A program made the translations under genes and the position numbers. A DNA stretch of 64,000 bases from Rhodococcus sp. 1163 (GTDB lineage: Bacteria > Actinomycetota > Actinomycetes > Mycobacteriales > Mycobacteriaceae): contig NZ_MKKX01000028.1 of assembly GCF_002091985.1 (NCBI RefSeq), positions 1-64,000 of the forward strand, given 5' to 3'. Shown here piece by piece: positions 1 through 64,000 of this stretch (position 1 is the stretch's first letter; each line of letters begins with the position of its first letter). A model generated the notes under the pieces. It searched no databases and had not been told where the DNA came from. It was given only the letters and a program-made list of their open reading frames with translations.

Positions 1-421
1 CCACACGCACCAACCCGTGGGCTGCGAGATCGACTGACATCAATCACACCGTGGCTCTAGAACGCGGTGGTCCGACTATCGGGGACCTGCCACTCCGACT
101 GAAGCTGATTGAGAGAGTCAGCTGTCGGGACAGACACGGTTGACCGTGTCAGCGAGAGAGGCTGCAGCGGCGGTGGCGGAAGCTTGGGTGGACCTCGGTG
201 GTACCTAATTCTTGTCCTGAGGCGTGGAGCGTGTAGGTGGCGCTGAAGTAGTAAACTAAGACGGTTCGTTGGTTGGGCAGCCAGTGGGCCTCGGGTTCGA
301 TTCCCTGGGTTTGGTTGGGCATCCTTGGGCGCCGATCTTCCTGGTTCTGACTCGTTTGCTGAGTGTTCTGCCCGATAGGGCCATGACATGGGCGTTGAAT
401 CGGCCAGGAAAGGAGTCGCTT
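1..421. other. No supported gene; edge of putative integrated element
   Basis: I find no convincing coding region or RNA gene here. Two imperfect copies of a short G/T-rich word (beginning TTGGTTGGGCA) lie near 270 and 311. A stretch near 291-312 resembles a tRNA T-arm but has no acceptor or anticodon partner. The next supportable element is a very small ORF with a strong ribosome binding site starting at 422. Confidence 0.4.
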
Positions 422-523
422 ATGGGAGCTCTCGTGCGTACCTTGGTCGCTTTGGTGCAATCTGTTCTAGAGACGGCGTGGACATGCGGAGCCGGGTTGT
501 TGGTCGCCCACTGGCTTGACTGA
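422..523 (+). CDS. Candidate small hydrophobic protein (33 aa)
   Basis: A 33-codon ORF starts with ATG six bases after AAAGGAG (409-415), one of the best Shine-Dalgarno matches in the window. The predicted peptide begins MGALVRTLVALVQSVLE and is mostly hydrophobic or amphipathic, with one Cys, two Trp and a C-terminal HWLD, so it could insert in or lie on a membrane. It is convergent with the ASCH gene downstream. No family is recognised. Small hydrophobic peptides on mobile elements are sometimes toxins, but nothing here shows that. The call rests only on the RBS, spacing and composition. Confidence 0.3.
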   Translation: MGALVRTLVALVQSVLETAWTCGAGLLVAHWLD

Positions 524-593
524 GCCGACGACTTACAAGTGCGTCTCGCGATCTGAGCAAACCGCATAGCGCGATCAGGGGCGTCTGCTTCCT

Positions 594-1061
594 TCACCGT
601 GAACTTGCTGACGGTGTCTGGCTTTGGATCTGGCTGACAAACTCGGAATTGAGGTACCGCCAGCTCTGGGGCGGTTCCATTCCGAGGTCTCTAAGTCGGT
701 CAAGGGGCAAGGGCACGGTTGTTGAGACGGGTGCGCTGAGGCGTAGACCGAATGCCCTTGATGCTCCCGCGAAGTAGGAAAGGTAGTCGCGGCGGGCTAT
801 GCCTGTTTCCGGTCCATGCTTCCTCCATAGGTAATCTGGCGAGGCTTCAATGACGTCGGACAACGTTGCCCATCCCACAACAGCCATAGTTGGACTGGAG
901 GCGTATATCACTACAGTCGAACCCAGTGCAAGGCTGGGTTTGGTTCTGCGCAGCTCAATAGTTTTCTGACCCAACAAGATTGACCCCGCGTACATTGGCT
1001 TGATCGAAATCAAAAGGGCGGTTCCCTCGGCGAGGGTTGTGCGTTCAGCGGAGCTGGTCAA
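594..1061 (-). CDS. ASCH-domain protein
   Basis: A 155-residue protein with the features of the ASCH (PUA-like) fold: an early beta-strand segment ALLISIKPMYAGSILLGQK, then the charged T-I-E-L-R-R motif near residues 34-39 and a G-WATL strand typical of the family. ASCH domains are known or predicted to bind RNA or modified bases, and some are nucleases or amidohydrolases. Its start overlaps the end of the large upstream GNAT/PIN gene by 17 nt, so the two are probably co-translated and act together. The target is unknown. The short Ser/Gln-rich C-terminus is probably disordered. Confidence 0.7.
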   Translation of the reverse strand: MTSSAERTTLAEGTALLISIKPMYAGSILLGQKTIELRRTKPSLALGSTVVIYASSPTMAVVGWATLSDVIEASPDYLWRKHGPETGIARRDYLSYFAGASRAFGLRLSAPVSTTVPLPLDRLRDLGMEPPQSWRYLNSEFVSQIQSQTPSASSR

Positions 1062-3279
1062 TTCCGCGCCCTTTCTGGTAGAGCAATGTGAAGAGCTTGT
1101 TGCTGATCTTCACAGGTTGCAGGCTTGGCAACGTAACATGCCCGGCCGACAATCGTCTGACGTCGTCGAGGCCTACAGGACACTTGAAGATTTCTGTATC
1201 GGCGAATCGGAGAAACGCCACTTCGTTGGCGGCGTTTGCTGACCGACGGATGGTGTCCAGGTCCCAGACGCCGAGTCTTTTGAACTGACGGAAAAGCGTT
1301 TCGGGAGATCCAATTCCGGTCTCGACTAGGCGTGAGTAAGCGACGATGGCTTTGTCCACTCTGCTGGAGTACCACAGGATGCGACCTGGTGCTTCCTGTT
1401 TAGTTCGAGCTGCACGGTAGTAGACGTTCTCCCGTGACAACCCTAAAGTCGTGGGCCTTGTCAACAGGGTGGTTGTGTGTCCAAGTAGGTCATACGCGAA
1501 GTTGCTGCGTATTGAGACGACGTATGTCGGTAATTCGGCGTCGTTGATCTTGACCGGCCACCACGCTTTCTCTAGTTCGGCTACCTGCATGGTATTTGGA
1601 AGCGCCTCCGATGGAACTTCAGGCGCGTGCGCGGCGAGGGCAGCTGCCCGTACTGTTGCCCAGTCGCCGCAGACGGTCAACGATGTTGCAGCCCAGTCAC
1701 TGTTGGGAGTTCTCGAGAAGCCCTCTGTTTGCATGGATGCTACAACGGTGGCACTCGGATGCGGGTCGGTGATGCGTATCGCTGTGGATGAGTGGTCGGG
1801 GAGGTCGTTGCGGAGCAGGTAGAGGAGTTGCCTAGAGATGGTCGTCGCGAGTGGCGAATCCGATACGCGCAGAAGCGGCACCTCGATTCTGCCGTTATTT
1901 GAGCGACGGGTCGCCCAGGCCGCGACAACCTCGCCCCGCGGGTCGAGTAAGAGGCTACGTTTCATGTCGGCAGCCGACAGTTCTGCAATGGATCTTATTC
2001 GTTCGCTGAAGGCGGCCCGCCGCTCACTGGCAGCGTTGTTGAGGAGTGCGTCGACGGCCCGACTCGACCATAAGCTGTGGTCACCCGAGGAGACCTCGTA
2101 ACTCGTTTCCTGTAGTCGGGCCGGTAGGTAGTTGGAGTCAAATTCCCTACGATGCAGGAATGCCGCGAGTTCGGTTGGGTCGAGCACCGCTATCCCATGG
2201 ACGTCGAGTGCTCGGCCTCCAAGGTGGCGCACGGTGTTCACGTCGCGGGTGATATACACATCTGCACCGCCCAGCGCGGCCTCGACGATCAGACGTGAGT
2301 CGTTCTTGAGGCTCGCGTCTCGCGTCAGAACGTCAATGTCGACATAGGCGAGGAGGTCGGCGTGAGCCTCGCTGACTGCCTGCTCGTCCACCGGTAGCAC
2401 TGGATACGAGGCTGTGCAGTCGAGCAGCCGCCTGCGAACGACGTCGTCGGCGGTCCGGTTCAGTTCGGCGGGCACCGAGCTAGGCAACGCGAGTTGAATC
2501 TGACTATCGCCAGCTAGCAACGCAACGGCCCCGGAGAACCGACCTTCACGATCGGCGCGCGTCGAATGCAGGTCGGAGAACACGTTGCTATCGATCGCAA
2601 CGAGCGGCACGTCGGATTGATGTGCCTGAACGGAGAACAGATCCATTTCGCTCGCAGCAGCTCGCCACCACACTGTAAGCAAATGTCCCGCAGCACTCCT
2701 GCCGGCGACGTCAGTTCGGGGACGAAAGCCTAACTTGGGCCACATTTCATACGATGGCCAGTCACGTCTGCATTTAAGTCTCAGACCGGACGACTGAGGG
2801 TTGAGTTCGTCCACGCACTCGACCATGCGCCGGGCGAGGTCCCGCCCAAGATGCTGGTTGTCGACGCACAAGTGCACGATTCTGACGTAAGTCCTGGTCG
2901 GTGCGTAGAGACAGTATCCTGCGAGTGATCCATCGGTGCTGGTCGCAATGACGATATGACGACGTTCGGCTGCTTCGGCATACCCTGAATGTGGAAGGAA
3001 TCCCAGTGTTTTGCGATTCTTGTCGCCAAGCCGCACCACATCGGACACATCGACGGATCGTTCTGCTGGGATCCGCAAGACCCGGTAATCGTTGGAGTTC
3101 ACAGCCACACGCGCATTATCAGTGAAAAACGGCGAATAACCGGGACGTCGGTCTGTTCGGCGCGGCCGAGTTCGAATACCCAGGAGAGTTTGCTCAACGA
3201 GCAAAGACCGCTGTGAGTCGCGTGCCGCGCCTCGATGACTGATGGTAGGACCTACGGGGGTGGCGGAGCGTCGAGTCAC
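1045..3279 (-). CDS. Multidomain acetyltransferase / PIN nuclease / ASCH-like fusion protein
   Basis: A 744-residue fusion. Residues about 62-205 look like a GNAT acetyltransferase (HLCVDNQHLGRDLARRMVE is the acetyl-CoA-binding region). Residues about 225-370 form a PIN ribonuclease-like domain with the expected acidic set: D230 in AIDSN, E272 in AELN, D327 in KNDS and D346 in TRDVN. Residues about 430-540 resemble a second, degenerate GNAT, and about 590-740 resemble an ASCH/EVE-type RNA-binding domain (LWYSSRV). The likely role is RNA or tRNA targeting, perhaps toxin or defence, which is inference. The annotated start is a GTG without a clear RBS; GTG at 3108 would remove about 57 residues that belong to no domain. 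It is followed by an overlapping ASCH gene and lies next to a tRNA-derived attachment-like site. Confidence 0.7.
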   Translation of the reverse strand: MTRRSATPVGPTISHRGAARDSQRSLLVEQTLLGIRTRPRRTDRRPGYSPFFTDNARVAVNSNDYRVLRIPAERSVDVSDVVRLGDKNRKTLGFLPHSGYAEAAERRHIVIATSTDGSLAGYCLYAPTRTYVRIVHLCVDNQHLGRDLARRMVECVDELNPQSSGLRLKCRRDWPSYEMWPKLGFRPRTDVAGRSAAGHLLTVWWRAAASEMDLFSVQAHQSDVPLVAIDSNVFSDLHSTRADREGRFSGAVALLAGDSQIQLALPSSVPAELNRTADDVVRRRLLDCTASYPVLPVDEQAVSEAHADLLAYVDIDVLTRDASLKNDSRLIVEAALGGADVYITRDVNTVRHLGGRALDVHGIAVLDPTELAAFLHRREFDSNYLPARLQETSYEVSSGDHSLWSSRAVDALLNNAASERRAAFSERIRSIAELSAADMKRSLLLDPRGEVVAAWATRRSNNGRIEVPLLRVSDSPLATTISRQLLYLLRNDLPDHSSTAIRITDPHPSATVVASMQTEGFSRTPNSDWAATSLTVCGDWATVRAAALAAHAPEVPSEALPNTMQVAELEKAWWPVKINDAELPTYVVSIRSNFAYDLLGHTTTLLTRPTTLGLSRENVYYRAARTKQEAPGRILWYSSRVDKAIVAYSRLVETGIGSPETLFRQFKRLGVWDLDTIRRSANAANEVAFLRFADTEIFKCPVGLDDVRRLSAGHVTLPSLQPVKISNKLFTLLYQKGRGIDQLR

Positions 3280-3873
3280 TCGCCATTTTATGCACCGGTC
3301 CTACGCCGATTAGAGTTGAAAGCGGCGCCCCACTTCATCGCCTGTCGGCTTCAGCGCACCGTCGCCTGTCACGAAGTGGGTCGGGCTAGGCTGACCTCGG
3401 TTCGACCCGGTGACGACGTAGTCGATCCGGCCGGACGGTCTGAGTCGATCGGCTTCGGGTGCTCACCGGTGGGGTCAACACCGACCTCGAGGAACGAGTG
3501 CGCCGACAGCCGCATTTACCGCGGGAGCCGGGTGTGCTGCCCGCGGAATGAACCTCGACGCTCATAACTGCGGCCCTGCGCGTCAGTTCGGTTGCCACCT
3601 GTTGCTCGGCCGCCGTTCGCTCTACAGTGAAATCTTGGACATTTCGTGGATCGCGTTGGGTAGTTTGGACGACTCAGGCCGCTCCGAATCGTCGCACGTT
3701 CAGGCGGATTCACCACGGTCTAGACGGACTCTCGTCGCTGATCTCGGTGTCACGAGCGTGTCACATGTCGGTACGAACGGACGTGGATGCGGGTGGTACC
3801 GCGTGGACGATTGAAGCAGGTCAGGGGCATTTCGGTGGTTCCATGCGGACGTATGTGGTTGTCTCCCAACATA
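3280..3873. other. Intergenic DNA, no supported gene
   Basis: About 0.6 kb between the GNAT/PIN fusion gene and the tRNA-Thr remnant. Open frames on both strands have no RBS and show composition unlike coding DNA. I see no integrase, transposase or tRNA 5' half. It probably represents the junction end of an integrated element and the upstream region of the fusion gene. Confidence 0.4.
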
Positions 3874-3918
3874 CTTGTAAGCGAGCGGTAAACGGTTCGA
3901 TCCCGTTAGGGGGCTCCA
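3874..3918 (+). other. 3' half of tRNA-Thr(UGU), probable attachment site
   Basis: From 3874 the sequence has exact tRNA geometry from the anticodon loop onward: loop CTTGTAA (anticodon TGT), 3' anticodon stem GCGAG, five-base variable loop CGGTA, T-stem AACGG, T-loop TTCGATC, T-stem CCGTT, acceptor strand AGGGGGC, discriminator T and CCA. Upstream there is no complementary anticodon stem, D-arm or acceptor strand, so the 5' half is absent. Tyrosine integrases commonly recombine in the anticodon-loop-to-3'-end segment. This is best read as the attachment duplicate left by an element whose intact tRNA-Thr lies beyond the window start. Confidence 0.75.
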
Positions 3919-3921
3919 GCG

Positions 3922-3959
3922 AAAAGGCTCCGACCAGATGGTGTGGTCGGAGCCTTTTT
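3922..3959 (+). terminator. Strong rho-independent terminator
   Basis: A perfect stem of AAAAGGCTCCGACCA against TGGTCGGAGCCTTTT with a seven-base loop ends in a run of five T. It sits four bases after the CCA of the tRNA-Thr remnant and is most likely the original terminator of that tRNA gene. Confidence 0.9.
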
Positions 3960-3982
3960 CGTGTGGTCGCCCGGTGCCTCAG

Positions 3983-4038
3983 TGCACACTATCGACGGTT
4001 ATCGACGGGATCCCGTCGAAAGCGGCCGATAGTGTGCA
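3983..4038. repeat. Nested palindromic element
   Basis: Perfect 12-bp inverted arms TGCACACTATCG (3983-3994) and CGATAGTGTGCA (4027-4038) enclose an 18-nt perfect palindrome TCGACGGGATCCCGTCGA (4002-4019). Within it are two direct copies of ATCGACGG (3991, 4001). It lies between the tRNA terminator and the next gene, about 75 bp before the ATG at 4114. It could be an operator, an RNA structure or part of an attachment site. Confidence 0.65.
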
Positions 4039-4113
4039 TATGACGCGCAGTCAGCAACCACCTGGGTCAGTCCCCTGGTGCAGGAGATCGCTGCCGTAAG
4101 GCATCATGAGTTG

Positions 4114-4536
4114 ATGAGCGATCTCGAGTACCTCGCCACTTTGCTTGCTGGACTGGATGCGGAGATTGCGCGAGTCTCTGCTGCCGAATCGGGCTCCGAC
4201 GAGCAGTTGTCTGCCATCGATGACGCGGTCGATGCCGTTTTGCGGTTGCGCGGGAAGGTCAAGGCCGGTTACCCCGGGAAGAAGGCTTACTACATCGCAG
4301 CGTCGACCGATCCGAAGGGGATCAGAGTCGAGGGAATTTCTGCCCTGCAAGGTAAACGCGCACACAAGCTGGTGCGAGACGGCGGTTGGATGCACGCGGA
4401 TTCCACTACGGCGCTCGATCTTCTCGATGACGATCAGATCAGTCGATACCGAGCCGTCGCGGGACGCGGCGTGGCGCAGACGTTTCGCGACTCACGTGAA
4501 TATCTCGCAGCGGCAACAGGTCTCGCCGAAAAATAG
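4114..4536 (+). CDS. Hypothetical protein
   Basis: A 140-residue soluble, mostly helical protein starting MSDLEYLATLLAGLD. The middle carries a basic segment, RLRGKVKAGYPGKKAYY, and the C-terminal third is charged. I do not recognise a family. ATG 4114 is chosen because it begins the well-formed helical region; an upstream in-frame start at 4078 would add 12 residues. It is the first gene after the tRNA-derived site, so it probably belongs to the conserved chromosome rather than to the element, and the nested palindrome upstream may control it. Confidence 0.55.
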   Translation: MSDLEYLATLLAGLDAEIARVSAAESGSDEQLSAIDDAVDAVLRLRGKVKAGYPGKKAYYIAASTDPKGIRVEGISALQGKRAHKLVRDGGWMHADSTTALDLLDDDQISRYRAVAGRGVAQTFRDSREYLAAATGLAEK

Positions 4537-4725
4537 ACCACACCAGCTCACTTCGGTCTTGCGTTGTTGTGCTGCAATCGAATTCGAGGCGCTGTCCGGG
4601 TACGGAGGCCTGGGCTGCGTCGCACCTACCCGAATGGGTAGCTTTCGGCCATGGCGTCTCGCCGTACGACAATCTTCGATTAGGTTCAGAGTAGTGCGAG
4701 CGCCCATCCGAAAGGTCGACCGAAG

Positions 4726-5124
4726 ATGTCCAGTTTTCCTGGCTTGGCCCACGTTGCAATAACGGTGACGGACCTCGAGAAGAGCGTCGAATGGTATTCG
4801 AGGTTGTTCGATTCCCGCCCGGTTCTGGACGAGGACGAGGAGTCGGGAACTTTTCATCATTCGGTCTTCGCGCTCGCGAACGGCATGCTGTTCGGGCTCC
4901 ATTCACACCATGGTTCGACGGCTGAGGGGCCGTTCGACGAACGCCGCGTAGGCCTGGATCACATTGCGTTCGGTTGCTCCCAGGAAGAACTGGCCCAGTG
5001 GCGAGACAGGCTGGACGAGCTGAAGATCGAACACTCCGGGATCAAACACGCAGGATACGGTTCGGGCATCTCGTTCCGGGACGTGGACAACATCGCACTC
5101 GAATTCTTCGCCCCGCCTGCGTGA
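4726..5124 (+). CDS. VOC (glyoxalase/bleomycin-resistance fold) family protein
   Basis: A 132-residue protein with a single vicinal-oxygen-chelate module pair. It starts FPGLAHVAITVTDLEKSVEWY, the standard VOC opening with a potential metal-binding His, has LDHIAFGC in the middle and ends with a GISFRDVDNIALEFF strand, where the Glu is a typical last ligand. The substrate cannot be inferred: members include lyases, isomerases, dioxygenases and resistance proteins. It stands alone between the hypothetical gene and a convergent methyltransferase gene. Confidence 0.85.
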   Translation: MSSFPGLAHVAITVTDLEKSVEWYSRLFDSRPVLDEDEESGTFHHSVFALANGMLFGLHSHHGSTAEGPFDERRVGLDHIAFGCSQEELAQWRDRLDELKIEHSGIKHAGYGSGISFRDVDNIALEFFAPPA

Positions 5125-5155
5125 GTGCCCGCTGCGCAAACCCTTCGAGCGATGG

Positions 5156-6016
5156 TCAGCGGCGGGCCGCGGCGAACACGTCGACCGGGTGCGGCACCCG
5201 GGGCCTGCCGTCGGCGCCGGGCACCGAGACGGCGTCGAGATAGGCCCGCACTGGTCCGCGCAGCTCGGGGGTCAGCCGGGCCTGCACCGCGAAGTCGAGC
5301 ACCCGCTCGCTCGCGGAGGCGAGGCCGACCAGTGCGTCCAGGGTGACAATCTCGTCGAGGGCGATGCCGCCGTCTATGAAGGCCTTCTCGACGTCGGCGC
5401 TGAACCATTGTCGATGTCCTTCCAGCGGTGGGGCGAGCACGTCGACCAGGGCGTTGAGCGCGCCTCGGGGTGCGTTGAGCACCCACAGTTCGCCGCCGGG
5501 TCGCAGCAGTTCGAGGGCACCATGGAGGGTCTCTTCCACGTCGGCGACGTAGTAGATCGAGTGCACGAACAACACGACGTCGAAGGTCTCGTCCAGCGGG
5601 GCGTTACTGAACGACGCGACGTGCACGTCGACGCTGAGCTCGTCGGCCCCCAGCGCAGCCATGTTGGCGGTGAAAAGCCCCGCGCTCCCGGACCAGGGTT
5701 CGATGCCGACGTAGCGCACCGGTCGGCCGGGCACCGCCAGCACCAGAGAATCGGCGAGCTGGACATCGAGCGAGCCGTCACCGCAGCCCACCGAAAGCAC
5801 CGAGACCGGTCCGTCGCCCATCGTGGCCAGCCTGCCTGCGAGGTGCTCGGCGATGAGGCCGCGCTGGTCGGAGAGCTGCTCGAACGCGGCGTGGTCGCGA
5901 GCGTAGGACTTGGGCTCGAGGCCGGCCAGGGCCGGAGCACCGCGCCGTAGGGCGCGTAAGTCGTCGAGGAGCACGGCTGCGGTGCCGATCGACGGGGTCG
6001 GAGCTACGTTGGACAT
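5156..6016 (-). CDS. Class I SAM-dependent methyltransferase
   Basis: A 286-residue Rossmann methyltransferase. The SAM motif VLSVGCGDGSLD lies near residues 93-104, an acidic ribose-binding segment YVGIEPW follows, and DVVLFVHSIYYV is motif IV. The ending, VPHPVDVFAAARR, is complete. It is divergent from a second methyltransferase gene 70 bp away, so they share a promoter region. The base composition is visibly richer in G+C than the flanking genes, which suggests a shared foreign origin for this group. A small-molecule substrate is likely. Paired methyltransferases of this general type occur in Rhodococcus secondary metabolism, but I cannot claim homology to a specific pair. Confidence 0.8.
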   Translation of the reverse strand: MSNVAPTPSIGTAAVLLDDLRALRRGAPALAGLEPKSYARDHAAFEQLSDQRGLIAEHLAGRLATMGDGPVSVLSVGCGDGSLDVQLADSLVLAVPGRPVRYVGIEPWSGSAGLFTANMAALGADELSVDVHVASFSNAPLDETFDVVLFVHSIYYVADVEETLHGALELLRPGGELWVLNAPRGALNALVDVLAPPLEGHRQWFSADVEKAFIDGGIALDEIVTLDALVGLASASERVLDFAVQARLTPELRGPVRAYLDAVSVPGADGRPRVPHPVDVFAAARR

Positions 6017-6086
6017 CAGACCGAGTCAACCACGACGCCCCACCCGGTGCATTGAGGTCGGCTTTCTGAGAGAGACGAGGACTCGT

Positions 6087-6899
6087 GTGAGCAGCGGAGA
6101 TACAGCCGACCGGAGTCTCGAGCACTGGAGCGAGGCGGGTCGTACGGGCATGGAGGCGTTCTATGCCCTTGCCACCGAGGATTACCGCCAGCTGGCGCTG
6201 GCCGCCGACTGGCCCGGCCTGCTCGCCGAACGTGCGCACGAGGGCTGGTCGCTGCTCGACGTGGCCTGCGGCAGCGGCAAGTTTCCCACCGCGCTGCGGC
6301 ATTACACCGACCTCTCTGCGCTGCCCGAGCTGGCCTACGACCTGCTCGACCCTTCGGCGTTCTCGGTGGCCGAGGCGCGCGCCGCGCTGGGCCCGCCGTT
6401 CTCGGCCAGAGAAGACCTGGTGATGACATTGCAGGACCTCCCCGCCGACCACACCGGTTACGACGTCGTGTGGGCCACCCATGCGCTCTACGCCCTGCCG
6501 CCGACCGAGCTGGACGCCGCGGCCGAGCGGTTCGTGGCCGCATTGGCCACCGGTGGCCTGGGCCTGGTCGCACAGGCCACAGCTAATTCCCACTACCTCG
6601 CTTTTTACGACGCCTTTCGCGCCGGTGTGCGCGAGGCGACGCCGTACACGAGCGCCGAGCAGGTGCGTGACTCGCTGATCCGAGCCGGCGCGGATGTCCG
6701 CGACCAGCGTGTCACGTACACCACCGGCACGTCGGATCGTGCCGTCGTCGAGGGCTTCCTGCAGCGCTGCGCCTTCGACGACTCCGTGTCGCTGGAGGAG
6801 ATGGAGGCGGCCCCGGTACTGGGCGAGTACCTGGCTTCCTGCCGCGACGACTCCGGCTCCTACACCTTCTCCCACGAGGCGGCCCTGCTGTGGATCTGA
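6087..6899 (+). CDS. Class I SAM-dependent methyltransferase
   Basis: A 270-residue methyltransferase with the SAM motif SLLDVACGSGKFPTAL near residues 52-67 and a YDVVWATHALYALP motif IV. The GTG at 6087 is chosen because it follows an AGAGACGAGG purine-rich stretch and begins just before the first structured helix (LEHWSEAGRTGMEAFY); the open frame upstream runs into the divergent gene. Its stop lies inside the first unit of an 18-bp tandem repeat, and it overlaps the downstream dioxygenase by 10 nt, so the two are translationally coupled. The function is probably modification of a small metabolite together with the dioxygenase. Confidence 0.8.
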   Translation: MSSGDTADRSLEHWSEAGRTGMEAFYALATEDYRQLALAADWPGLLAERAHEGWSLLDVACGSGKFPTALRHYTDLSALPELAYDLLDPSAFSVAEARAALGPPFSAREDLVMTLQDLPADHTGYDVVWATHALYALPPTELDAAAERFVAALATGGLGLVAQATANSHYLAFYDAFRAGVREATPYTSAEQVRDSLIRAGADVRDQRVTYTTGTSDRAVVEGFLQRCAFDDSVSLEEMEAAPVLGEYLASCRDDSGSYTFSHEAALLWI

Positions 6900-7927
6900 A
6901 CAACACGTCGGATCTGAACAACACGTCGGCTCTGAACAACACGTCGGCTCTGAACAACCAGACCAACGATCGGCTCCCCGAACAGAACCGGGACGGCGGT
7001 ATCGAGCAGGACTGGGCGGGCGACGACCAGGACTGGTGGGACTGGTACGTCACGCTGGCTGCCAACGACCAGGTGCCCACCGAGCTGGTCGACGGCCCGG
7101 GCCTGCCCGACGCTCCGGCGGCCACCGACGAGCAGGTCGAGCGCGAGCTGGCCGAGCCCTACGACCTCGACCCGTCCGCGGCCCGGGCCTTCGCGCGGGA
7201 GGCTTTCGTGCGGCTGCCCGGCGTGCTCTCGCCGGCCGTCGTACGACGCCTCGCCGAGCACCTCGACGGGCTGCTGCGCGCCGAGCACGGTGACGACGTC
7301 GCCGGCCGGTTCACCGCGCTGGAGCAGATGTGGCTACATGATGATCTGATGCGCGCCGTGGCGCTGTCGCCCCGAATCGGCGGCCTGGCTGCGACCTTGC
7401 TCGACGAACCCGGCGTTCGGCTCTACCACGACAACGCGCTGTCCAAGGAGCCCGGCTGCGGCCGCACGCCCTGGCACCACGACGCCGAGCATTTCCCGCT
7501 GCAGACTACCCAGGCGGTCACGGCCTGGATGCCGATGTCGGCGATCCCCGGCCGGATGGGTCCACTGTCGTTCGCCCGCGGCCGCGAGGTGCTGGGCGAG
7601 GTAGCCGACTTGGAGTTCGACAAGGTCGGGACCTCGTACGACGAGGCCGTCACCCAGCGCTTCGTCGATCGCGGCGTCGCGGTGGAGTCCGGGCCGTTCG
7701 CGGTGGGCGACGTGTCGTTCCACTCGGCGCTGTGCTTCCACACCGCGGGCCCCAACCTGACGACGCAACCGCGCCGGGCGCTGGCCACCACCTACTTCGC
7801 CGATGGGGCGCGGGTGACGTCGTCGCCGACGCTCATCAGCGGCACCTGGCGCGAGTTCCTCCCAGGTGTCGAGCCCGGCGGCCTCGCGGCCTCGGAGCTC
7901 AACCCGGTGGTCGGCCGCCGCAGCTGA
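6890..7927 (+). CDS. Phytanoyl-CoA dioxygenase (PhyH) family Fe(II)/2-oxoglutarate oxygenase
   Basis: A 345-residue protein. After a repetitive N-terminus (L-N-N-T-S-[DA] repeats, residues 3-22) and a short acidic segment comes a PhyH-type double-stranded beta-helix. The Fe ligands are visible as H-x-D in TPWHHDAEHF and the distal His in CFHTAGPN, and the Arg in TQPRRALATTY is placed to bind 2-oxoglutarate. Such enzymes hydroxylate or otherwise oxidise small molecules. The gene overlaps the preceding methyltransferase and shares its high G+C. The GTG start is required because no other start lies before the folded domain. Confidence 0.85.
   Translation: MDLNNTSDLNNTSALNNTSALNNQTNDRLPEQNRDGGIEQDWAGDDQDWWDWYVTLAANDQVPTELVDGPGLPDAPAATDEQVERELAEPYDLDPSAARAFAREAFVRLPGVLSPAVVRRLAEHLDGLLRAEHGDDVAGRFTALEQMWLHDDLMRAVALSPRIGGLAATLLDEPGVRLYHDNALSKEPGCGRTPWHHDAEHFPLQTTQAVTAWMPMSAIPGRMGPLSFARGREVLGEVADLEFDKVGTSYDEAVTQRFVDRGVAVESGPFAVGDVSFHSALCFHTAGPNLTTQPRRALATTYFADGARVTSSPTLISGTWREFLPGVEPGGLAASELNPVVGRRS
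6896..6964 (+). repeat. 18-bp in-frame tandem repeat
   Basis: Three full and one partial copy of an 18-bp unit beginning CTGAACAACACGTCGG, with the last bases alternating AT/CT. The unit is a multiple of three and encodes L-N-N-T-S-D/A in the dioxygenase, while its first copy supplies the TGA stop of the upstream methyltransferase. Copy number could change without breaking either frame. Confidence 0.9.
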
Positions 7928-7992
7928 GCCGATCGGGTCGGTCAGTCGGGCCGGAGACCCCTAGGACGCCGCCGCCCGGTGCGCTGATCTGA

Positions 7993-8781
7993 TCAGCGAT
8001 CCTGCCAGTGTGGTGTGCGTTTGCCGAGAAACGCGGAAATGCCTTCCTGGGCATCGCGGGTCGTCGCATTGTTCGCCATGACCTCCTGCATCGCAGCGTA
8101 GGCGTCGCTCTCGGACAGCTCGATCTGTTGGTAGAACGCCTCTTTGCCGATACCGATGGTCATGGCACTCGAGCTAGCTATGGTCTCGGCCATCGACCGG
8201 CTGACGGTGTCGAGGGATTCGGGGGCAACGACCTCGTTGACGAGACCCCACTGCAGAGCGGTTGCCGCGTCGATCATTTCTCCGGTCAGCAGCATCCGCA
8301 TCGCCTGTTTGCGTCCGATTGCCCGAGTCAAGGCCACCATGGGCGTCGAGCAGAACAACCCGATCTTCACACCAGGGGTGCTGAAACGAGCGGTGGAGGA
8401 GGCAATCGCGAGGTCGCAGGAGGCGACGAGTTGGCAACCGGCAGCCAGGGCCATGCCCTGCACCGCAGCGATCACGGGCTGGCGAACGCGGTGAATGGTC
8501 ATCATCATCTCCGTGCAGACGGCGAAGATCTCGCGTTCCTCTTCCAGGGACCGCCCGACCACTTCGGTCAGGTCGTGGCCGGCCGAGAATGCGGGTCCTT
8601 CGGCGCGAACGACGATCACGCGTACGGCAGGGGTCGTTGATAGATCGAGCAGTGCCTGTTGGAACGAGCGCATAGTTGCCACCGAGAGCGGATTTCGACG
8701 CTCCGGCTCGGTCAATATCACGTAACCGATGGTGTTTTCGACGGAGGTCGTGACAGCTGCAGCGGACGAATTCTGTGACAT
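7993..8781 (-). CDS. Enoyl-CoA hydratase/isomerase family protein
   Basis: A 262-residue crotonase-fold protein. It shows the family signatures NPLSVATMRSF, the oxyanion-hole segments FSAGHDLTEVV and MALAAGCQLVASCDLAIA, and FSTPGVKIGLFCSTPMVAL. One catalytic Glu of classical hydratases is not obvious, so it may act as an isomerase or on unusual acyl-CoAs. ATG 8781 is preceded by AGGAGCG at a good distance; the longer open frame is not needed. It is divergent from the thiolase operon and probably belongs to the same pathway. Confidence 0.85.
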   Translation of the reverse strand: MSQNSSAAAVTTSVENTIGYVILTEPERRNPLSVATMRSFQQALLDLSTTPAVRVIVVRAEGPAFSAGHDLTEVVGRSLEEEREIFAVCTEMMMTIHRVRQPVIAAVQGMALAAGCQLVASCDLAIASSTARFSTPGVKIGLFCSTPMVALTRAIGRKQAMRMLLTGEMIDAATALQWGLVNEVVAPESLDTVSRSMAETIASSSAMTIGIGKEAFYQQIELSESDAYAAMQEVMANNATTRDAQEGISAFLGKRTPHWQDR

Positions 8782-9055
8782 GAAAATCGCTCCTGTGGTG
8801 TGACGGCGGACGTCGCGCTGAGTGAGGTCGTGCAAGCGTACGTGCCGTAGAGGGGCCAGATCGGTCGAAAAACAATTTCGTCGAGATCGACGTGGGTGCC
8901 AGGACCACGGCATCACGGTGGAGCCCGTTTCGCCCGACGGCTCCGAGAGCTCGCGTGTTGACCGAAGTTAATGTCGTATCGACTTACCTATTGCATTCCA
9001 ACAGCGCTTCTGTTTCAGTAAGTAAATCAGAATTAGTCAACTTCAGGAGTTTGGG
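8782..9055. promoter_or_regulatory. Divergent promoter region of the acyl-CoA operon
   Basis: A 274-bp gap between the divergent enoyl-CoA hydratase and thiolase genes. The A+T-rich right half contains inverted ACTTAC (8982-8987) and GTAAGT (9018-9023), and AGTAAGTAAA at 9017-9026. A related AAGTAAA word lies upstream of the acyl-CoA ligase on the other side of the double-TetR gene. CAGGAG at 9043-9048 is the thiolase RBS. Operator function is inferred. Confidence 0.45.
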
Positions 9056-10243
9056 ATGACGCGAAGAGCAGTGGTTGCAGGCGTAGGAATGATCCCCTTC
9101 GCGACACCGAGCCGGTCCGAGACATACGACGTGATGGGAACGACGGCAGCGCGTGCCGCCCTCACCGACGCGGGTGTGGAGTACAGCGCAATTCAGCAGG
9201 CCTACGCGGGCTATGTCTACGGTGATTCCACATGCGGACAGGCCGTCGTATACGGCCTCGGCCTGACTGGAATCCCAGTCATCAACGTCAACAACAACTG
9301 CTCGACCGGCTCATCGGCCCTGTTCCTCGCCCGACAGGCTGTCGAGTCGGGTGCGGTCGACGTCGCGCTCGCGGTCGGCTTCGAGCAGATGCAGCGGGGT
9401 GCGCTGGCTATGGGATTCACCGACCGACCGTCGCCGTTCGCGCGGTTCGACGAAGTGATGGATCAGGTCCAGGAACGGGACGAGTCACCTTTCGCCGCTC
9501 AGATGTTCGGTGGTGCAGGTCGTCAATACGCCGAGAAGTACGGCACCGCACCCGAAACGTTTGCAAAGATTTCCGTCAAGTCCCGCCTGCACGCCGCGAA
9601 CAATCCGTACGCGGTGTTCAAGACGCCGACCAGCGTCGAAGAAGTACTCGCCTCACCGCACATCTACGGCACGCTCACGCGACTGCAATGCTGCCCGCCC
9701 ACCTGCGGCGCGGCGGCGGCAGTCATCGTCAGCGAGGAATACGCCAAGAAGAACGGTCTCGACGCGTCCATTGTGATCAAAGCCCAAGCGATGACGACCG
9801 ACTTTTCCTCGACATTCGACGAAAACGACATGACCAAGGTCGTCGGCTACGACATGTCGAAGGCTGCGGCGCAACAGGTTTACGAAATGTCCGGCGTCGG
9901 GCCCGAAGATATCCGCGTCGTCGAATTGCACGACTGTTTCACTGCCAATGAGCTGCTCACCTACGAGGCAATCGGCCTCACACCCGAGGGAACAGCCGAA
10001 AAGTTCATCAACGACGGCAACAACACCTACGGCGGCCAGGTTGTCACCAACCCCTCCGGTGGCCTGCTGTCCAAGGGGCACCCGCTCGGTGCGACGGGTC
10101 TCGCGCAGTGTGCGGAGCTGGTGTGGCAGTTGCGCGGCCAGGCACAGGCCCGTCAGGTCGAGGGAGATCTCAAAGTGGCCTTGCAGCACAACATCGGTCT
10201 CGGCGGCGCCGCCGTGGTCACCCTCTACGAGAAGGTGAGCTGA
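9056..10243 (+). CDS. SCP-x/Ltp-type thiolase
   Basis: A 395-residue protein of the lipid-transfer/sterol-carrier-protein-x thiolase branch. The active-site Cys is C82 in NNNCSTGSSAL. The conserved His-containing blocks VELHDCFTANELL and LSKGHPLGATG are both present. It should cleave or retro-aldol-split a 3-oxo- or 3-hydroxyacyl-CoA in side-chain degradation. No DUF35 partner, which true Ltp2-type aldolases need, is visible nearby, so a thiolase role is preferred. It starts a six-gene run with very short spacers. Confidence 0.88.
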   Translation: MTRRAVVAGVGMIPFATPSRSETYDVMGTTAARAALTDAGVEYSAIQQAYAGYVYGDSTCGQAVVYGLGLTGIPVINVNNNCSTGSSALFLARQAVESGAVDVALAVGFEQMQRGALAMGFTDRPSPFARFDEVMDQVQERDESPFAAQMFGGAGRQYAEKYGTAPETFAKISVKSRLHAANNPYAVFKTPTSVEEVLASPHIYGTLTRLQCCPPTCGAAAAVIVSEEYAKKNGLDASIVIKAQAMTTDFSSTFDENDMTKVVGYDMSKAAAQQVYEMSGVGPEDIRVVELHDCFTANELLTYEAIGLTPEGTAEKFINDGNNTYGGQVVTNPSGGLLSKGHPLGATGLAQCAELVWQLRGQAQARQVEGDLKVALQHNIGLGGAAVVTLYEKVS

Positions 10244-10245
10244 GC

Positions 10246-10704
10246 ATGGCCGTCGATACCGCAGTGATCGGAACCGTGTTCGAGCCCGTCGACATCACTG
10301 TCGATGCAGCGAGGTTGCGATTTTTCGCCAAGGCCATCGGTGAGACGAACCCGGTCTATACCGACGTCGAGGCAGCCAACGCAGCCGGGTACGAGGATCT
10401 GCCTGTCCCGCCGACCTTCCTGTTCTCCATCGAGCTCGACAGTCCCGACCCATTCGCTTGGTTGTCGGACCTCGGTGTCGATCTGCGTTTCGTCCTACAC
10501 GGCGAACAAGCATTCACCTACCACTCGATCGCCTACCCGGGTGACACGTTGACTGCGAAGTCGACGATCGCCGATGTGTACTCGAAAAAGGGCGGTGCAC
10601 TGGAATTCATCGTGAAAGACACCGCCGTAACGCGCGCCGATGGATCCGCTGTGGCGGACCTGAAATCTGTACTCGTCGTGCGAAACCCAGGAGTCGGAAA
10701 ATGA
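10246..10704 (+). CDS. MaoC-type dehydratase N-terminal-domain protein (hydratase subunit)
   Basis: A 152-residue hot-dog-fold protein of the MaoC_dehydrat_N / FAS1-like dehydratase type. It shows RFFAKAIGETNPVYTD near residues 25-40, VPPTFLFSIEL, and an HGEQAFTYH strand. It lacks the Asp-His catalytic motif, which is instead in the next, overlapping gene. Together they should form a heteromeric enoyl-CoA hydratase, as in the two-subunit sterol side-chain enzymes. ATG 10246 lies two bases after the thiolase stop. Confidence 0.85.
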   Translation: MAVDTAVIGTVFEPVDITVDAARLRFFAKAIGETNPVYTDVEAANAAGYEDLPVPPTFLFSIELDSPDPFAWLSDLGVDLRFVLHGEQAFTYHSIAYPGDTLTAKSTIADVYSKKGGALEFIVKDTAVTRADGSAVADLKSVLVVRNPGVGK

Positions 10705-11114
10705 CATTTACCGAACACATCGAGGTCGGCACCGAGCTCCCCACGTTGGAGATCGACAAGATCACGAGAACGACGTTGGCCCTGTTCGGCGGTGCCTCGG
10801 GCGATCACAACCCGATGCACATCGACATCGACGTTGCCAGGTCGGCAGGACTCGAAGACGTCTTCGCGCACGGCATGCTTTCAATGGCATACCTGGGTCG
10901 TCTGTTGACCAATTGGATTCCGCAGCAGGATATTCGCTCGTACCAGGTGAGGTTTGCTTCCATCACGCCCGTGTTGGCCAAGCCCACTGCCACCGGCAAG
11001 GTTGTCTCGATCGATCGGGTCGACGGTGAGCGGCGCGCCACCGTCGAACTCGCCGTCACCCTCGCCGACGGCACCGTCGCACTCACTGGCGACGCAATCG
11101 TCGCCATCAACTGA
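10701..11114 (+). CDS. MaoC-like (R)-enoyl-CoA hydratase, catalytic subunit
   Basis: A 137-residue hot-dog protein carrying the hydratase motif: GASGDHNPMHIDIDVARSAG contains the catalytic Asp-His dyad, followed by FAHGMLSMAYLGRLL. The start overlaps the previous stop by 4 nt (ATGA), as expected for subunits of one complex. It probably hydrates a 2-enoyl-CoA to the 3-hydroxyacyl-CoA, which the SDR downstream could oxidise and the thiolase cleave. Confidence 0.88.
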   Translation: MTFTEHIEVGTELPTLEIDKITRTTLALFGGASGDHNPMHIDIDVARSAGLEDVFAHGMLSMAYLGRLLTNWIPQQDIRSYQVRFASITPVLAKPTATGKVVSIDRVDGERRATVELAVTLADGTVALTGDAIVAIN

Positions 11115-11129
11115 AAGAGACTGCACACC

Positions 11130-11960
11130 ATGGGAACTCTGAACAACAAGGTTGCGATCGTTTCTGGCTCCGGCCGCGGGATCGGCAGAGAAATCGCGCT
11201 CAAGCTTGCCCGAGAGGGCGCAAAGGTGGTCGTCAACGACCTCGATGCTGAACCGGCCGATGAGACCGTTGCCGCGATCGAGGCCGCCGGCGGTCTCGCC
11301 GTTGCGTGCGCCGGAAGTGTCACCGAAGACGGCTTTGCCGAGCGTTTCGTACAGACCGCCGTCGATTCTTTCGGCGGACTCGACATCATCGTCAACAATG
11401 CGGGTTACACCTGGGATTCGGTGATTCAGAAGATGACCGACGAGCAGTGGGATGCGATTCTCGACGTACATCTCAAAGCTCCGTTCCGTATTCTGCGCGC
11501 CGCACAGCCCGTCATCGCCGCTGCGGTCAAGAAGGCCAAAGCCGCGGGTGAACCTATCCCATGCCGCAAGGTCGTCAACATCTCTTCTCTTGCCGGAACC
11601 GGTGGAAACCCAGGCCAGGCCAATTACTCCTCGGCGAAGGCCGGTGTCACTGGGCTGACCAAGACGTTGGCGAAGGAATGGGGCCGGTACAACGTCACCG
11701 TCAACACTGTTGCATTCGGATTCATCAAGACCCGCCTCACCGAAGCGTCGGCCGATGGCCAAGCCACGATCGATGTTCAAGGCAAAGAGATCAAGGTCGG
11801 GGTCAACCCCGACCTGATGACCGCGATGGAACAGATGATCCCACTCGGTCGCGCCGGCGCACCGAGCGAAGCTGCAGGGGCGGTCTACTTGTTCTGCACC
11901 CCCGAATCCGATTACGTCAGTGCGCAGACCTTGGTCTGTGGCGGCGGCTTCAACTTCTAG
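11130..11960 (+). CDS. Short-chain dehydrogenase/reductase, probable 3-hydroxyacyl-CoA dehydrogenase
   Basis: A 276-residue classical SDR: the cofactor motif GSGRGIGRE near residues 13-21, the NNAG motif in IIVNNAGYTWD, the catalytic Ser in VVNISSLAG and Tyr-x3-Lys in YSSAKAG. An acidic DLD after beta-2 favours NAD(H). The multifunctional 17-beta-HSD4-like resemblance and its place between the MaoC hydratase and acyl-CoA dehydrogenase genes fit oxidation of a 3-hydroxyacyl-CoA. It is 15 nt downstream of the MaoC gene and 11 nt upstream of the next. Confidence 0.87.
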   Translation: MGTLNNKVAIVSGSGRGIGREIALKLAREGAKVVVNDLDAEPADETVAAIEAAGGLAVACAGSVTEDGFAERFVQTAVDSFGGLDIIVNNAGYTWDSVIQKMTDEQWDAILDVHLKAPFRILRAAQPVIAAAVKKAKAAGEPIPCRKVVNISSLAGTGGNPGQANYSSAKAGVTGLTKTLAKEWGRYNVTVNTVAFGFIKTRLTEASADGQATIDVQGKEIKVGVNPDLMTAMEQMIPLGRAGAPSEAAGAVYLFCTPESDYVSAQTLVCGGGFNF

Positions 11961-11971
11961 GAGTCGAGAAC

Positions 11972-13123
11972 ATGGGCACAGCAGAATACCGATCATCGTG
12001 GATCGACGACGACATAGTCGCCTTGAAGGACATGGCCACAAAGTTTTTCGAAGCCGAACTCCTTCCGAACCAGGAGCGGTTCGCGGATCAGAAATCTGTC
12101 GACCGAGACGTGTGGAACAAAGCCGGCAATCTCGGTCTGCTGTGTGCATCGATTCCGGAGGAATACGGCGGAGGGGGCGGCACCTACGCACACGATTTCG
12201 CCATTTTCGACGCGCAGTACCGTCTAGGCGACACCAGCTTCGGCAACATGGTCCACAGTGGCATTGTCGCGCACTACATCCTGGCTTACGGAAGCGAGGA
12301 ACAGAAGCAACGGTGGCTACCCAAGATGGCATCAGGTGAGCTCGTCGGTGCTATCGCGATGAGCGAACCGGGCGCAGGATCCGACTTGAAAATGTTGCGT
12401 ACCAATGCTGTTCGTGACGGTGGCGAATATGTGGTCAACGGAGCCAAAACCTTCATCTCCAACGGAAAACACGCCGATCTCGTCATCGTCGCAGCCAAGA
12501 CGGATCTCTCTGCCGGCGCCAAGGGTGTCTCGTTGATAGTGGTGGAGACAGCTGACGTCGACGGTTACCGCGTGGGCCGCGTACTCGACAAGATCGGCAT
12601 GAAGGGACAGGACACGGCCGAGCTCTTCTTCGAGGACGTTCGGGTCCCGGCCGAGAATCTGCTCGGCGACGAGGGCGCAGGGTTCGGCTATCTGATGAAG
12701 CAACTCCCACACGAACGACTGGTCATCGGAGTGTGTGCGGCAGCCGCCACCGAGACTGCCGTCGCGATCACGGTGCAGTACACCAAGGACCGTTCGGCAT
12801 TCGGCGGACCACTGTTCGATATGCAGAACACGCGCTTCCAACTGGCAGAGTGCGCGACCCTGGCGAGAGTGTCGCGAGTGTTCGTCGACAACTGCATCGA
12901 ACGCCATCTGCGTGGTGAACTCGACAGCACCACAGCGTCGATGGCAAAGGCGTACACGACCGATGTTCAAGGTCGAGTCGTCGACACATGTCTTCAGTTG
13001 TTCGGTGGCTATGGGTACATGGCCGAGTACCAGATCGCTCGCATGTACGCGGACGCTCGTGTTCAACGTATCTATGGCGGCTCGAACGAGGTAATGAAAG
13101 ATCTGATCGCCCGTTCACTGTGA
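11972..13123 (+). CDS. Acyl-CoA dehydrogenase
   Basis: A 383-residue flavoprotein. The family signatures are all visible: IAMSEPGAGSDLKMLRT (FAD/substrate loop), VNGAKTFISNGKHADL, QDTAELFFEDVRVP, and LFGGYGYMAEYQIARMYADA near the C-terminus. IYGGSNEVMK carries the probable catalytic Glu. It catalyses alpha,beta-dehydrogenation of an acyl-CoA, the step that makes the substrate for the MaoC hydratase. ATG 11972 follows a TAGGAGTCGAG ribosome binding site that overlaps the end of the SDR gene. Confidence 0.92.
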   Translation: MGTAEYRSSWIDDDIVALKDMATKFFEAELLPNQERFADQKSVDRDVWNKAGNLGLLCASIPEEYGGGGGTYAHDFAIFDAQYRLGDTSFGNMVHSGIVAHYILAYGSEEQKQRWLPKMASGELVGAIAMSEPGAGSDLKMLRTNAVRDGGEYVVNGAKTFISNGKHADLVIVAAKTDLSAGAKGVSLIVVETADVDGYRVGRVLDKIGMKGQDTAELFFEDVRVPAENLLGDEGAGFGYLMKQLPHERLVIGVCAAAATETAVAITVQYTKDRSAFGGPLFDMQNTRFQLAECATLARVSRVFVDNCIERHLRGELDSTTASMAKAYTTDVQGRVVDTCLQLFGGYGYMAEYQIARMYADARVQRIYGGSNEVMKDLIARSL

Positions 13124-13155
13124 CGGCACACCGCGAAAATGGAAGTGAGAGTCCC

Positions 13156-14295
13156 GTGGGCCCTTTGAATGGCGTACGCGTGGTCGAGATTGCGAGCCTG
13201 GCGCCGGCACCCTTCGGATGCATGATCCTCGCGGACATGGGGGCCGAGGTGATCAGGATCGAGCGTGCCGGCGGCGCAAGGGGAATAGGGCTCACTCCGC
13301 CCGCCGGACCTCTCGACCGCGGACGACGCAGCATCGCGGTGGATCTGAAGGACCCCGCCGGAGTCGCAGTTGTTCGGAAGCTGATCGAAAGCGCTGATGT
13401 CTTCGTCGAAGGCTTCCGGCCCGGAGTGGCCGAACGTCTCGGGATCGGCCCGGACGCGCTGTTGCAGATCAATCCGAAGTTGGTCTACGGCCGAATGACC
13501 GGTTGGGGTCAGGATGGCCCGCTCGCAGCACGCGCGGGTCACGACATCAACTACATCGCGATCGCGGGTGCGCTGGAGCCGATCGGCCGTGCCGGGGAGC
13601 GCCCACACGCGCCGATGAATCTGCTCGGTGACTTCGGCGGCGGCGGCTTGATGTTGGCCCTCGGAATCGTCTCCGCGCTGTTCGAGCGGCAGCAATCCGG
13701 GCAGGGGCAGGTGGTCGATGCTGCAATGGTCGACGGGGCAGCACTGTTGACCACCTTCATGCATGGCATGCATGCAAGTGGAATGTGGGACGGAGAGCGG
13801 GGTACCAACGCGCTCGACGGCGCCGCGCCCTTTTATGACACGTACGAAACATCCGACTGCAAGTTCATGGCAGTCGGTTCCGTCGAACCACAGTTCTACG
13901 CTCTTTTGCTCGGCAAGCTGGGTCTGACCGACGCCGAACTTGCAGTTCAATTGGACGTGGCCACGTGGCCCGACGTGAAGACTGCAATCTCACGGGTGTT
14001 CAGGGAGAAGACCCGCGCGGAATGGACCGAAATTTTCACGGACTCCGATGCGTGTGTCACGCCGGTGCTCTCACCCTGGGAAGCGCACGAGCATCCACAC
14101 AATGAAGCCCGGGGAGCTTTCGTCGAGGTCGACGGCCTGATCCAACCCGCGCCCGCCCCGCGGTTCAGCCGAACCGCAAACGCGCATCCGGTCCCGATGG
14201 ATGCAGGAGGTCGTAATGTTGCCCGGACGTTGGCGAGCTGGGGTCTCGACGAGGAAACGGTTGCAGCGTTGACGTCTTCGAAAGCCGTGTGCTGA
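13156..14295 (+). CDS. CaiB/BaiF family CoA transferase or alpha-methylacyl-CoA racemase
   Basis: A 379-residue class III CoA-transferase-fold protein. It opens LNGVRVVEIASLAPAPFG and has MILADMGAEVIRIER, RGRRSIAVDLKDP, FVEGFRPGVAERLGIGP and YGRMTGWGQDGP, the last being highly characteristic of alpha-methylacyl-CoA racemases. A racemase would prepare (R)-2-methyl side chains, as in sterols, for the dehydrogenase. The GTG at 13156 has GGAAGTGAG upstream; GTG 13120, overlapping the preceding stop, would add 12 residues and cannot be excluded. Confidence 0.85.
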   Translation: MGPLNGVRVVEIASLAPAPFGCMILADMGAEVIRIERAGGARGIGLTPPAGPLDRGRRSIAVDLKDPAGVAVVRKLIESADVFVEGFRPGVAERLGIGPDALLQINPKLVYGRMTGWGQDGPLAARAGHDINYIAIAGALEPIGRAGERPHAPMNLLGDFGGGGLMLALGIVSALFERQQSGQGQVVDAAMVDGAALLTTFMHGMHASGMWDGERGTNALDGAAPFYDTYETSDCKFMAVGSVEPQFYALLLGKLGLTDAELAVQLDVATWPDVKTAISRVFREKTRAEWTEIFTDSDACVTPVLSPWEAHEHPHNEARGAFVEVDGLIQPAPAPRFSRTANAHPVPMDAGGRNVARTLASWGLDEETVAALTSSKAVC

Positions 14296-14301
14296 ACCGA
14301 G

Positions 14302-15507
14302 TCAGGCACTCGTGTGTGGACCGATATCCATGATCCGGTCACCGATGATGGACAGTTCCTCCACGAGGTGAGACCTTTCGGATACCTCAGGGCTGTTCAC
14401 CAGGATATTGACCGTAGTGATTGCAGCGAGAGCAATCGCCCGTAGTTCCTCGCTGTCCACGCCGGGGTTCATGGTCCCGAGGAGGTGAACCCATTCGTCG
14501 ACGTACTCGCGTTGACGGGAACGCAGTCGGTGGCGGAGGGGGTCGGCGAGACTCGCGGTCTCGTTGACCACGATGGTGATCAGAGCAGGGTGATTGGTCA
14601 TGACGTCGATGTATGAGAGTAGGGCGAGATGCAGGGCATCGGGTGCCGAATGTGCCTGCGTGAGAGCGCTGTTGAGGCCAGCGTCGAGTAGGTCTGCGCC
14701 GCGATTGAGTGCCGCGAGCAATATCTCGTCCTTCTTCACGAAATGGTTGTAGATACTCGGGCCGGTCATCCCTGCCGCTTGCCCGATGTCGTCCATCGTG
14801 ACGGCATGGAACCCGTGTTCGGCGAATAGTCCGGCCGCTTCGACGAGTAGGAGTTCCCGCCGTGACCGTCGCGTGTGCTGCGGCGACAATCCGTCCCGGT
14901 GGGGCGACCCGGCGGATTCATCGGGCTCCAGACGAGTGTCGGCGATCCTGCTGACCATGCCTTCCAGCGCATCGGTAAACCGATCGTCCGGGACCTGTGC
15001 ACGGTGATAGGAGGGACTGAGAAGAACCGTCAGTACCGCGCGCGCGAGAAGATCGCAGCTCTCGGGATCCAGGGTTTCCCGGCGGGCTGCGATCACAGTG
15101 CTGACCTTTTGGTGGCAGTAGTGCAATCGCCGTCTCAACTCCACCCGTTCGATTCGGGGAAGATTGCGGGCTTCGCGCTGCCATAGGATTCCGATTCCGC
15201 GACGAGACACGGCCAACGCGACAAGCCGTGTCATCGTTGTGGTGAAGTCCAGACTGTCGTCGCTGAGCGCCTCGACGAACCGGTCGGATCCTTCGAAGGT
15301 CAGCTCGATGAGCATGGCCTCCTTGTTGCGGAAGTGGCGGTACAGCGCTCCCGGGGTGATGCCGACTGCATCGGCGATTGCAGCGATGCTGGCGTTGTTG
15401 TAGCCGACGTTGCCGAATTGATCCGCAGCGACGCTGAGTATCTGCGCCTTGCGGTCACGAGGGCGACGGGTACCTACGCTTGCTGCACCTGCCCGGGTCG
15501 TGCTCAT
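14302..15507 (-). CDS. Tandem double-TetR transcriptional regulator
   Basis: A 401-residue protein containing two complete TetR-type repressor modules. The first helix-turn-helix is near residues 20-63 (SIAAIADAVGITPGALYRHF), the second near 220-265 (TMDDIGQAAGMTGPSIYNHF), each followed by a helical ligand/dimer region. Normal TetR proteins are about 200 residues, so this is a fused tandem, probably a single-chain pseudo-dimer or a two-ligand regulator. It sits convergent to the thiolase operon and divergent from the acyl-CoA ligase gene, the usual position for their local repressor. ATG 15507 is preceded by a purine-rich GGTGGGAA. Confidence 0.87.
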   Translation of the reverse strand: MSTTRAGAASVGTRRPRDRKAQILSVAADQFGNVGYNNASIAAIADAVGITPGALYRHFRNKEAMLIELTFEGSDRFVEALSDDSLDFTTTMTRLVALAVSRRGIGILWQREARNLPRIERVELRRRLHYCHQKVSTVIAARRETLDPESCDLLARAVLTVLLSPSYHRAQVPDDRFTDALEGMVSRIADTRLEPDESAGSPHRDGLSPQHTRRSRRELLLVEAAGLFAEHGFHAVTMDDIGQAAGMTGPSIYNHFVKKDEILLAALNRGADLLDAGLNSALTQAHSAPDALHLALLSYIDVMTNHPALITIVVNETASLADPLRHRLRSRQREYVDEWVHLLGTMNPGVDSEELRAIALAAITTVNILVNSPEVSERSHLVEELSIIGDRIMDIGPHTSA

Positions 15508-15767
15508 TTCCCACCTATCCGTTCGTGACGCGTTGATTCTAGGTTCCGCTTCCATGGTCACTGAAGTGGATCACCGATGGGTAGGTGACCTTTTCGGGTC
15601 CCGGCCTGAAGACGTTCTCGATTTGCGACCGAGGATGTCATTCGGAGTCGAGCATCGAAACTAATAGGAGTTTACTTAAGTGACAAATAAGCATTGCATG
15701 ACCGGTTTTTCACCGCTATGGTCGTGATTACGAATTCACGTGTGATCTACGTTACTGGGAGATGGAC
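15508..15767. promoter_or_regulatory. Divergent promoter region, double-TetR / acyl-CoA ligase
   Basis: A 260-bp intergenic region. The A+T-rich part near 15660-15690 contains TTTACTTAAG (15671-15680), whose complement shares AAGTAAA with the region before the thiolase operon. GGAG at 15758-15761 is the ligase RBS. A likely operator for the adjacent regulator, by position only. Confidence 0.4.
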
Positions 15768-17330
15768 ATGCCGACAATTGGGAGTGCCCTCACGACAAGT
15801 GCACAGCGATGCCCGGACCGGACTGCGCTGGTCTACGGCGACATCAGGCGAACCTACGGAGAGCTCGACGCCGAGGTGAATCGGGTTGCGCACGCGCTCG
15901 CGAGAGTCGGGCTCACCAAGGGAGACCGTCTTGCCTTGATGGCAGGTAATTCCGATTGGTTCGTGATCGCGTTCTATGCCGCCGCGAAGCTCGGTGCTGT
16001 CGTGGTGCCGATCAACCCCAGGTCGGCTCCTCCCGAACTGCGGTACCTGCTCGAGGACTCCGGTGCCACAATTCTTGCCTTCGATTCTACGGTTGCCGCT
16101 GTAGTGCGCGAGGTGGCGGAAGCAACGCCGGAAAGCGACGCACCGCTCCTGCTCTTGGCGCTCGGTGTGGTCGAGGGTTATCCGAGTCTCGCCGTGTTGG
16201 CCGAGCAGGAAACCTCTGAGCACCCTGACGTGCAGGTTCTGGAGTCCGACGATTCGCTGATCCTCTATACCTCAGGTACGACAGGTAAGCCGAAGGGTGC
16301 ACTTTTCGATCATCATCGGACCATTTGGGTCGGTGTGAGCATCACGAGCTTGTTCGGGATCACGGACGGGGATCGATTGCTGCACGTCGCGCCGCTCTAC
16401 CATGCCGCAGAGCTGACGATGATGTTGATTCCAGGGACGATGGTAGGGGCTACTCACGTCATCCTTCCTGCGTTCGATCCCGCCGCGGTACTGGAGGTGT
16501 TCGAGTCCGAACGGATCACCGGATTCTTCGGCGTCCCAACGATGTACCAGCTTCTGCTTCGGCATCCTGATCTTGGCAAACGCGACTTGTCCTCCTGGCG
16601 CACAGGCATCTTCGGTGCGGCACCGATGCCAGCAGCTGCGGTCGAACGCCTGCTGGAAGCACTCCCTCAGGTCGAGCTGTATCAAGCATGTGGGCAGACC
16701 GAAGGTGGTCCGGGCGGAATCTACAGTCGGCCGGCAGAAGTACGGGCCAATCCTTCGGCTAGTGGACGGTCGAGTTTACTGGCTACCGTTGTGCGCGTGG
16801 TGGATCCAGAAGGCAAGGACGTTCCTGCAGGCTCCACCGGTGAGCTGATCATGCAGGGTGAAACGGTCATGAAGGGTTACTGGAACAAGCCTGCGGAGAC
16901 CGCAGATGCAATTCGTGACGGGTGGCTGCACACCGGGGACCTCGCCAACGTCGACAGCGACGGCTACATCACCCTGGTCGACCGCATGAAAGACATGATC
17001 ATCACGGGCGGTCGCAACGTTTACTCCGTCGAGGTCGAGAGCGCACTCGCAGGGCTCGCCGGCGTAGCCGACTGCGCGGTTGTGGGCCGGAAGAACGAAG
17101 AGTACGGCGAGACCATCGTCGCAATCGTCACCCCCTTACCTGGCTGTGAAATTACCCTGGAAGACCTTCGAGAGGGAGCAAGCAAGCTGATCTCGAATTA
17201 CAAACTTCCACGCGAACTGGTGATCGCCGAGATCCCCCGTAACCCATCGGGGAAGATCCTCAAGCACACACTGCGTGACCGATTGACCGAGACTTTCACG
17301 AGCGGTCCGGTATCGGCACCGACGGCGTGA
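15768..17330 (+). CDS. Acyl-CoA synthetase (FadD-type AMP-binding enzyme)
   Basis: A 520-residue ANL-superfamily ligase. The P-loop-like motif LILYTSGTTGKPKGALFDH, the adenylate motif ACGQTEGGPGG, the hinge DGWLHTGDLANVDSDGY with DRMKDMIITGGRNVYSVEVE, and the catalytic Lys in NPSGKILKHTL are all present. It activates a carboxylic acid to its CoA thioester and so starts the pathway encoded upstream. ATG 15768 is six bases after GGAG; the ATG at 15762 is too close to it. Coupled (GTGA overlap) to the secreted hydrolase downstream. Confidence 0.92.
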   Translation: MPTIGSALTTSAQRCPDRTALVYGDIRRTYGELDAEVNRVAHALARVGLTKGDRLALMAGNSDWFVIAFYAAAKLGAVVVPINPRSAPPELRYLLEDSGATILAFDSTVAAVVREVAEATPESDAPLLLLALGVVEGYPSLAVLAEQETSEHPDVQVLESDDSLILYTSGTTGKPKGALFDHHRTIWVGVSITSLFGITDGDRLLHVAPLYHAAELTMMLIPGTMVGATHVILPAFDPAAVLEVFESERITGFFGVPTMYQLLLRHPDLGKRDLSSWRTGIFGAAPMPAAAVERLLEALPQVELYQACGQTEGGPGGIYSRPAEVRANPSASGRSSLLATVVRVVDPEGKDVPAGSTGELIMQGETVMKGYWNKPAETADAIRDGWLHTGDLANVDSDGYITLVDRMKDMIITGGRNVYSVEVESALAGLAGVADCAVVGRKNEEYGETIVAIVTPLPGCEITLEDLREGASKLISNYKLPRELVIAEIPRNPSGKILKHTLRDRLTETFTSGPVSAPTA

Positions 17331-19045
17331 TCGAGCACCGCACCGCGCCCCGACGTTTCGGGCTTGCTGCCGCAGTGTGCGCCATGGTGTTGCTTCCTGT
17401 TGCGCCTGCGCACGCGGTCCCACTGCCCGGACAACTCGCGGGCCGCACGGAGATTGCGTTCCCCGCCAACGAGTCCGACGACGGGGGAGTGCAAGCAAGT
17501 TACGTCAGCTTCGAAGATCCACTGCCTGCGGCTGCGGGGCAACGGCCACCGCAGTGTGATCGATTGGGCTACACACGTTTCCGTGCGACAGCTGGACCGG
17601 ACAATTCGGAAGAGTCGGCGTCGGTGTTCGTCACTATGCCTGGATATCTCGAGGGTGCAGGCTCAGCCGAGCCGTTGGCGCGCAATACCGTACGCGCAGC
17701 AGGAGAGCGTGGGCAGTACGTCGAGGTGTGGGTCTTGGATCGGAGAGCGAATTGTCTGGAAGATCATCGCGGACTCGTCGCTGCCGCTGACCGACAGGAT
17801 CCGAATCTTGCGTTCGGCTACTACGGTCGTGGCCAGGAAATCGAGGGAGTCCGGTACTCCCCGGCGGCTTCGATCGACACTGCATTCCTCGGCACTATCG
17901 GATTGAAGCAGACTCTCGAAGACCAATTCACGGTCATGCAGCAGTTGTCTCCGAACTACCGGAAAACCCGGACGATGTGTGGGGGACATTCACTCGGCGG
18001 CCTGACGACAGGCGCATTCGCCAACTGGGATTTCGACGGTACACCCGGATACGATCAATGCGCCGGATACTTCGTTCTCGATTCCCGCATGGATGTTTCC
18101 GATTCGACCTTCGCCGCTGTGTCCGGATTGGTCGGAAGTGCGCTACCCGGGAACTTGGCTGCAACAGTTCAGCCGTTGAACAACGCCTTGCCCTACATTC
18201 CCTTGTCCGAAGCCACCTTCACGATGCTGTCGTCGATGTTGTCGGCGGCGAGCATCGACCCCGGAGCAGCAAGCACCATCCTGCCGAATATTCAACAGGA
18301 TCTTGTCGCTCAGCTCGGAGCTCGTGCGGTGTCAGCGCCGAACTATCTCGACTTCCTTCTCGGACAGCCTGATCTGCGGACTCGGTCCTATTCGAACTCT
18401 GCGGCAGTAGGCCTCGTTCTGGATGACAACTCGATGCCGATCGGGTTCGGGCGGGTGAGTATCGGAAGCTTCGATTCCCCGGTTGCACCTAAACTGTTTC
18501 CCCTTTCCTACGGCAGCGGTGCTGCATTCGCAGGCATCCTCGGCGGTAACAAGTCGGTGGCGCCTGCAGCTGGTAACAGTGCAGTCGGCTGGACCGCCTA
18601 CGACCAGGTCGCACGTACAGGCAGCGAAACCGTAGACGGTGATGTGTTCACCACGAGGGAGAGTGAGGTCACCGATATCTCTCAATTTTCCAGAGCGTGG
18701 TCCAATCCCGTTGTAGACGGTTTGGAATGGTATTTTCCGACTCGCTTGCTGACGGAAACCCTCGCCTCCAATACTGGTGATCGCACTGGCGATTTGGTAA
18801 ATCTGCGATACGACGTGACGCCCCGGTCGAAGGTGATCTACGTCGATGCAGGAGAAACTGGCTTCGCTGCCGGCTTGGATTCCCTCGGCACTACGTCGGT
18901 GGGAGCCGGTACCAGAGTGGACGCGCCCGGTTACAACCACTTGGACCTGGTGACGGCAGCGTGGAATCAAAACAACGGCCGACCTGAGGTAGTAAGCCAC
19001 TCGTTGATCGACTTCCTGAACGATCGGGTGATCTCAACAGACTGA
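17327..19045 (+). CDS. Secreted alpha/beta-hydrolase-like protein
   Basis: A 572-residue protein with a Sec signal peptide (basic N-terminus, then AAAVCAMVLLPVAPAHA, likely cleavage after the second AHA). The motif MCGGHSLGGLTTGAF near residue 222 is a nucleophile elbow with Ser, so an esterase or lipase-type activity is likely. The central segment with many small hydrophobics may be a lid. Its GTG start overlaps the acyl-CoA ligase stop, so it probably releases a carboxylic acid from an ester outside the cell for activation by that ligase. The exact substrate is unknown. Confidence 0.7.
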   Translation: MIEHRTAPRRFGLAAAVCAMVLLPVAPAHAVPLPGQLAGRTEIAFPANESDDGGVQASYVSFEDPLPAAAGQRPPQCDRLGYTRFRATAGPDNSEESASVFVTMPGYLEGAGSAEPLARNTVRAAGERGQYVEVWVLDRRANCLEDHRGLVAAADRQDPNLAFGYYGRGQEIEGVRYSPAASIDTAFLGTIGLKQTLEDQFTVMQQLSPNYRKTRTMCGGHSLGGLTTGAFANWDFDGTPGYDQCAGYFVLDSRMDVSDSTFAAVSGLVGSALPGNLAATVQPLNNALPYIPLSEATFTMLSSMLSAASIDPGAASTILPNIQQDLVAQLGARAVSAPNYLDFLLGQPDLRTRSYSNSAAVGLVLDDNSMPIGFGRVSIGSFDSPVAPKLFPLSYGSGAAFAGILGGNKSVAPAAGNSAVGWTAYDQVARTGSETVDGDVFTTRESEVTDISQFSRAWSNPVVDGLEWYFPTRLLTETLASNTGDRTGDLVNLRYDVTPRSKVIYVDAGETGFAAGLDSLGTTSVGAGTRVDAPGYNHLDLVTAAWNQNNGRPEVVSHSLIDFLNDRVISTD

Positions 19046-19076
19046 AACCGACGGCAGCGGATAACCGTGGCTGCAT

Positions 19077-19113
19077 CTCACCGCGCGGCGTCTTCGGCTT
19101 TTCATGCGGTGAG
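19077..19113 (+). terminator. Hairpin after secreted hydrolase gene
   Basis: Perfect 8-bp arms CTCACCGC and GCGGTGAG separated by 21 nt, about 30 bp after the stop. There is no T-run, as is common in actinobacteria. A weak terminator candidate. Confidence 0.4.
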
Positions 19114-19207
19114 GAGCGATCGTCACAGATCAGATTGCAACGAGAGCGGGCAGTCCCAACACCGCCGAAGTTGAATTACGCGGGAGTCGGGGGCACTCTG
19201 TTCAGTC

Positions 19208-19993
19208 ATGACAGACCTTGCATTCCGTCCGGCCAGGGGCGTGTTGGTGACAGGTGCTTCGCGGGGTATCGGACGTGCCGTCGCGCGTGCGTTCGCCGAG
19301 CGAGGCGATCGTGTCGCCGTGCACTATCGGACGGGCCGCGAAGAGGCCGAGGAAACACTCCGGCAGCTTCCGGGCGAGGGGCATGCGCTCGTGCAGGGCG
19401 ACCTGGCGGACCCTCAGGCTGCGCTGGCCCTCGTCGCGGAGGCGATCGCGAATGTGGGTGGGGCGGTGGATGTTCTGGTGTGCAATGCGGCTGTGGCGCC
19501 GTCCGAGCGCAACCGTCATTCGGTGGCAGAGACGTCGTACGACGAGTGGGTGTCGAGTTGGCGAACCATGGTCGACGTCAACTTGCTGGGCGCGGCCAAC
19601 GTGACCTGGGCTGTGGCCAACCATCTGATAGAGCGACAAGTGCCGGGAGCGATCGTGAATGTGGGCTCGCGGGGTGCGTTCGTGGGTGAGCCCGAGCATC
19701 CGGCGTACGGCGCGAGCAAGGCGGCGTTGCATGCGTTCGGTCAGTCGATGGCGTTGGCGTTGGCTCCGCATCGAATCAGCGTGACCTCGGTGGCGCCTGG
19801 TTTCATCGCCACCGAGCGGCAGCACATCAAGCTGGCAGGCCCGACGGGAGACACCATCCGTAACCAGAGCCCATCCGGCCGGGTCGGCACCCCCGAGGAA
19901 GTCGCAGCCGGTGTCGTCTACCTTGCCTCGCCGGAGGCTATGTGGTCCTCGGGCACGATCCTCGACATCAACGGTGCGTCGTACCTGCGGTGA
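19208..19993 (+). CDS. Short-chain dehydrogenase/reductase
   Basis: A 261-residue classical SDR with VLVTGASRGIGRAVARA near residues 12-28, VLVCNAAVAPSERN, the catalytic Ser in IVNVGSRGAF, and Tyr-x3-Lys in YGASKAALHAFG. The arginine-containing YRTGREEAE after beta-2 suggests NADP(H). The C-terminus, SSGTILDINGASYLR, is typical of FabG-like enzymes. It is transcribed alone between a hairpin and a strong bidirectional terminator. The substrate is not evident. Confidence 0.85.
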   Translation: MTDLAFRPARGVLVTGASRGIGRAVARAFAERGDRVAVHYRTGREEAEETLRQLPGEGHALVQGDLADPQAALALVAEAIANVGGAVDVLVCNAAVAPSERNRHSVAETSYDEWVSSWRTMVDVNLLGAANVTWAVANHLIERQVPGAIVNVGSRGAFVGEPEHPAYGASKAALHAFGQSMALALAPHRISVTSVAPGFIATERQHIKLAGPTGDTIRNQSPSGRVGTPEEVAAGVVYLASPEAMWSSGTILDINGASYLR

Positions 19994-20018
19994 CGAGAGG
20001 TGCTGTGTGCGAACGACA

Positions 20019-20053
20019 TACACCGGCGGGCGCACCATGCGCCCGCCGGTGTA
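20019..20053. terminator. Bidirectional hairpin terminator
   Basis: A perfect 15-bp stem, TACACCGGCGGGCGC against GCGCCCGCCGGTGTA, with a five-base loop, lies between the two convergent SDR genes. It is very stable and lacks a T-tract, so it would serve as an actinobacterial-style I-shaped terminator for both strands. Confidence 0.85.
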
Positions 20054-20062
20054 CGAGGCGAT

Positions 20063-20806
20063 TCAGTCGAAGGTGCGGTGCGGCACGCCTGCCATCAGGC
20101 CGCCGTCGACGATGAACTCGGATCCGGTGGAGTAGGAGGACTCTTCGCTGGCCAGGAAGACGACCATGGAAGACACTTCGGAGGCATTGCCGCCACGACC
20201 GAGTGGGATCTGCAGGAAGTCCTCGGGGATGCCTTCGGTCATCGGGCTGTGAACGAAGCCGGGGTGAATGGAGTTGACCCGCACGTTCTTCGGCGCCAGC
20301 TCTAGTGCAACCGATTTCGTCAAGCCGCGCACCGCGAACTTCGTGGCGGTGTACCCGTGCAGTCCGGGACTACCGCGGAACCCTTCGACCGAGGAGATAT
20401 TGATGATCGAACCGCCACCTGCGTCGATCATCGACTGAGCGCAGGCACGGATACCGAAAAACGTTCCGGTCAGGTTGATGTCGAGGATGCGCTGCCACTC
20501 GGAGGTTTCGTAGGCGGTGATCAGGTTGCCGCCTACTATGCCGGCGTTGTTGACCAGAACTGTGACCGGTCCGAACTTCTCGGTGGTCGCCGCGACGGCT
20601 TCGGCCCAGCTCTCTTCCGACGTGACGTCGAGATGCACGTAGTGTGCGGTGTCGCCCAATTCGCTTGCTGCCGAAGCGCCTTCCTCGTCGAGGATGTCGC
20701 CCAGGACGACTTGTGCACCCTCGGCGATCATCGCTTTGCAGTGAGCGAGCCCCATTCCGCGTGCAGCGCCGCTTACCAATGCGACGCGTCCGGCCAAGCG
20801 ATTCAT
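20063..20806 (-). CDS. Short-chain dehydrogenase, probable hydroxysteroid dehydrogenase
   Basis: A 247-residue SDR with VALVSGAARGMGLAH near residues 8-22, an NAD-type D after beta-2 (VLGDILDEEG), VLVNNAGIVGG, SIINISSVEGFRG and Tyr-x3-Lys in YTATKFAVRGLTKS. It resembles 3-alpha/20-beta-hydroxysteroid dehydrogenases. It is the last gene of an operon whose first gene is a cholesterol oxidase, with a 4-nt overlap with the flavin oxidoreductase upstream, which supports a steroid or related substrate. The ending, IVDGGLMAG, is a standard family C-terminus. Confidence 0.85.
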   Translation of the reverse strand: MNRLAGRVALVSGAARGMGLAHCKAMIAEGAQVVLGDILDEEGASAASELGDTAHYVHLDVTSEESWAEAVAATTEKFGPVTVLVNNAGIVGGNLITAYETSEWQRILDINLTGTFFGIRACAQSMIDAGGGSIINISSVEGFRGSPGLHGYTATKFAVRGLTKSVALELAPKNVRVNSIHPGFVHSPMTEGIPEDFLQIPLGRGGNASEVSSMVVFLASEESSYSTGSEFIVDGGLMAGVPHRTFD

Positions 20807-21972
20807 CTAGTTCCTTCGTTTACGAGAACGCAGCGCGTGCCGCTGTAGATGGTGGGCATACAGCGATTGCAATGTATGCAGAGAGAGGAAGTGACTTCCT
20901 CCTTCTGCATCCTATTGATCAAATCCGGTTCACGCAGAAGTGCGCGCGCCATCGCCACGAACTCGAACCCTTCGGTCATAGCGAGGTCCATCGTTTCCCG
21001 CGTGGAGATTCCGCCGAGAAGGATGAGCGGGAGGTCCACTGCACTGCGGAACTGGCGTGCCTGTTCGAGCAGGTAAGCCTCTTTGTAGGGGTAGGCACGC
21101 AGGAACTTGCTGCCCACCATGCGGATACCCGCTCGCTGCGGCTGTGGGAACGACGCCGCGAAGTCGCGCAACGGTACATCTCCACGAAAGAGGTACATCG
21201 GGTTCTTCAGGGAACTACCTGCGGTCAACTCGAGCGCATCGAGCGAGCCGTCGCTTTCCAGCCACTGGGCAACCTGAAGGCTCTCGTCGAGCCAAAAGCC
21301 GCCCGGTACTCCGTCATCCATGTTCAACTTCGCGGTGACGGCGATCTCGGTGCCTACCTCGGTGCGCACGGCCGACGCTACGGCCCGTGCGACGCGCGCC
21401 CGGTTCTCGAGGCTTCCGCCGAACTGGTCGGATCTGCGGTTGAGCGCTGGGCTGAGAAATGAGCTGACCAGATAGTTGTGCCCGAAATGCAGTTCGACAG
21501 CATCGAATCCGGACTGCACAGCGATTCTGGCGGCACGGGCATGGTCGGCGACGATGCGATCGAGGTCGGCTGCGCTCGCCGTCCTCGTCAGTCGCAGGCT
21601 CAGTGGGCTGATCTGCCACGAGGAGGCCAATGCCGTCGCGCGGTTGGACTGCGAATTCGCAACCGGTCCCGCGTGCCCGATCTGAGCGGAGATGGCGGCG
21701 CCCTCGGCGTGGACGGCCTCGGTCAGACGTGTCAGTCCTGCAACAGCTTCCGGGCGCATAAAGATCTGATGGCGGTCGGTTCTGCCCTCGGGCGAGGATG
21801 CGCAGTAGGCGACGGTGGTCATGCCGGCTCCGCCGGCAGCGACGGCCCGGTGGAAATCGATCAGTTCATCGGTGACCAGAGCTTCCGGGGTGCGTCCTTC
21901 GAAGGTCGCGGCTTTGATGACACGGTTACGAAGGGTGAGGGGGCCGAGATCGGCTGATTCGAATATTTTCAT
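20803..21972 (-). CDS. Old-yellow-enzyme family NADH:flavin oxidoreductase
   Basis: A 389-residue FMN TIM-barrel protein. It begins LGPLTLRNRVIKAATFEG, has AQIGHAG, the catalytic His in FDAVELHFGHNYLVSSFLSP, and the segment RRSDQFGGSLENRARV typical of the 2,4-dienoyl-CoA reductase/NemA branch. It ends soon after CIHCNRCMPTIYSG, two cysteines that in dienoyl-CoA reductases belong to a Fe-S site, but the extra FAD/NAD domain of those enzymes is missing. It probably reduces an activated C=C bond, for example of a sterol enone. ATG 21972 overlaps the stop of the cholesterol oxidase gene by 4 nt. Confidence 0.85.
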   Translation of the reverse strand: MKIFESADLGPLTLRNRVIKAATFEGRTPEALVTDELIDFHRAVAAGGAGMTTVAYCASSPEGRTDRHQIFMRPEAVAGLTRLTEAVHAEGAAISAQIGHAGPVANSQSNRATALASSWQISPLSLRLTRTASAADLDRIVADHARAARIAVQSGFDAVELHFGHNYLVSSFLSPALNRRSDQFGGSLENRARVARAVASAVRTEVGTEIAVTAKLNMDDGVPGGFWLDESLQVAQWLESDGSLDALELTAGSSLKNPMYLFRGDVPLRDFAASFPQPQRAGIRMVGSKFLRAYPYKEAYLLEQARQFRSAVDLPLILLGGISTRETMDLAMTEGFEFVAMARALLREPDLINRMQKEEVTSSLCIHCNRCMPTIYSGTRCVLVNEGTR

Positions 21973-23699
21973 GGCATTACCTTGTCGAGGAAGGGGTTCC
22001 GGAAGATTCGCCGTGGGTCGAACTCGTCGAATGCTGCGGAGGCGGACTCCCACTCGGGGTACCGGGATGGGAGTGTTCGGGTCAGGAACTCGGTGTCGGC
22101 GTGGGACCGGTCGTCGGTGAACGCCCAGCCCTTCGAGTACTCGGGCCGCATGGTTCCGAGTGAACCTGAAAAGTGTCCATGCATCCACAGTTCCATCTCG
22201 CGGAAGAATGCATGCATTCCGGGCGTGCCCGGGAAGGAGACCACGTTCAGCCAGATTGCGGTGTCCCATTCCGGATGGCCGGGCACTGGGGCCACCGCTG
22301 AAAGAGACGGCGGGCCCGAGCTTTCCACGTCCACTTCCGTGTCGTGGTCGAGCCCGCACAAACGCACCTCGAACGGGCCGTTGACCGGGTACTGACCCAG
22401 TGAGCTGTAATGCGTGAGCCGCTCATCGAGCCAGCTGGTCATGTCGTGGATGATCGTGGCGACATCGGACCTGCGTGCAAGCACGACGCCTCCGCCCGCA
22501 GTCACTCGCAACGTAGTGGCGCGGAGGTACAAGCGGACGTTCTTCGACGTGCCCCAGATGTCGCCGGTGCCGGTGAGTGCCATGCCGGCTTTGACTGCGC
22601 TGAGCTGCGACGCACCGAATGCGGGTGTGCCGGCCGCGAGCTGTGTCGCCACCACGCCCAATCCGTCGGTGAGCGGCTCGGGGAGCGTATCTGAGAACGC
22701 GTAGTTGTACGGTCCGGTCACTTCCCGTGATTGTGCCGGGCGGTTCGGTTCATCGCTCCAGATCTTGAGCCATGGCTCCTGAGTGAACGGGAACCAGATG
22801 GCCTCGACGCTTCCGAACTCGGCGAGATACTTCTCGAAAGTCCGACCCGGTGATCCTGCCGGCGCGAACAGTTCCTGCCAGCCGACGTCGAAGGTGCTGA
22901 GACATCTGAGACGTTTGTCGGCGCCTGCCTGGAGCGTCACCGAGGTGATGAAGGTCCGGCCCAGGTGGGTGAGCAGTGGGCGAATGGCCGGGTCGGATCG
23001 GGTGAAGACCCGCGCGACGTACTCTCCCGCGGAATCGTCCCAGACCACTGCCGTCAGGGCAGTGACGAGATTGCTGACGGTACCGAAACTGGTTCCGGGG
23101 ACTGCAGTTTCTCCGTCGGCCGGAGGGGTGGCGCCGTGCGCATCGATGGCGAGAGCGCCGCCGATGGTGATGTCGCCGATGGCCGGGATACTCGACCAAC
23201 CCAATCCGCGGCCTTCGAGTGCGGTCAAGATGGACAGCAGGCTCGCGCCACCCTGAGCGGTCACGGTGGCAGGCGACCCCGTCGGATCCACGCTCACCCC
23301 GACCAGGTGCGCGGTCGTGTCGAGGAGAATTACCTTGTCGACGGAATATCCGGGGACGACCGTCAACGGACTCCAACCGTGCATCGAGCCTCGTGCCCGT
23401 ATCGTGTAGCCGTGCTTCGCGGCCCAGTTGGCCAGCGTCACTACCTCGCCTTCGCCCCGCGGTGCGCATGTCCAGACGTGGTCGAAGACGATCTCTTTGG
23501 ACCAGTTCACGTAGCCCTGCTGATAGAGGTCGATCCCCCCAGGGAACTCGGGCGGCACCGTAAGCGAGGCCTCGCCGACGGGCGCAGCAGCGGCGGGCGT
23601 CCATTGGGACCCCGCGACTGCGGCTGCTACCGCGGTGGCGGCGGCAGCGCCGAAGAAGCGGCGTCGTGACAGCGACCCGTGTACGTTTTGTTCAACCAT
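21969..23699 (-). CDS. choB: Secreted cholesterol oxidase, type II (covalent FAD)
   Basis: A 576-residue flavoprotein of the vanillyl-alcohol-oxidase fold. The N-terminus has a Tat signal, SLSRRRFFGAAAATA, with cleavage probably after AAAA near residue 38. The FAD-binding domain contains YTIRARGSMHGWSPL, whose His is the expected covalent FAD attachment site in type II cholesterol oxidases, and GDITIGGALAIDAHG. The C-terminal half is the cholesterol-oxidase substrate-binding domain, ending FDEFDPRRIFRNPFLDKV. It oxidises and isomerises 3-beta-hydroxysterols outside the membrane. It leads an operon with an OYE and an SDR, and is divergent from a TetR gene. Confidence 0.88.
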   Translation of the reverse strand: MVEQNVHGSLSRRRFFGAAAATAVAAAVAGSQWTPAAAAPVGEASLTVPPEFPGGIDLYQQGYVNWSKEIVFDHVWTCAPRGEGEVVTLANWAAKHGYTIRARGSMHGWSPLTVVPGYSVDKVILLDTTAHLVGVSVDPTGSPATVTAQGGASLLSILTALEGRGLGWSSIPAIGDITIGGALAIDAHGATPPADGETAVPGTSFGTVSNLVTALTAVVWDDSAGEYVARVFTRSDPAIRPLLTHLGRTFITSVTLQAGADKRLRCLSTFDVGWQELFAPAGSPGRTFEKYLAEFGSVEAIWFPFTQEPWLKIWSDEPNRPAQSREVTGPYNYAFSDTLPEPLTDGLGVVATQLAAGTPAFGASQLSAVKAGMALTGTGDIWGTSKNVRLYLRATTLRVTAGGGVVLARRSDVATIIHDMTSWLDERLTHYSSLGQYPVNGPFEVRLCGLDHDTEVDVESSGPPSLSAVAPVPGHPEWDTAIWLNVVSFPGTPGMHAFFREMELWMHGHFSGSLGTMRPEYSKGWAFTDDRSHADTEFLTRTLPSRYPEWESASAAFDEFDPRRIFRNPFLDKVMP

Positions 23700-23783
23700 G
23701 CAGTTACCCCTAATTGCAGCAATACGATGCCAGCGGCATCATAATAGAACATAGACGATAAACTGCGAGTGTGACGAAATTTC

Positions 23784-24392
23784 ATGAATCCGGACAGCAG
23801 TAGCGGTAAGAGTCGGGCCGGCCGCCCCCGAGACAGCAGCGTCGACGACCGAGTGTTGTCGGCTACCCGCGAGCTGCTGATGGAGCTCGGATGGGAAGAG
23901 CTGAGCATGCGCGGCGTCGCTGCCCGTGCGGGCGTCGGTCGCGGCACGATCGATCGAAGATGGTCGTCCAAAGCAGAGTTGGTGTTGCACTCGATCCTCG
24001 GAGCGACCCCCGACCTCGAGCCGTTCGACGGTACGGACCCGAACGGTTGGGTGCGATGGGTGGCGACAGGAAGTCGCGAGCTGTTCGCCAAACCGGAAGT
24101 GCGCGCAGCAGTTCCGGGTCTGATCAGCACCTTCACTCGTAACGAGGATCTTCGTCGTCAGCTCTGGCAGAGCTTCAGCGGGCCTCCCGCCGAACTGTTC
24201 TCCGCGGGTTCATCGCGGGATGCAGCGGACGACGCCGTGCTCGACGCTCGAGCGCTGATCGCGATGGCGGCGGGAGCCTCACTGTTTCTCAGTATCATTG
24301 CGACAGAGGATGATACGGATTCGGTTCACCTTCGGATCGAAGAGCTTTTACTTCGCGCGATCGATCAGAAACCCCGGTACCGTGCCGAATAG
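23784..24392 (+). CDS. TetR/AcrR family regulator
   Basis: A 202-residue repressor. The helix-turn-helix is near residues 33-65 (LSMRGVAARAGVGRGTIDRRW), after the typical RVLSATRELLMELGWEEL helix. The C-terminal half is a helical ligand domain. It is divergent from the cholesterol oxidase operon with an 84-bp gap, so it is the probable local regulator of choB. Its 3' end overlaps the convergent DUF5313 gene by 28 nt. Confidence 0.85.
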   Translation: MNPDSSSGKSRAGRPRDSSVDDRVLSATRELLMELGWEELSMRGVAARAGVGRGTIDRRWSSKAELVLHSILGATPDLEPFDGTDPNGWVRWVATGSRELFAKPEVRAAVPGLISTFTRNEDLRRQLWQSFSGPPAELFSAGSSRDAADDAVLDARALIAMAAGASLFLSIIATEDDTDSVHLRIEELLLRAIDQKPRYRAE

Positions 24393-24745
24393 CGGGCCGC
24401 GTCGTCGTCGATGGTGCGTTGCTTGTATGCGGTCAACAGCGCGGGATCGAGCCCATGGGTGACCAGGCGATGACGCTGATAGATCGGTTTGAGAGCGATC
24501 ATGAAATAGACGAACGGGAGTAGCAGGATCAGCATCATGCCGGCGCGGACGAACAGTGGGCCCGGTACGAGCAAGCATGCGGCCAGCAGCGGGACGAGTG
24601 GGACGATGCACCGGGTTGCGTAGTGCCGGGTTGAACCCGGTCCGGTGATGTCGTGGACGACCCAGGCGCTGAACTTCGCGGGCAGTGGCCGCCCGGCGAG
24701 GTAGGCGACCAGCTGCCGGATCGAGGGTCGAGGTGTGATGATCAT
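24365..24745 (-). CDS. DUF5313-like membrane protein
   Basis: A 126-residue protein with two central hydrophobic segments ([20 protein letters not shown] and a following [16 protein letters not shown]) flanked by a polar N-terminus containing [17 protein letters not shown], the conserved opening of the actinobacterial DUF5313 family. The function is unknown. Its start overlaps the stop of the PEP carboxykinase gene by 4 nt, so it is probably co-transcribed with pckG, although no metabolic link is known. Confidence 0.7.
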
Positions 24746-26646
24746 CGATTCGGGTTCCCGGACTCGACGCAATGATGTTCCAGCCGGTGCCGATGAGACT
24801 TTTCCAGACCTCTCGGGTAGCCGCATAGGCGCACTTTGAGCCAGTTCAGCTCTTGACGGAGGGCATCGGGGAGTTTGTTGCCACCGATGGTGGCGTACCA
24901 CTGGTCGATGAGGGGTATTTCTGTGAGAAGTTCGTCGGTGTCGACGGCCAGGGCCGCGTCGACATCGGCTCGATCGATGTCGAGACCGGTCAGGTCGAGG
25001 GAATCGGAGGTGGGGACGTAGCCGAGAGGGGTGGACAACGCGTCGACCTTTCCGTCGATTCGGCGCAACGCCCAGTCGATCACCCGAAGGTTCTCCCCGA
25101 AGCCCGGCCACAGGAAATCCCCGTCGTCATCACGGCGAAACCAGTTCACGTAGAAGATCTTCGGTAGAGCTCCTGGACGGCTCGAACCGGCCCCGATATC
25201 GAGCCAATGCTGGAAGTAGTCGCCGACGTGGTACCCGATGAAGGGCAGCATCGCCATGGGATCGCGGCGCACCACCCCGATGCTTCCAGTCGAGGCTGCC
25301 GTCGTTTCCGACGAGAGGGTCGAGGCCAGGAATACCCCGTGCTGCCAGTCGAATGCCTCGGTGACCAATGGCACCGTCGATGCACGGCGGCCCCCGAAGA
25401 AGATCGCCGAAATGGGGACTCCGGCTGGATCGTTCCATTCCGCAGCGGCTGTCGGGCACTGGTCTATCGGGGTGCAATAGCGTGAATTTGCATGTGCGGC
25501 AGTGGTATCGGATTTCGGTGACCAGTCGTTGCCACGCCAGTCGATCAGATGCTCCGGCTCCTGCTCGGTCATCCCCTCCCACCACACACCGCCGGCGTCG
25601 GTCAGGGCGACATTGGTGAATATCGAGTTGCCTCCAGCAATGGTGCGCATGGCGTTCGGGTTCGTGGACATTCCGGTCCCGGGGGCGACGCCGAAGAACC
25701 CCGCTTCGGGGTTGACGGCGTAGAGCCGCCCGTCCTCACCGAATCGCATCCAGGCGATGTCGTCTCCGATGGTTTCCGCGGTCCACCCGTCTAGGGTCGG
25801 TTCGAGCATCGCGAGGTTGGTCTTGCCGCACGAAGAGGGGAATGCCGCGGCGATGTAACGCACTTCGGCGGCAGGGGAGGTCAGTTTCAAGATGAGCATG
25901 TGCTCGGCCAGCCACCCCTCGTCGCGGGCCATCGCCGAAGCGATGCGCAGGGCAAACGACTTCTTGCCCAGTAAGGCGTTGCCGCCGTATCCGGATCCGT
26001 AGCTCCAGATGGTTCGCGTCTGAGGAAAGTGCGCAATGTATTTCGTGGTGTCGCACGGCCACGAGAGGTCTTGTTGGCCCGGTGCCAGCGGAGCGCCGAC
26101 CGAATGAAGTCCTTTGACGAAGTCTGCGTGTGTGCCCATACGATCCCAGATCGGTGTGCCGGTGCGAGTCATCACGCGCATCGATACCGCGACGTATTCG
26201 GAATCGGTGATCTCGACGCCGAATTTCGGTGCGACGGACTCGAGGGGCCCCATGCAATAGCCGATGACGTACATCGTTCGTCCCGCCATCGCGCCGCGGA
26301 ACTCCTCCGTCAGCACCGTCGTCATGTCGAGCGGGTCCATCCAATTGTTCGTCGGCCCTGCATCCGATTCGTTCTCCGAACAGATGAAGGTGCGATCTTC
26401 TACGCGCGCAACATCTTCGGGATCGGAGACGCAGCGGAAGGAGTTCGGGGGCTCGCTCAATTCGACGAACGTGCCTTTGGCTACGAGTAGTGCCGTCAGC
26501 CTGTCCCATTCTTCCGAGGTGCCGTCACACCAGACGACCCGGTCGGGTGTGGTGAGTTCCGCGACGTCGCTCACCCACATCAGGAGATCGGCGTGTGAAG
26601 TCGGTGGGCAGCCGATATCGAGATCGACAGTGCTCGAGGCGGTCAT
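24742..26646 (-). CDS. pckG: Phosphoenolpyruvate carboxykinase (GTP)
   Basis: A 634-residue GTP-dependent PEPCK. It shows the Mn/oxaloacetate region [20 protein letters not shown], the P-loop [14 protein letters not shown] with the mobile-loop Cys, [21 protein letters not shown], and the guanine-binding [18 protein letters not shown]. It interconverts oxaloacetate and PEP in gluconeogenesis, needed when growing on lipids or sterols. ATG 26646 follows AAGGGA at a good distance. The normal family end ([10 protein letters not shown]) is followed by about 25 extra residues rich in His and Arg that look unrelated to the family and overlap the start of the next gene. Confidence 0.93.
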
Positions 26647-26690
26647 GGGGTATCCCTTCGAGGTGGCATGAGGTTGCCGATTCACAGTTG

Positions 26691-27470
26691 TCACCGGCTG
26701 GGCTGGAGGCCGGATGTTTCGAGATAGTTCAGAGCGCGCGCACAGGCCGCCAGAACTTGTGCGTCGACGCGGGGTAGTGTCCGCCGGTTCAGTGCATCGA
26801 GGAGTCCGGTCAGTGCGAGCGAAACGGCCGCAACAGGATTCGATCCGAGAGTGATCGATCCCTCGATTTTCCCACCGACCCGACTTGCCGAGTCGGACAG
26901 GTCCACCAGAACATCGTTGTGCGTGAGCAGGCGGCGCAGCGAAAAGTCCTGCGCGTCATGGTTACTCCAACTGGTGACGCTTCCGACTCCACATTCGATG
27001 AGTACTGGACCCAGTAGTGGGGCGCGTTCGGGGCAGGCGAGGATCACTTGCCCACGGCTGGGTGAAATGCCGCGGCGGCCCAGCGTGGAGACGACCGACG
27101 CTGCCATCGTGGCGGTAGCGAGGTCGATCTCGGTGACGACAGTCGGGCCGCCCCGCACGTCGACGCGACGAGCGATCGCTTCGGAGTGTGCACCGTTCGA
27201 TCCGACCATCAGGGCGATACCGACGTTCGCGTCGACCCCGCACAGGCGATCGACGATGTCGGTCTCGGTGCAGTCGGCCAGTGGAAGTCGTGTCACACGC
27301 AGTGACGTGAGGTTCTCGATGACGGCGGCGTACTCCTCCATGGCAACCCAGCCGCGAATCGAACCGTCAGTTTGCCGAGCTCGCGGGGAGGATTCGCGTA
27401 GTCCGACCACAGTCACGGCGCCAGGAACACCTGAAGCCAAGTGTTCCGCATGCCGGTATCGAGTCCTCAT
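26691..27470 (-). CDS. Unidentified protein with Rossmann-like character
   Basis: A 259-residue protein with GGAGG six bases before its ATG, so the start is secure. It reads as alternating beta-strands and helices ([60 protein letters not shown]), ending in a helical segment rich in Ala and Leu. A faint similarity in order and wording to malic enzymes ([23 protein letters not shown]) is visible, but the catalytic Tyr/Lys and the complete NAD motif are not. It lies 44 bp upstream of pckG in the same direction, which could fit a role at the PEP/pyruvate/oxaloacetate node. I do not assign a function. Confidence 0.6.
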
Positions 27471-27498
27471 CGTGGACCTCCACAGATTCTTGAGTTTC

Positions 27499-27555
27499 GC
27501 ATTAATGCACTATGCAGATTGACGGTATTCTTACTTGCGCAATAATGCAAGTAAG
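27499..27555. promoter_or_regulatory. Palindromic operator candidates in divergent promoter
   Basis: Between the divergent gene ending at 27470 and the DUF389 gene lie a perfect 10-bp palindrome GCATTAATGC (27499-27508) and a 9-bp inverted repeat CTTACTTGC...GCAAGTAAG (27530-27538, 27547-27555; 8-nt spacer). The second also contains TTGC...GCAA half-sites. The region is A+T-rich compared with its surroundings. These are good candidates for a dimeric repressor site. Confidence 0.55.
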
Positions 27556-27655
27556 GCGAGCTCGTGGTCGATCGAGAGCGAGCGCCCGAATGCGTCGACC
27601 GCGGATGAACCGAGAGGGAGTCGATGCTGGGGTCTGTCCGGGCTGTGCGCAGAAT

Positions 27656-28621
27656 ATGGGCATGCTGCACCTGCGTATCCTCTCGCCTTCGATGCTGACT
27701 CAGGACGTGCTCGCATGTCTTGTCGATAGTCCCGCTGTCAGCGGTATCGCGGTGACACGCGAGGCTTCCGTCGAACCCGTCGGTGACCTCGTCGTCGCCG
27801 ATATAGCGCGGGAGGGAGCGAACGAGATCATCGATTTCCTACGCGATCTCGGAGTGCATCAGGATGGCAGCATCCATATCGAGCCGGTTCGTAGCTGGCT
27901 CTCGCGCTCGGGTTTCGAAGCAGAGAAGCGAACTCCGGGTAGCAGCGCAGACTCGGTGGTGTGGGCGGACGTGGCGCAGCGGTCGTACGACGACACCGAA
28001 CTGAATTGGACTTACCTGAGTTTCATGGGCATGGCCACGCTGCTCGCATCGATCGCGATCGTCATCGATTCGCAGATCCTGATAATCGGTGCAATGGTTC
28101 TCGGTCCGGAGTTCGGGGCTATCGCAGCTCTCGGTGTCGCGCTGGTGCGGAAACGACCTACGCTGCTGGTCCGTGCGAGCAGGACCCTCGTGGTCGGATT
28201 CGTTCTCTCGATCGCTACGACCACTCTCTTCGTACTTGTGGCGCGCGCGGTGGGCTGGGTGGTCATCGACGACATCACAGGACCTCGGCCGAGCACCGCT
28301 TTCATCTACTCACCGGACAAATGGTCGTTCATCGTGGCAGTCATCGCGGCAGCAGCAGGGGTTCTGTCGATCACCTCGGCGAAGACGGGTGGGTTGTCCG
28401 GGGTGTTCATCTCGGTGACTACGGTGCCTGCCGCCGGAAACGTCGCGCTCGGAATAGCATTCGGGGTTGGTACGGAAATATGGGGCAGCACTCTTCAGCT
28501 GCTGCTCAATATCACCGGTATGGCGATTGCCGGTTGGGCTACTCTGGCGATTCAGCAGAGCGTGTGGGCACGACTTTCTGCTCGTCGCGCCGCCGCCATC
28601 GACCGCTTCCGGAGTCGCTGA
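27656..28621 (+). CDS. DUF389 family membrane protein
   Basis: About 321 residues. An N-terminal ACT/ferredoxin-like segment (LHLRILSPSMLTQDVLACL) is followed after residue 110 by several transmembrane helices. The family blocks SFMGMATLLASIAIVIDSQILIIGAMVLGPEFGAIA and LSGVFISVTTVPAAGNVALG are characteristic of DUF389 (TIGR00341). These proteins are thought to be transporters or permease-like, with unknown substrate. The start is uncertain: ATG 27656, 27662 and 27605 are all possible and none has a strong RBS. Confidence 0.8.
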   Translation: MGMLHLRILSPSMLTQDVLACLVDSPAVSGIAVTREASVEPVGDLVVADIAREGANEIIDFLRDLGVHQDGSIHIEPVRSWLSRSGFEAEKRTPGSSADSVVWADVAQRSYDDTELNWTYLSFMGMATLLASIAIVIDSQILIIGAMVLGPEFGAIAALGVALVRKRPTLLVRASRTLVVGFVLSIATTTLFVLVARAVGWVVIDDITGPRPSTAFIYSPDKWSFIVAVIAAAAGVLSITSAKTGGLSGVFISVTTVPAAGNVALGIAFGVGTEIWGSTLQLLLNITGMAIAGWATLAIQQSVWARLSARRAAAIDRFRSR

Positions 28622-28633
28622 GCTCGCCACGAA

Positions 28634-29638
28634 CTACTTCGGAGCTCGGAGCTCCGCGCACATCTTCCGAAACTCCCCGTCATCGGCACGATCCAATGGA
28701 ACTGCCAAAGCGATACCGTCGCAGAGATTTTCGTACTTCGATGCAAGTGCTGCAGGCAGTTCGGCGTACGTGCATTGGGTGACCAGCACGTCCAGTACGT
28801 CATCGGTAATTACGCCAGCGAGATCAGCCCAGTCACCCGAGCGGGACATGCCGGTCAGCTTCTCGCCGACCTCGGACAATCCGAGTGCATCCAGAGCGAG
28901 ACGATAGGCCGGGGTGGAGTACAGGAACGCAAGTTCTTTTCGCACAGGTTCCCGGGCCGAGGCCACCGTTGCCGCGTCGCGACCGGTGATCGTCTTCGGG
29001 ACCGCGATGATGCGAGGCCTTCGGCCGGCACTTTCGAGGTAGGGGATGGTGATCTCTTCGAGCACTTTCTGATGCGAACACGTGGGATGAACGACAAAGC
29101 CGTCGGCTATCTCGCCGGCGAGCCTGCACATCCGTGCATTGACTCCACCTGTCCATATTTCCGGCGACGGGACGTCGATCGGACCCGGATTGAAATATGG
29201 CTGCAAGCGATCGAACGTGTAGTGCGTGCCCTGGTAATCCAACGCGGTTCCGTCACGAAATGCTCCGAAGATCGCCCGAACAGCGCCGATGTAGTCCCGC
29301 AGTTGCGCAGCAGGGTCTGTCCACGGCATCGAATACCGCCCGACGATGTTCCCCCGCACCTGAGTCGCCAACCCCAACTGGAACCGGCCACGGGAGAAGC
29401 TCGCCAAATCCCAGGCCGCCAACGCCGTCACCATCGGGCTACGCGCAAACGCCACCACCATCGACGTCCGGACGGCCAGCGTGGAACTGTGCTCGACGGC
29501 GAGAGCAGCGACCGCGAACGGATCTCGGACGGTTTCGGAGATGTGCACGGTGTCGAAACCGAGATCCTCTATGCGCTTGACACGTTCTGCAACCTGGTGC
29601 AGAGGGGTGTCGGCGGGTAGTGAAGAAACTAGTTCCAT
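28634..29638 (-). CDS. LLM-class F420-dependent-type oxidoreductase
   Basis: A 334-residue bacterial-luciferase-like TIM barrel. It shows VAERVKRIEDLGFDTVHISE, VRTSMVVAFARSPMVTALAAWDLASFSRGRFQLGLATQ and PEIWTGGVNARMCRLAGEIADGF, all typical of the actinobacterial F420 branch. The likely cofactor is F420, and the substrate is unknown. It is convergent with the DUF389 gene and monocistronic. Confidence 0.85.
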   Translation of the reverse strand: MELVSSLPADTPLHQVAERVKRIEDLGFDTVHISETVRDPFAVAALAVEHSSTLAVRTSMVVAFARSPMVTALAAWDLASFSRGRFQLGLATQVRGNIVGRYSMPWTDPAAQLRDYIGAVRAIFGAFRDGTALDYQGTHYTFDRLQPYFNPGPIDVPSPEIWTGGVNARMCRLAGEIADGFVVHPTCSHQKVLEEITIPYLESAGRRPRIIAVPKTITGRDAATVASAREPVRKELAFLYSTPAYRLALDALGLSEVGEKLTGMSRSGDWADLAGVITDDVLDVLVTQCTYAELPAALASKYENLCDGIALAVPLDRADDGEFRKMCAELRAPK

Positions 29639-29705
29639 GTCGATTCAGGTGCTCCAGATGCTCGTGCCACGCGACGCTGTCCCTAGCGACCTTACGGCCG
29701 GCTGG

Positions 29706-29993
29706 TCACGCACCCGGTCGCGGGACGTCCTTCTCCCATCTGGCCCGCCGCTCGGATTCCGACTGCTCCCACCACGGTGTGCCACGTTCTCCCAGAGCGA
29801 CTTTCGCGGCCTGCACCCCTGCTCGGGAGGCGGCGGCGCCCCCGGTGGAGCGAACGTCGCGTCGCCAGGCCATGAGAATCGACCGTAGTTCAGCGTTGCG
29901 GTCCTCGGGAATGGAAGGATCAGTCGCTCTCCAGCGCCGACCCTCGATCACGATGAAGTGGCCATCTTCGGTGTACTCGCGGTCGTCACTCAT
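29706..29993 (-). CDS. Small conserved actinobacterial protein
   Basis: A 95-residue hydrophilic protein beginning MSDDREYTEDGHFIVIEGRR and containing WRATDPSIPE and KVALGERGTPWWE. I recall such short proteins from many actinobacteria, sometimes labelled biopolymer transporter Tol, with no known function. The WRATDPSIP and LGERG-PWWE boxes suggest a nucleic-acid or protein-binding role, but this is guesswork. ATG 29993 is supported by GGCAGGATG spacing and start of conservation; longer starts are open only by chance. Confidence 0.7.
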   Translation of the reverse strand: MSDDREYTEDGHFIVIEGRRWRATDPSIPEDRNAELRSILMAWRRDVRSTGGAAASRAGVQAAKVALGERGTPWWEQSESERRARWEKDVPRPGA

Positions 29994-30160
29994 CCTGCCT
30001 CCCAGCTCCAGCCAGTCACAGCCCTCATGTCCTCGATGGTGCCAGAGCTGTCCGACGGTCCTGGCCGGAGGCGGTGTTGGATGGATGAGCAGTGGGTATG
30101 TGTGATCCGGTCGCGAGTGGCGCGGCGGAGGAGTGTGACAAGCATGGCTGGATTCGACCG

Positions 30161-31111
30161 ATGATGCTGGCGCGAATGGACGAGTTTCAAAGAAGGCATC
30201 CATCGGCGGGATTTCCGCTGGCAGTGGTGTACAAATTCCTCGACGACCGCGGCGGATACCTCGCCGCCCTGATCGCGTACTACGCGTTCTTGTCGCTGTT
30301 TCCGCTACTGCTCTTGTTCACCACGCTGCTGGGCATCGTGCTTGCCGGTAATCCGGACCTGCAGGCCAGCATCCTCGACTCGGCGATGAGTCAGATACCC
30401 GTCATCGGAGATCAACTCGGCGAACCGGACCGTCTCAGCGGCGGTGTGACGGCAATCGTCATCGGCATAGTCGGCTCGCTCTACGGCGGGCTCGGCATCT
30501 CGCTCGCCGCGCAGTACGCGATGAACACCGCTTGGTCCGTTCCGCGCAACGAGCAGCCAGACCCGCTGCGCGCACGATTGCGGGGTCTACTGCTGCTCAG
30601 CACTGTCGGTACGGCCATCATCGGGCTGACCGTTCTCAACGCCGTCGCATCCTCCGGCGTCTTCGGGTTTGCAGGTGGCACGCTGGCCTTGATCGGCGCC
30701 GTCGTGGTCAACGCCGCAGTCTTCTCCGTGGCGTTCAGGATCGGAACGCCACGTCCGCTGACCCTCCGGGACGTACTGCCGGGGGCAATCGTCGCCGCAG
30801 TGCTCTGGCAGGCACTGCAAGCGTTCGGAGGGATCTACATCCGATATGTGGTGGGAAATGTCAGCACCAGCAACGGAGTCTTCGCGATCGTGCTCGGTCT
30901 GCTCGGATTCCTTTATGTCGCATCGATACTCATCGTTCTCTGTATCGAGATCAATGCCGTTCGAGTCGACCGACTGCATCCTCGTGCGCTACTGACGCCG
31001 TTCACCGACAACGTCGAACTCACCGAGGGTGACAAGAAGTCCTACACCGGCCAGGCAGAAGCGCAGCGGAACAAGGGGTTTCAGGACATCGTCGTCACCT
31101 ACGAAGACTAG
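30161..31111 (+). CDS. YihY/BrkB family membrane protein
   Basis: About 316 residues with six predicted transmembrane helices. The family signature GGYLAALIAYYAFLSLFPLLLL is near residue 30, followed by YGGLGISLAAQYAMNTAW with the usual W and by LPGAIVAAVLWQALQAFGGIYIRYV. It ends with a hydrophilic cytoplasmic tail. The function is not settled in the family; it is not an RNase. It starts at ATG 30161, with ATG 30176 an alternative. It lies opposite the convergent MarR/MFS pair. Confidence 0.87.
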   Translation: MMLARMDEFQRRHPSAGFPLAVVYKFLDDRGGYLAALIAYYAFLSLFPLLLLFTTLLGIVLAGNPDLQASILDSAMSQIPVIGDQLGEPDRLSGGVTAIVIGIVGSLYGGLGISLAAQYAMNTAWSVPRNEQPDPLRARLRGLLLLSTVGTAIIGLTVLNAVASSGVFGFAGGTLALIGAVVVNAAVFSVAFRIGTPRPLTLRDVLPGAIVAAVLWQALQAFGGIYIRYVVGNVSTSNGVFAIVLGLLGFLYVASILIVLCIEINAVRVDRLHPRALLTPFTDNVELTEGDKKSYTGQAEAQRNKGFQDIVVTYED

Positions 31112-31126
31112 CGGGTGCTTGCAGTC

Positions 31127-31546
31127 CTACGCGGAGGTGACCGAGTCGCCGAGTAGCGCAGACAGAATCCGCGACAGGGTAGCGAGGTCTGCCTCGTTCA
31201 GGTCGGACAAGGCAGCAGGCGGCGTTCGAAGGACTTCGTCCGCCACGCGCGCGAGTTCACGCCCGGAACCGGTGAGGGCAACGACGCGTCGACGTCGGTC
31301 GAACGGGTCCTCCGTGCGTCCGAGGTGGCCTCTGGCTTCGAGATCGCGAAGAGTGATCGACAGGTACGGCGGATCGGAGCCGAGTTGTTCGGCGAGTTCG
31401 CCCGCCGAGAGCGGTCCGTGCAGGAGTCGTCGGAGAACTTTCGTTCTGAAGAAGCTCTCTCCGGTCGCGGCGACGACGGCGCGGTGTGGATCGGACACCT
31501 CCAGGACGAGCCTGCGCATGTCGGCCCAGACGTCGGGGGCGTTCAC
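31127..31546 (-). CDS. MarR-family regulator
   Basis: A 139-residue winged-helix protein. The recognition region is GPLSAGELAEQLGSDPPYLSITLRDLEARGHLGR, followed by the wing RTEDPFDRRRRVVALTGSGRELA, a standard MarR arrangement. The GTG at 31546 overlaps the stop of the MFS gene by 4 nt (GTGA). It is probably the ligand-responsive repressor of the exporter gene just upstream in the same operon. Confidence 0.87.
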   Translation of the reverse strand: MNAPDVWADMRRLVLEVSDPHRAVVAATGESFFRTKVLRRLLHGPLSAGELAEQLGSDPPYLSITLRDLEARGHLGRTEDPFDRRRRVVALTGSGRELARVADEVLRTPPAALSDLNEADLATLSRILSALLGDSVTSA

Positions 31547-32967
31547 GAGACCAACTCCTTCGAGCGGGAGGCGACGGCGTGTGCGGTACCGCGCGCCCAC
31601 CCTCCGGTGGTGACGACTGCCAGAATCAGCACCAAGACACCGGCGCACAACATGACGGTCCAGGCAGGTCTCGCAGCGTCGATGAAACCGTCCTCGAAGC
31701 TGCCTACCAGACCTGCGGTCACAATCGATCCGACGACCGCGACTCCGAGCGATTGGCCGACCTGCCTGCTCGTCGACGCGATTGCCGATGCCACACCGGC
31801 CTGACTGCGCGGCATGCCCGATACCGCTGTGTTGGTGATGGGGGCGTTCACCACGCCGAAGCCGATACCGAAAATGATGTAGGACACCGCGAGCCAGCCG
31901 AAGGACGTGTCCGCAGTCAGACGGGTGAGCATGGTGGCAGAGACGATGAACCCGACCCCGGCGACCACCAGTGAGATGCGCGGCCCGCGAGATCCGGTGA
32001 TGCGTCCGGAGATCGGGGCGAAAACGAGGGTCATCAAGGCCATCGGCAAGGTGTACAGGCCGGCGTGCAGTGGGGAGTAGCCACGGACGTCCTGCAGATA
32101 CAGGGTGTTGAGGAACAGGAAGCCACCCAGTGACGCGAAGGAGCACACGGCGATGATCGTGGCGCCGCTGAACGGGACGCTGCGAAAGAACGACAGTTCG
32201 ATGAGCGGTTCGGTGCGTCTGGACTCCGTCAGGATCAGCCCGACGAGCGATGCGAGGGTCACCGCGCCCGTCGCGAGGATGAGCGGGGAGGTCCAGCCCA
32301 GTGCCGATCCCTCGATGATCGTGAACACCAGACCGGCGAGCAAGGCGATCATCAGTATCTGACCCGCGGGATCGAACCTGCGCGCATGGAGTGCCTTGGA
32401 TTCCGGGATGTATTTCCACGTCAGTGCCAACGCGAGAAGTCCGATCGGGACGTTCACCCAGAAGATCGACTGCCACCCTGCAGACGTCACGAGCACCCCG
32501 CCCAGCAGCGGTCCCGCAGCCATCGACACGCCGACGACGCCGCCCCAGATGCCGATCGCCCCTGCGCGTTCCTTGGGGTTGTCGAACGTGTTGGTGATGA
32601 TCGACATCGCGACCGGATTCATCATCGATCCGCCGACGGCCTGAACCATGCGGAATGCCACCAGCCAGCCCAGCGACGGCGCGACACTGCACAGTAGCGA
32701 TCCGAGGATGAAGGATCCGGTGCCGATCATGAAGATCTTCTTGCGACCGAAACGATCCGCGGTAGAGCCGCCGAGCATCAACAGCGATGCCAGGACGAGG
32801 GTGTACGCGTCGATGATCCATTGGAGACCGGACACCGACGAGTTCAGCTCGGCCCGAATCGACGGAAGTGCGACGTTGACGATGGTGTTGTCGATGCTGA
32901 CCAGGAAGAGGCTGAGGCAGCAGATGCCGAGCACGAGGTATCGGCGCTGTGACGAAGGTTCTGTCAT
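31543..32967 (-). CDS. DHA2-family MFS drug exporter
   Basis: A 474-residue, 14-helix EmrB/QacA-type major facilitator. Helix 1 ends with VSIDNTIVNVALPSI, the motif of this subfamily. The motif-A sequence SLLMLGGSTADRFGRKKIF follows helix 2, and WRSIFWVNVPIGLLAL is replaced here by WQSIFWVNVPIGLLAL, the standard motif before helix 6. It exports hydrophobic compounds by proton antiport. ATG 32967 begins MTEPSSQRRYLVLG; the long upstream extension has no such features. Confidence 0.92.
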   Translation of the reverse strand: MTEPSSQRRYLVLGICCLSLFLVSIDNTIVNVALPSIRAELNSSVSGLQWIIDAYTLVLASLLMLGGSTADRFGRKKIFMIGTGSFILGSLLCSVAPSLGWLVAFRMVQAVGGSMMNPVAMSIITNTFDNPKERAGAIGIWGGVVGVSMAAGPLLGGVLVTSAGWQSIFWVNVPIGLLALALTWKYIPESKALHARRFDPAGQILMIALLAGLVFTIIEGSALGWTSPLILATGAVTLASLVGLILTESRRTEPLIELSFFRSVPFSGATIIAVCSFASLGGFLFLNTLYLQDVRGYSPLHAGLYTLPMALMTLVFAPISGRITGSRGPRISLVVAGVGFIVSATMLTRLTADTSFGWLAVSYIIFGIGFGVVNAPITNTAVSGMPRSQAGVASAIASTSRQVGQSLGVAVVGSIVTAGLVGSFEDGFIDAARPAWTVMLCAGVLVLILAVVTTGGWARGTAHAVASRSKELVS

Positions 32968-33043
32968 ATGGACCGCCCCGATAGTTGTACGCCTACAAAT
33001 GTTAGTTCGAGTATGAATACTCGGGGCGTGCTTGTGCAAGCGG

Positions 33044-34168
33044 CTAGTTCGAGGTTCCCTGATCGAGGACCTGCCAGAGCGGATCGCTGGGCCCGATATC
33101 GAATGTGCACTCGGTCGGTCTCGGGTCCGGAACGAACGCCCACAGCAGTGCCCCGGCGGTACCTGCCGCCCGCTGACCGTTGATTTTCGCTTCGATATGT
33201 GCGGCACGATCTTCCACAGTCGAACAGGATCCCGCGAGTTCGCCGATCTCGGCCACCAGAAGTGGCTTGCCGACCTCTGCCGTCTGAGTGATCCGACGCT
33301 GGAGTCCGTTCCACTGATCGCCGGGCAGTGCGACCCCGTCGGCGCCGTAGTCGTGGTACTGGAGAACATCGACGACGGGTGACTGTGCCAGATAGCGGTA
33401 TTCGTTGCCCTGGCTTCCGCATTGTCCGCCGCCGGTGAGCCCGGCGGTGATCAAGGTTCGTGGGTCGAGGGTGCGCACTCGTGCGCCGGCGGTATCGAAG
33501 AAATTGCGCAACACCTCGTCCGCGTCGGAGGTACAGGTTCGATTCTCCCAGGAGCAATTCGCGTCGGTGCAGGTGCTCGTTTCCGGTTCGCCGACGAGCT
33601 CCCATGCGGCAAGTACGGGCGAATCCTTCCAGCGCGCGACGGCGGTGTCGGCCCACTGCTCGAAGCTCAGAAGCGCTGTTGCGGTGGGGGAGGGCGGTGG
33701 CGTCGTCCAGCCGTCGATGTACCACTGTCGGTCCTTGAAGGCGTTGTCCTCGCAGGCACCGTCCTGAGGTGACAGGACGGGGACGAGAAGTTGATCGTGT
33801 GCTTCGGCTGCGGCGAAGACTGCGTCCATGGGGCCGAAGTCGAGCTTCCCGGTGAAGCGGTTGATCGCGAGCGCTTGAAACGCGTTGAACCGCGTCAGCG
33901 AGTGTGCAGGCAGGGCCGCGAAGTAGCTGTCGAGATCGACCATGGCCCCGCATCCGGCATTGACGGACCAATCCGTCGCCAGCTGGTAGGCATTGAATCC
34001 CGTCGGCCACCACGGTGCGCCGTCCAGTGCCAGGCCGTCGGTGCTCGCGCTCACGCGGGCACCCGGCGCCGGAGCAGCGTCTGTCGGTTCTGCACCGGTG
34101 ACGGCGACGAGCAGGCCAGCGCACGCCAGGACGGCAGCGACTCGACAGAAACGAACCAGGCTGTGCAT
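33044..34168 (-). CDS. Secreted GH5-like glycoside hydrolase
   Basis: A 374-residue protein with a Sec signal (VAAVLACAGLLVAVTG, cleavage near ADA). The mature part is a TIM-barrel glycosidase of the GH5/mannanase type: GFNAYQLATDW near the N-terminus, an acid/base candidate Glu in LAAWELVGEPE (GEP instead of NEP), and a nucleophile candidate in PLLVAEIGELAG. Cys-rich loops (CTDANCSWENRTC) suggest disulfides outside the cell. It is divergent from the polysaccharide synthesis genes, in the position a BcsZ-like trimming endoglucanase would have. Confidence 0.75.
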   Translation of the reverse strand: MHSLVRFCRVAAVLACAGLLVAVTGAEPTDAAPAPGARVSASTDGLALDGAPWWPTGFNAYQLATDWSVNAGCGAMVDLDSYFAALPAHSLTRFNAFQALAINRFTGKLDFGPMDAVFAAAEAHDQLLVPVLSPQDGACEDNAFKDRQWYIDGWTTPPPSPTATALLSFEQWADTAVARWKDSPVLAAWELVGEPETSTCTDANCSWENRTCTSDADEVLRNFFDTAGARVRTLDPRTLITAGLTGGGQCGSQGNEYRYLAQSPVVDVLQYHDYGADGVALPGDQWNGLQRRITQTAEVGKPLLVAEIGELAGSCSTVEDRAAHIEAKINGQRAAGTAGALLWAFVPDPRPTECTFDIGPSDPLWQVLDQGTSN

Positions 34169-34426
34169 AGACCAGATGATAGGCCTGTGTATTTGCAGTC
34201 GGTAATTCCGCTCCCGGTGAACGACATATCGACGCTAGTTAGCCATTCGAGCCCGGTAATTCCATAAAAGGATTCTCCGATACCGCAATTCATAGACGTA
34301 CTGGTCGGTAATATTGTTTATTCACAATGCCTTCCGGGGTCTCAGGTCCTGGTCACCCGGGGTGCAGATAAAATCGGACACACGTCGAGACTGTTCACTC
34401 CTTATCGGTCATAATGATCTCGAAAG
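34169..34426. promoter_or_regulatory. Divergent intergenic region of the exopolysaccharide locus
   Basis: A 258-bp A+T-enriched gap between the secreted GH5-like gene and the BcsB-like gene. It should carry promoters in both directions. I see no clear inverted repeat or canonical -10/-35 pair. Confidence 0.35.
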
Positions 34427-36478
34427 ATGTCACTTCCACTTAAAGGGCCGGACTATTTGATGTCGTCGACTATTGGTGTGCCTTCTCGCTGTACTGCTCG
34501 AATGGCCGCGATCAGCGGGATTGTTGCAATGATGGTCCTTTCTTCCGCGCCTGGAATCGCGCAAGCACAGGATGAAGACCCAGAAGAGACGAACCCGATC
34601 ACGTTGTCCCTCAGCGAGACCGGCCTGGGTGCTTCGATTGCGCTGAATGGGCTGAGTGGCCGTACTCAGGTCACCGTGCCGGTGCCACCGGGTACCGGGC
34701 CGTCGTCGTTGAATGCGGTGCTCACCGTCCCGGCCTGGCTCGATCGAGGTTGGATCGACGTGGAGTCCGGCAACCGGCCCATCTCACGTATCGCGCTCGG
34801 GGGCGACGCACCGACCATCCCGGTCTCCATCCCGCTGGCGGCAGTTCCAGTTGTCGACGGAGCGGTGACTCTCGATCTCGCGTCGACGCTGATTCCCGAC
34901 GCGGGCTTCTGCCCGAATGTCCTCGACGCGCAACTTCGACTCCTCGACGCCCGAGTCGATTACACCGGTGTGCCGTCGATCCCGCGAACGATCTCCGAGT
35001 TCCTGCCGCCGGTACTTCGGCAGCTCACAGTGTTCATGCCTGCCCAGCCGAACCGCGACATGATCTCCGCAGTGTTGACTCTGACGACTTCGGTGATCGA
35101 CTACTACGGTGCACAGCCCGTTCGGGTTCTCGTGCGTCCGGACACCGAATTGCAGGGGTCGCAACCGGACAAAGCGTTCGAACGGTCCGTCGTCGTGGCC
35201 GAGAACAACGACACCGGAGCAGAACTGATCTTTCCCCTCGATCAGTCACCTCCACGGCTGTTCGTCACCGGTAGCGGTACGGCGTTGACCGATCAAACCC
35301 GATTGATCACCAGCAGCATCTCCGAGTTGGCGGTGACGACCAAAGCACTCGCGGGAGCATCGGCTCCTCGAGCGGTCCTAGCACCCGACTCGACAACACT
35401 CGAAGACCTCGGAGTCGGAACTGTCACGGGGAAAGGCGACACCACCGCGACCGCGTCGATCACGCTCGATCAAGCGCGCCTCGGCCGCTCGGTCTCCGAC
35501 GTATCGCTGCATCTGACCGGAAATTACACACCGGGCGTCGGATCGATCACCGCCGGAGTGGGAGGCAAGACGATCGCGTCGTGGTCCGCCGACGATTCGG
35601 GTCGGTTGGATCAGTGGGTCGATATCCCGAACGCCGAGCTGCGGAAAGCCACCACCCTCGATGTCAGCGTCGACCACCCCGCAGATTCGGCCGCCGCATG
35701 CGGCACGCAGGCAGCATCGACGATCACGGTCGACGGTTCCACTGTCGTCCGATCCGCACCGTCCTCGACGCCGGCTCCGCTGGGATTCGGATCGCTACCG
35801 CAAGCCTTGATGCCGCAGTTCGACGTAGCGATGACCCAGGAAACCTTCGCCGACGCCGCCCGTGCGGTCTCGGTCGTGACCGGACTGCAGCGCCTGTCCG
35901 CCAGGCCGATCATGCCTCAGGTCGTCTCCCTCGACGACGCGCTCGCCAGCTCCGACCCGGCCGTCGTGATCGCCGCAGACGGTGGTCTACCGGACTCGCT
36001 TTCATTGCCGCTGTCCTCGTCCGGAGCTACGACGTTCTCGATCGCAACGCCGGAATTCACCGACACCGACACCTCGCTCACTGTTGATCCGGGGGTGCCT
36101 TACGCCAGCCTGCAGGTGACTACGACCGCGAACAACAAGGCACTGTTGGTGGCATCGTCGACAGGCAAAGGGGCGCGACTCGACGCACTTCTAAGTTGGC
36201 TCGACGCCGATCCGTCGCGTTGGTTCGGCCGCAACGGTGACATTCTCTTCGCTGTACCGGGAATCGAGCCGGTGTCGCTATCGAGCGGAAACCTGGCAGG
36301 GGACTCGACGGTGGAGTCGGCCGCCAGCGAGTCGGGTGTCGATCGCCTGAGCGTGACGCTTCTCGGAATTGCCGGTGCGGTATTGCTCGTCGCTCTCGTA
36401 GGGGCGGTCGTACTGGTTGTGCGCTCTCGCGGCTCGAGCCGCCGTCGCCACCGCCGTGACAATTCACCGCCGTCATGA
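34427..36478 (+). CDS. BcsB-like extracytoplasmic polysaccharide synthase subunit
   Basis: A 683-residue protein with an N-terminal signal or anchor (GIVAMMVLSSAPGIAQAQ), a large all-beta extracellular region, and a C-terminal helix (LLGIAGAVLLVALVGAVVLVV) with a basic tail. This is the BcsB layout: periplasmic carbohydrate-binding and flavodoxin-like repeats anchored by one helix next to the synthase. Blocks such as VTVPVPPGTGPSSLNAVL and FCPNVLDAQLRLLDARVDY fit the bacterial cellulose synthase subunit family. Its stop overlaps the start of the next gene (ATGA). The start could also be ATG 34460. Confidence 0.7.
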   Translation: MSLPLKGPDYLMSSTIGVPSRCTARMAAISGIVAMMVLSSAPGIAQAQDEDPEETNPITLSLSETGLGASIALNGLSGRTQVTVPVPPGTGPSSLNAVLTVPAWLDRGWIDVESGNRPISRIALGGDAPTIPVSIPLAAVPVVDGAVTLDLASTLIPDAGFCPNVLDAQLRLLDARVDYTGVPSIPRTISEFLPPVLRQLTVFMPAQPNRDMISAVLTLTTSVIDYYGAQPVRVLVRPDTELQGSQPDKAFERSVVVAENNDTGAELIFPLDQSPPRLFVTGSGTALTDQTRLITSSISELAVTTKALAGASAPRAVLAPDSTTLEDLGVGTVTGKGDTTATASITLDQARLGRSVSDVSLHLTGNYTPGVGSITAGVGGKTIASWSADDSGRLDQWVDIPNAELRKATTLDVSVDHPADSAAACGTQAASTITVDGSTVVRSAPSSTPAPLGFGSLPQALMPQFDVAMTQETFADAARAVSVVTGLQRLSARPIMPQVVSLDDALASSDPAVVIAADGGLPDSLSLPLSSSGATTFSIATPEFTDTDTSLTVDPGVPYASLQVTTTANNKALLVASSTGKGARLDALLSWLDADPSRWFGRNGDILFAVPGIEPVSLSSGNLAGDSTVESAASESGVDRLSVTLLGIAGAVLLVALVGAVVLVVRSRGSSRRRHRRDNSPPS

Positions 36479-38037
36479 CAGCCGATGCCGAGGCGGGACC
36501 CGACAACCTCGGGGAAGGGGACTCGAGCAGCGAGGACGTCGAACACGTCGATTCAACACCGGAGAGCAAGGGATGGAAAGCGCACCCGGCCAGGGTGATC
36601 GTGCTTCGGTGGCTTCTGCTCATCGGGTGCGTCGTGGTCGCGTTCTTTCCCACCTGGAAGCGAGTGTTGGAGGAAGCCTCGAACGGCGCCATCACCGCCT
36701 ATATTTTCGTGCTCCCGTTTCTGGCGGCGGTGGCAGCGCAGGGAGTGGCTCGCCGCCGGGCCGGGGAGTTGCCGATTCATGATCGACAGACCGACGTCAT
36801 TGTCGGCGGTCTCGCGTTGCTGGCATCGATCGCCGTCAAAGCCCTATGGTTGCCGCGTTACTCAGAGCAGTACGCACTCGCGCACCTCGATGTCCTGTCG
36901 GCGTTGGTGTTCTTCTTCGGCGGCGCGATCCTGTTGTTCGGTCTTCGGCCGGTCGGCCGATTCTGGTCGGTGTGGTTGCTGCTACTGGCATTGAGCCCGT
37001 TGATGTATCGGTTGGTTGCCATCAACGCCGGTGGAAGCCGATTCGCCTACGGCGCAGTGCTGGTGGTGTTGGGCGGGGTCGCAGGCGCGATAGCTGTCGG
37101 GCGTACCCGTCGTAGGGCGTGGCTCGGATTCGTCTGCACGGTGGTGACGGGGTTTGCGGTGCTGGCGTTCATCTTGGCCCTCTGGCCTCGAATCGATGTC
37201 GTTCTGATGCAGCTCATCCCGACGGTCGGTGCCTCGATGGTGATCGGGGTGGGGTTCTATTTGCTCTCCCGGCGCGGTGAGAGCAAGAGACCGTTGACGA
37301 AGGGCATGTCCTCGTCTTCGGCGAAACGGTCTCCGAGTTCGGCGATCATGGTGATCGTTGCTGCAGTGATCCTGCTCTTTCTCCCGCTGCCCGAGACAAC
37401 GGTCATCCCGGACACTGCCGGCCCTCCGGGATCGACGTCCGTGCCGTTGGTTCCGCCGACCGGGTGGAACCGGACAGCACTCCAATCGTACGACTGGGTG
37501 CGCTCGTACTTCGGACAAACAGCGACGCTGACCCGCCAGACGATGAAGGCCGAAGACGGAAACCCCGAGTGGGACATCCAATCACGACCACGAACTGTGG
37601 TCGTGGACGTCCTCTCCACCACCAACCGAGCCAGCCTGGCGATCTATCCGGAAAGCACTCTGTATCGGCTGAGCAATACCCGCACCAGCGATTCACTGCA
37701 GGTGCCACTCGGGCACGGAGTCACCGGAACCCTGTACACCTCGGTCAGCGACGCATTGTTGTTGACTTGGACGAAATTGGTCTTCACCTGGGTACGCGGT
37801 GACGTCACCCAGCGGGTCACGATCATCAGCGTGGACAATCACGAGGACGGCGCTACGTTCCCCCGGCCGATACCGTCGATGGCGTCGAACATCGGTACCA
37901 GTCTCGCAACCTTCCTTCGCGGCAATTCCATCATCGCCGACACGGAACCGGAGTACAAAGACCGCACGCTGCTGACCTCGTTCGGTACCGGTCTCGTTCG
38001 GGCTCAATGGAATGTCGATACCAGAGGTGGACAGTGA
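36475..38037 (+). CDS. Exosortase/EpsI-like multi-pass membrane protein
   Basis: A 520-residue protein. About eight hydrophobic helices (residues 40-300) resemble the exosortase N-terminal half, including ITAYIFVLPFLAAVAAQGVARRRAGEL and a following helix pair. After a ninth helix near residue 305 comes an extracellular domain of about 190 residues (LQSYDWVRSYFGQTATL to FGTGLVRAQW) whose size and place resemble EpsI. I do not see the A-C-S-G catalytic cysteine box of true exosortases, so it may be a scaffold rather than a protease. It lies between the BcsB-like gene and the GT2 gene with 4-nt overlaps on both sides, so it is part of the synthase complex by context. Confidence 0.6.
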   Translation: MTADAEAGPDNLGEGDSSSEDVEHVDSTPESKGWKAHPARVIVLRWLLLIGCVVVAFFPTWKRVLEEASNGAITAYIFVLPFLAAVAAQGVARRRAGELPIHDRQTDVIVGGLALLASIAVKALWLPRYSEQYALAHLDVLSALVFFFGGAILLFGLRPVGRFWSVWLLLLALSPLMYRLVAINAGGSRFAYGAVLVVLGGVAGAIAVGRTRRRAWLGFVCTVVTGFAVLAFILALWPRIDVVLMQLIPTVGASMVIGVGFYLLSRRGESKRPLTKGMSSSSAKRSPSSAIMVIVAAVILLFLPLPETTVIPDTAGPPGSTSVPLVPPTGWNRTALQSYDWVRSYFGQTATLTRQTMKAEDGNPEWDIQSRPRTVVVDVLSTTNRASLAIYPESTLYRLSNTRTSDSLQVPLGHGVTGTLYTSVSDALLLTWTKLVFTWVRGDVTQRVTIISVDNHEDGATFPRPIPSMASNIGTSLATFLRGNSIIADTEPEYKDRTLLTSFGTGLVRAQWNVDTRGGQ

Positions 38038-39530
38038 GCAGCACACCGCGGACGCCGCCGCGTGTCGGGGAAGAGACAGAGCAGTTTCGCGCGGAGGCGC
38101 TCGACGACGCCATCAACGGACTCGCCCGACGAAATCCACTGGCGTCGGCTGCGATCGCCTTCGTGCCGTGGCAGAAGTACACCGCCATCTCCATCGCCGT
38201 TCTCACGCTGGTGAGCGCCCTACTGAATCCTGTTCCGACACTGCTGGTGTTGACGGTGTTGTGCACGCTGGGCTACCTGGCGATGATGTTCGACCGCCTG
38301 TTGATCTTCTCCCGAGGGCTGGATGCCACGGCGATCGTGACGGTCACCGACGAGCAAGCACTCGCAATTCCGGACGAACTTCTCCCCGCGTACACGATCT
38401 TGGTCCCGGCATACAACGAGCCCGAGGTCGTCGGCGACCTCATCGCCGCCATGACCAACCTGAACTATCCGCCGGACAAGCTACAAGTGTTGCTGCTGTT
38501 GGAAGAAGACGACGACGTCACCATCGACGCGGCCGCGCGCAGCGGTGTCAGCCAGATAGTGGAGGTAATCCTCGTTCCGGCCGGCGACCCTCGGACCAAA
38601 CCGAAGGCCTGTAACTACGGACTGCATTTTGCGACCGGAACCATTGTCACGATCTTCGACGCCGAGGATCTCCCCGAACCTCTGCAGTTGCGTAGGGTTA
38701 TCGCCGCGTTCGACCGGCTGCCCGATACCGTTGCCTGTGTACAGGCAAAGTTGGCATTCCACAACGGCTCTCAGAATCTGCTGACCGGATGGTTCACTGC
38801 GGACTACGCGCTGTGGTTCGGCTACCTACTCCCCGGTTTGATGCGCAGTACCTCACCGATTCCGCTGGGCGGCACATCCAATCATCTGCGGCGCGACGTC
38901 ATCGAGCAGGTAGGCGCGTGGGACGGCTTCAACGTCACCGAGGATGCCGATCTCGGAGTTCGTATCGCCGCATCCGGTTACTCCACCGCGGTGCTGGATT
39001 CGATCACGCTCGAGGAAGCGAACAGTGACCCGATCAACTGGGTCAGACAGCGTTCACGCTGGTACAAGGGTTACCTTCAGACGTGGTTGGTGCATATGCG
39101 TCGACCCGTCGCTACCGTGCGTGCACTGGGCCCGGTCGGTACCTACCGGTTGACGTTGTTGTTGGCGGGTACTCCGATCAGTGCCTGCATCAACATGATC
39201 TTCTGGTTTACCACGGCCGCTTGGATTCTCGGGCAACCAGACCTCATAGCAGCACTGTTCCCGCCGTACATCTACTACTTCTCGCTGGTGTCACTGATCA
39301 TCGGCAACGTCGCGACCATCTACATGTACCTGATCGCCAGTAGGGAAAGCGACAACGCCTACCTTCTCGTTCCGAGCCTGACGATGCCGCTGTACTGGGT
39401 GATGATGAGCGTTGCCGCAATCAAGGGATGCTGGCAGCTCATCCGGAACCCGTCGTACTGGGAGAAGACATTTCACGGGCTGAACACCCCGACCGCGCCA
39501 GCCGTCGAGACCGAAGAGGCTCTTCCGTGA
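38034..39530 (+). CDS. Processive family-2 glycosyltransferase (cellulose-synthase-like)
   Basis: A 498-residue membrane GT2. Helices near residues 47-90 precede a catalytic domain with TILVPAYNEPEVVGDL, the acidic LEEDDDV, a DAED variant of the DxD site (IVTIFDAEDLPEP), TEDADLGVRI (TED catalytic base) and QRSRWYKGYLQTW (QxxRW acceptor motif). Several helices follow. These motifs mark a processive beta-glycan synthase of the BcsA/XagB type, but there is no PilZ domain, so c-di-GMP control is not expected through this subunit. The GTG start overlaps the previous stop. Confidence 0.88.
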   Translation: MSSTPRTPPRVGEETEQFRAEALDDAINGLARRNPLASAAIAFVPWQKYTAISIAVLTLVSALLNPVPTLLVLTVLCTLGYLAMMFDRLLIFSRGLDATAIVTVTDEQALAIPDELLPAYTILVPAYNEPEVVGDLIAAMTNLNYPPDKLQVLLLLEEDDDVTIDAAARSGVSQIVEVILVPAGDPRTKPKACNYGLHFATGTIVTIFDAEDLPEPLQLRRVIAAFDRLPDTVACVQAKLAFHNGSQNLLTGWFTADYALWFGYLLPGLMRSTSPIPLGGTSNHLRRDVIEQVGAWDGFNVTEDADLGVRIAASGYSTAVLDSITLEEANSDPINWVRQRSRWYKGYLQTWLVHMRRPVATVRALGPVGTYRLTLLLAGTPISACINMIFWFTTAAWILGQPDLIAALFPPYIYYFSLVSLIIGNVATIYMYLIASRESDNAYLLVPSLTMPLYWVMMSVAAIKGCWQLIRNPSYWEKTFHGLNTPTAPAVETEEALP

Positions 39531-41173
39531 GCTCTCGCGCACCGTGGACCGTCTTCACCGCATCGTTGGCGGGTTACCTTGCGATCGGGTTGACGCTGAG
39601 CCTGCGGTTCGGCTACCTACTCGGCGACGCATTGTCACGGACCTCGGCTGCACAGTCGGTTCTTCTGAGCCGCGACCCACATGTGTCCGCTATCGGATTC
39701 ATCTTCACCCCGCTGACTGCGTTGGCACAGTTGCCGATCGTTGCGTTGTCTTCGTGGTGGCCGGCGATCACCCGGTGGAACATCTCCGGGATCGTGGTCT
39801 CGGCAGTGTTCATGGCAGGTGCTGTGGTGATGGTGTACGGAATCTGTCGTGATCGGGGCCTCTCGACCCGGTATTGCACGATCGTCACGGTGGTGTTCGC
39901 GATCAACCCGATGATCGTCTTCTACGGTGCGAACGGCATGAGCGAAGCAGTGTTTCTGTTCTTCGTCTGCTGGGCGGTGCGGCGCCTGATCCGCTGGGTA
40001 CATACCGACGACGTCCACGATCTGGTCGTTGCCGGTATCGCGCTGGCACTGGCCTACCTCACCCGCTACGACGGCGTCGTCGCTATCGCCGGTGCCGCTG
40101 TGCTGGTCGCGGTGATCACGGTGATGCGAGAGGGCCGAGCGCAGTGGCGGACGATGATTCGCCGCGCCGTGCTCGACGGCGTGCTCGTGGCCGGGCCGGG
40201 TTTCGCCGCATTCGTGGTGTGGACCGGGACGAGTTGGTTGATCACCGGGGAAGCGTTGGCCCAATTGTCCTCGGGCTACGGCAATGCCGCGATTCTTGCG
40301 CAGTCCGGCGGTTCGACGGGAACAGCGCTGGGCAACACCGTGTTCGCGGTAACGGCGATTGTCGTGCTGGGGCCTGCGTTGTTGGTGGCCCTGCCGGTAT
40401 CGGCGGTCCTCGCACTACGGCGACGCGATCTGGAATTCTTGGTCGGCCCGGTCGTGTTCGGGGCAGTGCTCGCATTCCAGGCGGTCAGCTTCATCGGCGG
40501 CTCCACCTTCGGCTTTCTGCGGTTCTACATCTGCGCGATACCGCTTGCCGTGGTCGCCTTGGTGCAATTGGTTCCGCCGCGAGGCAACCCACACACGCGG
40601 CGAGAAGGTGCATTCCACCGTCCCCGGCCGGTACGAGCGATGGTGCCGGCAGGAGTCGGCGTCGGGCTGGTGGTGTTGTCGGTGCTGGCAGTGCCGGTCA
40701 CCGGCTGGGCGATGGTGCAGCCGAAGCTGGCCCCCCAGGAATACGCACTGGGATATCTACTGGATCCGACCCCCTCCGCCGAAGATGCCGATGCGGTCGC
40801 GGCCCGCTCGATCATCGACTCGTTCGTCACCGAACGCGAACTCGCCGCCTATCTGGATGCACAGAATCTGCCCGAAGGATCGGTTCTTCTCGACACCGTC
40901 TACGGGTTCGCGGTGGTCGCGGCGTCGTCGAATCCCAAGCAGTTCGTCGTTCCCTCCGACCAGGACTTCACCACGATTCTCAACGATCCTGCGGCAGCGG
41001 GAGTGAAGTACCTGCTGACGGTTCCCAACACCGGGCGTGGCGAATCCGACGCCGTCAACCGCAGATATCCGACGATCTACGACAACGGTGCCGCCATTTC
41101 CACACTCGCATTCGAGGTCCCCACTACGGGTGCAGATCAACCGAATTGGCGCATCTATCAGGTCGTCAATTGA
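39527..41173 (+). CDS. GT39-like membrane glycosyltransferase
   Basis: A 548-residue, roughly 10-11-helix membrane protein of the ArnT/PMT mannosyltransferase-like superfamily. An early loop after helix 1 has LSRDPHVSAIGFIFTPLT, in the place of the usual acidic loop, and NPMIVFYGANGMSEAVFLFF is a typical second block. YLTRYDGVVAIAGAAVL is another conserved spot. The C-terminal 130 residues are extracytoplasmic. It probably transfers a polyprenyl-linked sugar to the product made by the GT2. The GTG start overlaps the GT2 stop; it ends the operon. Confidence 0.75.
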   Translation: MSSRAPWTVFTASLAGYLAIGLTLSLRFGYLLGDALSRTSAAQSVLLSRDPHVSAIGFIFTPLTALAQLPIVALSSWWPAITRWNISGIVVSAVFMAGAVVMVYGICRDRGLSTRYCTIVTVVFAINPMIVFYGANGMSEAVFLFFVCWAVRRLIRWVHTDDVHDLVVAGIALALAYLTRYDGVVAIAGAAVLVAVITVMREGRAQWRTMIRRAVLDGVLVAGPGFAAFVVWTGTSWLITGEALAQLSSGYGNAAILAQSGGSTGTALGNTVFAVTAIVVLGPALLVALPVSAVLALRRRDLEFLVGPVVFGAVLAFQAVSFIGGSTFGFLRFYICAIPLAVVALVQLVPPRGNPHTRREGAFHRPRPVRAMVPAGVGVGLVVLSVLAVPVTGWAMVQPKLAPQEYALGYLLDPTPSAEDADAVAARSIIDSFVTERELAAYLDAQNLPEGSVLLDTVYGFAVVAASSNPKQFVVPSDQDFTTILNDPAAAGVKYLLTVPNTGRGESDAVNRRYPTIYDNGAAISTLAFEVPTTGADQPNWRIYQVVN

Positions 41174-41198
41174 GGCGAACCGATACAGCGTTGCTCGA

Positions 41199-42203
41199 CT
41201 ATCGACCGGCGGCGTCGTATGCCGCGCCCTGAACCCCGACGAGGTCTACGAGGTCTCGCTGGGCAATGTTCATGTCCACCTGATGAATTCCCCAGTTCGG
41301 GGCCGGCACTGCCGGGATGAGCGAGGCCCCGGGCCCGTCGACCATGAGAACGCGCGGGCCCTCGCCGGTTGTGCACCGAGCATGGAAGCCGTCGACTTCC
41401 TGACCCGCGAGAATTCCGTGAATGGGAGCGTCGGCGTTCTCGCGCAACGACCCCGGATTGGTGCACAGCACCTCGACGTCGGGTCCGGCCGTATTCGGCG
41501 GCAGACCGAACCGTGCGTCTTCCGGTGCGGGATTCGAGAATGCCGAATAGGCGACGACACAGCCGGTCTGCGTCGAGTCGGTGCATGCGGGCACAGTATC
41601 GAAGTCGCCTCCCACACCCTCGCCCTTGCGGACGAGCACGTTCCCGCCGATCAGCAGCGCCGAGACCAGTTTCGATTGGGCCGGCTGACCATCGATGTGA
41701 TCGGCGATCAGCTTCCGCAGGACGAAAGTGCCCTGGGAGTGTCCGATGAGGACCACGCCACGGCCGTTGTTGTGGTGCTCGAGGTAGTCGTCCCAGGCAT
41801 TCTCGATGTCGGCGTACGCGAGATTCCCTGCGGCGGTGCGCTCGTCGGCGGTCCCGGCGAACAATGCTCGCAAGGTGGTCTGCCGGTACACGGGCGCCCA
41901 TACGTTGCAGTTCTCTCCGAAAGGAGCGGCCTGCAGGGCTGCCACTGCGCGCAATTCAGGAGAGGTATCGAAGTTCGCGTTGGTGCTCTGTTGCAACGAT
42001 GCGGTGGGGTAGACGTAAAAGCAGTCGATCGGAGCGCCCGACCTACCGCCGCACGGGTCGCCTTGCTGGCCGGGCTCACACAGCCAGGTCGTCGTCGTTG
42101 CGGGAGCAGGTTCGGCGGACACCGGAGAAGCGACCATAGCGAAGAACATCATGGCCAGCACACCGGCGCGAAGCACCAGACCGGCAGGACGTGGGATCGG
42201 CAC
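41199..42203 (-). CDS. Secreted DUF3089 family alpha/beta hydrolase
   Basis: A 334-residue protein with a signal peptide (VLRAGVLAMMFFAMVASPVSA). DUF3089 hallmarks are DCFYVYPTASLQQSTNAN near residues 60-77, NVWAPVYRQTTLRALF, and the nucleophile elbow RGVVLIGHSQGTFVL. Six or more Cys indicate disulfides. It is likely an esterase or lipase acting on cell-envelope or external lipids. It is convergent with the exopolysaccharide operon. Confidence 0.83.
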   Translation of the reverse strand: MPIPRPAGLVLRAGVLAMMFFAMVASPVSAEPAPATTTTWLCEPGQQGDPCGGRSGAPIDCFYVYPTASLQQSTNANFDTSPELRAVAALQAAPFGENCNVWAPVYRQTTLRALFAGTADERTAAGNLAYADIENAWDDYLEHHNNGRGVVLIGHSQGTFVLRKLIADHIDGQPAQSKLVSALLIGGNVLVRKGEGVGGDFDTVPACTDSTQTGCVVAYSAFSNPAPEDARFGLPPNTAGPDVEVLCTNPGSLRENADAPIHGILAGQEVDGFHARCTTGEGPRVLMVDGPGASLIPAVPAPNWGIHQVDMNIAQRDLVDLVGVQGAAYDAAGR

Positions 42204-42263
42204 GAGGCTGACGATAGCAGGGCAGGTGCCTGGCCACGGGGAGTCGGGGAAACGCCTCCGAAA

Positions 42264-44330
42264 CTACCGATCTTCCTCGCTCGCGCCCCGAGGCAGCCTG
42301 TCTGCGCCCCAACTGCGTTCGATGAATCCGATGATGTTCTCGACATCTTCCGCCGGAATCTTGTCCGGCTCACCTTCCTCGAGCGGGTCGGCGTGGAAAA
42401 TATAGAGGCGAGAGGCGAACTGGTCGAACGGCAGTGACCCTTCACCGGCTCGTTCACCGTTTCCTGCGGTCCCGACGACGACCCCGTCACCCCAATCCTG
42501 GCCGCTGTCGTTGTTCGGGTTGAAGAAATAGACCCGCATGATGCCGTCGGGATCAGCGGTGACACGCAGGATGGCGATCGCATGCCAGCCGATGTAGCGG
42601 GCCGCACTGTCGGTCACGGCGACGCCGGCCGGTTGCGGGTGAATCAGCGGCTGACCACCGTTGTACGCAGGGTGATAGGAGGCGTGAAACTGCCGAATGA
42701 AGTCGTCGAGGTCGATCAGATTTCCGGTCGCGACGTCGACGTTGATGTGGAATTCCCGTGCGGACCACCAGCCGTGGAACTCCGGATTGACCCAGCGATG
42801 CGGGTCGCCTTCACGGTCGGCGCAGCGTCGGACCATCTCTGCGTAAATTCGGTCGAGGTGCGGTACCAACAGCAACGACACCGGATCGAGGTCGATCGGA
42901 TCGGTGGTCGCGACGCCGCCCACGCTGTCGGTCGAGGAGATCGGTTGCCCTTCGAAGTGCATGACGATCTCGTCGTCACGTGCAGCCCAAACGACCATCT
43001 GCAGCAGGTAGTCCGGGTCGTTGTACGCCCACATGGACAGTGCTCGCGCAGACTGGCACGTGGGATTGTCGCCTTGGCCGACGCCGAGTGGTTGACCGAG
43101 CATCGACAACAGGCCGCCGAGCAACCGCGACTCCGGATCGGGACCCGGACCGAATGCGGTAAGCAACCTCTCGCGCACCTTCGGTGACAGCTTCAGTGAA
43201 ATCTGCCGCCACAGGGACGGGACGACCGGCGGCTCGTAGAGCGTCCCCCGGTCGAGGAGCAGCGCCAGGCCGTACAGGCACTGCGCTGTCTCCGGGTACA
43301 CGGTTTCGGAAACGAGTCGCTGAACCAGTTCCGGATATCGCTGCAGACAAGTTCTGCCGGTGTCGGACAGCCCGAGCGCCTCGGCGAGCACGAAACTGTT
43401 GTTCTCCACGAGGTAACGCATGAGGGTCGCGTGGTAGGGCGAGACCAACCCGGTGTCGTGCATTGCCCGGGCGAAACCGCGTGCCTCGAACTGCAGAGCT
43501 TCCGAATCCATGACCTCGAGCCGCGACCGGTAGACGTCGACTCCGGGGTCTTCCCGGCATGCTTCGGTAGTGCCGAACAGTGCCGTGATCAACCGGTCGA
43601 GACCCTGCCCGGACGTACCGAGATCCACGGTGGGGTCGTCGCGGTAGATCGCGATGCGGGTGACCATCGCCTTGACGTTGTCCACCTGAATCGGGCGTTG
43701 ACGCAACACCCGCCAGATCTCCTCGAGGAGTTCGTCGAGCACGCTGTCGTAGCCGATCTGTTCGGCGACGTAACCGAACAGATCGCGAATGAGATGAGCT
43801 GTGCGGCCGAGTCGAACTCGCTCTGCCTCCGATGGCGCCGTGAACAACACTTCGAGGTTCATCGCGAGCACCTGGGACAGGAACCGGCGAGCATCTTCCG
43901 GCGTCACCGCCGGGTGGTCATACTCGCCGGCAACGATTGCCACCATCCGAAGTTCACTCGTCGCTTCGAGTACAACGGTGTCGTTGTTGCCGCTACGCAG
44001 GCTCGGGCCGACGAACGACGGAACGAGGATGTCCGGTTGCGCCCAGTCCGATCCCGCGAACAGTCCCGCGTTCTCGAGGAATTCGGCACGCTCCCGAATC
44101 GCTGCACAGCCGCCGGGTTGCGACAGCACTCGATGCAGCGAGTCGAGGACGCGTCGGAGCTTGGAGCTCTTGGTGAACTCCGGCGCGGTGGCGAACGCCT
44201 CGGCTGCGTGATCGAGTTGCGCGAGACGCGAAGTCAATGCTCGATCGGCCGGTGAAGTGGTGTCGGTGGCCGCCGGTTCTTCCGTCGACTGTGCCGGTGG
44301 CGTGTGGTCGTCCCCGAATTCGTGCCTCAC
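42264..44330 (-). CDS. Large protein with papain-like Cys-His-Asn signature
   Basis: A 688-residue cytoplasmic protein with no recognised family. Residues 1-30 are disordered and acidic, 35-400 mostly helical. The last 280 residues contain what looks like a cysteine-peptidase triad: C425 in GDNPTCQSARALSMW, H583 in RYIGWHAIAILRV and N604/N606 in RVYFFNPNND. The order and strand context (Cys at a helix start, His on a strand, Asn just after the next strand) is that of papain/C39-like folds. Its GTG start overlaps the end of the ATP-grasp gene (GTGA), so the two products are made together and probably act on one substrate. Confidence 0.6.
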   Translation of the reverse strand: MRHEFGDDHTPPAQSTEEPAATDTTSPADRALTSRLAQLDHAAEAFATAPEFTKSSKLRRVLDSLHRVLSQPGGCAAIRERAEFLENAGLFAGSDWAQPDILVPSFVGPSLRSGNNDTVVLEATSELRMVAIVAGEYDHPAVTPEDARRFLSQVLAMNLEVLFTAPSEAERVRLGRTAHLIRDLFGYVAEQIGYDSVLDELLEEIWRVLRQRPIQVDNVKAMVTRIAIYRDDPTVDLGTSGQGLDRLITALFGTTEACREDPGVDVYRSRLEVMDSEALQFEARGFARAMHDTGLVSPYHATLMRYLVENNSFVLAEALGLSDTGRTCLQRYPELVQRLVSETVYPETAQCLYGLALLLDRGTLYEPPVVPSLWRQISLKLSPKVRERLLTAFGPGPDPESRLLGGLLSMLGQPLGVGQGDNPTCQSARALSMWAYNDPDYLLQMVVWAARDDEIVMHFEGQPISSTDSVGGVATTDPIDLDPVSLLLVPHLDRIYAEMVRRCADREGDPHRWVNPEFHGWWSAREFHINVDVATGNLIDLDDFIRQFHASYHPAYNGGQPLIHPQPAGVAVTDSAARYIGWHAIAILRVTADPDGIMRVYFFNPNNDSGQDWGDGVVVGTAGNGERAGEGSLPFDQFASRLYIFHADPLEEGEPDKIPAEDVENIIGFIERSWGADRLPRGASEEDR

Positions 44331-45568
44331 ACGTAGAAGTCCAGTTCTTCCTGTTGTTTGAGCAGATCACGCATCCGGTACGGATCTTCACCGAAGAAGT
44401 ACAGCAAGCCCCAGTGCGTGCCGAAAGCCGTACGCTTGGTGACGGTCTCCTCGACGGGTGCCGAGAGGTCGTTCGTCTCGTAGTAGTCGTCGTCCAACGT
44501 GACGTCGGGAATGACGAGATTGCTGACGACGCGTCGACGCGGGTACACACCGAAGCAGCCGGCAACACCGGTGGCGTCGACGACCTCCTTGGGGAAGAAG
44601 GCGTCGATCTCTTCCTCGGTGGTCTTCGGGTCGAATGCCAGTACCAGGCCCTGGTACGCATTGAATCCGTAAGCCCGTTCGAGTAGCTCGAAAACCTTGA
44701 AACCTGGTGGCCGGTAAGCAACTTCACCGAAGTACATCTCGCCGTCGCTGGTGACGAAGTACTCGGGGTGGATGAAACCGAACTCGATATCGAAAGCCTT
44801 GATCAGCTTCTCGATCTGGACGGTGATCTGATCACGGTACTTCTCGAGCTCGGGGGTTGCGGGTACGAACACCGAGTAGCCGAGGGTCACGTACTCGGAG
44901 ATGTTGAGGAACTTGATCTTTCCGTTGTGGATCCACGCCTCGACGGCGAACTCCCAGCCGTCGAGATGTGATTCCATCAGCGCAGGGAATTCCTCGTCGG
45001 GGATGGAGTCGACTTCATCCGGTGTCCTGATCACCCGGTGGCCGAGGCACCCTGCTTTGTCGAACGCTTTGACGTGAATCGGGTCGTTCGGGTCGCCGTC
45101 GAGCTTGAGGAGAGTCTGGTTGACGCGTTTGAGAAAGCGGATCACGTCTTCACGATCGTGGGCCTCCTCGAAGATGCCCACGCGGATCCCACCGAGCTGT
45201 GCGCGACGCTTCATCAGGGACTTGTCGCGCAGCAACATCGCCTGCCCGAACAGGCGCGGGTTGCCCAGTAGTACCGAGTTGATGGCACCGGCCCACTCGA
45301 CGGTTTCTTCGTACAGCGGGATCGCGACGTCGACACCCATATCGCGCAGTGTTTCGGCGATCTCGAGCGACCGGTCGTTGAGTCGTTCGAAGTTCCACGG
45401 AATATAGGGAATGTCGTGCTCAGTGCAGTAAGGCTCGGCCCAATCCGGAGCCACGACCACATACCTGCGGTCGAACTTGTCGAGGGCTTCCACAGCCGGC
45501 AAGCTCCAGCCGAGTAGTGCTACGTAGCCCTTGTCCGGATTCTTCTCGAGCCGTGCAGGCTGAGACAT
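44327..45568 (-). CDS. ATP-grasp enzyme
   Basis: A 413-residue carboxylate-amine-ligase-type protein. The N-terminal Rossmann-like segment YVALLGWSLPAVEAL is followed by a linker and an ATP-grasp core: the FGQAMLLRDKSLMKRRAQLGGI entry, EFAVEAWIHNGKIKFL, and FGFIHPEYFVTSDGEMYFGEVAYRPPG, where the E-x-x-x-R-P-G end replaces the usual E-x-N. It resembles biotin-carboxylase/PurK-like ligases with unknown acceptors. ATG 45568 has GGAAGG at good spacing. It heads a two-gene operon with the Cys-His-Asn protein; a peptide- or amide-bond-forming reaction is likely but unproven. Confidence 0.78.
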   Translation of the reverse strand: MSQPARLEKNPDKGYVALLGWSLPAVEALDKFDRRYVVVAPDWAEPYCTEHDIPYIPWNFERLNDRSLEIAETLRDMGVDVAIPLYEETVEWAGAINSVLLGNPRLFGQAMLLRDKSLMKRRAQLGGIRVGIFEEAHDREDVIRFLKRVNQTLLKLDGDPNDPIHVKAFDKAGCLGHRVIRTPDEVDSIPDEEFPALMESHLDGWEFAVEAWIHNGKIKFLNISEYVTLGYSVFVPATPELEKYRDQITVQIEKLIKAFDIEFGFIHPEYFVTSDGEMYFGEVAYRPPGFKVFELLERAYGFNAYQGLVLAFDPKTTEEEIDAFFPKEVVDATGVAGCFGVYPRRRVVSNLVIPDVTLDDDYYETNDLSAPVEETVTKRTAFGTHWGLLYFFGEDPYRMRDLLKQQEELDFYV

Positions 45569-45679
45569 AAAGATCCTTCCCAATCGGTGTTCCGTGGTCG
45601 AAGTCCTCCGCTCCACGGTACAGAGTGCGCACTTCGCGACCGACGGGCTACCTCTCGGCGCACTGTCTGTCGGCCGCGC

Positions 45680-47344
45680 TCACACTCCCTGTGCCAATGC
45701 ACGTCCGGCTTGCCGACCACTGAATATGCAGCCGCCGAGGAAGGTGCCCTCCAGCGATCGATATCCGTGCACACCGCCGCCGCCGAACCCGGCGATCTCA
45801 CCGGCTGCCCACAATCCCGGCACCGTAGTCCCGTCCGAATTCTGCACGCGCCCGTCGAGATCGGTCTGGATTCCGCCCAGGGTCTTACGGGTGATGATGT
45901 TCAGTCGCACTGCGATCAACGGACCGGACTTGGGATCGAGGATCTTGTGCAACGACGCAGTACGAGCTATCCGCTCGCCGCGGGAGCGTCGAGAATTGTG
46001 AATCGCGGAGACCTGCAGGTCCTTGGTGAACGGGTTGTCCGTTTCACGGTCTCGTGCGGTGATCTGGCGCTCCAGATCGTGAGCATCGATCAGGTTTTCA
46101 CCGGTGATCTTGTTCATGCCTGCGACAAGTTCGGACACTGTTTTTGCAACGACGAAGTCTTCGCCGTGCTCTTTGAACGCTTCGACCGGTCCGCTGGCTC
46201 CCGGTAGTACCCGCCCAAGAACGAGTTTGAGGTTCTTGTCGGTGATGTCGGGGTTCTGCTCGGATCCCGAGAGTGCGAACTCCTTCTCGATGATCTTCTG
46301 CGTGAGAACGAACCACGAGTAGTCGTATCCGCTGTCCTGAATCGTTTTCAGCGTGCCGAGAGTGTCGAATCCGGGGAAGTTCGGGGCCGGGAAGCGTTGT
46401 CCGCGTGCGTCGAACCACATCGAAGACGGTCCGGGGATGATGCGAATCCCATGGTTCTTCCAGATGGGATTCCAGTTCTTGATTCCCTCGGTGTAGTGCC
46501 ACATCCGATCCTTGTTGACCAGTCGGCCACCCGCACGCTCGGTGATCGCGAGCATGCGTCCGTCGACGTGCTCGGGTACCCCGGAGATCATCGACGTCGG
46601 AGGTGCGCCCAATCGAGCGGGCCAATTCTCCCGCACCAGATCATGATTGGCGCCGATTCCGCCGGCGGTGACCAATACCGCACCTGCATGAAGTTCGAAC
46701 TCCTCGACCTCGACCCGCGTGCTACCTGAACCTCGGACCGACGTGCTGGGCTCGAGAACCGATCCTCGGACGCCATCGACGACGCCGTCGGTCATGATGA
46801 GCTCGTCCACGCGATGGCGGAATCCGAAGCGCACCAGGCCTTTCGCGGCTGCCTCGCGGACACGCCGTTCGAACGGGGCGAGAACACCGGGGCCCGTCCC
46901 CCAGGTGAGGTGGAAGCGTGGCACCGAGTTTCCGTGGCCCTCGGCGAGGTAGCCGCCGCGTTCGGCCCAACCGACGATGGGAACCCATCGCATTCCCTGC
47001 GCGTGCAGCCATGAGCGCTTCTCACCCGCCGCAAACTCCAAGTAGGCCTGTGCCCACCGGTAGCCCCAGTAGTCCTCGCCCTTGGGATCGTCGATGCCGC
47101 GGTCGAACGTCGCGGTGCCGAGCCAGTCCTGCAACGCCAATTCGGGGGAGTCCTTGATGCCCATTCTGCGTTGCTCAGGGGTATCGATCATGAACAGGCC
47201 ACCGAGTGACCAGAAGGCCTGGCCACCGAGATTCTGTTCCGGTTCCTGATCGAGCAGAAGCACTCGCTTGCCCGCGTCGGCCAGTTCGGCGGTGGCCACC
47301 AGGCCTGCCAAACCAGCGCCGACCACGATTACGTCCGCATCCAT
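45680..47344 (-). CDS. FAD-binding dehydrogenase (KstD/fumarate reductase flavoprotein family)
   Basis: A 554-residue flavoprotein. The dinucleotide fold VIVVGAGLAGLVATAELA is followed by LLLDQEPEQNLGGQAFWSLGGL, and the C-terminus has LGGIQTDLDGRVQNSDGTTVPGLWAAGEIAGFGGGG, the FAD-closing block. It resembles 3-ketosteroid-1-dehydrogenase-like FAD_binding_2 proteins, but the steroid-specific residues cannot be judged by eye. AAGAGG lies seven bases before ATG 47344 (47347 is an adjacent alternative). It is divergent from the phosphotriesterase gene and may act on a related small molecule. Confidence 0.85.
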   Translation of the reverse strand: MDADVIVVGAGLAGLVATAELADAGKRVLLLDQEPEQNLGGQAFWSLGGLFMIDTPEQRRMGIKDSPELALQDWLGTATFDRGIDDPKGEDYWGYRWAQAYLEFAAGEKRSWLHAQGMRWVPIVGWAERGGYLAEGHGNSVPRFHLTWGTGPGVLAPFERRVREAAAKGLVRFGFRHRVDELIMTDGVVDGVRGSVLEPSTSVRGSGSTRVEVEEFELHAGAVLVTAGGIGANHDLVRENWPARLGAPPTSMISGVPEHVDGRMLAITERAGGRLVNKDRMWHYTEGIKNWNPIWKNHGIRIIPGPSSMWFDARGQRFPAPNFPGFDTLGTLKTIQDSGYDYSWFVLTQKIIEKEFALSGSEQNPDITDKNLKLVLGRVLPGASGPVEAFKEHGEDFVVAKTVSELVAGMNKITGENLIDAHDLERQITARDRETDNPFTKDLQVSAIHNSRRSRGERIARTASLHKILDPKSGPLIAVRLNIITRKTLGGIQTDLDGRVQNSDGTTVPGLWAAGEIAGFGGGGVHGYRSLEGTFLGGCIFSGRQAGRALAQGV

Positions 47345-47662
47345 CATCGAACCTCTTCCCCTTGTCCGCCTCACGTCACAGCATCATGATCGTGTCGGTC
47401 TCGACAATAGAGATCGGAGTCTGCGTCAGGTTCGGATCCGGTCTTTTTCGAGCGGCTGGGGGAGGGCTCCCACCACTGTCCGGTCGGCAAACCTCCCCTG
47501 ATGTCTACTGGGCCGATGGTCGATACCTTTACCCGTCGAACCAGCGGCGGCGTTCCACTGAGTGAGACTGTGCGGTACCGGTGTGGGTCGGCTCACAATC
47601 ATGAAGCCAGCGGACTGCCGGTGAGGCCGTCGGCTCGCGACTACCAGTAGATGGGGGCCGAC
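47345..47662. promoter_or_regulatory. Divergent promoter region, flavoprotein / phosphotriesterase
   Basis: A gap of 318 bp holding promoters for both genes. GGGGGCC just before the ATG at 47663 is the phosphotriesterase RBS. I see no strong palindrome, RNA gene or coding ORF. Confidence 0.4.
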
Positions 47663-48655
47663 ATGGCAGAAGTAGAGACCGTTCGTGGTTCGATCGACAC
47701 GGCCGCGCTTGGACGAACTTATATGCACGAGCACATCTTCATTCTCAACACCGAGATGCAGCAGAACTTTCCGGAAGAGTGGGGGGATGAAGACGAGCGT
47801 GTCGGCGACGCGGTCCTCAAATTGAAGGCACTGGCAGCGCAGGGTGTGCAGACAATTGTGGATCCGACGGTTGTGGGACTGGGCCGCTACATCCCGAGGG
47901 TCCAGCGCATCGCCGAACAGGTCCCCGAATTGAACATCGTGGTGGCTACCGGTTGCTACACCTTTACCGATGTTCCCTTCTACTTCCAACATCGGGGCCC
48001 GGCTCTGAACGCGATGATGGGCACGGAGGTTCCTGATCCGATGGTCGACCTCTTCGTCAAGGACATCACCGTGGGCATCGCTGGTACCGGAGTCCGGGCA
48101 GCTCTGCTCAAGTGCGCGATCGACGCCGAAGGCCTCAGGTCCGGCGTGGAAAGGGTGATGCGCGCGGTCGCCAAGGCGCATCATCTGACCGGCGCACCGA
48201 TCACCGTGCACACCCATCCGGAGAGCAAAACTGCTCTCGACGTCCAACGGGTGATGTGCGACGAGGAAGGTGTCAAGCCCGAGCGGATCGTCCTGGGGCA
48301 CAGCGGGGATAGCACCGACCTCGACCATTTGACCGACTTGGCGGAGCGTGGGTTCATCCTCGGGATGGATCGATTCGGTCTCGACGTCAATGTTTCTTTC
48401 GAGCAGCGGGCGGACACGCTGGTCGAAATGTGCCGACGCGGATTCGCCGAGCAAATGGTGCTTTCGCACGACGCGAATTGCTTCTTCGACTGGATGGACC
48501 CTCATCTCAAGGAGATGATGCCGGCCTTCGACTACCTGCATATCGGGAACAAAGTCCTCCCTTATGTGCGTGAGCATGGTGTCACCGAGGAACAGATCAC
48601 GACGATGCTGTTCGATGTTCCCCGCCGCTACTTCGAGAACGTCAGCACTTACTGA
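47663..48655 (+). CDS. Phosphotriesterase-family metal-dependent hydrolase
   Basis: A 330-residue amidohydrolase TIM barrel. All binuclear metal ligands are visible: H-x-H in TYMHEHIFIL, the bridging Lys in ALLKCAIDAEG, His in ITVHTHPES, His in IVLGHSGDS and Asp in VLSHDANCFF. Family members hydrolyse phosphotriesters, lactones or other esters; lactonase activity is the more usual native role. ATG 47663, after a GGGGG RBS, is preferred over the in-frame ATG 47651. Confidence 0.88.
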   Translation: MAEVETVRGSIDTAALGRTYMHEHIFILNTEMQQNFPEEWGDEDERVGDAVLKLKALAAQGVQTIVDPTVVGLGRYIPRVQRIAEQVPELNIVVATGCYTFTDVPFYFQHRGPALNAMMGTEVPDPMVDLFVKDITVGIAGTGVRAALLKCAIDAEGLRSGVERVMRAVAKAHHLTGAPITVHTHPESKTALDVQRVMCDEEGVKPERIVLGHSGDSTDLDHLTDLAERGFILGMDRFGLDVNVSFEQRADTLVEMCRRGFAEQMVLSHDANCFFDWMDPHLKEMMPAFDYLHIGNKVLPYVREHGVTEEQITTMLFDVPRRYFENVSTY

Positions 48656-48871
48656 GGATCCATCCGCACGGACGCTTCAGTCGTCGCTGCCAGCCGGATT
48701 TTCCTCGGTCGGGGAACCAGATCGAGCCCGTCTGCCTCGCCGAACTGCGTTACCATTCTGTTACTTTCCGTTATTTATTCGTGATGCGCGCGCCGGACTG
48801 GATGACACTTGCCGTCACCACACTGGCAACAAGTCCTCAAGCACGTCACCACATTTCGCGGAAGGAACCCG
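48656..48871 (+). promoter_or_regulatory. Leader/promoter region of the MAA operon
   Basis: A 216-bp region before the first MAA operon gene. Three near-identical words GTTAC, GTTAC and GTTAT start at 48749, 48760 and 48770, about one helical turn apart, and run into an A+T-rich stretch TTATTTATTC that could contain the -10 element. Phased direct repeats of this kind suit an activator binding one face of the DNA. GGAAGGAA before ATG 48872 is the RBS. Confidence 0.45.
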
Positions 48872-49540
48872 ATGGCTGCCATCCTGTTCGGATCGATCAG
48901 CACACTTGCCGATACCTCCGAAATTCAACGACAAGCATTCAACGACGCCTTCGCCGCGCACGATCTCGGCTGGACCTGGGAGCGCAAGGACTACATCGAG
49001 ATGCTGGCGAGCAACGGCGGCGCGGCTCGCATCGCCGAATATGCACACTCTCGCGGTGAGGAAGTCGACTCCGCAGCAGTGCATTCCACGAAGTCGGAGA
49101 TCTTTCAGAAGCTGCTGGCCAACTCCGACGTCGACCCGCGCCCCGGCGTCGTCGAGACGATCGCCGATGCCAAGAAGCATGACGTCAAGGTCGGTCTCGT
49201 GACCACCACCTCCCCGGAAAACGTCAATGCACTGCTCGGCGCTCTGACTGCAGTCGACGTCGACTTGTTCGACGTCGTAGTCGATTCCGCGAGTGTCTCG
49301 CAAGGCAAGCCGGATCGGGCGGCGTACATGTTCGCCCTTGGACGCCTCGGCGAGAACGCGAAGAACTGCGTTGCTATCGAAGACAACGTCGGCGGCGTCG
49401 CTGCCGCCGTTGCTGCACACGTTCGCTGCGTCGCTTTTCCCAACGCGAACACGGTAGGGGGCGACTTCTCCGCGGCGGTGGAAACCGTCGATCGTCTCGA
49501 CGCGGATCGGCTCCGCTCGCTGACCGAAGGCAACCGATGA
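48872..49540 (+). CDS. HAD-superfamily protein lacking the catalytic aspartates
   Basis: A 222-residue CbbY/phosphoglucomutase-like HAD protein, first gene of the MAA operon. Motif II ([11 protein letters not shown]), motif III Lys (QGKPDRAAY) and motif IV ([14 protein letters not shown]) are present. Motif I reads [13 protein letters not shown], where the usual F-D-x-D-G-T should be: the nucleophile Asp is Gly and the acid/base Asp is Ile. It therefore should not be a normal phosphatase or mutase. It may be a binding or regulatory partner of the sugar-phosphate cyclase, whose start overlaps its stop by 4 nt, or use different chemistry. Confidence 0.85.
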
Positions 49541-50751
49541 GTTCCATGCAAGCGCAGGTCACAGCAACCGAACGCGCCTTCCACATCGAGGGATACGAAA
49601 AGATCGAGTACGACCTGCTCTACGTAGACGGTGTCTTCTCGGTGGGCAATACGGAACTGGCGGACAGCTACCGGCAGTACGGGCGGGCGCTCATGGTTGT
49701 CGACGAGGTCGTCTACGGAATCTACGGTGAGCAGATCCGTGCGTACTTCGAGCACCACGACATTGCGTTGACCGTGCTGCCGGTCAAGATCGCCGAGACC
49801 GCCAAGTCGCTCGAGACGTTCGAGCAGATCGTGGGCGAATTCGACAGGTTCGGTCTTGTGCGCACCGAACCGGTTCTGGTCGTCGGTGGTGGGCTCACTA
49901 CCGACGTCGCCGGGTACGCGTGCGCAAGCTACCGACGCAATACCCCGTACATCAGAATTCCGACGACGCTGATCGGATTGATCGATGCAAGCGTGTCCAT
50001 CAAGGTCGCCGTGAATTTCGGAAAGCACAAGAATCGTCTGGGCGCCTACCACGCTTCGCAAAGGGTCCTGTTGGACTTTTCGTTCCTCCGTACGCTCCCG
50101 GAGGATCAGGTCCGTAACGGCATGGCGGAGTTGATCAAGATCTCCGTGGTAGGGAACAGTGCAATTTTCGACATGCTCGACGAACACGGTCCGGAACTAC
50201 TCCGCACCAGATTCGGGCACCTCGATGGAACTCCCGAATTACGCGCTGTTGCAGACAGTCTGACGTACCAGGCCATCGACACCATGCTCGAACTCGAGGC
50301 GCCGAATCTGCACGAGATCGAACTCGATCGCGTTATCGCCTTCGGCCACACGTGGAGCCCGACGCTGGAATTGACGCCACCGGCGCCGTTCTTTCACGGA
50401 CATGCGATCAATATCGACATGGCGTTGTCGACCACTCTCGCCGAGCAGCGCGGGCACATCACCTCCGAAGAGCGCGATCGAGTACTCGGGACCATGTCCC
50501 GCCTCGGCCTCGCGCTCGACAGTGACTACCTGACGCCCGAATTACTCTCCGAGGCAACAGGTTCGATCCTCAAGACTCGCGATGGCATTCTGCGCGCCGC
50601 AGTTCCCGACCCGATCGGAGCGTGCCGCTTCCTGAACGATGTGACGACGGCAGAGCTCGCCGACGTGTTGACGTTGCACAAGAAGATCTGCTTGGACTTC
50701 GACCGCGGCGGAGACGGAGTAGACACGTTCACCTCCGCTCAGAGCCGGTGA
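49537..50751 (+). CDS. mysA: Sugar-phosphate cyclase, probable demethyl-4-deoxygadusol synthase
   Basis: A 404-residue dehydroquinate-synthase-superfamily protein. It shows [21 protein letters not shown] (NAD/metal loop), [52 protein letters not shown], and [11 protein letters not shown] with a metal His. The [14 protein letters not shown] and [10 protein letters not shown] blocks distinguish C7-cyclitol synthases from true dehydroquinate synthases. Followed at once by an O-methyltransferase, it is best read as demethyl-4-deoxygadusol synthase, acting on sedoheptulose 7-phosphate in MAA synthesis. 2-epi-5-epi-valiolone synthase is the main alternative by sequence, but context argues against it. 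Confidence 0.87.
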
Positions 50752-51566
50752 GTGACATCGACTCTCGCACAAAACAGAAGCGGCCGGTCACGCCGTCGAC
50801 CATCCTTGCCGCGGAATTGCGGGAGGTGACCGAACTGCTGGCAGATGTGGCTTCGATTCCGGACGTGCTGATGAGCCGGATCAGCCGCATGCGAGATCTG
50901 GCTGCGGGGCTCGATCCGTACCTCGAACGCTGTACCACGGAAGAGTCTCCGGCCCTGGCAGCGTTGTCGCAGCGGACGCATGCTGCCGACTGGACTTCGC
51001 GGCCAGTGGAGCAGGAAATGTTGTCCGGGCAGGTCGAGGGCCAGTTCCTGAAGTTCCTGGTGCACATGACCGGAGCGAGAAGAGTGCTCGAGATCGGCAT
51101 GTTCACCGGCTACTCCGCGCTGGCCATGGCAGAGGCTCTCCCGCCGAACGGGGAAGTGGTGGCCTGTGAGGTCGACGAGTTCGTGGCCGACTTCGCGCGG
51201 GAGAGCTTTGCAAAATCTCCGGCGGGCGCGCGCATCGTCGTCGAAGTCGGGCCGGCCTCGGAAACTCTGCGTCGGCTCGATGGAACCTCACGTCCCTTCG
51301 ACCTCGTATTCGTCGATGCTGACAAAACCGGATATCTCGACTACTACCGGATGCTGCTCGATACCGATCTGCTGACCGCGGACGCAGTCATCGTCGTGGA
51401 CAACACGTTGATGCAGGGTCAGCCCTACGCGCCTGCGGACGGACGGACGGGTAACGGTGACGCGATCGCGGACTTCAACCGCTACGTTGCCGAGGACCCC
51501 CGCGTCGAGCAGATTCTTCTGCCGTTGCGAGACGGTGTGACGCTCGTTCGACGGGTATCGGCGTAA
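50748..51566 (+). CDS. mysB: O-methyltransferase of MAA synthesis
   Basis: A 272-residue class I methyltransferase of the CCoAOMT/COMT-like type. [23 protein letters not shown] is the SAM-binding entry, followed by [28 protein letters not shown] with the metal-binding Asp pair, and [11 protein letters not shown]. It should methylate demethyl-4-deoxygadusol to 4-deoxygadusol. The GTG at 50748 overlaps the mysA stop (GTGA); longer frames run inside mysA. A Ser/Thr/Pro-rich N-terminus of about 60 residues precedes the fold. Confidence 0.88.
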
Positions 51567-52882
51567 TGGGCATGGCGTCGTCGACGGTACGCACGGTCGG
51601 GGCGTTGGCAGGTTTGCTCGCCACGTTGCCACTCGATCTTGCCGTGGTGGGCTATGCCCTGGCGCGGCGCTTCGATCCACCCTTCGGTCCGCGCGTCCAT
51701 CCGATGGGTGCGGCGAGCCGGACGGTGCTGATCAGTGGTGGAAAAATGACCAAAGCGCTCCAGCTGGCACGGTCGTTCCATCTCGCCGGCCACCGCGTCG
51801 TGCTCGTCGAATCATCCAAGTATCGGTTCACCGGACATCGGTTCTCACGGGCAGTCGATCGCTTCTATTGCGTGCCGGAGCCCACCGATCCCGGATACGC
51901 GAAAGCCTTGCGCGACGTGGTCGTTCGAGAAGGTGTCGACGTCTTCGTTCCGGTGGCGAGTCCGGCCGCGAGTATCCACGATGCCGACGCGCGGAAGATA
52001 CTCGACGGATACTGCGAAGTCGTGCACGCAGACTCCGACACCGTGCGCATGCTCGACGACAAATCGCGATTCTCGGAGACGGCGGAGTCGATGGGACTAC
52101 GGGTTCCGCACTGGGAGCGGATCACCGACCCGCGGCAGATCGAGACGTTCGATTTCGCTCCTGGGCGTGAGTACATCCTCAAACGTATCGCCTACAACCC
52201 CGTCGGGCGGATGGATCTGACGCGCTTGTCCGGCAGCACCCGGAAGCGGAATGTCGAGTTCGCACGCAGCCTCGCCATGACCGAGGACGACCCGTGGATC
52301 TTGCAGGAGTTCATCTCCGGTCAGGAGTACTGCACCCACGGAACCGTGCGCAACGGCGCGCTGCAGGTCTACGCATGCTGCGAGTCCTCGGCTTTCCAGG
52401 TCAACTACGAGATGATCGACAAGCCCGAGATTCGTTCCTGGGTAGAGGCATTCGTCAATACGCTCGGCGTCACCGGCCAGTTGTCCTTCGATTTCATCGA
52501 GGCTTCGGACGGGCATGCCTATGCGATCGAATGCAATCCGCGCACGCACTCGGCGATCACGATGTTCTACGACCACCCGGATCTCGCTGCTGCCTACCTC
52601 GAGGACGGTCACTCGGTCGCCGAACCCACCCAGTCCTCGCGCCCGACGTACTGGATCTATCACGAACTTTGGCGATTGCTCACCGAGCCGCGGCGCAGTC
52701 ATCGACTCCGGGTGATTCTGAGCGGAACCGATGCGGTGTACGAAAGTTGGGACCCGTTGCCCTACCTGCTGGTTCATCACCTGCAGATTCCTTCGCTGTT
52801 GCTGAAGAACCTGAAGTCCGGGCGAGGTTGGACGCGAATAGATTTCAACATCGGCAAACTCGTCGAGAATGGAGGGGACTGA
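51566..52882 (+). CDS. mysC: ATP-grasp ligase of MAA synthesis (mycosporine-glycine synthase type)
   Basis: A 438-residue ATP-grasp protein. A hydrophobic N-terminal stretch (VGALAGLLATLPLDLAVVGYALA) may be a membrane anchor. The pre-ATP-grasp domain has TVLISGGKMTKALQLARSF, then the core EYILKRIAYNPVGRMDLT, WILQEFISGQEYCTHG, and the metal site FIEASDGHAYAIECNPRTHSA. By homology of operon order it should condense glycine with 4-deoxygadusol to mycosporine-glycine. It starts one base into the mysB stop (TAATG). Confidence 0.87.
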   Translation: MGMASSTVRTVGALAGLLATLPLDLAVVGYALARRFDPPFGPRVHPMGAASRTVLISGGKMTKALQLARSFHLAGHRVVLVESSKYRFTGHRFSRAVDRFYCVPEPTDPGYAKALRDVVVREGVDVFVPVASPAASIHDADARKILDGYCEVVHADSDTVRMLDDKSRFSETAESMGLRVPHWERITDPRQIETFDFAPGREYILKRIAYNPVGRMDLTRLSGSTRKRNVEFARSLAMTEDDPWILQEFISGQEYCTHGTVRNGALQVYACCESSAFQVNYEMIDKPEIRSWVEAFVNTLGVTGQLSFDFIEASDGHAYAIECNPRTHSAITMFYDHPDLAAAYLEDGHSVAEPTQSSRPTYWIYHELWRLLTEPRRSHRLRVILSGTDAVYESWDPLPYLLVHHLQIPSLLLKNLKSGRGWTRIDFNIGKLVENGGD

Positions 52883-53916
52883 TGTCACCGACATCGGTAC
52901 TGGTCCTGGCGGGTTCGGCAGTGGACGACTTCAACGCCGATCTCTCGCGCGTCTACGCCGGGGGATTCCTCGATGCGTTCGCCGAGAACCCGGCCTACAA
53001 TCTTCGGATCGCGTTCGTCACCCCGGACGGGTGCTGGCGCTTTCCGGACAACATTGAATCGTCGAGTATCGAAGCAGCGCAACCTGTATCGCTGAGTCGC
53101 GCAATCTCGGAGATATCGACCTGGCATATCGACGTCGTCGTTCCCCAGATGTTCTGCAGGCCCGGGATGACAACGTACCGCTCGCTGTTCGAACTGCTCG
53201 GCATTCCGTATGTGGGGAACCGTCCTGAAGTGATGGCGATGACGGCAGAGAAGAACATTGCCCGCGCTGTCGTCGCGGCAGCCGGCGTCGCCGTTCCCGC
53301 CGGGGTTCTCCTTTCCCGCGGCGACCTGACGAGAACAGAATTGTCGACGGCTATGGTGCCGGTCGTGGTCAAGCCCGTCGATTCCGATAATTCGATGGGT
53401 GTGACACTGGTTCGCGATCCGGCCGAACTCGCCGCAGCAGTGAACGAAGCGTTGAAGTACTCGCAATCGGCACTCATCGAGTCGTATATCGAATTGGGCC
53501 GCGAAGTGCGCTGCGGAATCATCGTCCGCAACGGTGACCTGGTGTGCCTACCGTTGGAGGAGTACGCCGTCGACGAGGTGTCGAACCCGATCCGGGGCCG
53601 TGCCGACAAGCTCGACCGGACCGATGACGGTGAGCTGTACCTCGTTGCCAAGGAGTCCACTCGCGCCTGGATGGTCGAGAGCGACGATCCCATCACCGAG
53701 AAAGTCTTCGATGCTGCCAGGCGATGCCACCTCGCGCTGGGGTGCCGTCAGTACAGCTTGTTCGATTTCCGTATCGATCGAGACGGAAACCCGTGGTTCC
53801 TCGAAGCCGGTCTCTACTGCTCGTACTCCCCGAGCAGTGTCATCGCCGTCATGGCGGCGGCGGCAGGCATTCCCCTCGACGAACTGTTCGCCCTGGCGAT
53901 AGCCGAGGTGAACTGA
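52882..53916 (+). CDS. mysD: D-Ala-D-Ala-ligase-like MAA synthetase
   Basis: A 344-residue ATP-grasp ligase of the Ddl fold. The N-terminal domain has VLVLAGSAVDDFNADLSRVYAGGF, then PVVVKPVDSDNSMGVTLV, ALIESYIELGREVRCGI, and SLFDFRIDRDGNPWFLEAGL followed by CSYSPSSVI. The last block differs from cell-wall Ddl enzymes, which have E-x-N-x-x-P-G, so it is a specialised member. It should add a second amino acid (often Ser, Thr or Ala) to mycosporine-glycine to give an imino-mycosporine. It overlaps mysC by one base (TGATG). Confidence 0.87.
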   Translation: MSPTSVLVLAGSAVDDFNADLSRVYAGGFLDAFAENPAYNLRIAFVTPDGCWRFPDNIESSSIEAAQPVSLSRAISEISTWHIDVVVPQMFCRPGMTTYRSLFELLGIPYVGNRPEVMAMTAEKNIARAVVAAAGVAVPAGVLLSRGDLTRTELSTAMVPVVVKPVDSDNSMGVTLVRDPAELAAAVNEALKYSQSALIESYIELGREVRCGIIVRNGDLVCLPLEEYAVDEVSNPIRGRADKLDRTDDGELYLVAKESTRAWMVESDDPITEKVFDAARRCHLALGCRQYSLFDFRIDRDGNPWFLEAGLYCSYSPSSVIAVMAAAAGIPLDELFALAIAEVN

Positions 53917-54677
53917 TGAAACACGAGATTCTGCACCCGTTCGGGGTCCGTATCACCGAAGTCGACCCCGCCCGTTCGACTACCGAAGACGTCGAGGAGT
54001 TCGCGACCCTTCTCGCTCGGCACGGCGTCGCAGTCATGCCCGATCACGAGATCGACGACGACCAGTTCCTGGCGTTTCTTCGTTCCTTCGGCGAGCTGAT
54101 GTTCACCGAAGGGGAGAGCCCGCTCGATGGCTATCCCGATCTCAACGTGATCAGCAATGTCGGAAGATCGACCCCACCGAAGTCGACGTTTCACGTCGAT
54201 ACCACCTACATCGAGCACCCGCCTGCCTACACTTCGCTGCGAGCAGTGCAAGTCCCGACCACGGGCGGCCAGACGCTGTTCAGTAATCAGTACGACGCCT
54301 ATGACACTTTGCCAGCCGAGATCCGCGCCGACATCGACGGGCGAACTGTCACACACGTGGTGACCGGACTGGAAGGATTCGAGGATGTGTCAGCGAAGCA
54401 TCCGCTGGTCCGAGTGCATCCGATCTCCGGACGGAAGGCTCTGTACCTTTCCGCGCCTGCCCGCTGTGTGGCGGTGAGCGGCAAGACGGAAGCCGAAGCA
54501 GCAACGCTGATCCGCCATCTCGTGGAGCACTCGACACGACCGGAAAACGTGCTCGAGCACTCGTGGTCACCCGGTGACGTCGTCATCTGGGACAACCGCT
54601 GCGTCATGCACCGCGCGGACCACAGCGGTGTCGTCGGTGACCGCGTAATGCACCGCGGAATGGTGGCCGAGAGCTGA
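53916..54677 (+). CDS. TauD/TfdA family Fe(II)/2-oxoglutarate dioxygenase
   Basis: A 253-residue oxygenase at the end of the MAA operon, overlapping mysD by one base. FHVDTTYIEHPPAYTSLRA holds the H-x-D metal ligands, VIWDNRCVMHRAD the distal His, and VMHRGM the 2-oxoglutarate Arg. It is of the TauD type, not the phytanoyl-CoA type used by the cyanobacterial palythine enzyme MysH. The strict coupling suggests it tailors the MAA, for instance by hydroxylation, oxidative decarboxylation or demethylation. No specific reaction can be read from the sequence. Confidence 0.85.
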   Translation: MKHEILHPFGVRITEVDPARSTTEDVEEFATLLARHGVAVMPDHEIDDDQFLAFLRSFGELMFTEGESPLDGYPDLNVISNVGRSTPPKSTFHVDTTYIEHPPAYTSLRAVQVPTTGGQTLFSNQYDAYDTLPAEIRADIDGRTVTHVVTGLEGFEDVSAKHPLVRVHPISGRKALYLSAPARCVAVSGKTEAEAATLIRHLVEHSTRPENVLEHSWSPGDVVIWDNRCVMHRADHSGVVGDRVMHRGMVAES

Positions 54678-54745
54678 GCGCCGCTATGCCCGAGGGATCT
54701 GTTCGAGAAAGGCGTGGCCCAGCGCATCGATAGCTAGAATCAGCC

Positions 54746-56926
54746 ATGGCCGAACCGATCGACGAGCACTTTCTGGATCGAATCGGTTCCCTCTGCTCGG
54801 GCAGTAGCGCGGTGAGCCGGTCAGCGAAAACCGACCGCGTCCTCGAGCTGTTCGACGCCCAACTCGGCAGCAGACATCTCGATCTCGCAGCGCGCTGGCT
54901 CCGCTCGATCGGCCGAGGTTTCTACACGATCGGTAGCGCCGGACACGAGAGCAACGCAGCCGTCGCCGGTGCACTACGACCGACGGACCCGGCGTTGTTG
55001 CACTACCGCTCGGGAGCCTTCTACCTCGAACGTGCACGCCAGGGCGGTGGTAGCGATCCGATACGCGACGTCCTCGAAGGCCTCGTCGCGGCGACGAGCG
55101 AACCGATGTCCGGTGGCCGTCACAAAGTGTTCGGCCGAGCCGATCTCGCCGTCATTCCACAGACCTCGACCATTGCCTCGCATCTTCCCCGCGCAGTCGG
55201 CGTCGCATTCTCGATTCCACGAGCGAAAAAGCTCGGTGTGCCCTCACCGTGGCCTACGGATGCTGTCGTGCTCTGCAGTTTCGGCGACGCGTCGGCCAAC
55301 CATTCGACGGCCCTGGGGGCCATCAACACCGCTGTTCACTCGGCTTATCAGGGCGTGCCGTTGCCGCTGCTGTTCGTCTGCGAGGACAACGGCATCGGAA
55401 TCAGCGTGCGGACACCGGCGGGTTGGATCGCGTCCAACTTCGCCGAACGCCGCGGGCTCGAATACTTCTGCGCCGACGGCAGTGACCTGCACGAAGTTCT
55501 CGCGACGGCGACGGCCGCAGCGACGTGGGTGCGAACGCACCGCAAGCCGGCTTTTCTGCATCTGCGGACCGTCCGCTTGATGGGCCACGCCGGATCCGAC
55601 GTCGAATCTGCGTACCGTGGAGCTTCGGAAATTTCTGCCGACTATGCGCGAGATCCGGTTCTCTGCACGGCACGGTGGTTGATCGAGAATGGCGCTCTCT
55701 CGGCCGAGGGCGTGCTGGAGCTTTACGAAGCCAAGCGTGCTGAGGTGATCGGGGCTGCACGTGAAATCGCGAAGCTACCGCACCTCGGTTCCGCCGCGGA
55801 GGTGATGAAGCCGCTTTCGGAGATGATGCGCGACATCGTCTCGACGCCGCAGGCAGGCTCTACATCGTCTGCGGCAGCGATTGAGGCGGGGGCAGGGGCT
55901 CCGCTGACGTTGGCGCAGGCGGTGAACCGAGCGTTGCTCGAGGTTCTCGAACGCTATCGGCAGGCTGTTCTGTTCGGTGAGGATGTCGCCAGGAAGGGTG
56001 GGGTCTACGGCGTCACGCGCGGGTTGCTGGACAGCGTGGGGCCTACGCGTGTGTTCGACACCGTTCTCGACGAGCAGGCGATACTTGGACTCGCTGCGGG
56101 AGCAGGCATTTCGGGATTGCTGCCGATTGCGGAGATTCAGTATCTGGCCTACCTGCACAACGCGGCTGATCAGATTCGGGGTGAAGCGGCGACACTGCAG
56201 TTCTTTTCGAATCGGCAGTACCGAAACCCGATGGTGGTCCGTATCGCTGCCTACGGCTATCAGAAAGGCTTCGGCGGACACTTTCACAACGACAATGCTG
56301 TTGCAGCGCTGAGGGATATCCCCGGGATCGTCATAGCGTCGCCGTCGCGGCCAGACGATGCTGCCGCGATGTTGCTTGCCTGCTCCGATGCAGCGGTGCG
56401 TCACGGTGCGGTGTGCGTCTTTCTCGAGCCGATTGCCTTGTATCACACCAAAGATCTGTACATCGAGGGTGACGGGGAGTGGATGAGCAGCTATCCGACC
56501 GAACCCGTGGAGGTCGGCCGCGCGCGGGTGTACGGCGAGGGAAACGATCTGACGATCGTCACGTTCGGCAACGGTGTCCGGATGAGCCTGCGCTGTGCGC
56601 GGGAGCTCGAAAAGGTCGGCATCGGTGTACGCGTGGTGGATATACGCTGGATCGCTCCGCTGCCCATCGCGGACATCGAACATCATGCTCGTGCGACCGG
56701 TCGCGTCCTGGTGGCCGACGAGACTCGCAGCACGGGCGGAGTCGGTGAAGGAGTGATCGCGGCGCTGGCCGACGCAGGCTTCGACGGCATCGTCCGCAGG
56801 GTGGCGAGCAAGGACAGCTTCATCCCCCTGGGCGACGCGGCACTCGAGGTTCTGCTGTCCGAGGACGGCATCATCGACGCTTCAGGCCGAATCTTTGACG
56901 GTGTCGACGAAGGGGGCGAGCAGTGA
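54746..56926 (+). CDS. Fused 2-oxoacid dehydrogenase E1 (alpha-beta)
   Basis: A 726-residue thiamine-diphosphate enzyme in which E1-alpha and E1-beta are one chain. The alpha part has YTIGSAGHESNAAVAGAL and the TPP motif FGDASANHSTALGAINTA. The beta part starts near residue 388 (LTLAQAVNRALLEVLERY) and has VLFGEDVARKGGVYGVT, FGNGVRMSLRCA and VRVVDIRWIAPLP. It resembles branched-chain oxoacid dehydrogenase E1; no E2 or E3 gene is close. TAGAAT (54735-54740) ends six bases before the ATG and there is no RBS, suggesting a leaderless transcript from its own promoter rather than read-through from the MAA operon. Confidence 0.88.
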   Translation: MAEPIDEHFLDRIGSLCSGSSAVSRSAKTDRVLELFDAQLGSRHLDLAARWLRSIGRGFYTIGSAGHESNAAVAGALRPTDPALLHYRSGAFYLERARQGGGSDPIRDVLEGLVAATSEPMSGGRHKVFGRADLAVIPQTSTIASHLPRAVGVAFSIPRAKKLGVPSPWPTDAVVLCSFGDASANHSTALGAINTAVHSAYQGVPLPLLFVCEDNGIGISVRTPAGWIASNFAERRGLEYFCADGSDLHEVLATATAAATWVRTHRKPAFLHLRTVRLMGHAGSDVESAYRGASEISADYARDPVLCTARWLIENGALSAEGVLELYEAKRAEVIGAAREIAKLPHLGSAAEVMKPLSEMMRDIVSTPQAGSTSSAAAIEAGAGAPLTLAQAVNRALLEVLERYRQAVLFGEDVARKGGVYGVTRGLLDSVGPTRVFDTVLDEQAILGLAAGAGISGLLPIAEIQYLAYLHNAADQIRGEAATLQFFSNRQYRNPMVVRIAAYGYQKGFGGHFHNDNAVAALRDIPGIVIASPSRPDDAAAMLLACSDAAVRHGAVCVFLEPIALYHTKDLYIEGDGEWMSSYPTEPVEVGRARVYGEGNDLTIVTFGNGVRMSLRCARELEKVGIGVRVVDIRWIAPLPIADIEHHARATGRVLVADETRSTGGVGEGVIAALADAGFDGIVRRVASKDSFIPLGDAALEVLLSEDGIIDASGRIFDGVDEGGEQ

Positions 56927-57523
56927 CGCCATATCGGCGGCGACGTCGGCGGAATTCGACGGTGGCATCGATATATAGCTCAACGCCAGCCGCACGACGG
57001 CACGGCCGAGGACGTCGGCGTTGTGCGGTGAGGCCCTAATCCAACTGTGCTCGAAGGTCTCGGCAAGTCGAGATGCGGCGTGTTCGAGCAGAATTCCGCT
57101 TTCGGTGGTGACGAGACGAAGTAGATCCGGTGGTGGGTCATCGGTCAGTATCGACAACACGAGTGGGTCGGTGGCGCTCCGACCGAAAAACTGGGCGAAG
57201 GCCAGATACAACGTGCGAAGGCTGTCGTTCTCGTTGGCATAGATTGCGCTGTCGACGGCCGAGACGAAGGTGTCGGTGAGTCGCAACGCGTAGCCCTGTG
57301 CCAAACCCTTTCTGGTGCCGAACTCCTTGTAGAGGGTTTGGCGACTGACCCCCGCAGTCTTGGCGACGTCCGTCATGTTGACGTTCGACCAGGTGTGCTC
57401 GAGAAGTAGAGAGTGAAGCGCATCGAGGATGGTGGTGCGCATCAGGCTGGTCACAGCGCTCTTGTAAGGGCTGGTCGTCTCCGGTCGCACGGTCACTTCG
57501 TCGACATTACCGCCCGCCGTCAC
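56882..57523 (-). CDS. alkU: TetR-family regulator of alkane hydroxylase operon
   Basis: A 213-residue TetR protein: [38 protein letters not shown] is a textbook helix-turn-helix near residues 30-66. It is the last gene of an alkB-rubA1-rubA2-tetR operon, the standard Rhodococcus arrangement, where the regulator is called alkU. The GTG at 57523 overlaps the rubA2 stop (GTGA) and matches the coupling upstream; the longer ORF lies inside rubA2. It ends 45 nt inside the convergent E1 gene. Confidence 0.85.
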
Positions 57524-57705
57524 GGCCTGCTGATCTCGACCATGAAGAAGTCGGCCTTGGCGGCACCACAATCGGGACAGCTCCAGTCCTCCGGGATGTC
57601 TTCCCATCTGGTCCCCGGCTCGATGCCGTCATCGGGCCAGCCGACTTCCTCGTCGTACTCGAATCCGCATTGGATGCATTGGTAGAGCTTGAAATCGGTG
57701 GACAT
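57520..57705 (-). CDS. rubA2: Rubredoxin (second)
   Basis: A 61-residue rubredoxin: [19 protein letters not shown], then [17 protein letters not shown], giving the two C-x-x-C knuckles for one Fe. It carries electrons to AlkB. It starts one base after the first rubredoxin gene stops and is followed by the overlapping tetR gene. Confidence 0.95.
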
Positions 57706-57706
57706 A

Positions 57707-57874
57707 TCAGTCTGCTTTCTGTTCGAAGTCGATCTTCTCTCGCACGCCGCAGTCCGGGCACGGCCAGTCTTCGGCAATGTCGGTCCACGGGGTGCCGGCC
57801 GGAAATCCTTCACGCGGTGCGCCGACGGTCTCGTCGTAGACGAAGTTGCACACGGGGCATTGGTAACTGGCCAT
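57707..57874 (-). CDS. rubA1: Rubredoxin (first)
   Basis: A 55-residue rubredoxin: [18 protein letters not shown], then [17 protein letters not shown]. Both C-x-x-C pairs are intact. The ATG overlaps the alkB stop by one base. Two rubredoxins after alkB are typical of actinobacterial alkane operons; one usually serves AlkB directly. Confidence 0.95.
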
Positions 57875-59106
57875 CACTGCGCCTCTGGAGTCGCACCGTA
57901 GCGAGCAAGGATCTTCGCGCGCTTGCTCGGTTCGATGTTGACGTTGGTGATGTCACCGAGGTAGTGCTCCATCACCCTGTGGTCCATCACCTTTCGCCAG
58001 ATGGGCGGGAAGTAGGCGAGGGCGATCATGCTTGCGTAACCGCTCGGGAGGTTCGGTGCGCCTTCCATGCTGCGCAAGGTCTGGTACCTGCGGGTCGGGT
58101 TCGCGTGGTGATCGCTGTGCCGCTGAAGGTGATAAAGGAAGATATTGGTGACGATGTGATCGGAGTTCCAACTGTGCTCCGGCGCGCACCGCTCGTATCG
58201 GCCGGAGGCCGTCTTACCGCGTAGCAGCCCGTAATGTTCCAGGTAGTTGACGGTTTCGAGGAGCGCGAATCCGTAGACGGCCTGCAGAATCAGGTAGGGC
58301 GCGATACCGATGCCGAACACGGCGATGAGTCCGCCGAACAACACGACCGACATCAACCATGCGTTGAGGACATCGTTGCGGATGTTCCACGTGGACTTAC
58401 CGAGTCGATCCATGCGCGTCTTCTCCAGCTCCCACGACGAGCGCAGGCTTCCCCACACGCTGCGGGGGAGGAAGCGCCAGAAGCTTTCGCCGAACTTCGA
58501 GCTCGCCGGGTCTTCCGGTGTTGCGACCCGAACGTGGTGACCGCGGTTGTGCTCGATGAAGAAGTGCCCGTAGAACGTTTGCGCCAGTGTGACTTTGGAC
58601 AGCCAGCGTTCGAGGCTCGGCTTCTTGTGTCCCATTTCGTGTGCCGTGTTGATTCCGACGCCGCCCACGACGCCGATGCTGATGGCGAGTCCGATCTTGG
58701 AGGCGAGTCCGAGGCCGCCGTCGATCCCGAGCCAGCTGAGGTTCTCTGCTGTCCACAGGTAGCAGGCGAAGACGAGGCTCGCGAGCTGGAAGGGGATGTA
58801 GATGTACGTGCAGTAGCGGTAGTACTTGTCGTTCTCCAGGCGCTCCATGACCTCGTCGGGCGGATTCTGACCGTCCGGACCGAAGAACAGATCGAGCACC
58901 GGCAAGAGTCCGTAGACGAGGATCGGCCCGATCCACCACAGCACGGGGGAGACCGCGGACCAGCCGAGTTGGTTGAAGACCCAGATCATCGCGGTGGCGA
59001 AGAAGACGGCGGTGGGCGGGACGAGTCCCATCAGCCATAGGTAACGCTTCTTGTCGTGCCACTCCTCCATGGGGGTGCTCGACTGGGGACTCATCTGGGT
59101 TGCCAC
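57874..59106 (-). CDS. alkB: Alkane 1-monooxygenase
   Basis: A 410-residue integral-membrane diiron hydroxylase with about six helices. The histidine boxes HEMGHKK, EHNRGHH and [11 protein letters not shown] are all present, as is the [10 protein letters not shown] block that distinguishes AlkB from desaturases. It hydroxylates medium-chain n-alkanes at the terminal carbon using rubredoxin. The start lies before the first helix ([10 protein letters not shown]); a palindrome lies 40-60 bp upstream. Confidence 0.95.
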
Positions 59107-59146
59107 GACGCAAACTCCTCATCTGACGCGGATCGCAAGTGGTGCA

Positions 59147-59165
59147 TGTCACTTAGTAGATGACA
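59147..59165 (-). promoter_or_regulatory. Inverted-repeat operator candidate before alkB
   Basis: TGTCA and TGACA arms separated by nine bases lie about 40 bp upstream of the alkB ATG, with TTTACA on the coding strand (59176-59181) a possible -35 element. The site would overlap the promoter spacer or -10, fitting repression by the co-encoded TetR protein. Confidence 0.5.
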
Positions 59166-59230
59166 ATACAGCAGATATGTAAACCCGGTGGACAAATGGG
59201 GAGATTTGTCGACGCAGCGAAATTCTCGTC

Positions 59231-59698
59231 TCAGTCCTCGATCGGCACTCCGAGATGCCGGGCGAGCTTGCGCATCGTGTCGACGATCTGCTCCTCCTTC
59301 ACTCGCGGAAACCCGGCAACCCTGCGGAACTCCGGATCGGTGACGCGTGACCAGTCGTAGACCTGGGTGAGCGCGGTCCGATCGTCGGTAACAGCGTCGA
59401 GCTCCCACGACCAGCGGGTTCCGCGTGGCTCCATGCCCTTCCGGTTGGGGATCCACCCGATCCGGCGATCCTGCTCGAAGACGAACACGGTGTTTTCCAT
59501 GACGTACTCACCGATCGCAGGCTGATACATCTCCATGGCGAACATCTCGCCCACAGCAGTCAGGGGCATCGGGTCGATTGCGCCCTGCAACATCTCCGAT
59601 CCATCCAGCTCGGCCTGTAGTTCCGGATTCGCCAGGGCCGCGAAAATCGATGCTGCGGGGGCGTCGATCACGCGTCGGACCGTCAGTTGTTCGGTCAA
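59231..59698 (-). CDS. SRPBCC (START/Bet v1-fold) family protein
   Basis: A 155-residue protein with the opening TVRRVIDAPAASIFAALANPEL, the strand WSWELDAVTDDRTALTQVYDW, and a C-terminal long helix (VDTMRKLARHLGVPIED) closing the hydrophobic pocket. Such proteins bind or transform small hydrophobic molecules (polyketide cyclase-like, AHSA1-like). Monocistronic between alkB and the ABC operon; the ligand is unknown. Confidence 0.82.
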   Translation of the reverse strand: MTEQLTVRRVIDAPAASIFAALANPELQAELDGSEMLQGAIDPMPLTAVGEMFAMEMYQPAIGEYVMENTVFVFEQDRRIGWIPNRKGMEPRGTRWSWELDAVTDDRTALTQVYDWSRVTDPEFRRVAGFPRVKEEQIVDTMRKLARHLGVPIED

Positions 59699-59772
59699 AG
59701 GGAGCTCGCTTCCAGTCTTGTGGCGTTACCTCTCGCGCACGTATGTACCCGAAGCGATCGAGCATATTCCTC

Positions 59773-61110
59773 TCAGGCCGATTTCAGCCCTGCAACAGCG
59801 TTGGAGTTTTCCGGCCTGGGGAGTCCGTAATGCCCGCGCAGAGTGTCCGCGGTGTACTCGGTACGGAACAAACCCCGAGCCTGCAGGATCGGCACGACGT
59901 GGTCGACGAAGAGGTCCAGCCCCGACGGCAGGACGGGCGGCATGATGTTGAAACCGTCTGCAGCGCCGCTGACGAACCACGACTCGAGTGCATCGGCGAC
60001 CTGGTCGGGAGTCCCGGTGAACGTACGGTGACCACGTCCACCACCGAGCCGGCCGATCAGTTGGCGGACGGTCAGCTTCTCGCGACGAGCGAGATCGACG
60101 ATCAAGGTGTAGCGACTCTTGGCACCCTCGATAGCGTCCTCGGGTAGCAGGTCGGACGGTAGTTGCTCGTCGAGAGGCAAGTCTGCGATCGGGACCTTCA
60201 GCAGATCCGCGAGTTGGCCATGGGCGAATTCGTGGACGATGTAGCTCTCCAATTCAGCAGCCTTGGCCTCGGCTTCTGCTTCGGTGCTCCCGAGTACCGG
60301 GACGATGCCGGGGAGCACCTTGATGGCGTCCGGATCGCGTCCGAAAGTCGCCGTCTGCGCTTTGATGTCGGCGTAGAACTCCTGCGCGTCGGCGAGCGTC
60401 TGTTGAGCGGTGAAGATGGCCTCGGCGTACTGCGCGGCGAAGGCACGTCCATCGGCGGAAGATCCCGCTTGCACGAGCAGCGGATAGCCCTGTGGGCTAC
60501 GAGCGACGTTGAGCGCACCGTCCACGGAATAGAATTCACCGTGGTGGTGTGGTGGGTGGATCTTCGTTGCGTCACCCCAGATGCCCGACGCCTTGTCGGC
60601 CACCTGCACGTCGTCTTCCCAACTGTCCCAGAGCTTTTGGGCTATCTCGACGAATTCTCTTGCGCGACGATAGCGTTCGGCGTGCGAAGGTTGGTCCGCG
60701 AGACCGAAATTACGAGCTGCGTCGCCGCCGGCAGTGGTGACGATGTTCCATCCCGCGCGTCCACCGCTGAGATGATCGATGGAGGCGAACCTGCGCGCCA
60801 GGTTGTACGGGCTGTTGTACGACGTCGACGCCGTCGCAATGAGACCGATCTTGTCGCTGACCACGGCCAATGCCGACAGCAGGGTCAGCGGTTCGAAACC
60901 GCCGGATGGGCGGCGGCCGACATCGGCATACAGGACCGGGCCGTCTGCGAAGAATATGGAATCGAACAGGCCACGCTCGGCCGTCCGCGTCAGTCGAACG
61001 TAATGCTCGAGGCTTCCGTTGGCGTCGGGATCGCTCTCGGGTAGACGCCACGAGGCCTCGTGATGGCCGGTGGACATCAGAAATGCGTTCAGATGCAGCT
61101 GCTTGGTCAT
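59773..61110 (-). CDS. FMN-dependent monooxygenase, NtaA/SnaA/DszA family
   Basis: A 445-residue luciferase-like flavin monooxygenase. It shows LHLNAFLMSTGHHEASWRLP, FDSIFFADGPVLYADVG, GRAGWNIVTTAGGDAARNFG and YPLLVQAGSSADGRAFAAQ, all typical of the NtaA/DszA/DmoA branch that uses FMNH2 from a separate reductase. It ends an operon with a sulfonate/nitrate-type ABC importer, so desulfonation or C-S cleavage of an imported organosulfur compound is the likely job. The start overlaps the ATPase gene stop by 4 nt. Confidence 0.87.
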   Translation of the reverse strand: MTKQLHLNAFLMSTGHHEASWRLPESDPDANGSLEHYVRLTRTAERGLFDSIFFADGPVLYADVGRRPSGGFEPLTLLSALAVVSDKIGLIATASTSYNSPYNLARRFASIDHLSGGRAGWNIVTTAGGDAARNFGLADQPSHAERYRRAREFVEIAQKLWDSWEDDVQVADKASGIWGDATKIHPPHHHGEFYSVDGALNVARSPQGYPLLVQAGSSADGRAFAAQYAEAIFTAQQTLADAQEFYADIKAQTATFGRDPDAIKVLPGIVPVLGSTEAEAEAKAAELESYIVHEFAHGQLADLLKVPIADLPLDEQLPSDLLPEDAIEGAKSRYTLIVDLARREKLTVRQLIGRLGGGRGHRTFTGTPDQVADALESWFVSGAADGFNIMPPVLPSGLDLFVDHVVPILQARGLFRTEYTADTLRGHYGLPRPENSNAVAGLKSA

Positions 61111-61871
61111 GCGGACACCTCGATGGAATCGACGACACCCAGGGCAGCGAGCAGCTCGTCGCGATAGGTGCCGAACAGCGGATTTTTTCGGTCACGGGGG
61201 CGGTCGAGTTCGATGGCGAGATCGAGTCCGATTCGGCCGTCTTCGAGCACCAGTACGCGGTCGGCGAGCGATACTGCCTCGTCGACATCGTGGGTGACGA
61301 GGAGAACGGTGGGGCGGTGTCGTTGGCACAGTTCTCGGATCAATTTGTGCATCCGGATGCGGGTCAGGGCGTCGAGTGCTCCGAAAGGTTCGTCGGCGAG
61401 CAGGAGCTGGGGGTCCCACACCAGTGATCGTGCCAGCGCAGCGCGTTGGGCCTCGCCGCCGGACAGCTCCGACGGCCATGTGCGCTCCCGCCCGCCGAGT
61501 CCGACCTCGGAGAGGGCGGCGACTCCGCGTGCACGAACCCCGCTCCCGGGTGCGCCGAGCAGCACGTTGTCGAGGACACGCTTCCAGGGCAGAAGCCGAG
61601 AGTCTTGAAACACCATGGAGATTCGATCAGGGGTGGTGATGGTGCCGGAACCGAGAACATCGTCGTCCAGTTCGGCGACTGCGCGGAGTAGCGTGCTCTT
61701 TCCTGATCCGCTACGGCCTAGCAGGGCGACGAATTGCCCTGCCGGAATGTCGATGTCGAGGTGGTCGAGCACGGTCCGAGTGCCGAACTCTCGCACCAAT
61801 CCTCTGATCTTCAATCCGAGTTGCCCAGTTTCGAGTTGCCCAGGGGTCTCTAGTGCAGTCCGCGACGCCAT
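61107..61871 (-). CDS. ABC transporter ATPase, SsuB-like
   Basis: A 254-residue ABC ATPase: Walker A in ALLGRSGSGKSTLLRA, Q-loop VFQDSRLLPW, signature LSGGEAQRAALARSLV, Walker B LLLADEPFGALD and H-loop VLLVTHDVDEAV. It belongs to the nitrate/sulfonate/taurine group. It overlaps the permease gene by 22 nt and is followed by the monooxygenase gene. Confidence 0.92.
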   Translation of the reverse strand: MASRTALETPGQLETGQLGLKIRGLVREFGTRTVLDHLDIDIPAGQFVALLGRSGSGKSTLLRAVAELDDDVLGSGTITTPDRISMVFQDSRLLPWKRVLDNVLLGAPGSGVRARGVAALSEVGLGGRERTWPSELSGGEAQRAALARSLVWDPQLLLADEPFGALDALTRIRMHKLIRELCQRHRPTVLLVTHDVDEAVSLADRVLVLEDGRIGLDLAIELDRPRDRKNPLFGTYRDELLAALGVVDSIEVSA

Positions 61872-62707
61872 GACAGTGCCTTCCTTTCGATCGTTCGAAT
61901 GATGGTGTCGGTGACGAATCCGAACACTCCGTAGATGACGAGCCCGACCACGATGACGTCCATCTGGCCGTAGTTCTGCGCTTGGAACATCATGTAGCCG
62001 AGTCCGCTCGTGGCATTGATCTGTTCGAGTACGACGAGCGAGAGCCAGGAGATGTTGACCGCCAATCGAAGTCCGATGAACAACCCTGGAAGCGCGCCGG
62101 GGAATACCACCTGCCGAACGAACTGGGTTCGGTTCAGTCGAAGAACCTGCGCGAGTTCGACATAGCGGTGATCGATACCCTGCAGTGCTGCAACGAGATT
62201 GATGTAGATCGGCACGAACACGCTCAACGCGATGATGACGATCTTGAAGCTTTCACCGATTCCGAGCCACAGGATGAGCAGCGGAATGAGGCCGAGCGTG
62301 GGAATCGCGCGCTTGAGCTGGACCGTGCCGTCGATCAAGGTGTCGCCGACTCGGGTGAGACCGGCCAGCAACGACAGCACCAGCGCGAATGCGAGACCGA
62401 GACCGAACCCGATCGCTGCCCGTTGCAACGAGGTCGCGATGTCACCCACGAGGGTGCCGGTCGTCCACAGGTCGAGAAAGGTTCCGGCGATGGTCCACGG
62501 GGCAGGCAACATACGAGTGTCGATCAACTCGTAGGTCGAGGAGATGCTCCAGAGCCCGAGAATCAGGACCGGGCCGGCAATCGGTGCCCACCGCGGGGAT
62601 CGTCTCGGCACCAGTCGTTTTCGGCGAGCGGTCGGGGGCGTAGGGATGGCGGTCGGAGCAGCTTGTTCGGTGGTGGCGCGGGTGGGGCGTAGCGAAAGTG
62701 TTGTCAT
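61850..62707 (-). CDS. ABC transporter permease, SsuC-like
   Basis: A 285-residue permease with six helices and the EAA loop near LLRNRT-type segment (VELAQVLRLNRTQFVRQVVFPGALPGLFIGLR), the standard ATPase contact of this class. The N-terminal 40 residues are polar and Arg-rich. It sits one base from the substrate-binding protein gene and is clearly part of one importer. Confidence 0.92.
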   Translation of the reverse strand: MTTLSLRPTRATTEQAAPTAIPTPPTARRKRLVPRRSPRWAPIAGPVLILGLWSISSTYELIDTRMLPAPWTIAGTFLDLWTTGTLVGDIATSLQRAAIGFGLGLAFALVLSLLAGLTRVGDTLIDGTVQLKRAIPTLGLIPLLILWLGIGESFKIVIIALSVFVPIYINLVAALQGIDHRYVELAQVLRLNRTQFVRQVVFPGALPGLFIGLRLAVNISWLSLVVLEQINATSGLGYMMFQAQNYGQMDVIVVGLVIYGVFGFVTDTIIRTIERKALSWRRGLH

Positions 62708-62708
62708 A

Positions 62709-63779
62709 TCAGCTCCGGTACTCGGTGTCGATCGCGTCGGCGAGGATGTTCTCGAATCGCCGGTCGAACAGTGTCTCGGCGTCGAACGAATCGACGAAGC
62801 CCGCAGCGGAGAGCAGTTCGATGTTCTTCTGCTGCCATTCGATGGCCTCGTCCCAGGTGGGCGGGTAGATGGGCCGGTTGGCCAGCGCGACCACTGCTCG
62901 AGCGTCGGCCGGCCCCAGATTCTGAGTTTCGACGTAGAACTTCTGAGCCCAGATCTCCGGGTTCTCCCAGATCCAGATGTTCGCGCGCGCCCAGATGGGG
63001 ATGTAGGACGTGAGTGCCGCCGCCTTGTCGCCGTCTTCGAGCACGGTGGTCGGTGCCCACAGGATGCTGAGCAGATCGACCACGTCCGTTGTGATGACCC
63101 TGGCGCCGTCGGCTCGGTACTGCTCCAGATACTTGGGCACCTGGGAGTTGCCCAGCACTGCCACGTCGACCTGTCCGGACTGCAATGCGGTGAGAAACTG
63201 ATTGCTGGTCAGATTTGTCAGCGTCACATCCGACTGGGCGATCCCGGCTTCTTCCAAAGCACGCAGCAGGACTGCGCCTTGGGCTTGTCCCTGTGAGAAC
63301 GCTAGCGTCTTTCCGGCGAAGTCCTTCACGGTCTCGATGTCGGACCCCGGCTTGGTTGCAAAGGCGTAGTTGGGAGTTCGCGTCAACTGCACGGCCACGA
63401 TTTTCGCATCGAGTCCCTGATACTCGGCTTGGATCGGAGGTAGTCCGGCATTGGTTGCGACATCGAGGGACTTGGAGCGGAAGGCATTGATGACGTCGGG
63501 TCCTGCAGTGATGTTGGGCCACTCCGGAACCTGGAAGCGCAGTTCGTCTTTCAGCGAAGACAAGCCCAACGCCAGGGCCACCGAACCCAGCGGGGACGAG
63601 ATCTTCAACGCGGTATCGGGCGCGAAATCGGTGGGGATGGTGCTTTCGCTCGTGAGAACTGTTGCAGGGCGGGCAGTTCCAGTGCAACCCGCGAGTCCGA
63701 GTGCGGCGGCACCACCGATCAGCCCACGAATGAACAATCGTCTGTCGAGCGTTGCCGAAGAATGGGTATGGAGAGACAT
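62709..63779 (-). CDS. ABC transporter substrate-binding lipoprotein, SsuA-like
   Basis: A 356-residue periplasmic-binding-type protein. The N-terminus has paired Arg (DRRLFIRG), a hydrophobic stretch and the lipobox LAGC, so it is a lipoprotein, possibly exported by Tat. The body follows the aliphatic-sulfonate/nitrate-binding pattern: ALGLSSLKDELRFQVPEW, ALQSGQVDVAVLGNSQVPKYLEQYR, and a C-terminal helix. It captures the substrate for the importer and probably an alkanesulfonate-like ligand. Confidence 0.9.
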   Translation of the reverse strand: MSLHTHSSATLDRRLFIRGLIGGAAALGLAGCTGTARPATVLTSESTIPTDFAPDTALKISSPLGSVALALGLSSLKDELRFQVPEWPNITAGPDVINAFRSKSLDVATNAGLPPIQAEYQGLDAKIVAVQLTRTPNYAFATKPGSDIETVKDFAGKTLAFSQGQAQGAVLLRALEEAGIAQSDVTLTNLTSNQFLTALQSGQVDVAVLGNSQVPKYLEQYRADGARVITTDVVDLLSILWAPTTVLEDGDKAAALTSYIPIWARANIWIWENPEIWAQKFYVETQNLGPADARAVVALANRPIYPPTWDEAIEWQQKNIELLSAAGFVDSFDAETLFDRRFENILADAIDTEYRS

Positions 63780-64000
63780 GAGAAGTCCTTACTGGTTTTC
63801 CGGACATGGCCGGACAACTGGCGATAGGCGCCGAACGAGAATCAGCGAGAGTGGATGACGGGAATCGACCCGAGACAACACTCGGCCCTAGCGGAGCATC
63901 CGGCGGCGCACACTGCGCTGCGTCCGTACCTGAGCGTCTTCACCGAATCGAGAGTAGGGGGAGGGCGCAGGCGCAGGAAGCTATGAAATCGCGGTGATCG
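63780..64000. promoter_or_regulatory. Upstream region of the ABC operon
   Basis: The last 221 bases hold no convincing gene. The complementary strand has a purine-rich GTAAGGACTTCTC before the substrate-binding protein ATG (63779). A promoter is expected, but no clear motif is visible; the region is cut by the window end. Confidence 0.4.

Follow-up and report, generated by a model that had tools for sequence, protein, structure and literature searches.

A Rhodococcus operon for a predicted mycosporine-like amino acid includes a CbbY-derived HAD protein that lacks the catalytic aspartates of its family

In the synthesis of mycosporine-like amino acids (MAAs), demethyl-4-deoxygadusol synthase (DDGS) converts sedoheptulose 7-phosphate to demethyl-4-deoxygadusol, which an O-methyltransferase turns into 4-deoxygadusol. 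An ATP-grasp ligase adds glycine to give mycosporine-glycine, and a Ddl-like ligase then attaches another amino acid, which gives a product of the shinorine type. Four-gene mysA-D clusters encoding these enzymes are described, in the parts of the literature consulted here, from cyanobacteria and from Actinosynnema and Pseudonocardia (Miyamoto 2014, cited in PMC11888242 and PMC9789016). Two oxygenases of cyanobacterial MAA clusters, MysH (phytanoyl-CoA dioxygenase-like) and MysI (TauD/TfdA-like), have been proposed to form palythines (PMC10510106). The relevant passages of a 2025 preprint (PMC11888242) report that a HAD protein and a TauD protein are conserved in actinobacterial MAA clusters, state that both are absent from Cyanobacteriota, and leave the role of the HAD protein open. 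They also cite a 2018 meeting abstract on unpublished expression work, in which the operon of R. fascians D188, with its HAD and TauD genes, yielded shinorine, palythine and palythine-serine in Streptomyces. The operon that we analyse here is a further member of this already described kind, and closer reports may exist beyond the open-licence literature. The new point is the HAD protein's loss of its catalytic residues, which goes unmentioned in the preprint's passages on this protein. It poses the question of why sunscreen synthesis retains a phosphatase-shaped protein without the phosphatase machinery.

The operon lies in a stretch of 64,000 nucleotides ("the window") from Rhodococcus sp. 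1163, the genome of which (4.46 Mb) is assembled in 43 contigs. It consists of six consecutive ORFs on the + strand at 48872-54677, with family assignments on which Pfam and NCBIfam concur. The first encodes a HAD-fold protein of the CbbY branch with FGSISTL for FDxDGTL (48872..49540, 222 aa; identified by alignment, tree and model). It is followed by mysA for DDGS, a sugar phosphate cyclase (49537..50751, 404 aa; 5tpr match and tree), mysB for a class I O-methyltransferase (50748..51566, 272 aa; Methyltransf_3, E-value = 5e-51), mysC for an ATP-grasp amino acid ligase of the mycosporine-glycine synthase type (51566..52882, 438 aa; NF005315 above cut-off, position and conservation) and mysD for a D-Ala-D-Ala ligase-like amino acid ligase (52882..53916, 344 aa; Dala_Dala_lig_C). 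The last ORF encodes an Fe(II)/2-oxoglutarate dioxygenase of the TauD/TfdA family, a predicted palythine-forming N-dealkylase (53916..54677, 253 aa; TauD, E-value = 3e-57). Read from the DNA, the HAD and cyclase genes overlap by 4 nt (ATGA), as do the cyclase and O-methyltransferase genes (GTGA, the latter starting with GTG), while the overlap is 1 nt at the O-methyltransferase/ATP-grasp (TAATG), ATP-grasp/Ddl (TGATG) and Ddl/TauD (TGATG) junctions. The six coupled genes with 1-4 nt overlaps and the mysA-D order that a first-pass annotation of this DNA had proposed for an MAA operon are thus borne out, the order recurring across the genus. The four core enzymes and their order are shared with the four-gene clusters as described in the sources above, to which the window adds two genes, HAD first and TauD last. 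Relative to the actinobacterial clusters in the passages of PMC11888242 and to D188, the enzyme families and the genus group are the same. The first-pass annotation had counted both additions as lying outside the basic set; they are indeed present, but as a feature of actinobacterial MAA clusters they were already reported in those passages.

The gap to the next downstream gene is 68 nt, and that to the end of the next upstream gene 216 nt. On both sides the flanks vary even among fairly close relatives: the genes seen here (FAD dehydrogenase, phosphotriesterase-family, fused E1 2-oxoacid dehydrogenase, TetR) occur, if at all, only next to the operon in the four closest relatives, so that it is the six genes themselves that form the conserved unit. 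Across the genus both their order and the tight kind of junction recur, so the arrangement is not due to chance. The nearest relative's HAD and cyclase are 97-98% identical to those of the window. A promoter and terminator scan returned nothing above chance. Inspection of the window by eye also showed a membrane hydroxylase resembling AlkB (57874-59106, - strand; no NCBIfam match) and a rubredoxin-like ORF (57520-57813, - strand), beside a TetR regulator (56882-57607).

The window cyclase is of the DDGS type, and not a 2-epi-5-epi-valiolone synthase (EEVS) or a DHQS. DDGS and EEVS are homologous and six genomes in the genus have EEVS-like cyclases at other loci, which might suggest that the operon leads to a C7-cyclitol antibiotic precursor and not to an MAA; we give this next to no credence. 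The cyclase matches the solved Anabaena DDGS (5tpr) with 552 bits (E-value = 4e-165) versus 277 bits for the EEVS ValA (4p53), and two of its stretches (24 and 11 residues) match DDGS and differ from ValA in the alignments. In a tree of 91 proteins its group comprises 5tpr and every MAA cyclase from cyanobacteria and actinobacteria (support 100), and on the opposite side are ValA and the second cyclases that six genomes of the genus possess; the branches between the DDGS and EEVS groups are long, and the bit scores agree with the tree. The phylogenetic check suggested by the first-pass annotation therefore came out on the DDGS side, and an EEVS identity is rejected on bit scores and tree. The complete mysB-C-D set adjacent to the cyclase also speaks against it. 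The six genomes with a second sugar phosphate cyclase (L064-L069; 38-41% identical, on the ValA side) have no O-methyltransferase near that gene, which possibly belongs to an unrelated C7-cyclitol pathway.

Of the 37 genomes in the genus, 31 have the cyclase, and in nearly every one the complete six-gene set is present in this order. Among 395 sampled Actinomycetes genomes, 11 contain the cyclase at an identity of at least 64%. A scan of species genomes yielded 80 loci, including Nocardioides, Mycobacteriaceae, Williamsia, Pseudonocardia, Actinomycetospora, Kineosporia, Aeromicrobium, Lapillicoccus, cyanobacteria and others. The six-gene operon is the standard layout in the genus and is not rare in actinomycetes; the first-pass annotation's picture of a route established in a few of them is too narrow, given the presence of the set in Mycobacteriaceae, Nocardioidaceae, Pseudonocardiaceae and others. 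A genome of the same family (L087) shows HAD, cyclase, ATP-grasp, Ddl and TauD genes with no recognisable O-methyltransferase between cyclase and ATP-grasp. In a contig labelled Melainabacteria (L109), HAD and cyclase fall among the actinobacterial ones, and the gene order is rearranged, with ATP-grasp and Ddl divergent, for which recent transfer or mis-binning may account.

By sequence and fold, the closest solved relative of the HAD protein is CbbY of Rhodobacter sphaeroides (RsCbbY; 4uar, 4uat, 4uau), a xylulose-1,5-bisphosphate phosphatase with which it aligns over the entire length, HAD core and cap included. The predicted model (pLDDT 95) superposes on 4uar with Z = 29.8 and an rmsd of 2.1 Å over 219 residues at 35% identity. 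Residues of motifs II-IV (T111, K146, E170 and D171), that is the phosphate-site threonine and lysine and the motif IV Glu-Asp pair, are conserved. In contrast, the window protein has FGSISTL where CbbY has FDVDGTL, and all intact copies lack both aspartates of motif I (D-x-D-G), the nucleophile and the acid/base residue, and carry G-S-I-S/G instead. Over 85 distinct HAD sequences, the first three of these positions are Gly in 85, Ser in 84 and Ile in 83; the one sequence far off this pattern is probably a frame-shifted copy (L144). Cyanobacterial copies show GSIS, GSIG or GSMG. D-x-D-G is kept in all ten CbbY-type relatives used as controls (nine proteins from the same searches and RsCbbY). 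Further pocket changes are concerted and fixed (E17S, H20Q, S177N and Y198N in RsCbbY numbering). Relative to RsCbbY, residues D8, D10, G11, E17 and H20, among others, have become fixed G, I, S/G, S and Q, and the aspartyl-phosphate mechanism is predicted to be unusable. The G-S-I proteins form one clade (support 100/99), sister to RsCbbY. A search of IMG/VR with the HAD alignment found no relatives.

Against the four nearest relatives, the HAD gene shows dN/dS values of 0.056-0.085, the cyclase 0.050-0.077 and the other intact operon genes 0.13-0.25. Purifying selection on the HAD gene is as strong as on the cyclase, and a decaying pseudogene is rejected on the low dN/dS and the conservation over 85 sequences. 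With the aspartates lost and the sequence maintained, we are dealing with a kept protein that would be unable to use the aspartyl-phosphate mechanism of its family; being so strictly preserved, it must do something other than phosphate removal. As judged from the residues, the loss excludes the known HAD mechanism and leaves room for some new chemistry. It is very improbable that the protein is an ordinary phosphatase supplying or protecting the cyclase substrate, for instance by converting sedoheptulose bisphosphate to sedoheptulose 7-phosphate. Its closest solved relative is a sugar bisphosphate phosphatase, and in Actinomycetota its gene usually lies directly upstream of that of the cyclase. 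Such a role is nevertheless disfavoured by the aspartates, which are missing from every intact member and kept in all CbbY-type relatives compared, and most cyanobacterial DDGS loci have no HAD gene. Two possibilities are left for the HAD protein, a non-hydrolytic accessory role or new enzyme chemistry.

TauD presents a different picture. Its predicted iron ligands (H93, D95 and H232) and 2-oxoglutarate-binding residue (R243) are invariant in 35 sequences, and its model (pLDDT 94) is closest to the structures of PlaO1 and AAD-1, TauD structures also matching. To judge from these residues, TauD looks like a working tailoring enzyme, whereas the HAD protein is without the residues of its own family's chemistry. 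The two bracketing genes, treated alike in the first-pass annotation, are thus to be distinguished. Like MysH and MysI, TauD belongs to the Fe(II)/2-oxoglutarate oxygenases proposed to take off the glycine carbon unit to give palythines (PMC10510106). MysH is of another oxygenase family, and MysI, which accompanies MysF and MysE in cyanobacteria, is set beside the window TauD by its description in that paper. A plasmid search for MysI with a cyanobacterial TauD found only oxygenases of about 30% identity.

In the 395 actinomycete genomes, strong HAD matches (E-value below 1e-60) are confined to the 11 genomes that have a DDGS of at least 64% identity and are found in each of them, always beside the cyclase. 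Across 97 MAA loci, HAD and TauD occur together in 79, neither is present in 15 (all cyanobacterial), HAD alone in 3 and TauD alone in none. HAD without intact TauD was counted, broken TauD genes included, in eight of 78 distinct loci, one of which (L172) is simply truncated where its contig stops; HAD persists with TauD gone or broken in L034, L041, L092, L093, L145, L173 and possibly L107. Mapped on the cyclase tree, TauD changed state at least 11 times and HAD 3 times, and a paired test found three independent pairs for HAD (p = 0.25). With so few pairs, the HAD-TauD linkage is a pattern and not a proof. The retention of HAD after loss or breakage of TauD argues against a role confined to the TauD step, and the idea of an obligate partner of TauD alone is weakened accordingly. 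That most cyanobacterial loci do without HAD speaks against its taking part in the core route as such. In L034, L041, L093 and L173 the TauD gene is broken or partly deleted with HAD and core genes intact; the predicted end products of these strains are of the shinorine type.

We consider it likely that the operon directs synthesis of an imino-mycosporine that is trimmed to a palythine-type MAA, with the HAD protein as a non-hydrolytic accessory descended from CbbY phosphatases. That the product is an MAA, very probably of the palythine type, is predicted from the gene set. DDGS, O-methyltransferase, ATP-grasp and Ddl-like ligases would give a shinorine-type imino-mycosporine. TauD would then hydroxylate the alpha-carbon of the glycine substituent, and the hydroxylated substituent would leave as glyoxylate to give palythine, as with MysH or the proposed MysI. 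By analogy with MysH and the D188 report, such conversion of shinorine to palythine is most likely what TauD does, and the modified product anticipated by the first-pass annotation is supported as a prediction. The HAD protein, its nucleophile and acid/base aspartates lost, would have been kept as a non-hydrolytic accessory, probably binding a partner enzyme or else a ligand that is sugar-phosphate-like or belongs to the pathway. This explanation draws on what was observed here of the genes present, the type of cyclase, the lost catalytic residues, the selection and the co-occurrence; the D188 products enter it at second hand, as cited from unpublished work in the preprint's passages.

The HAD protein could instead be a working enzyme with a rebuilt pocket and new chemistry, performing a non-hydrolytic step such as splitting TauD's hydroxylated glycine intermediate (a hydroxylase paired with a lyase, the arrangement known from PHM/PAL peptide amidation) or acting on a C7 sugar intermediate. 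The fixed and concerted pocket substitutions, the strong purifying selection, the lack of any TauD without HAD and their joint entry into cyanobacteria would fit such an enzyme. We nevertheless think it unlikely, since several operons keep HAD though TauD is lost or broken, MysH is described as palythine-forming in cyanobacteria, where HAD is mostly absent, and the metal ligands of motif I are gone. A broader statement has in our judgement an even chance of being right: that MAA operons of Actinomycetota and some Cyanobacteria contain a CbbY-derived HAD clade of single origin, which lost the phosphatase mechanism, fixed the new G-S-I-S/G motif and acquired a new non-hydrolytic role, be it catalytic or regulatory, on which TauD-dependent sunscreen tailoring relies and perhaps the core pathway as well. 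That the protein is not a normal phosphatase redirects experiments on its role, left open in the passages of PMC11888242.

In our analysis several MAA loci of cyanobacteria contain HAD and TauD, in contrast to their absence from Cyanobacteriota as stated in the preprint's passages. A HAD search of 339 cyanobacterial genomes matched only the query's own genome, so the gene is rare there. The cyanobacterial HADs form one clade nested inside the actinobacterial HADs, and the cyanobacterial TauDs likewise fall into a single clade, with a branching pattern that matches; in these genomes the cyclases lie in the ordinary cyanobacterial clade. In the cyanobacterial bin GL140_1, the HAD-TauD pair, 9 nt apart, is located on a 173 kb contig (L218, 9133-10662) with no other MAA genes nearby, the core MAA genes being on another contig (L148). 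It appears that some cyanobacteria acquired HAD and TauD jointly, and the simplest reading is that the two moved as a unit. Their joint transfer suggests that palythine engineering with TauD should include HAD. A HAD protein with G-S-I-G, 42% identical to that of the window, is also encoded on plasmid pROLI81 of Roseobacter litoralis (L223, 8989-9660), where its neighbours are genes for TrkA/TrkH potassium uptake and for an L,D-transpeptidase. This plasmid has no MAA cyclase, and the G-S-I family is thus wider than MAA operons.

Follow-up and report, generated by a model that had tools for sequence, protein, structure and literature searches.

Does the TauD-type gene that closes an operon for mycosporine-like amino acids (MAAs, a class of sunscreens) in Rhodococcus sp. 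1163 encode an oxygenase that tailors the MAA product, and if so, by which reaction? The window, that is, the whole 64,000-nucleotide stretch of contig NZ_MKKX01000028.1 that was analysed, contains a six-gene operon in the order HAD-mysA-mysB-mysC-mysD-tauD (Table 1), in which every junction overlaps (ATGA, GTGA, TAATG, TGATG and TGATG). A sequence-only reading had placed tauD as the terminal gene of this operon and had proposed its translational coupling to mysD; both points are borne out, as tauD is the last of six overlapping genes and its ATG start codon at 53916 overlaps the mysD stop codon at 53914-53916 within a TGATG. The operon includes mysD, and it lacks an NRPS gene and a second methyltransferase gene. 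A downstream gene for an E1-type dehydrogenase was rejected as a further operon member, because just the three nearest relatives (L097-L099) have it next to tauD, and a phosphotriesterase-family gene lies just upstream of the operon.

Table 1. Coordinates of the operon genes, of the active-site codons of tauD and of further genes mentioned in the text.
Feature	Location	Position	Strand	Basis
CbbY-like protein of HAD fold, opens the operon	window	48872-49540	+	PF00702/PF13419
mysA, demethyl-4-deoxygadusol synthase-type dehydroquinate-synthase homologue	window	49537-50751	+	PF01761, PF24621
mysB, O-methyltransferase, GTG start overlapping the mysA stop	window	50748-51566	+	PF01596, 173 bits
mysC, ATP-grasp, mycosporine-glycine formation	window	51566-52882	+	NF005315, 421 bits; syntenic in all relatives
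mysD, D-Ala-D-Ala-ligase-like ATP-grasp, second amino acid addition	window	52882-53916	+	PF07478
tauD, TauD/TfdA-family Fe(II)/2-oxoglutarate oxygenase, 253 aa	window	53916-54677	+	PF02668, active-site alignment, structure model, distribution
H93-x-D95 iron-binding motif codons (FHVDT)	window	54192-54200	+	alignment to E. coli TauD H99/D101; invariant
H232-R243 codons (distal iron ligand and 2-oxoglutarate-binding Arg)	window	54609-54644	+	alignment to E. coli TauD H255/R266; invariant
Phosphotriesterase-family gene	window	47651-48655	+	PF02126, 278 bits
E1-type dehydrogenase gene	window	54746-56926		
tauD pseudogene, Rhodococcus sp. 1168	L098	10336-10818		
tauD orthologs in cyanobacterial MAGs	L162; L166; L174	3847-4635; 3785-4573; 3658-4470	-	counter the statement of absence in PMC11888242
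Third TauD-like type, 235 aa, cyanobacterium	L265	8112-8819	-	
PhyH-family (MysH-type) gene, Nostoc sp. HK-01 plasmid	L180	8313-9116		

The identity of the gene product is clear from its sequence, which makes it a genuine Fe(II)/2-oxoglutarate oxygenase of the TauD/TfdA family. It scores 194.8 bits against the Pfam TauD model PF02668, far over the cut-off of 27, and in an alignment with E. coli TauD (reference sequence from the K-12 genome record) the iron and 2-oxoglutarate set is complete, with H93, D95, H232 and R243 corresponding to H99, D101, H255 and R266. In addition, T120 aligns with T126 and R247 with R270, and all six of these residues are invariant in 51 orthologs. The family assignment, the gene boundaries and the full H-x-D...H...R set of the earlier reading thus stand. 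Comparison with relatives that are 92-93% identical yielded dN values of 0.033-0.036 and dS values of 0.19-0.25, and the gene is under purifying selection. An AlphaFold model (mean pLDDT 94, pTM 0.92) has PlaO1, AAD-1/RdpA and TauD as its top PDB matches with TM-scores of about 0.9, and the E-values of 5e-25 for PlaO1 and 2.5e-23 for TauD place the predicted structure in the double-stranded beta-helix fold of the TauD family. PlaO1, from the phenalinolactone pathway, and AAD-1/RdpA are the closest solved structures (29-35% identity); the substrate of PlaO1 is a terpene glycoside precursor, and those of AAD-1/RdpA are aryloxy acids.

The family name and the NCBIfam model for taurine dioxygenase, against which the protein scores 137 bits, would be in keeping with a taurine dioxygenase, or another sulfonate or herbicide-type dioxygenase, that stands beside the MAA genes by chance. 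The NCBIfam score, however, is far under the equivalog cut-off of 313, and the E. coli enzyme shares the fold, the iron and 2-oxoglutarate ligands and R270 with the protein of the window, but only 29% of its sequence. Of the taurine-site residues compared, H70, Y73, N95, F206 and R270 align with T64, E67, K89, R183 and R247, so that R270 alone is kept. We infer from this alignment that T64, E67, K89 and R183 line the substrate pocket. E67 and R183 are invariant among the 51 orthologs, position 89 is lysine or arginine in 50 of them, and R183 occurs in none of the 13 other TauD-family proteins compared. The basic residues at or near the predicted substrate positions (K/R89, R183 and R247) suggest a site that would suit a dicarboxylate.

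The distribution of the gene bears on the same question. Among 201 genomes of the family, orthologs were accepted at a score of at least 565 bits for mysC (next best 125) and at least 313 bits for tauD (next best 152). mysC was present in 30 genomes, covering six genera, and an intact tauD accompanied it in 29 of these, always about 5 kb or less away; the remaining one, Rhodococcus sp. 1168, carries a tauD remnant at the same place. No tauD ortholog was found in the 171 family genomes without mysC, which gives a Fisher p of about 4e-34 for the association by a statistic that ignores kinship. In a sample of 394 genomes from the class, ten had mysC; the search recovered tauD in eight of them, in a ninth (G474) the gene is interrupted by assembly Ns, and the tenth (G225) lacks tauD. 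Furthermore, when mysC loci of GTDB genomes were ranked by match, 78 of the top 80, a set that favours close relatives, contain tauD, the remnant being counted among the 78; the two without it come from Aeromicrobium sp. Root472D3 (L110), in whose genome nothing matches PF02668, and from a Synechococcales MAG. The distances between TauD and the Mys proteins are positively correlated (0.58-0.77), values that also reflect species history. The presence of tauD thus follows the MAA pathway almost perfectly, in a near-exclusive co-inheritance, and since the gene also ends the MAA operon, no other substrate of the encoded enzyme is nearly as likely as an MAA. Because tauD orthologs are confined to genomes with mysC, the distribution joins the taurine-site residues and the NCBIfam cut-off in ruling out a taurine or sulfonate role, which is largely refuted and retains only a minute chance of being correct.

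The place of tauD differs between lineages: it can follow mysD, lie between mysB and mysC, stand upstream of the HAD gene or be divergent, but it is always in the cluster, which argues for a functional tie and not an inherited gene order. Other parts of the clusters vary as well. Four clusters of the same layout (L095, L137, L140 and L157) have no mysB match between mysA and mysC, and an O-methyltransferase encoded elsewhere may serve there. In the Mycolicibacterium chubuense group (L148-L151), a second O-methyltransferase, with 36-40% identity to MysB, is encoded downstream of the cluster on the opposite strand.

The insertion between mysB and mysC, seen in L161, L165, L168, L169, L173 and L175, would agree with an enzyme that takes 4-deoxygadusol or mycosporine-glycine as its substrate, ahead of the MysD step. 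Such an early step is nevertheless quite improbable, as tauD directly follows mysD in 65 of the 80 loci and mysABCD persists without a working tauD in Aeromicrobium Root472D3, G225 and Rhodococcus sp. 1168 (L098), from which it follows that the core pathway can do without tauD. In Rhodococcus sp. 1168, one deletion has removed the HxD segment of tauD and a second one the distal histidine, while the remaining genes of the MAA operon look intact.

It is the product of MysA-D that the TauD-type enzyme probably tailors, and we consider it fairly probable that, on the model of MysH, it does so by oxidizing the glycine arm and cleaving its C-N bond to give a palythine-type MAA. The starting compound would be a bis-substituted MAA, such as shinorine, formed by MysA-D. 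The enzyme would hydroxylate the alpha carbon of its glycine arm, in line with what has been proposed for MysH and MysI (PMC10510106). The resulting carbinolamine would collapse with loss of glyoxylate, an amino group would stay behind, and the product would be of the palythine type; palythine-serine, which absorbs at about 320 nm, is one example. We infer both that tauD is the responsible gene and that it targets the glycine arm, and the chemistry is drawn from the analogy with MysH.

Oxidation of an MAA at another site would give an identical genomic signature. The enzyme could hydroxylate or desaturate the second amino acid, decarboxylate an arm oxidatively or hydroxylate the ring; each of these reactions would lead to a non-palythine MAA and fits the co-inheritance data equally well, and the wider TauD family performs hydroxylations and other oxidations (PlaO1, ScoE and AAD relatives). 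What speaks against these possibilities, and makes them unlikely, is the product spectrum of a related operon. According to a 2018 meeting abstract by Osborn and Mahmud, known through its citation in PMC11888242, the operon of R. fascians D188, with HAD and TauD genes and otherwise unpublished, yielded shinorine, palythine and palythine-serine in S. coelicolor; the abstract as cited there mentions no other oxidized MAA. This second-hand result concerns the whole operon, in which TauD was not isolated and to which host enzymes could contribute. The type strain of Rhodococcus fascians, NBRC 12155 (L105), has the same operon, and its TauD is 66% identical to that of the window.

The proposed glycine-arm cleavage invites comparison with the MAA oxygenases named so far. 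MysH of Nostoc linckia, of the phytanoyl-CoA dioxygenase family, is likewise an Fe/2-oxoglutarate oxygenase of MAA clusters, makes palythines and is likely the functional equivalent of the window enzyme; it belongs to PF05721, however, as does the MysH-type protein of Nostoc HK-01, whereas Pfam reports PF02668 and no PF05721 for the window protein. Membership in MysH is thereby ruled out, as the sequence-only reading had recognized. Moreover, MysH was not found in any of the 100 tauD-type loci examined, which is expected if tauD fills the role of MysH. In Nostoc sp. HK-01 the PhyH-family gene, whose product is annotated as hypothetical, lies on a plasmid and is flanked by mysC and mysD.

The sequence-only reading had taken MysH as the known MAA-tailoring oxygenase, which leaves out MysI, a cyanobacterial MAA oxygenase of TauD/TfdA type named in 2023 (PMC10510106). 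MysI of Nostoc sp. UHCC 0926 resembles the TauD of the window in its PF02668 domain, its place in an MAA cluster and its proposed C-N cleavage on the glycine arm (PMC10510106). Similarity searches of plasmids for MysI returned nothing useful, and MysI sequences were located by gene context, namely MysF-type methyltransferase and NRPS neighbours in Nostoc-type genomes with several mysC copies. The context-identified proteins have about 387 aa compared with 253 aa, share 17% identity with the window protein and have HxE where the latter has HxD. MysI is also partnered by MysF and the NRPS MysE, neither of which is encoded beside the tauD of the window. In the phylogenetic tree, the TauD orthologs form a clade with support of 100/99 that excludes the MysI clade (99/97); one tree row (own_par_L004, a paralog with a branch length of 10) is an artefact and was given no weight. 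The separate clade and the missing mysF and mysE neighbours rule out that the window gene is a MysI. A third TauD-like type with an HxE motif is found in a cyanobacterium, between mysC and a MysF-like methyltransferase gene (L265).

The association with MAA clusters and the palythine hypothesis have already been published, so that the novelty implied by the sequence-only reading does not hold. In 2025, GATOR-GC (PMC11888242) described HAD and TauD/TfdA genes in actinobacterial MAA clusters and proposed a MysH-like function, two years after MysI had been named. The window, whose DHQS/O-MT/ATP-grasp cluster contains both a PF02668 gene and a HAD gene, falls into that group: it shares the gene family, the operon partners including HAD and a near relative (L105), and its gene is just another instance. 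The same paper states that HAD and TauD are absent from Cyanobacteriota (PMC11888242), but three cyanobacterial MAG contigs carry tauD orthologs and HAD divergent from mysABCD. The GC contents of these contigs are 0.46-0.50, and the MAGs may be misbinned. The literature searched contained no direct assay of the window TauD or of any ortholog. New here are the exclusivity counts, the clade apart from MysI, the natural losses, the cyanobacterial orthologs and a HAD partner that has lost both catalytic aspartates.

This HAD gene is present in exactly those 30 of the 201 family genomes that have mysC. Clusters in which tauD is missing or no longer functional (L098, L110 and G225) have it as well, which makes it a core member of the pathway and not a partner of the TauD step. 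The nearest solved relative of its product is CbbY, in which motif I reads DVDGT (DxDGT); in the window protein the aligned stretch is GSIST. Gly7 and Ser8 of this stretch do not vary among the 73 MAA-cluster homologues in which the region is covered, and K146, the lysine of motif III, and E170-D171, the Glu-Asp of motif IV, are retained. Judged from these residues, the protein is unlikely to work as a normal HAD phosphatase. The literature searched yielded no comment on the loss of this catalytic motif.

Taken together, the actinobacterial TauD may be an independently recruited palythine-forming oxygenase apart from MysH and MysI, and the invariant HAD protein, having lost its nucleophile, may serve a new, non-phosphatase role in MAA synthesis; that both hold is a tentative proposal, to which we give somewhat less than an even chance. 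If the palythine function is confirmed, oxygenases of unrelated branches (MysH, MysI and the TauD described here) would all form palythines, a clear case of convergent recruitment, and tauD would offer a compact enzyme for the production of a 320-nm sunscreen in engineered hosts. The natural clusters in which tauD is absent or deleted predict shinorine-type products. Finally, the loss of the catalytic aspartates in a strictly conserved HAD-fold partner points to a binding role or to an unrecognised step in actinobacterial MAA synthesis.
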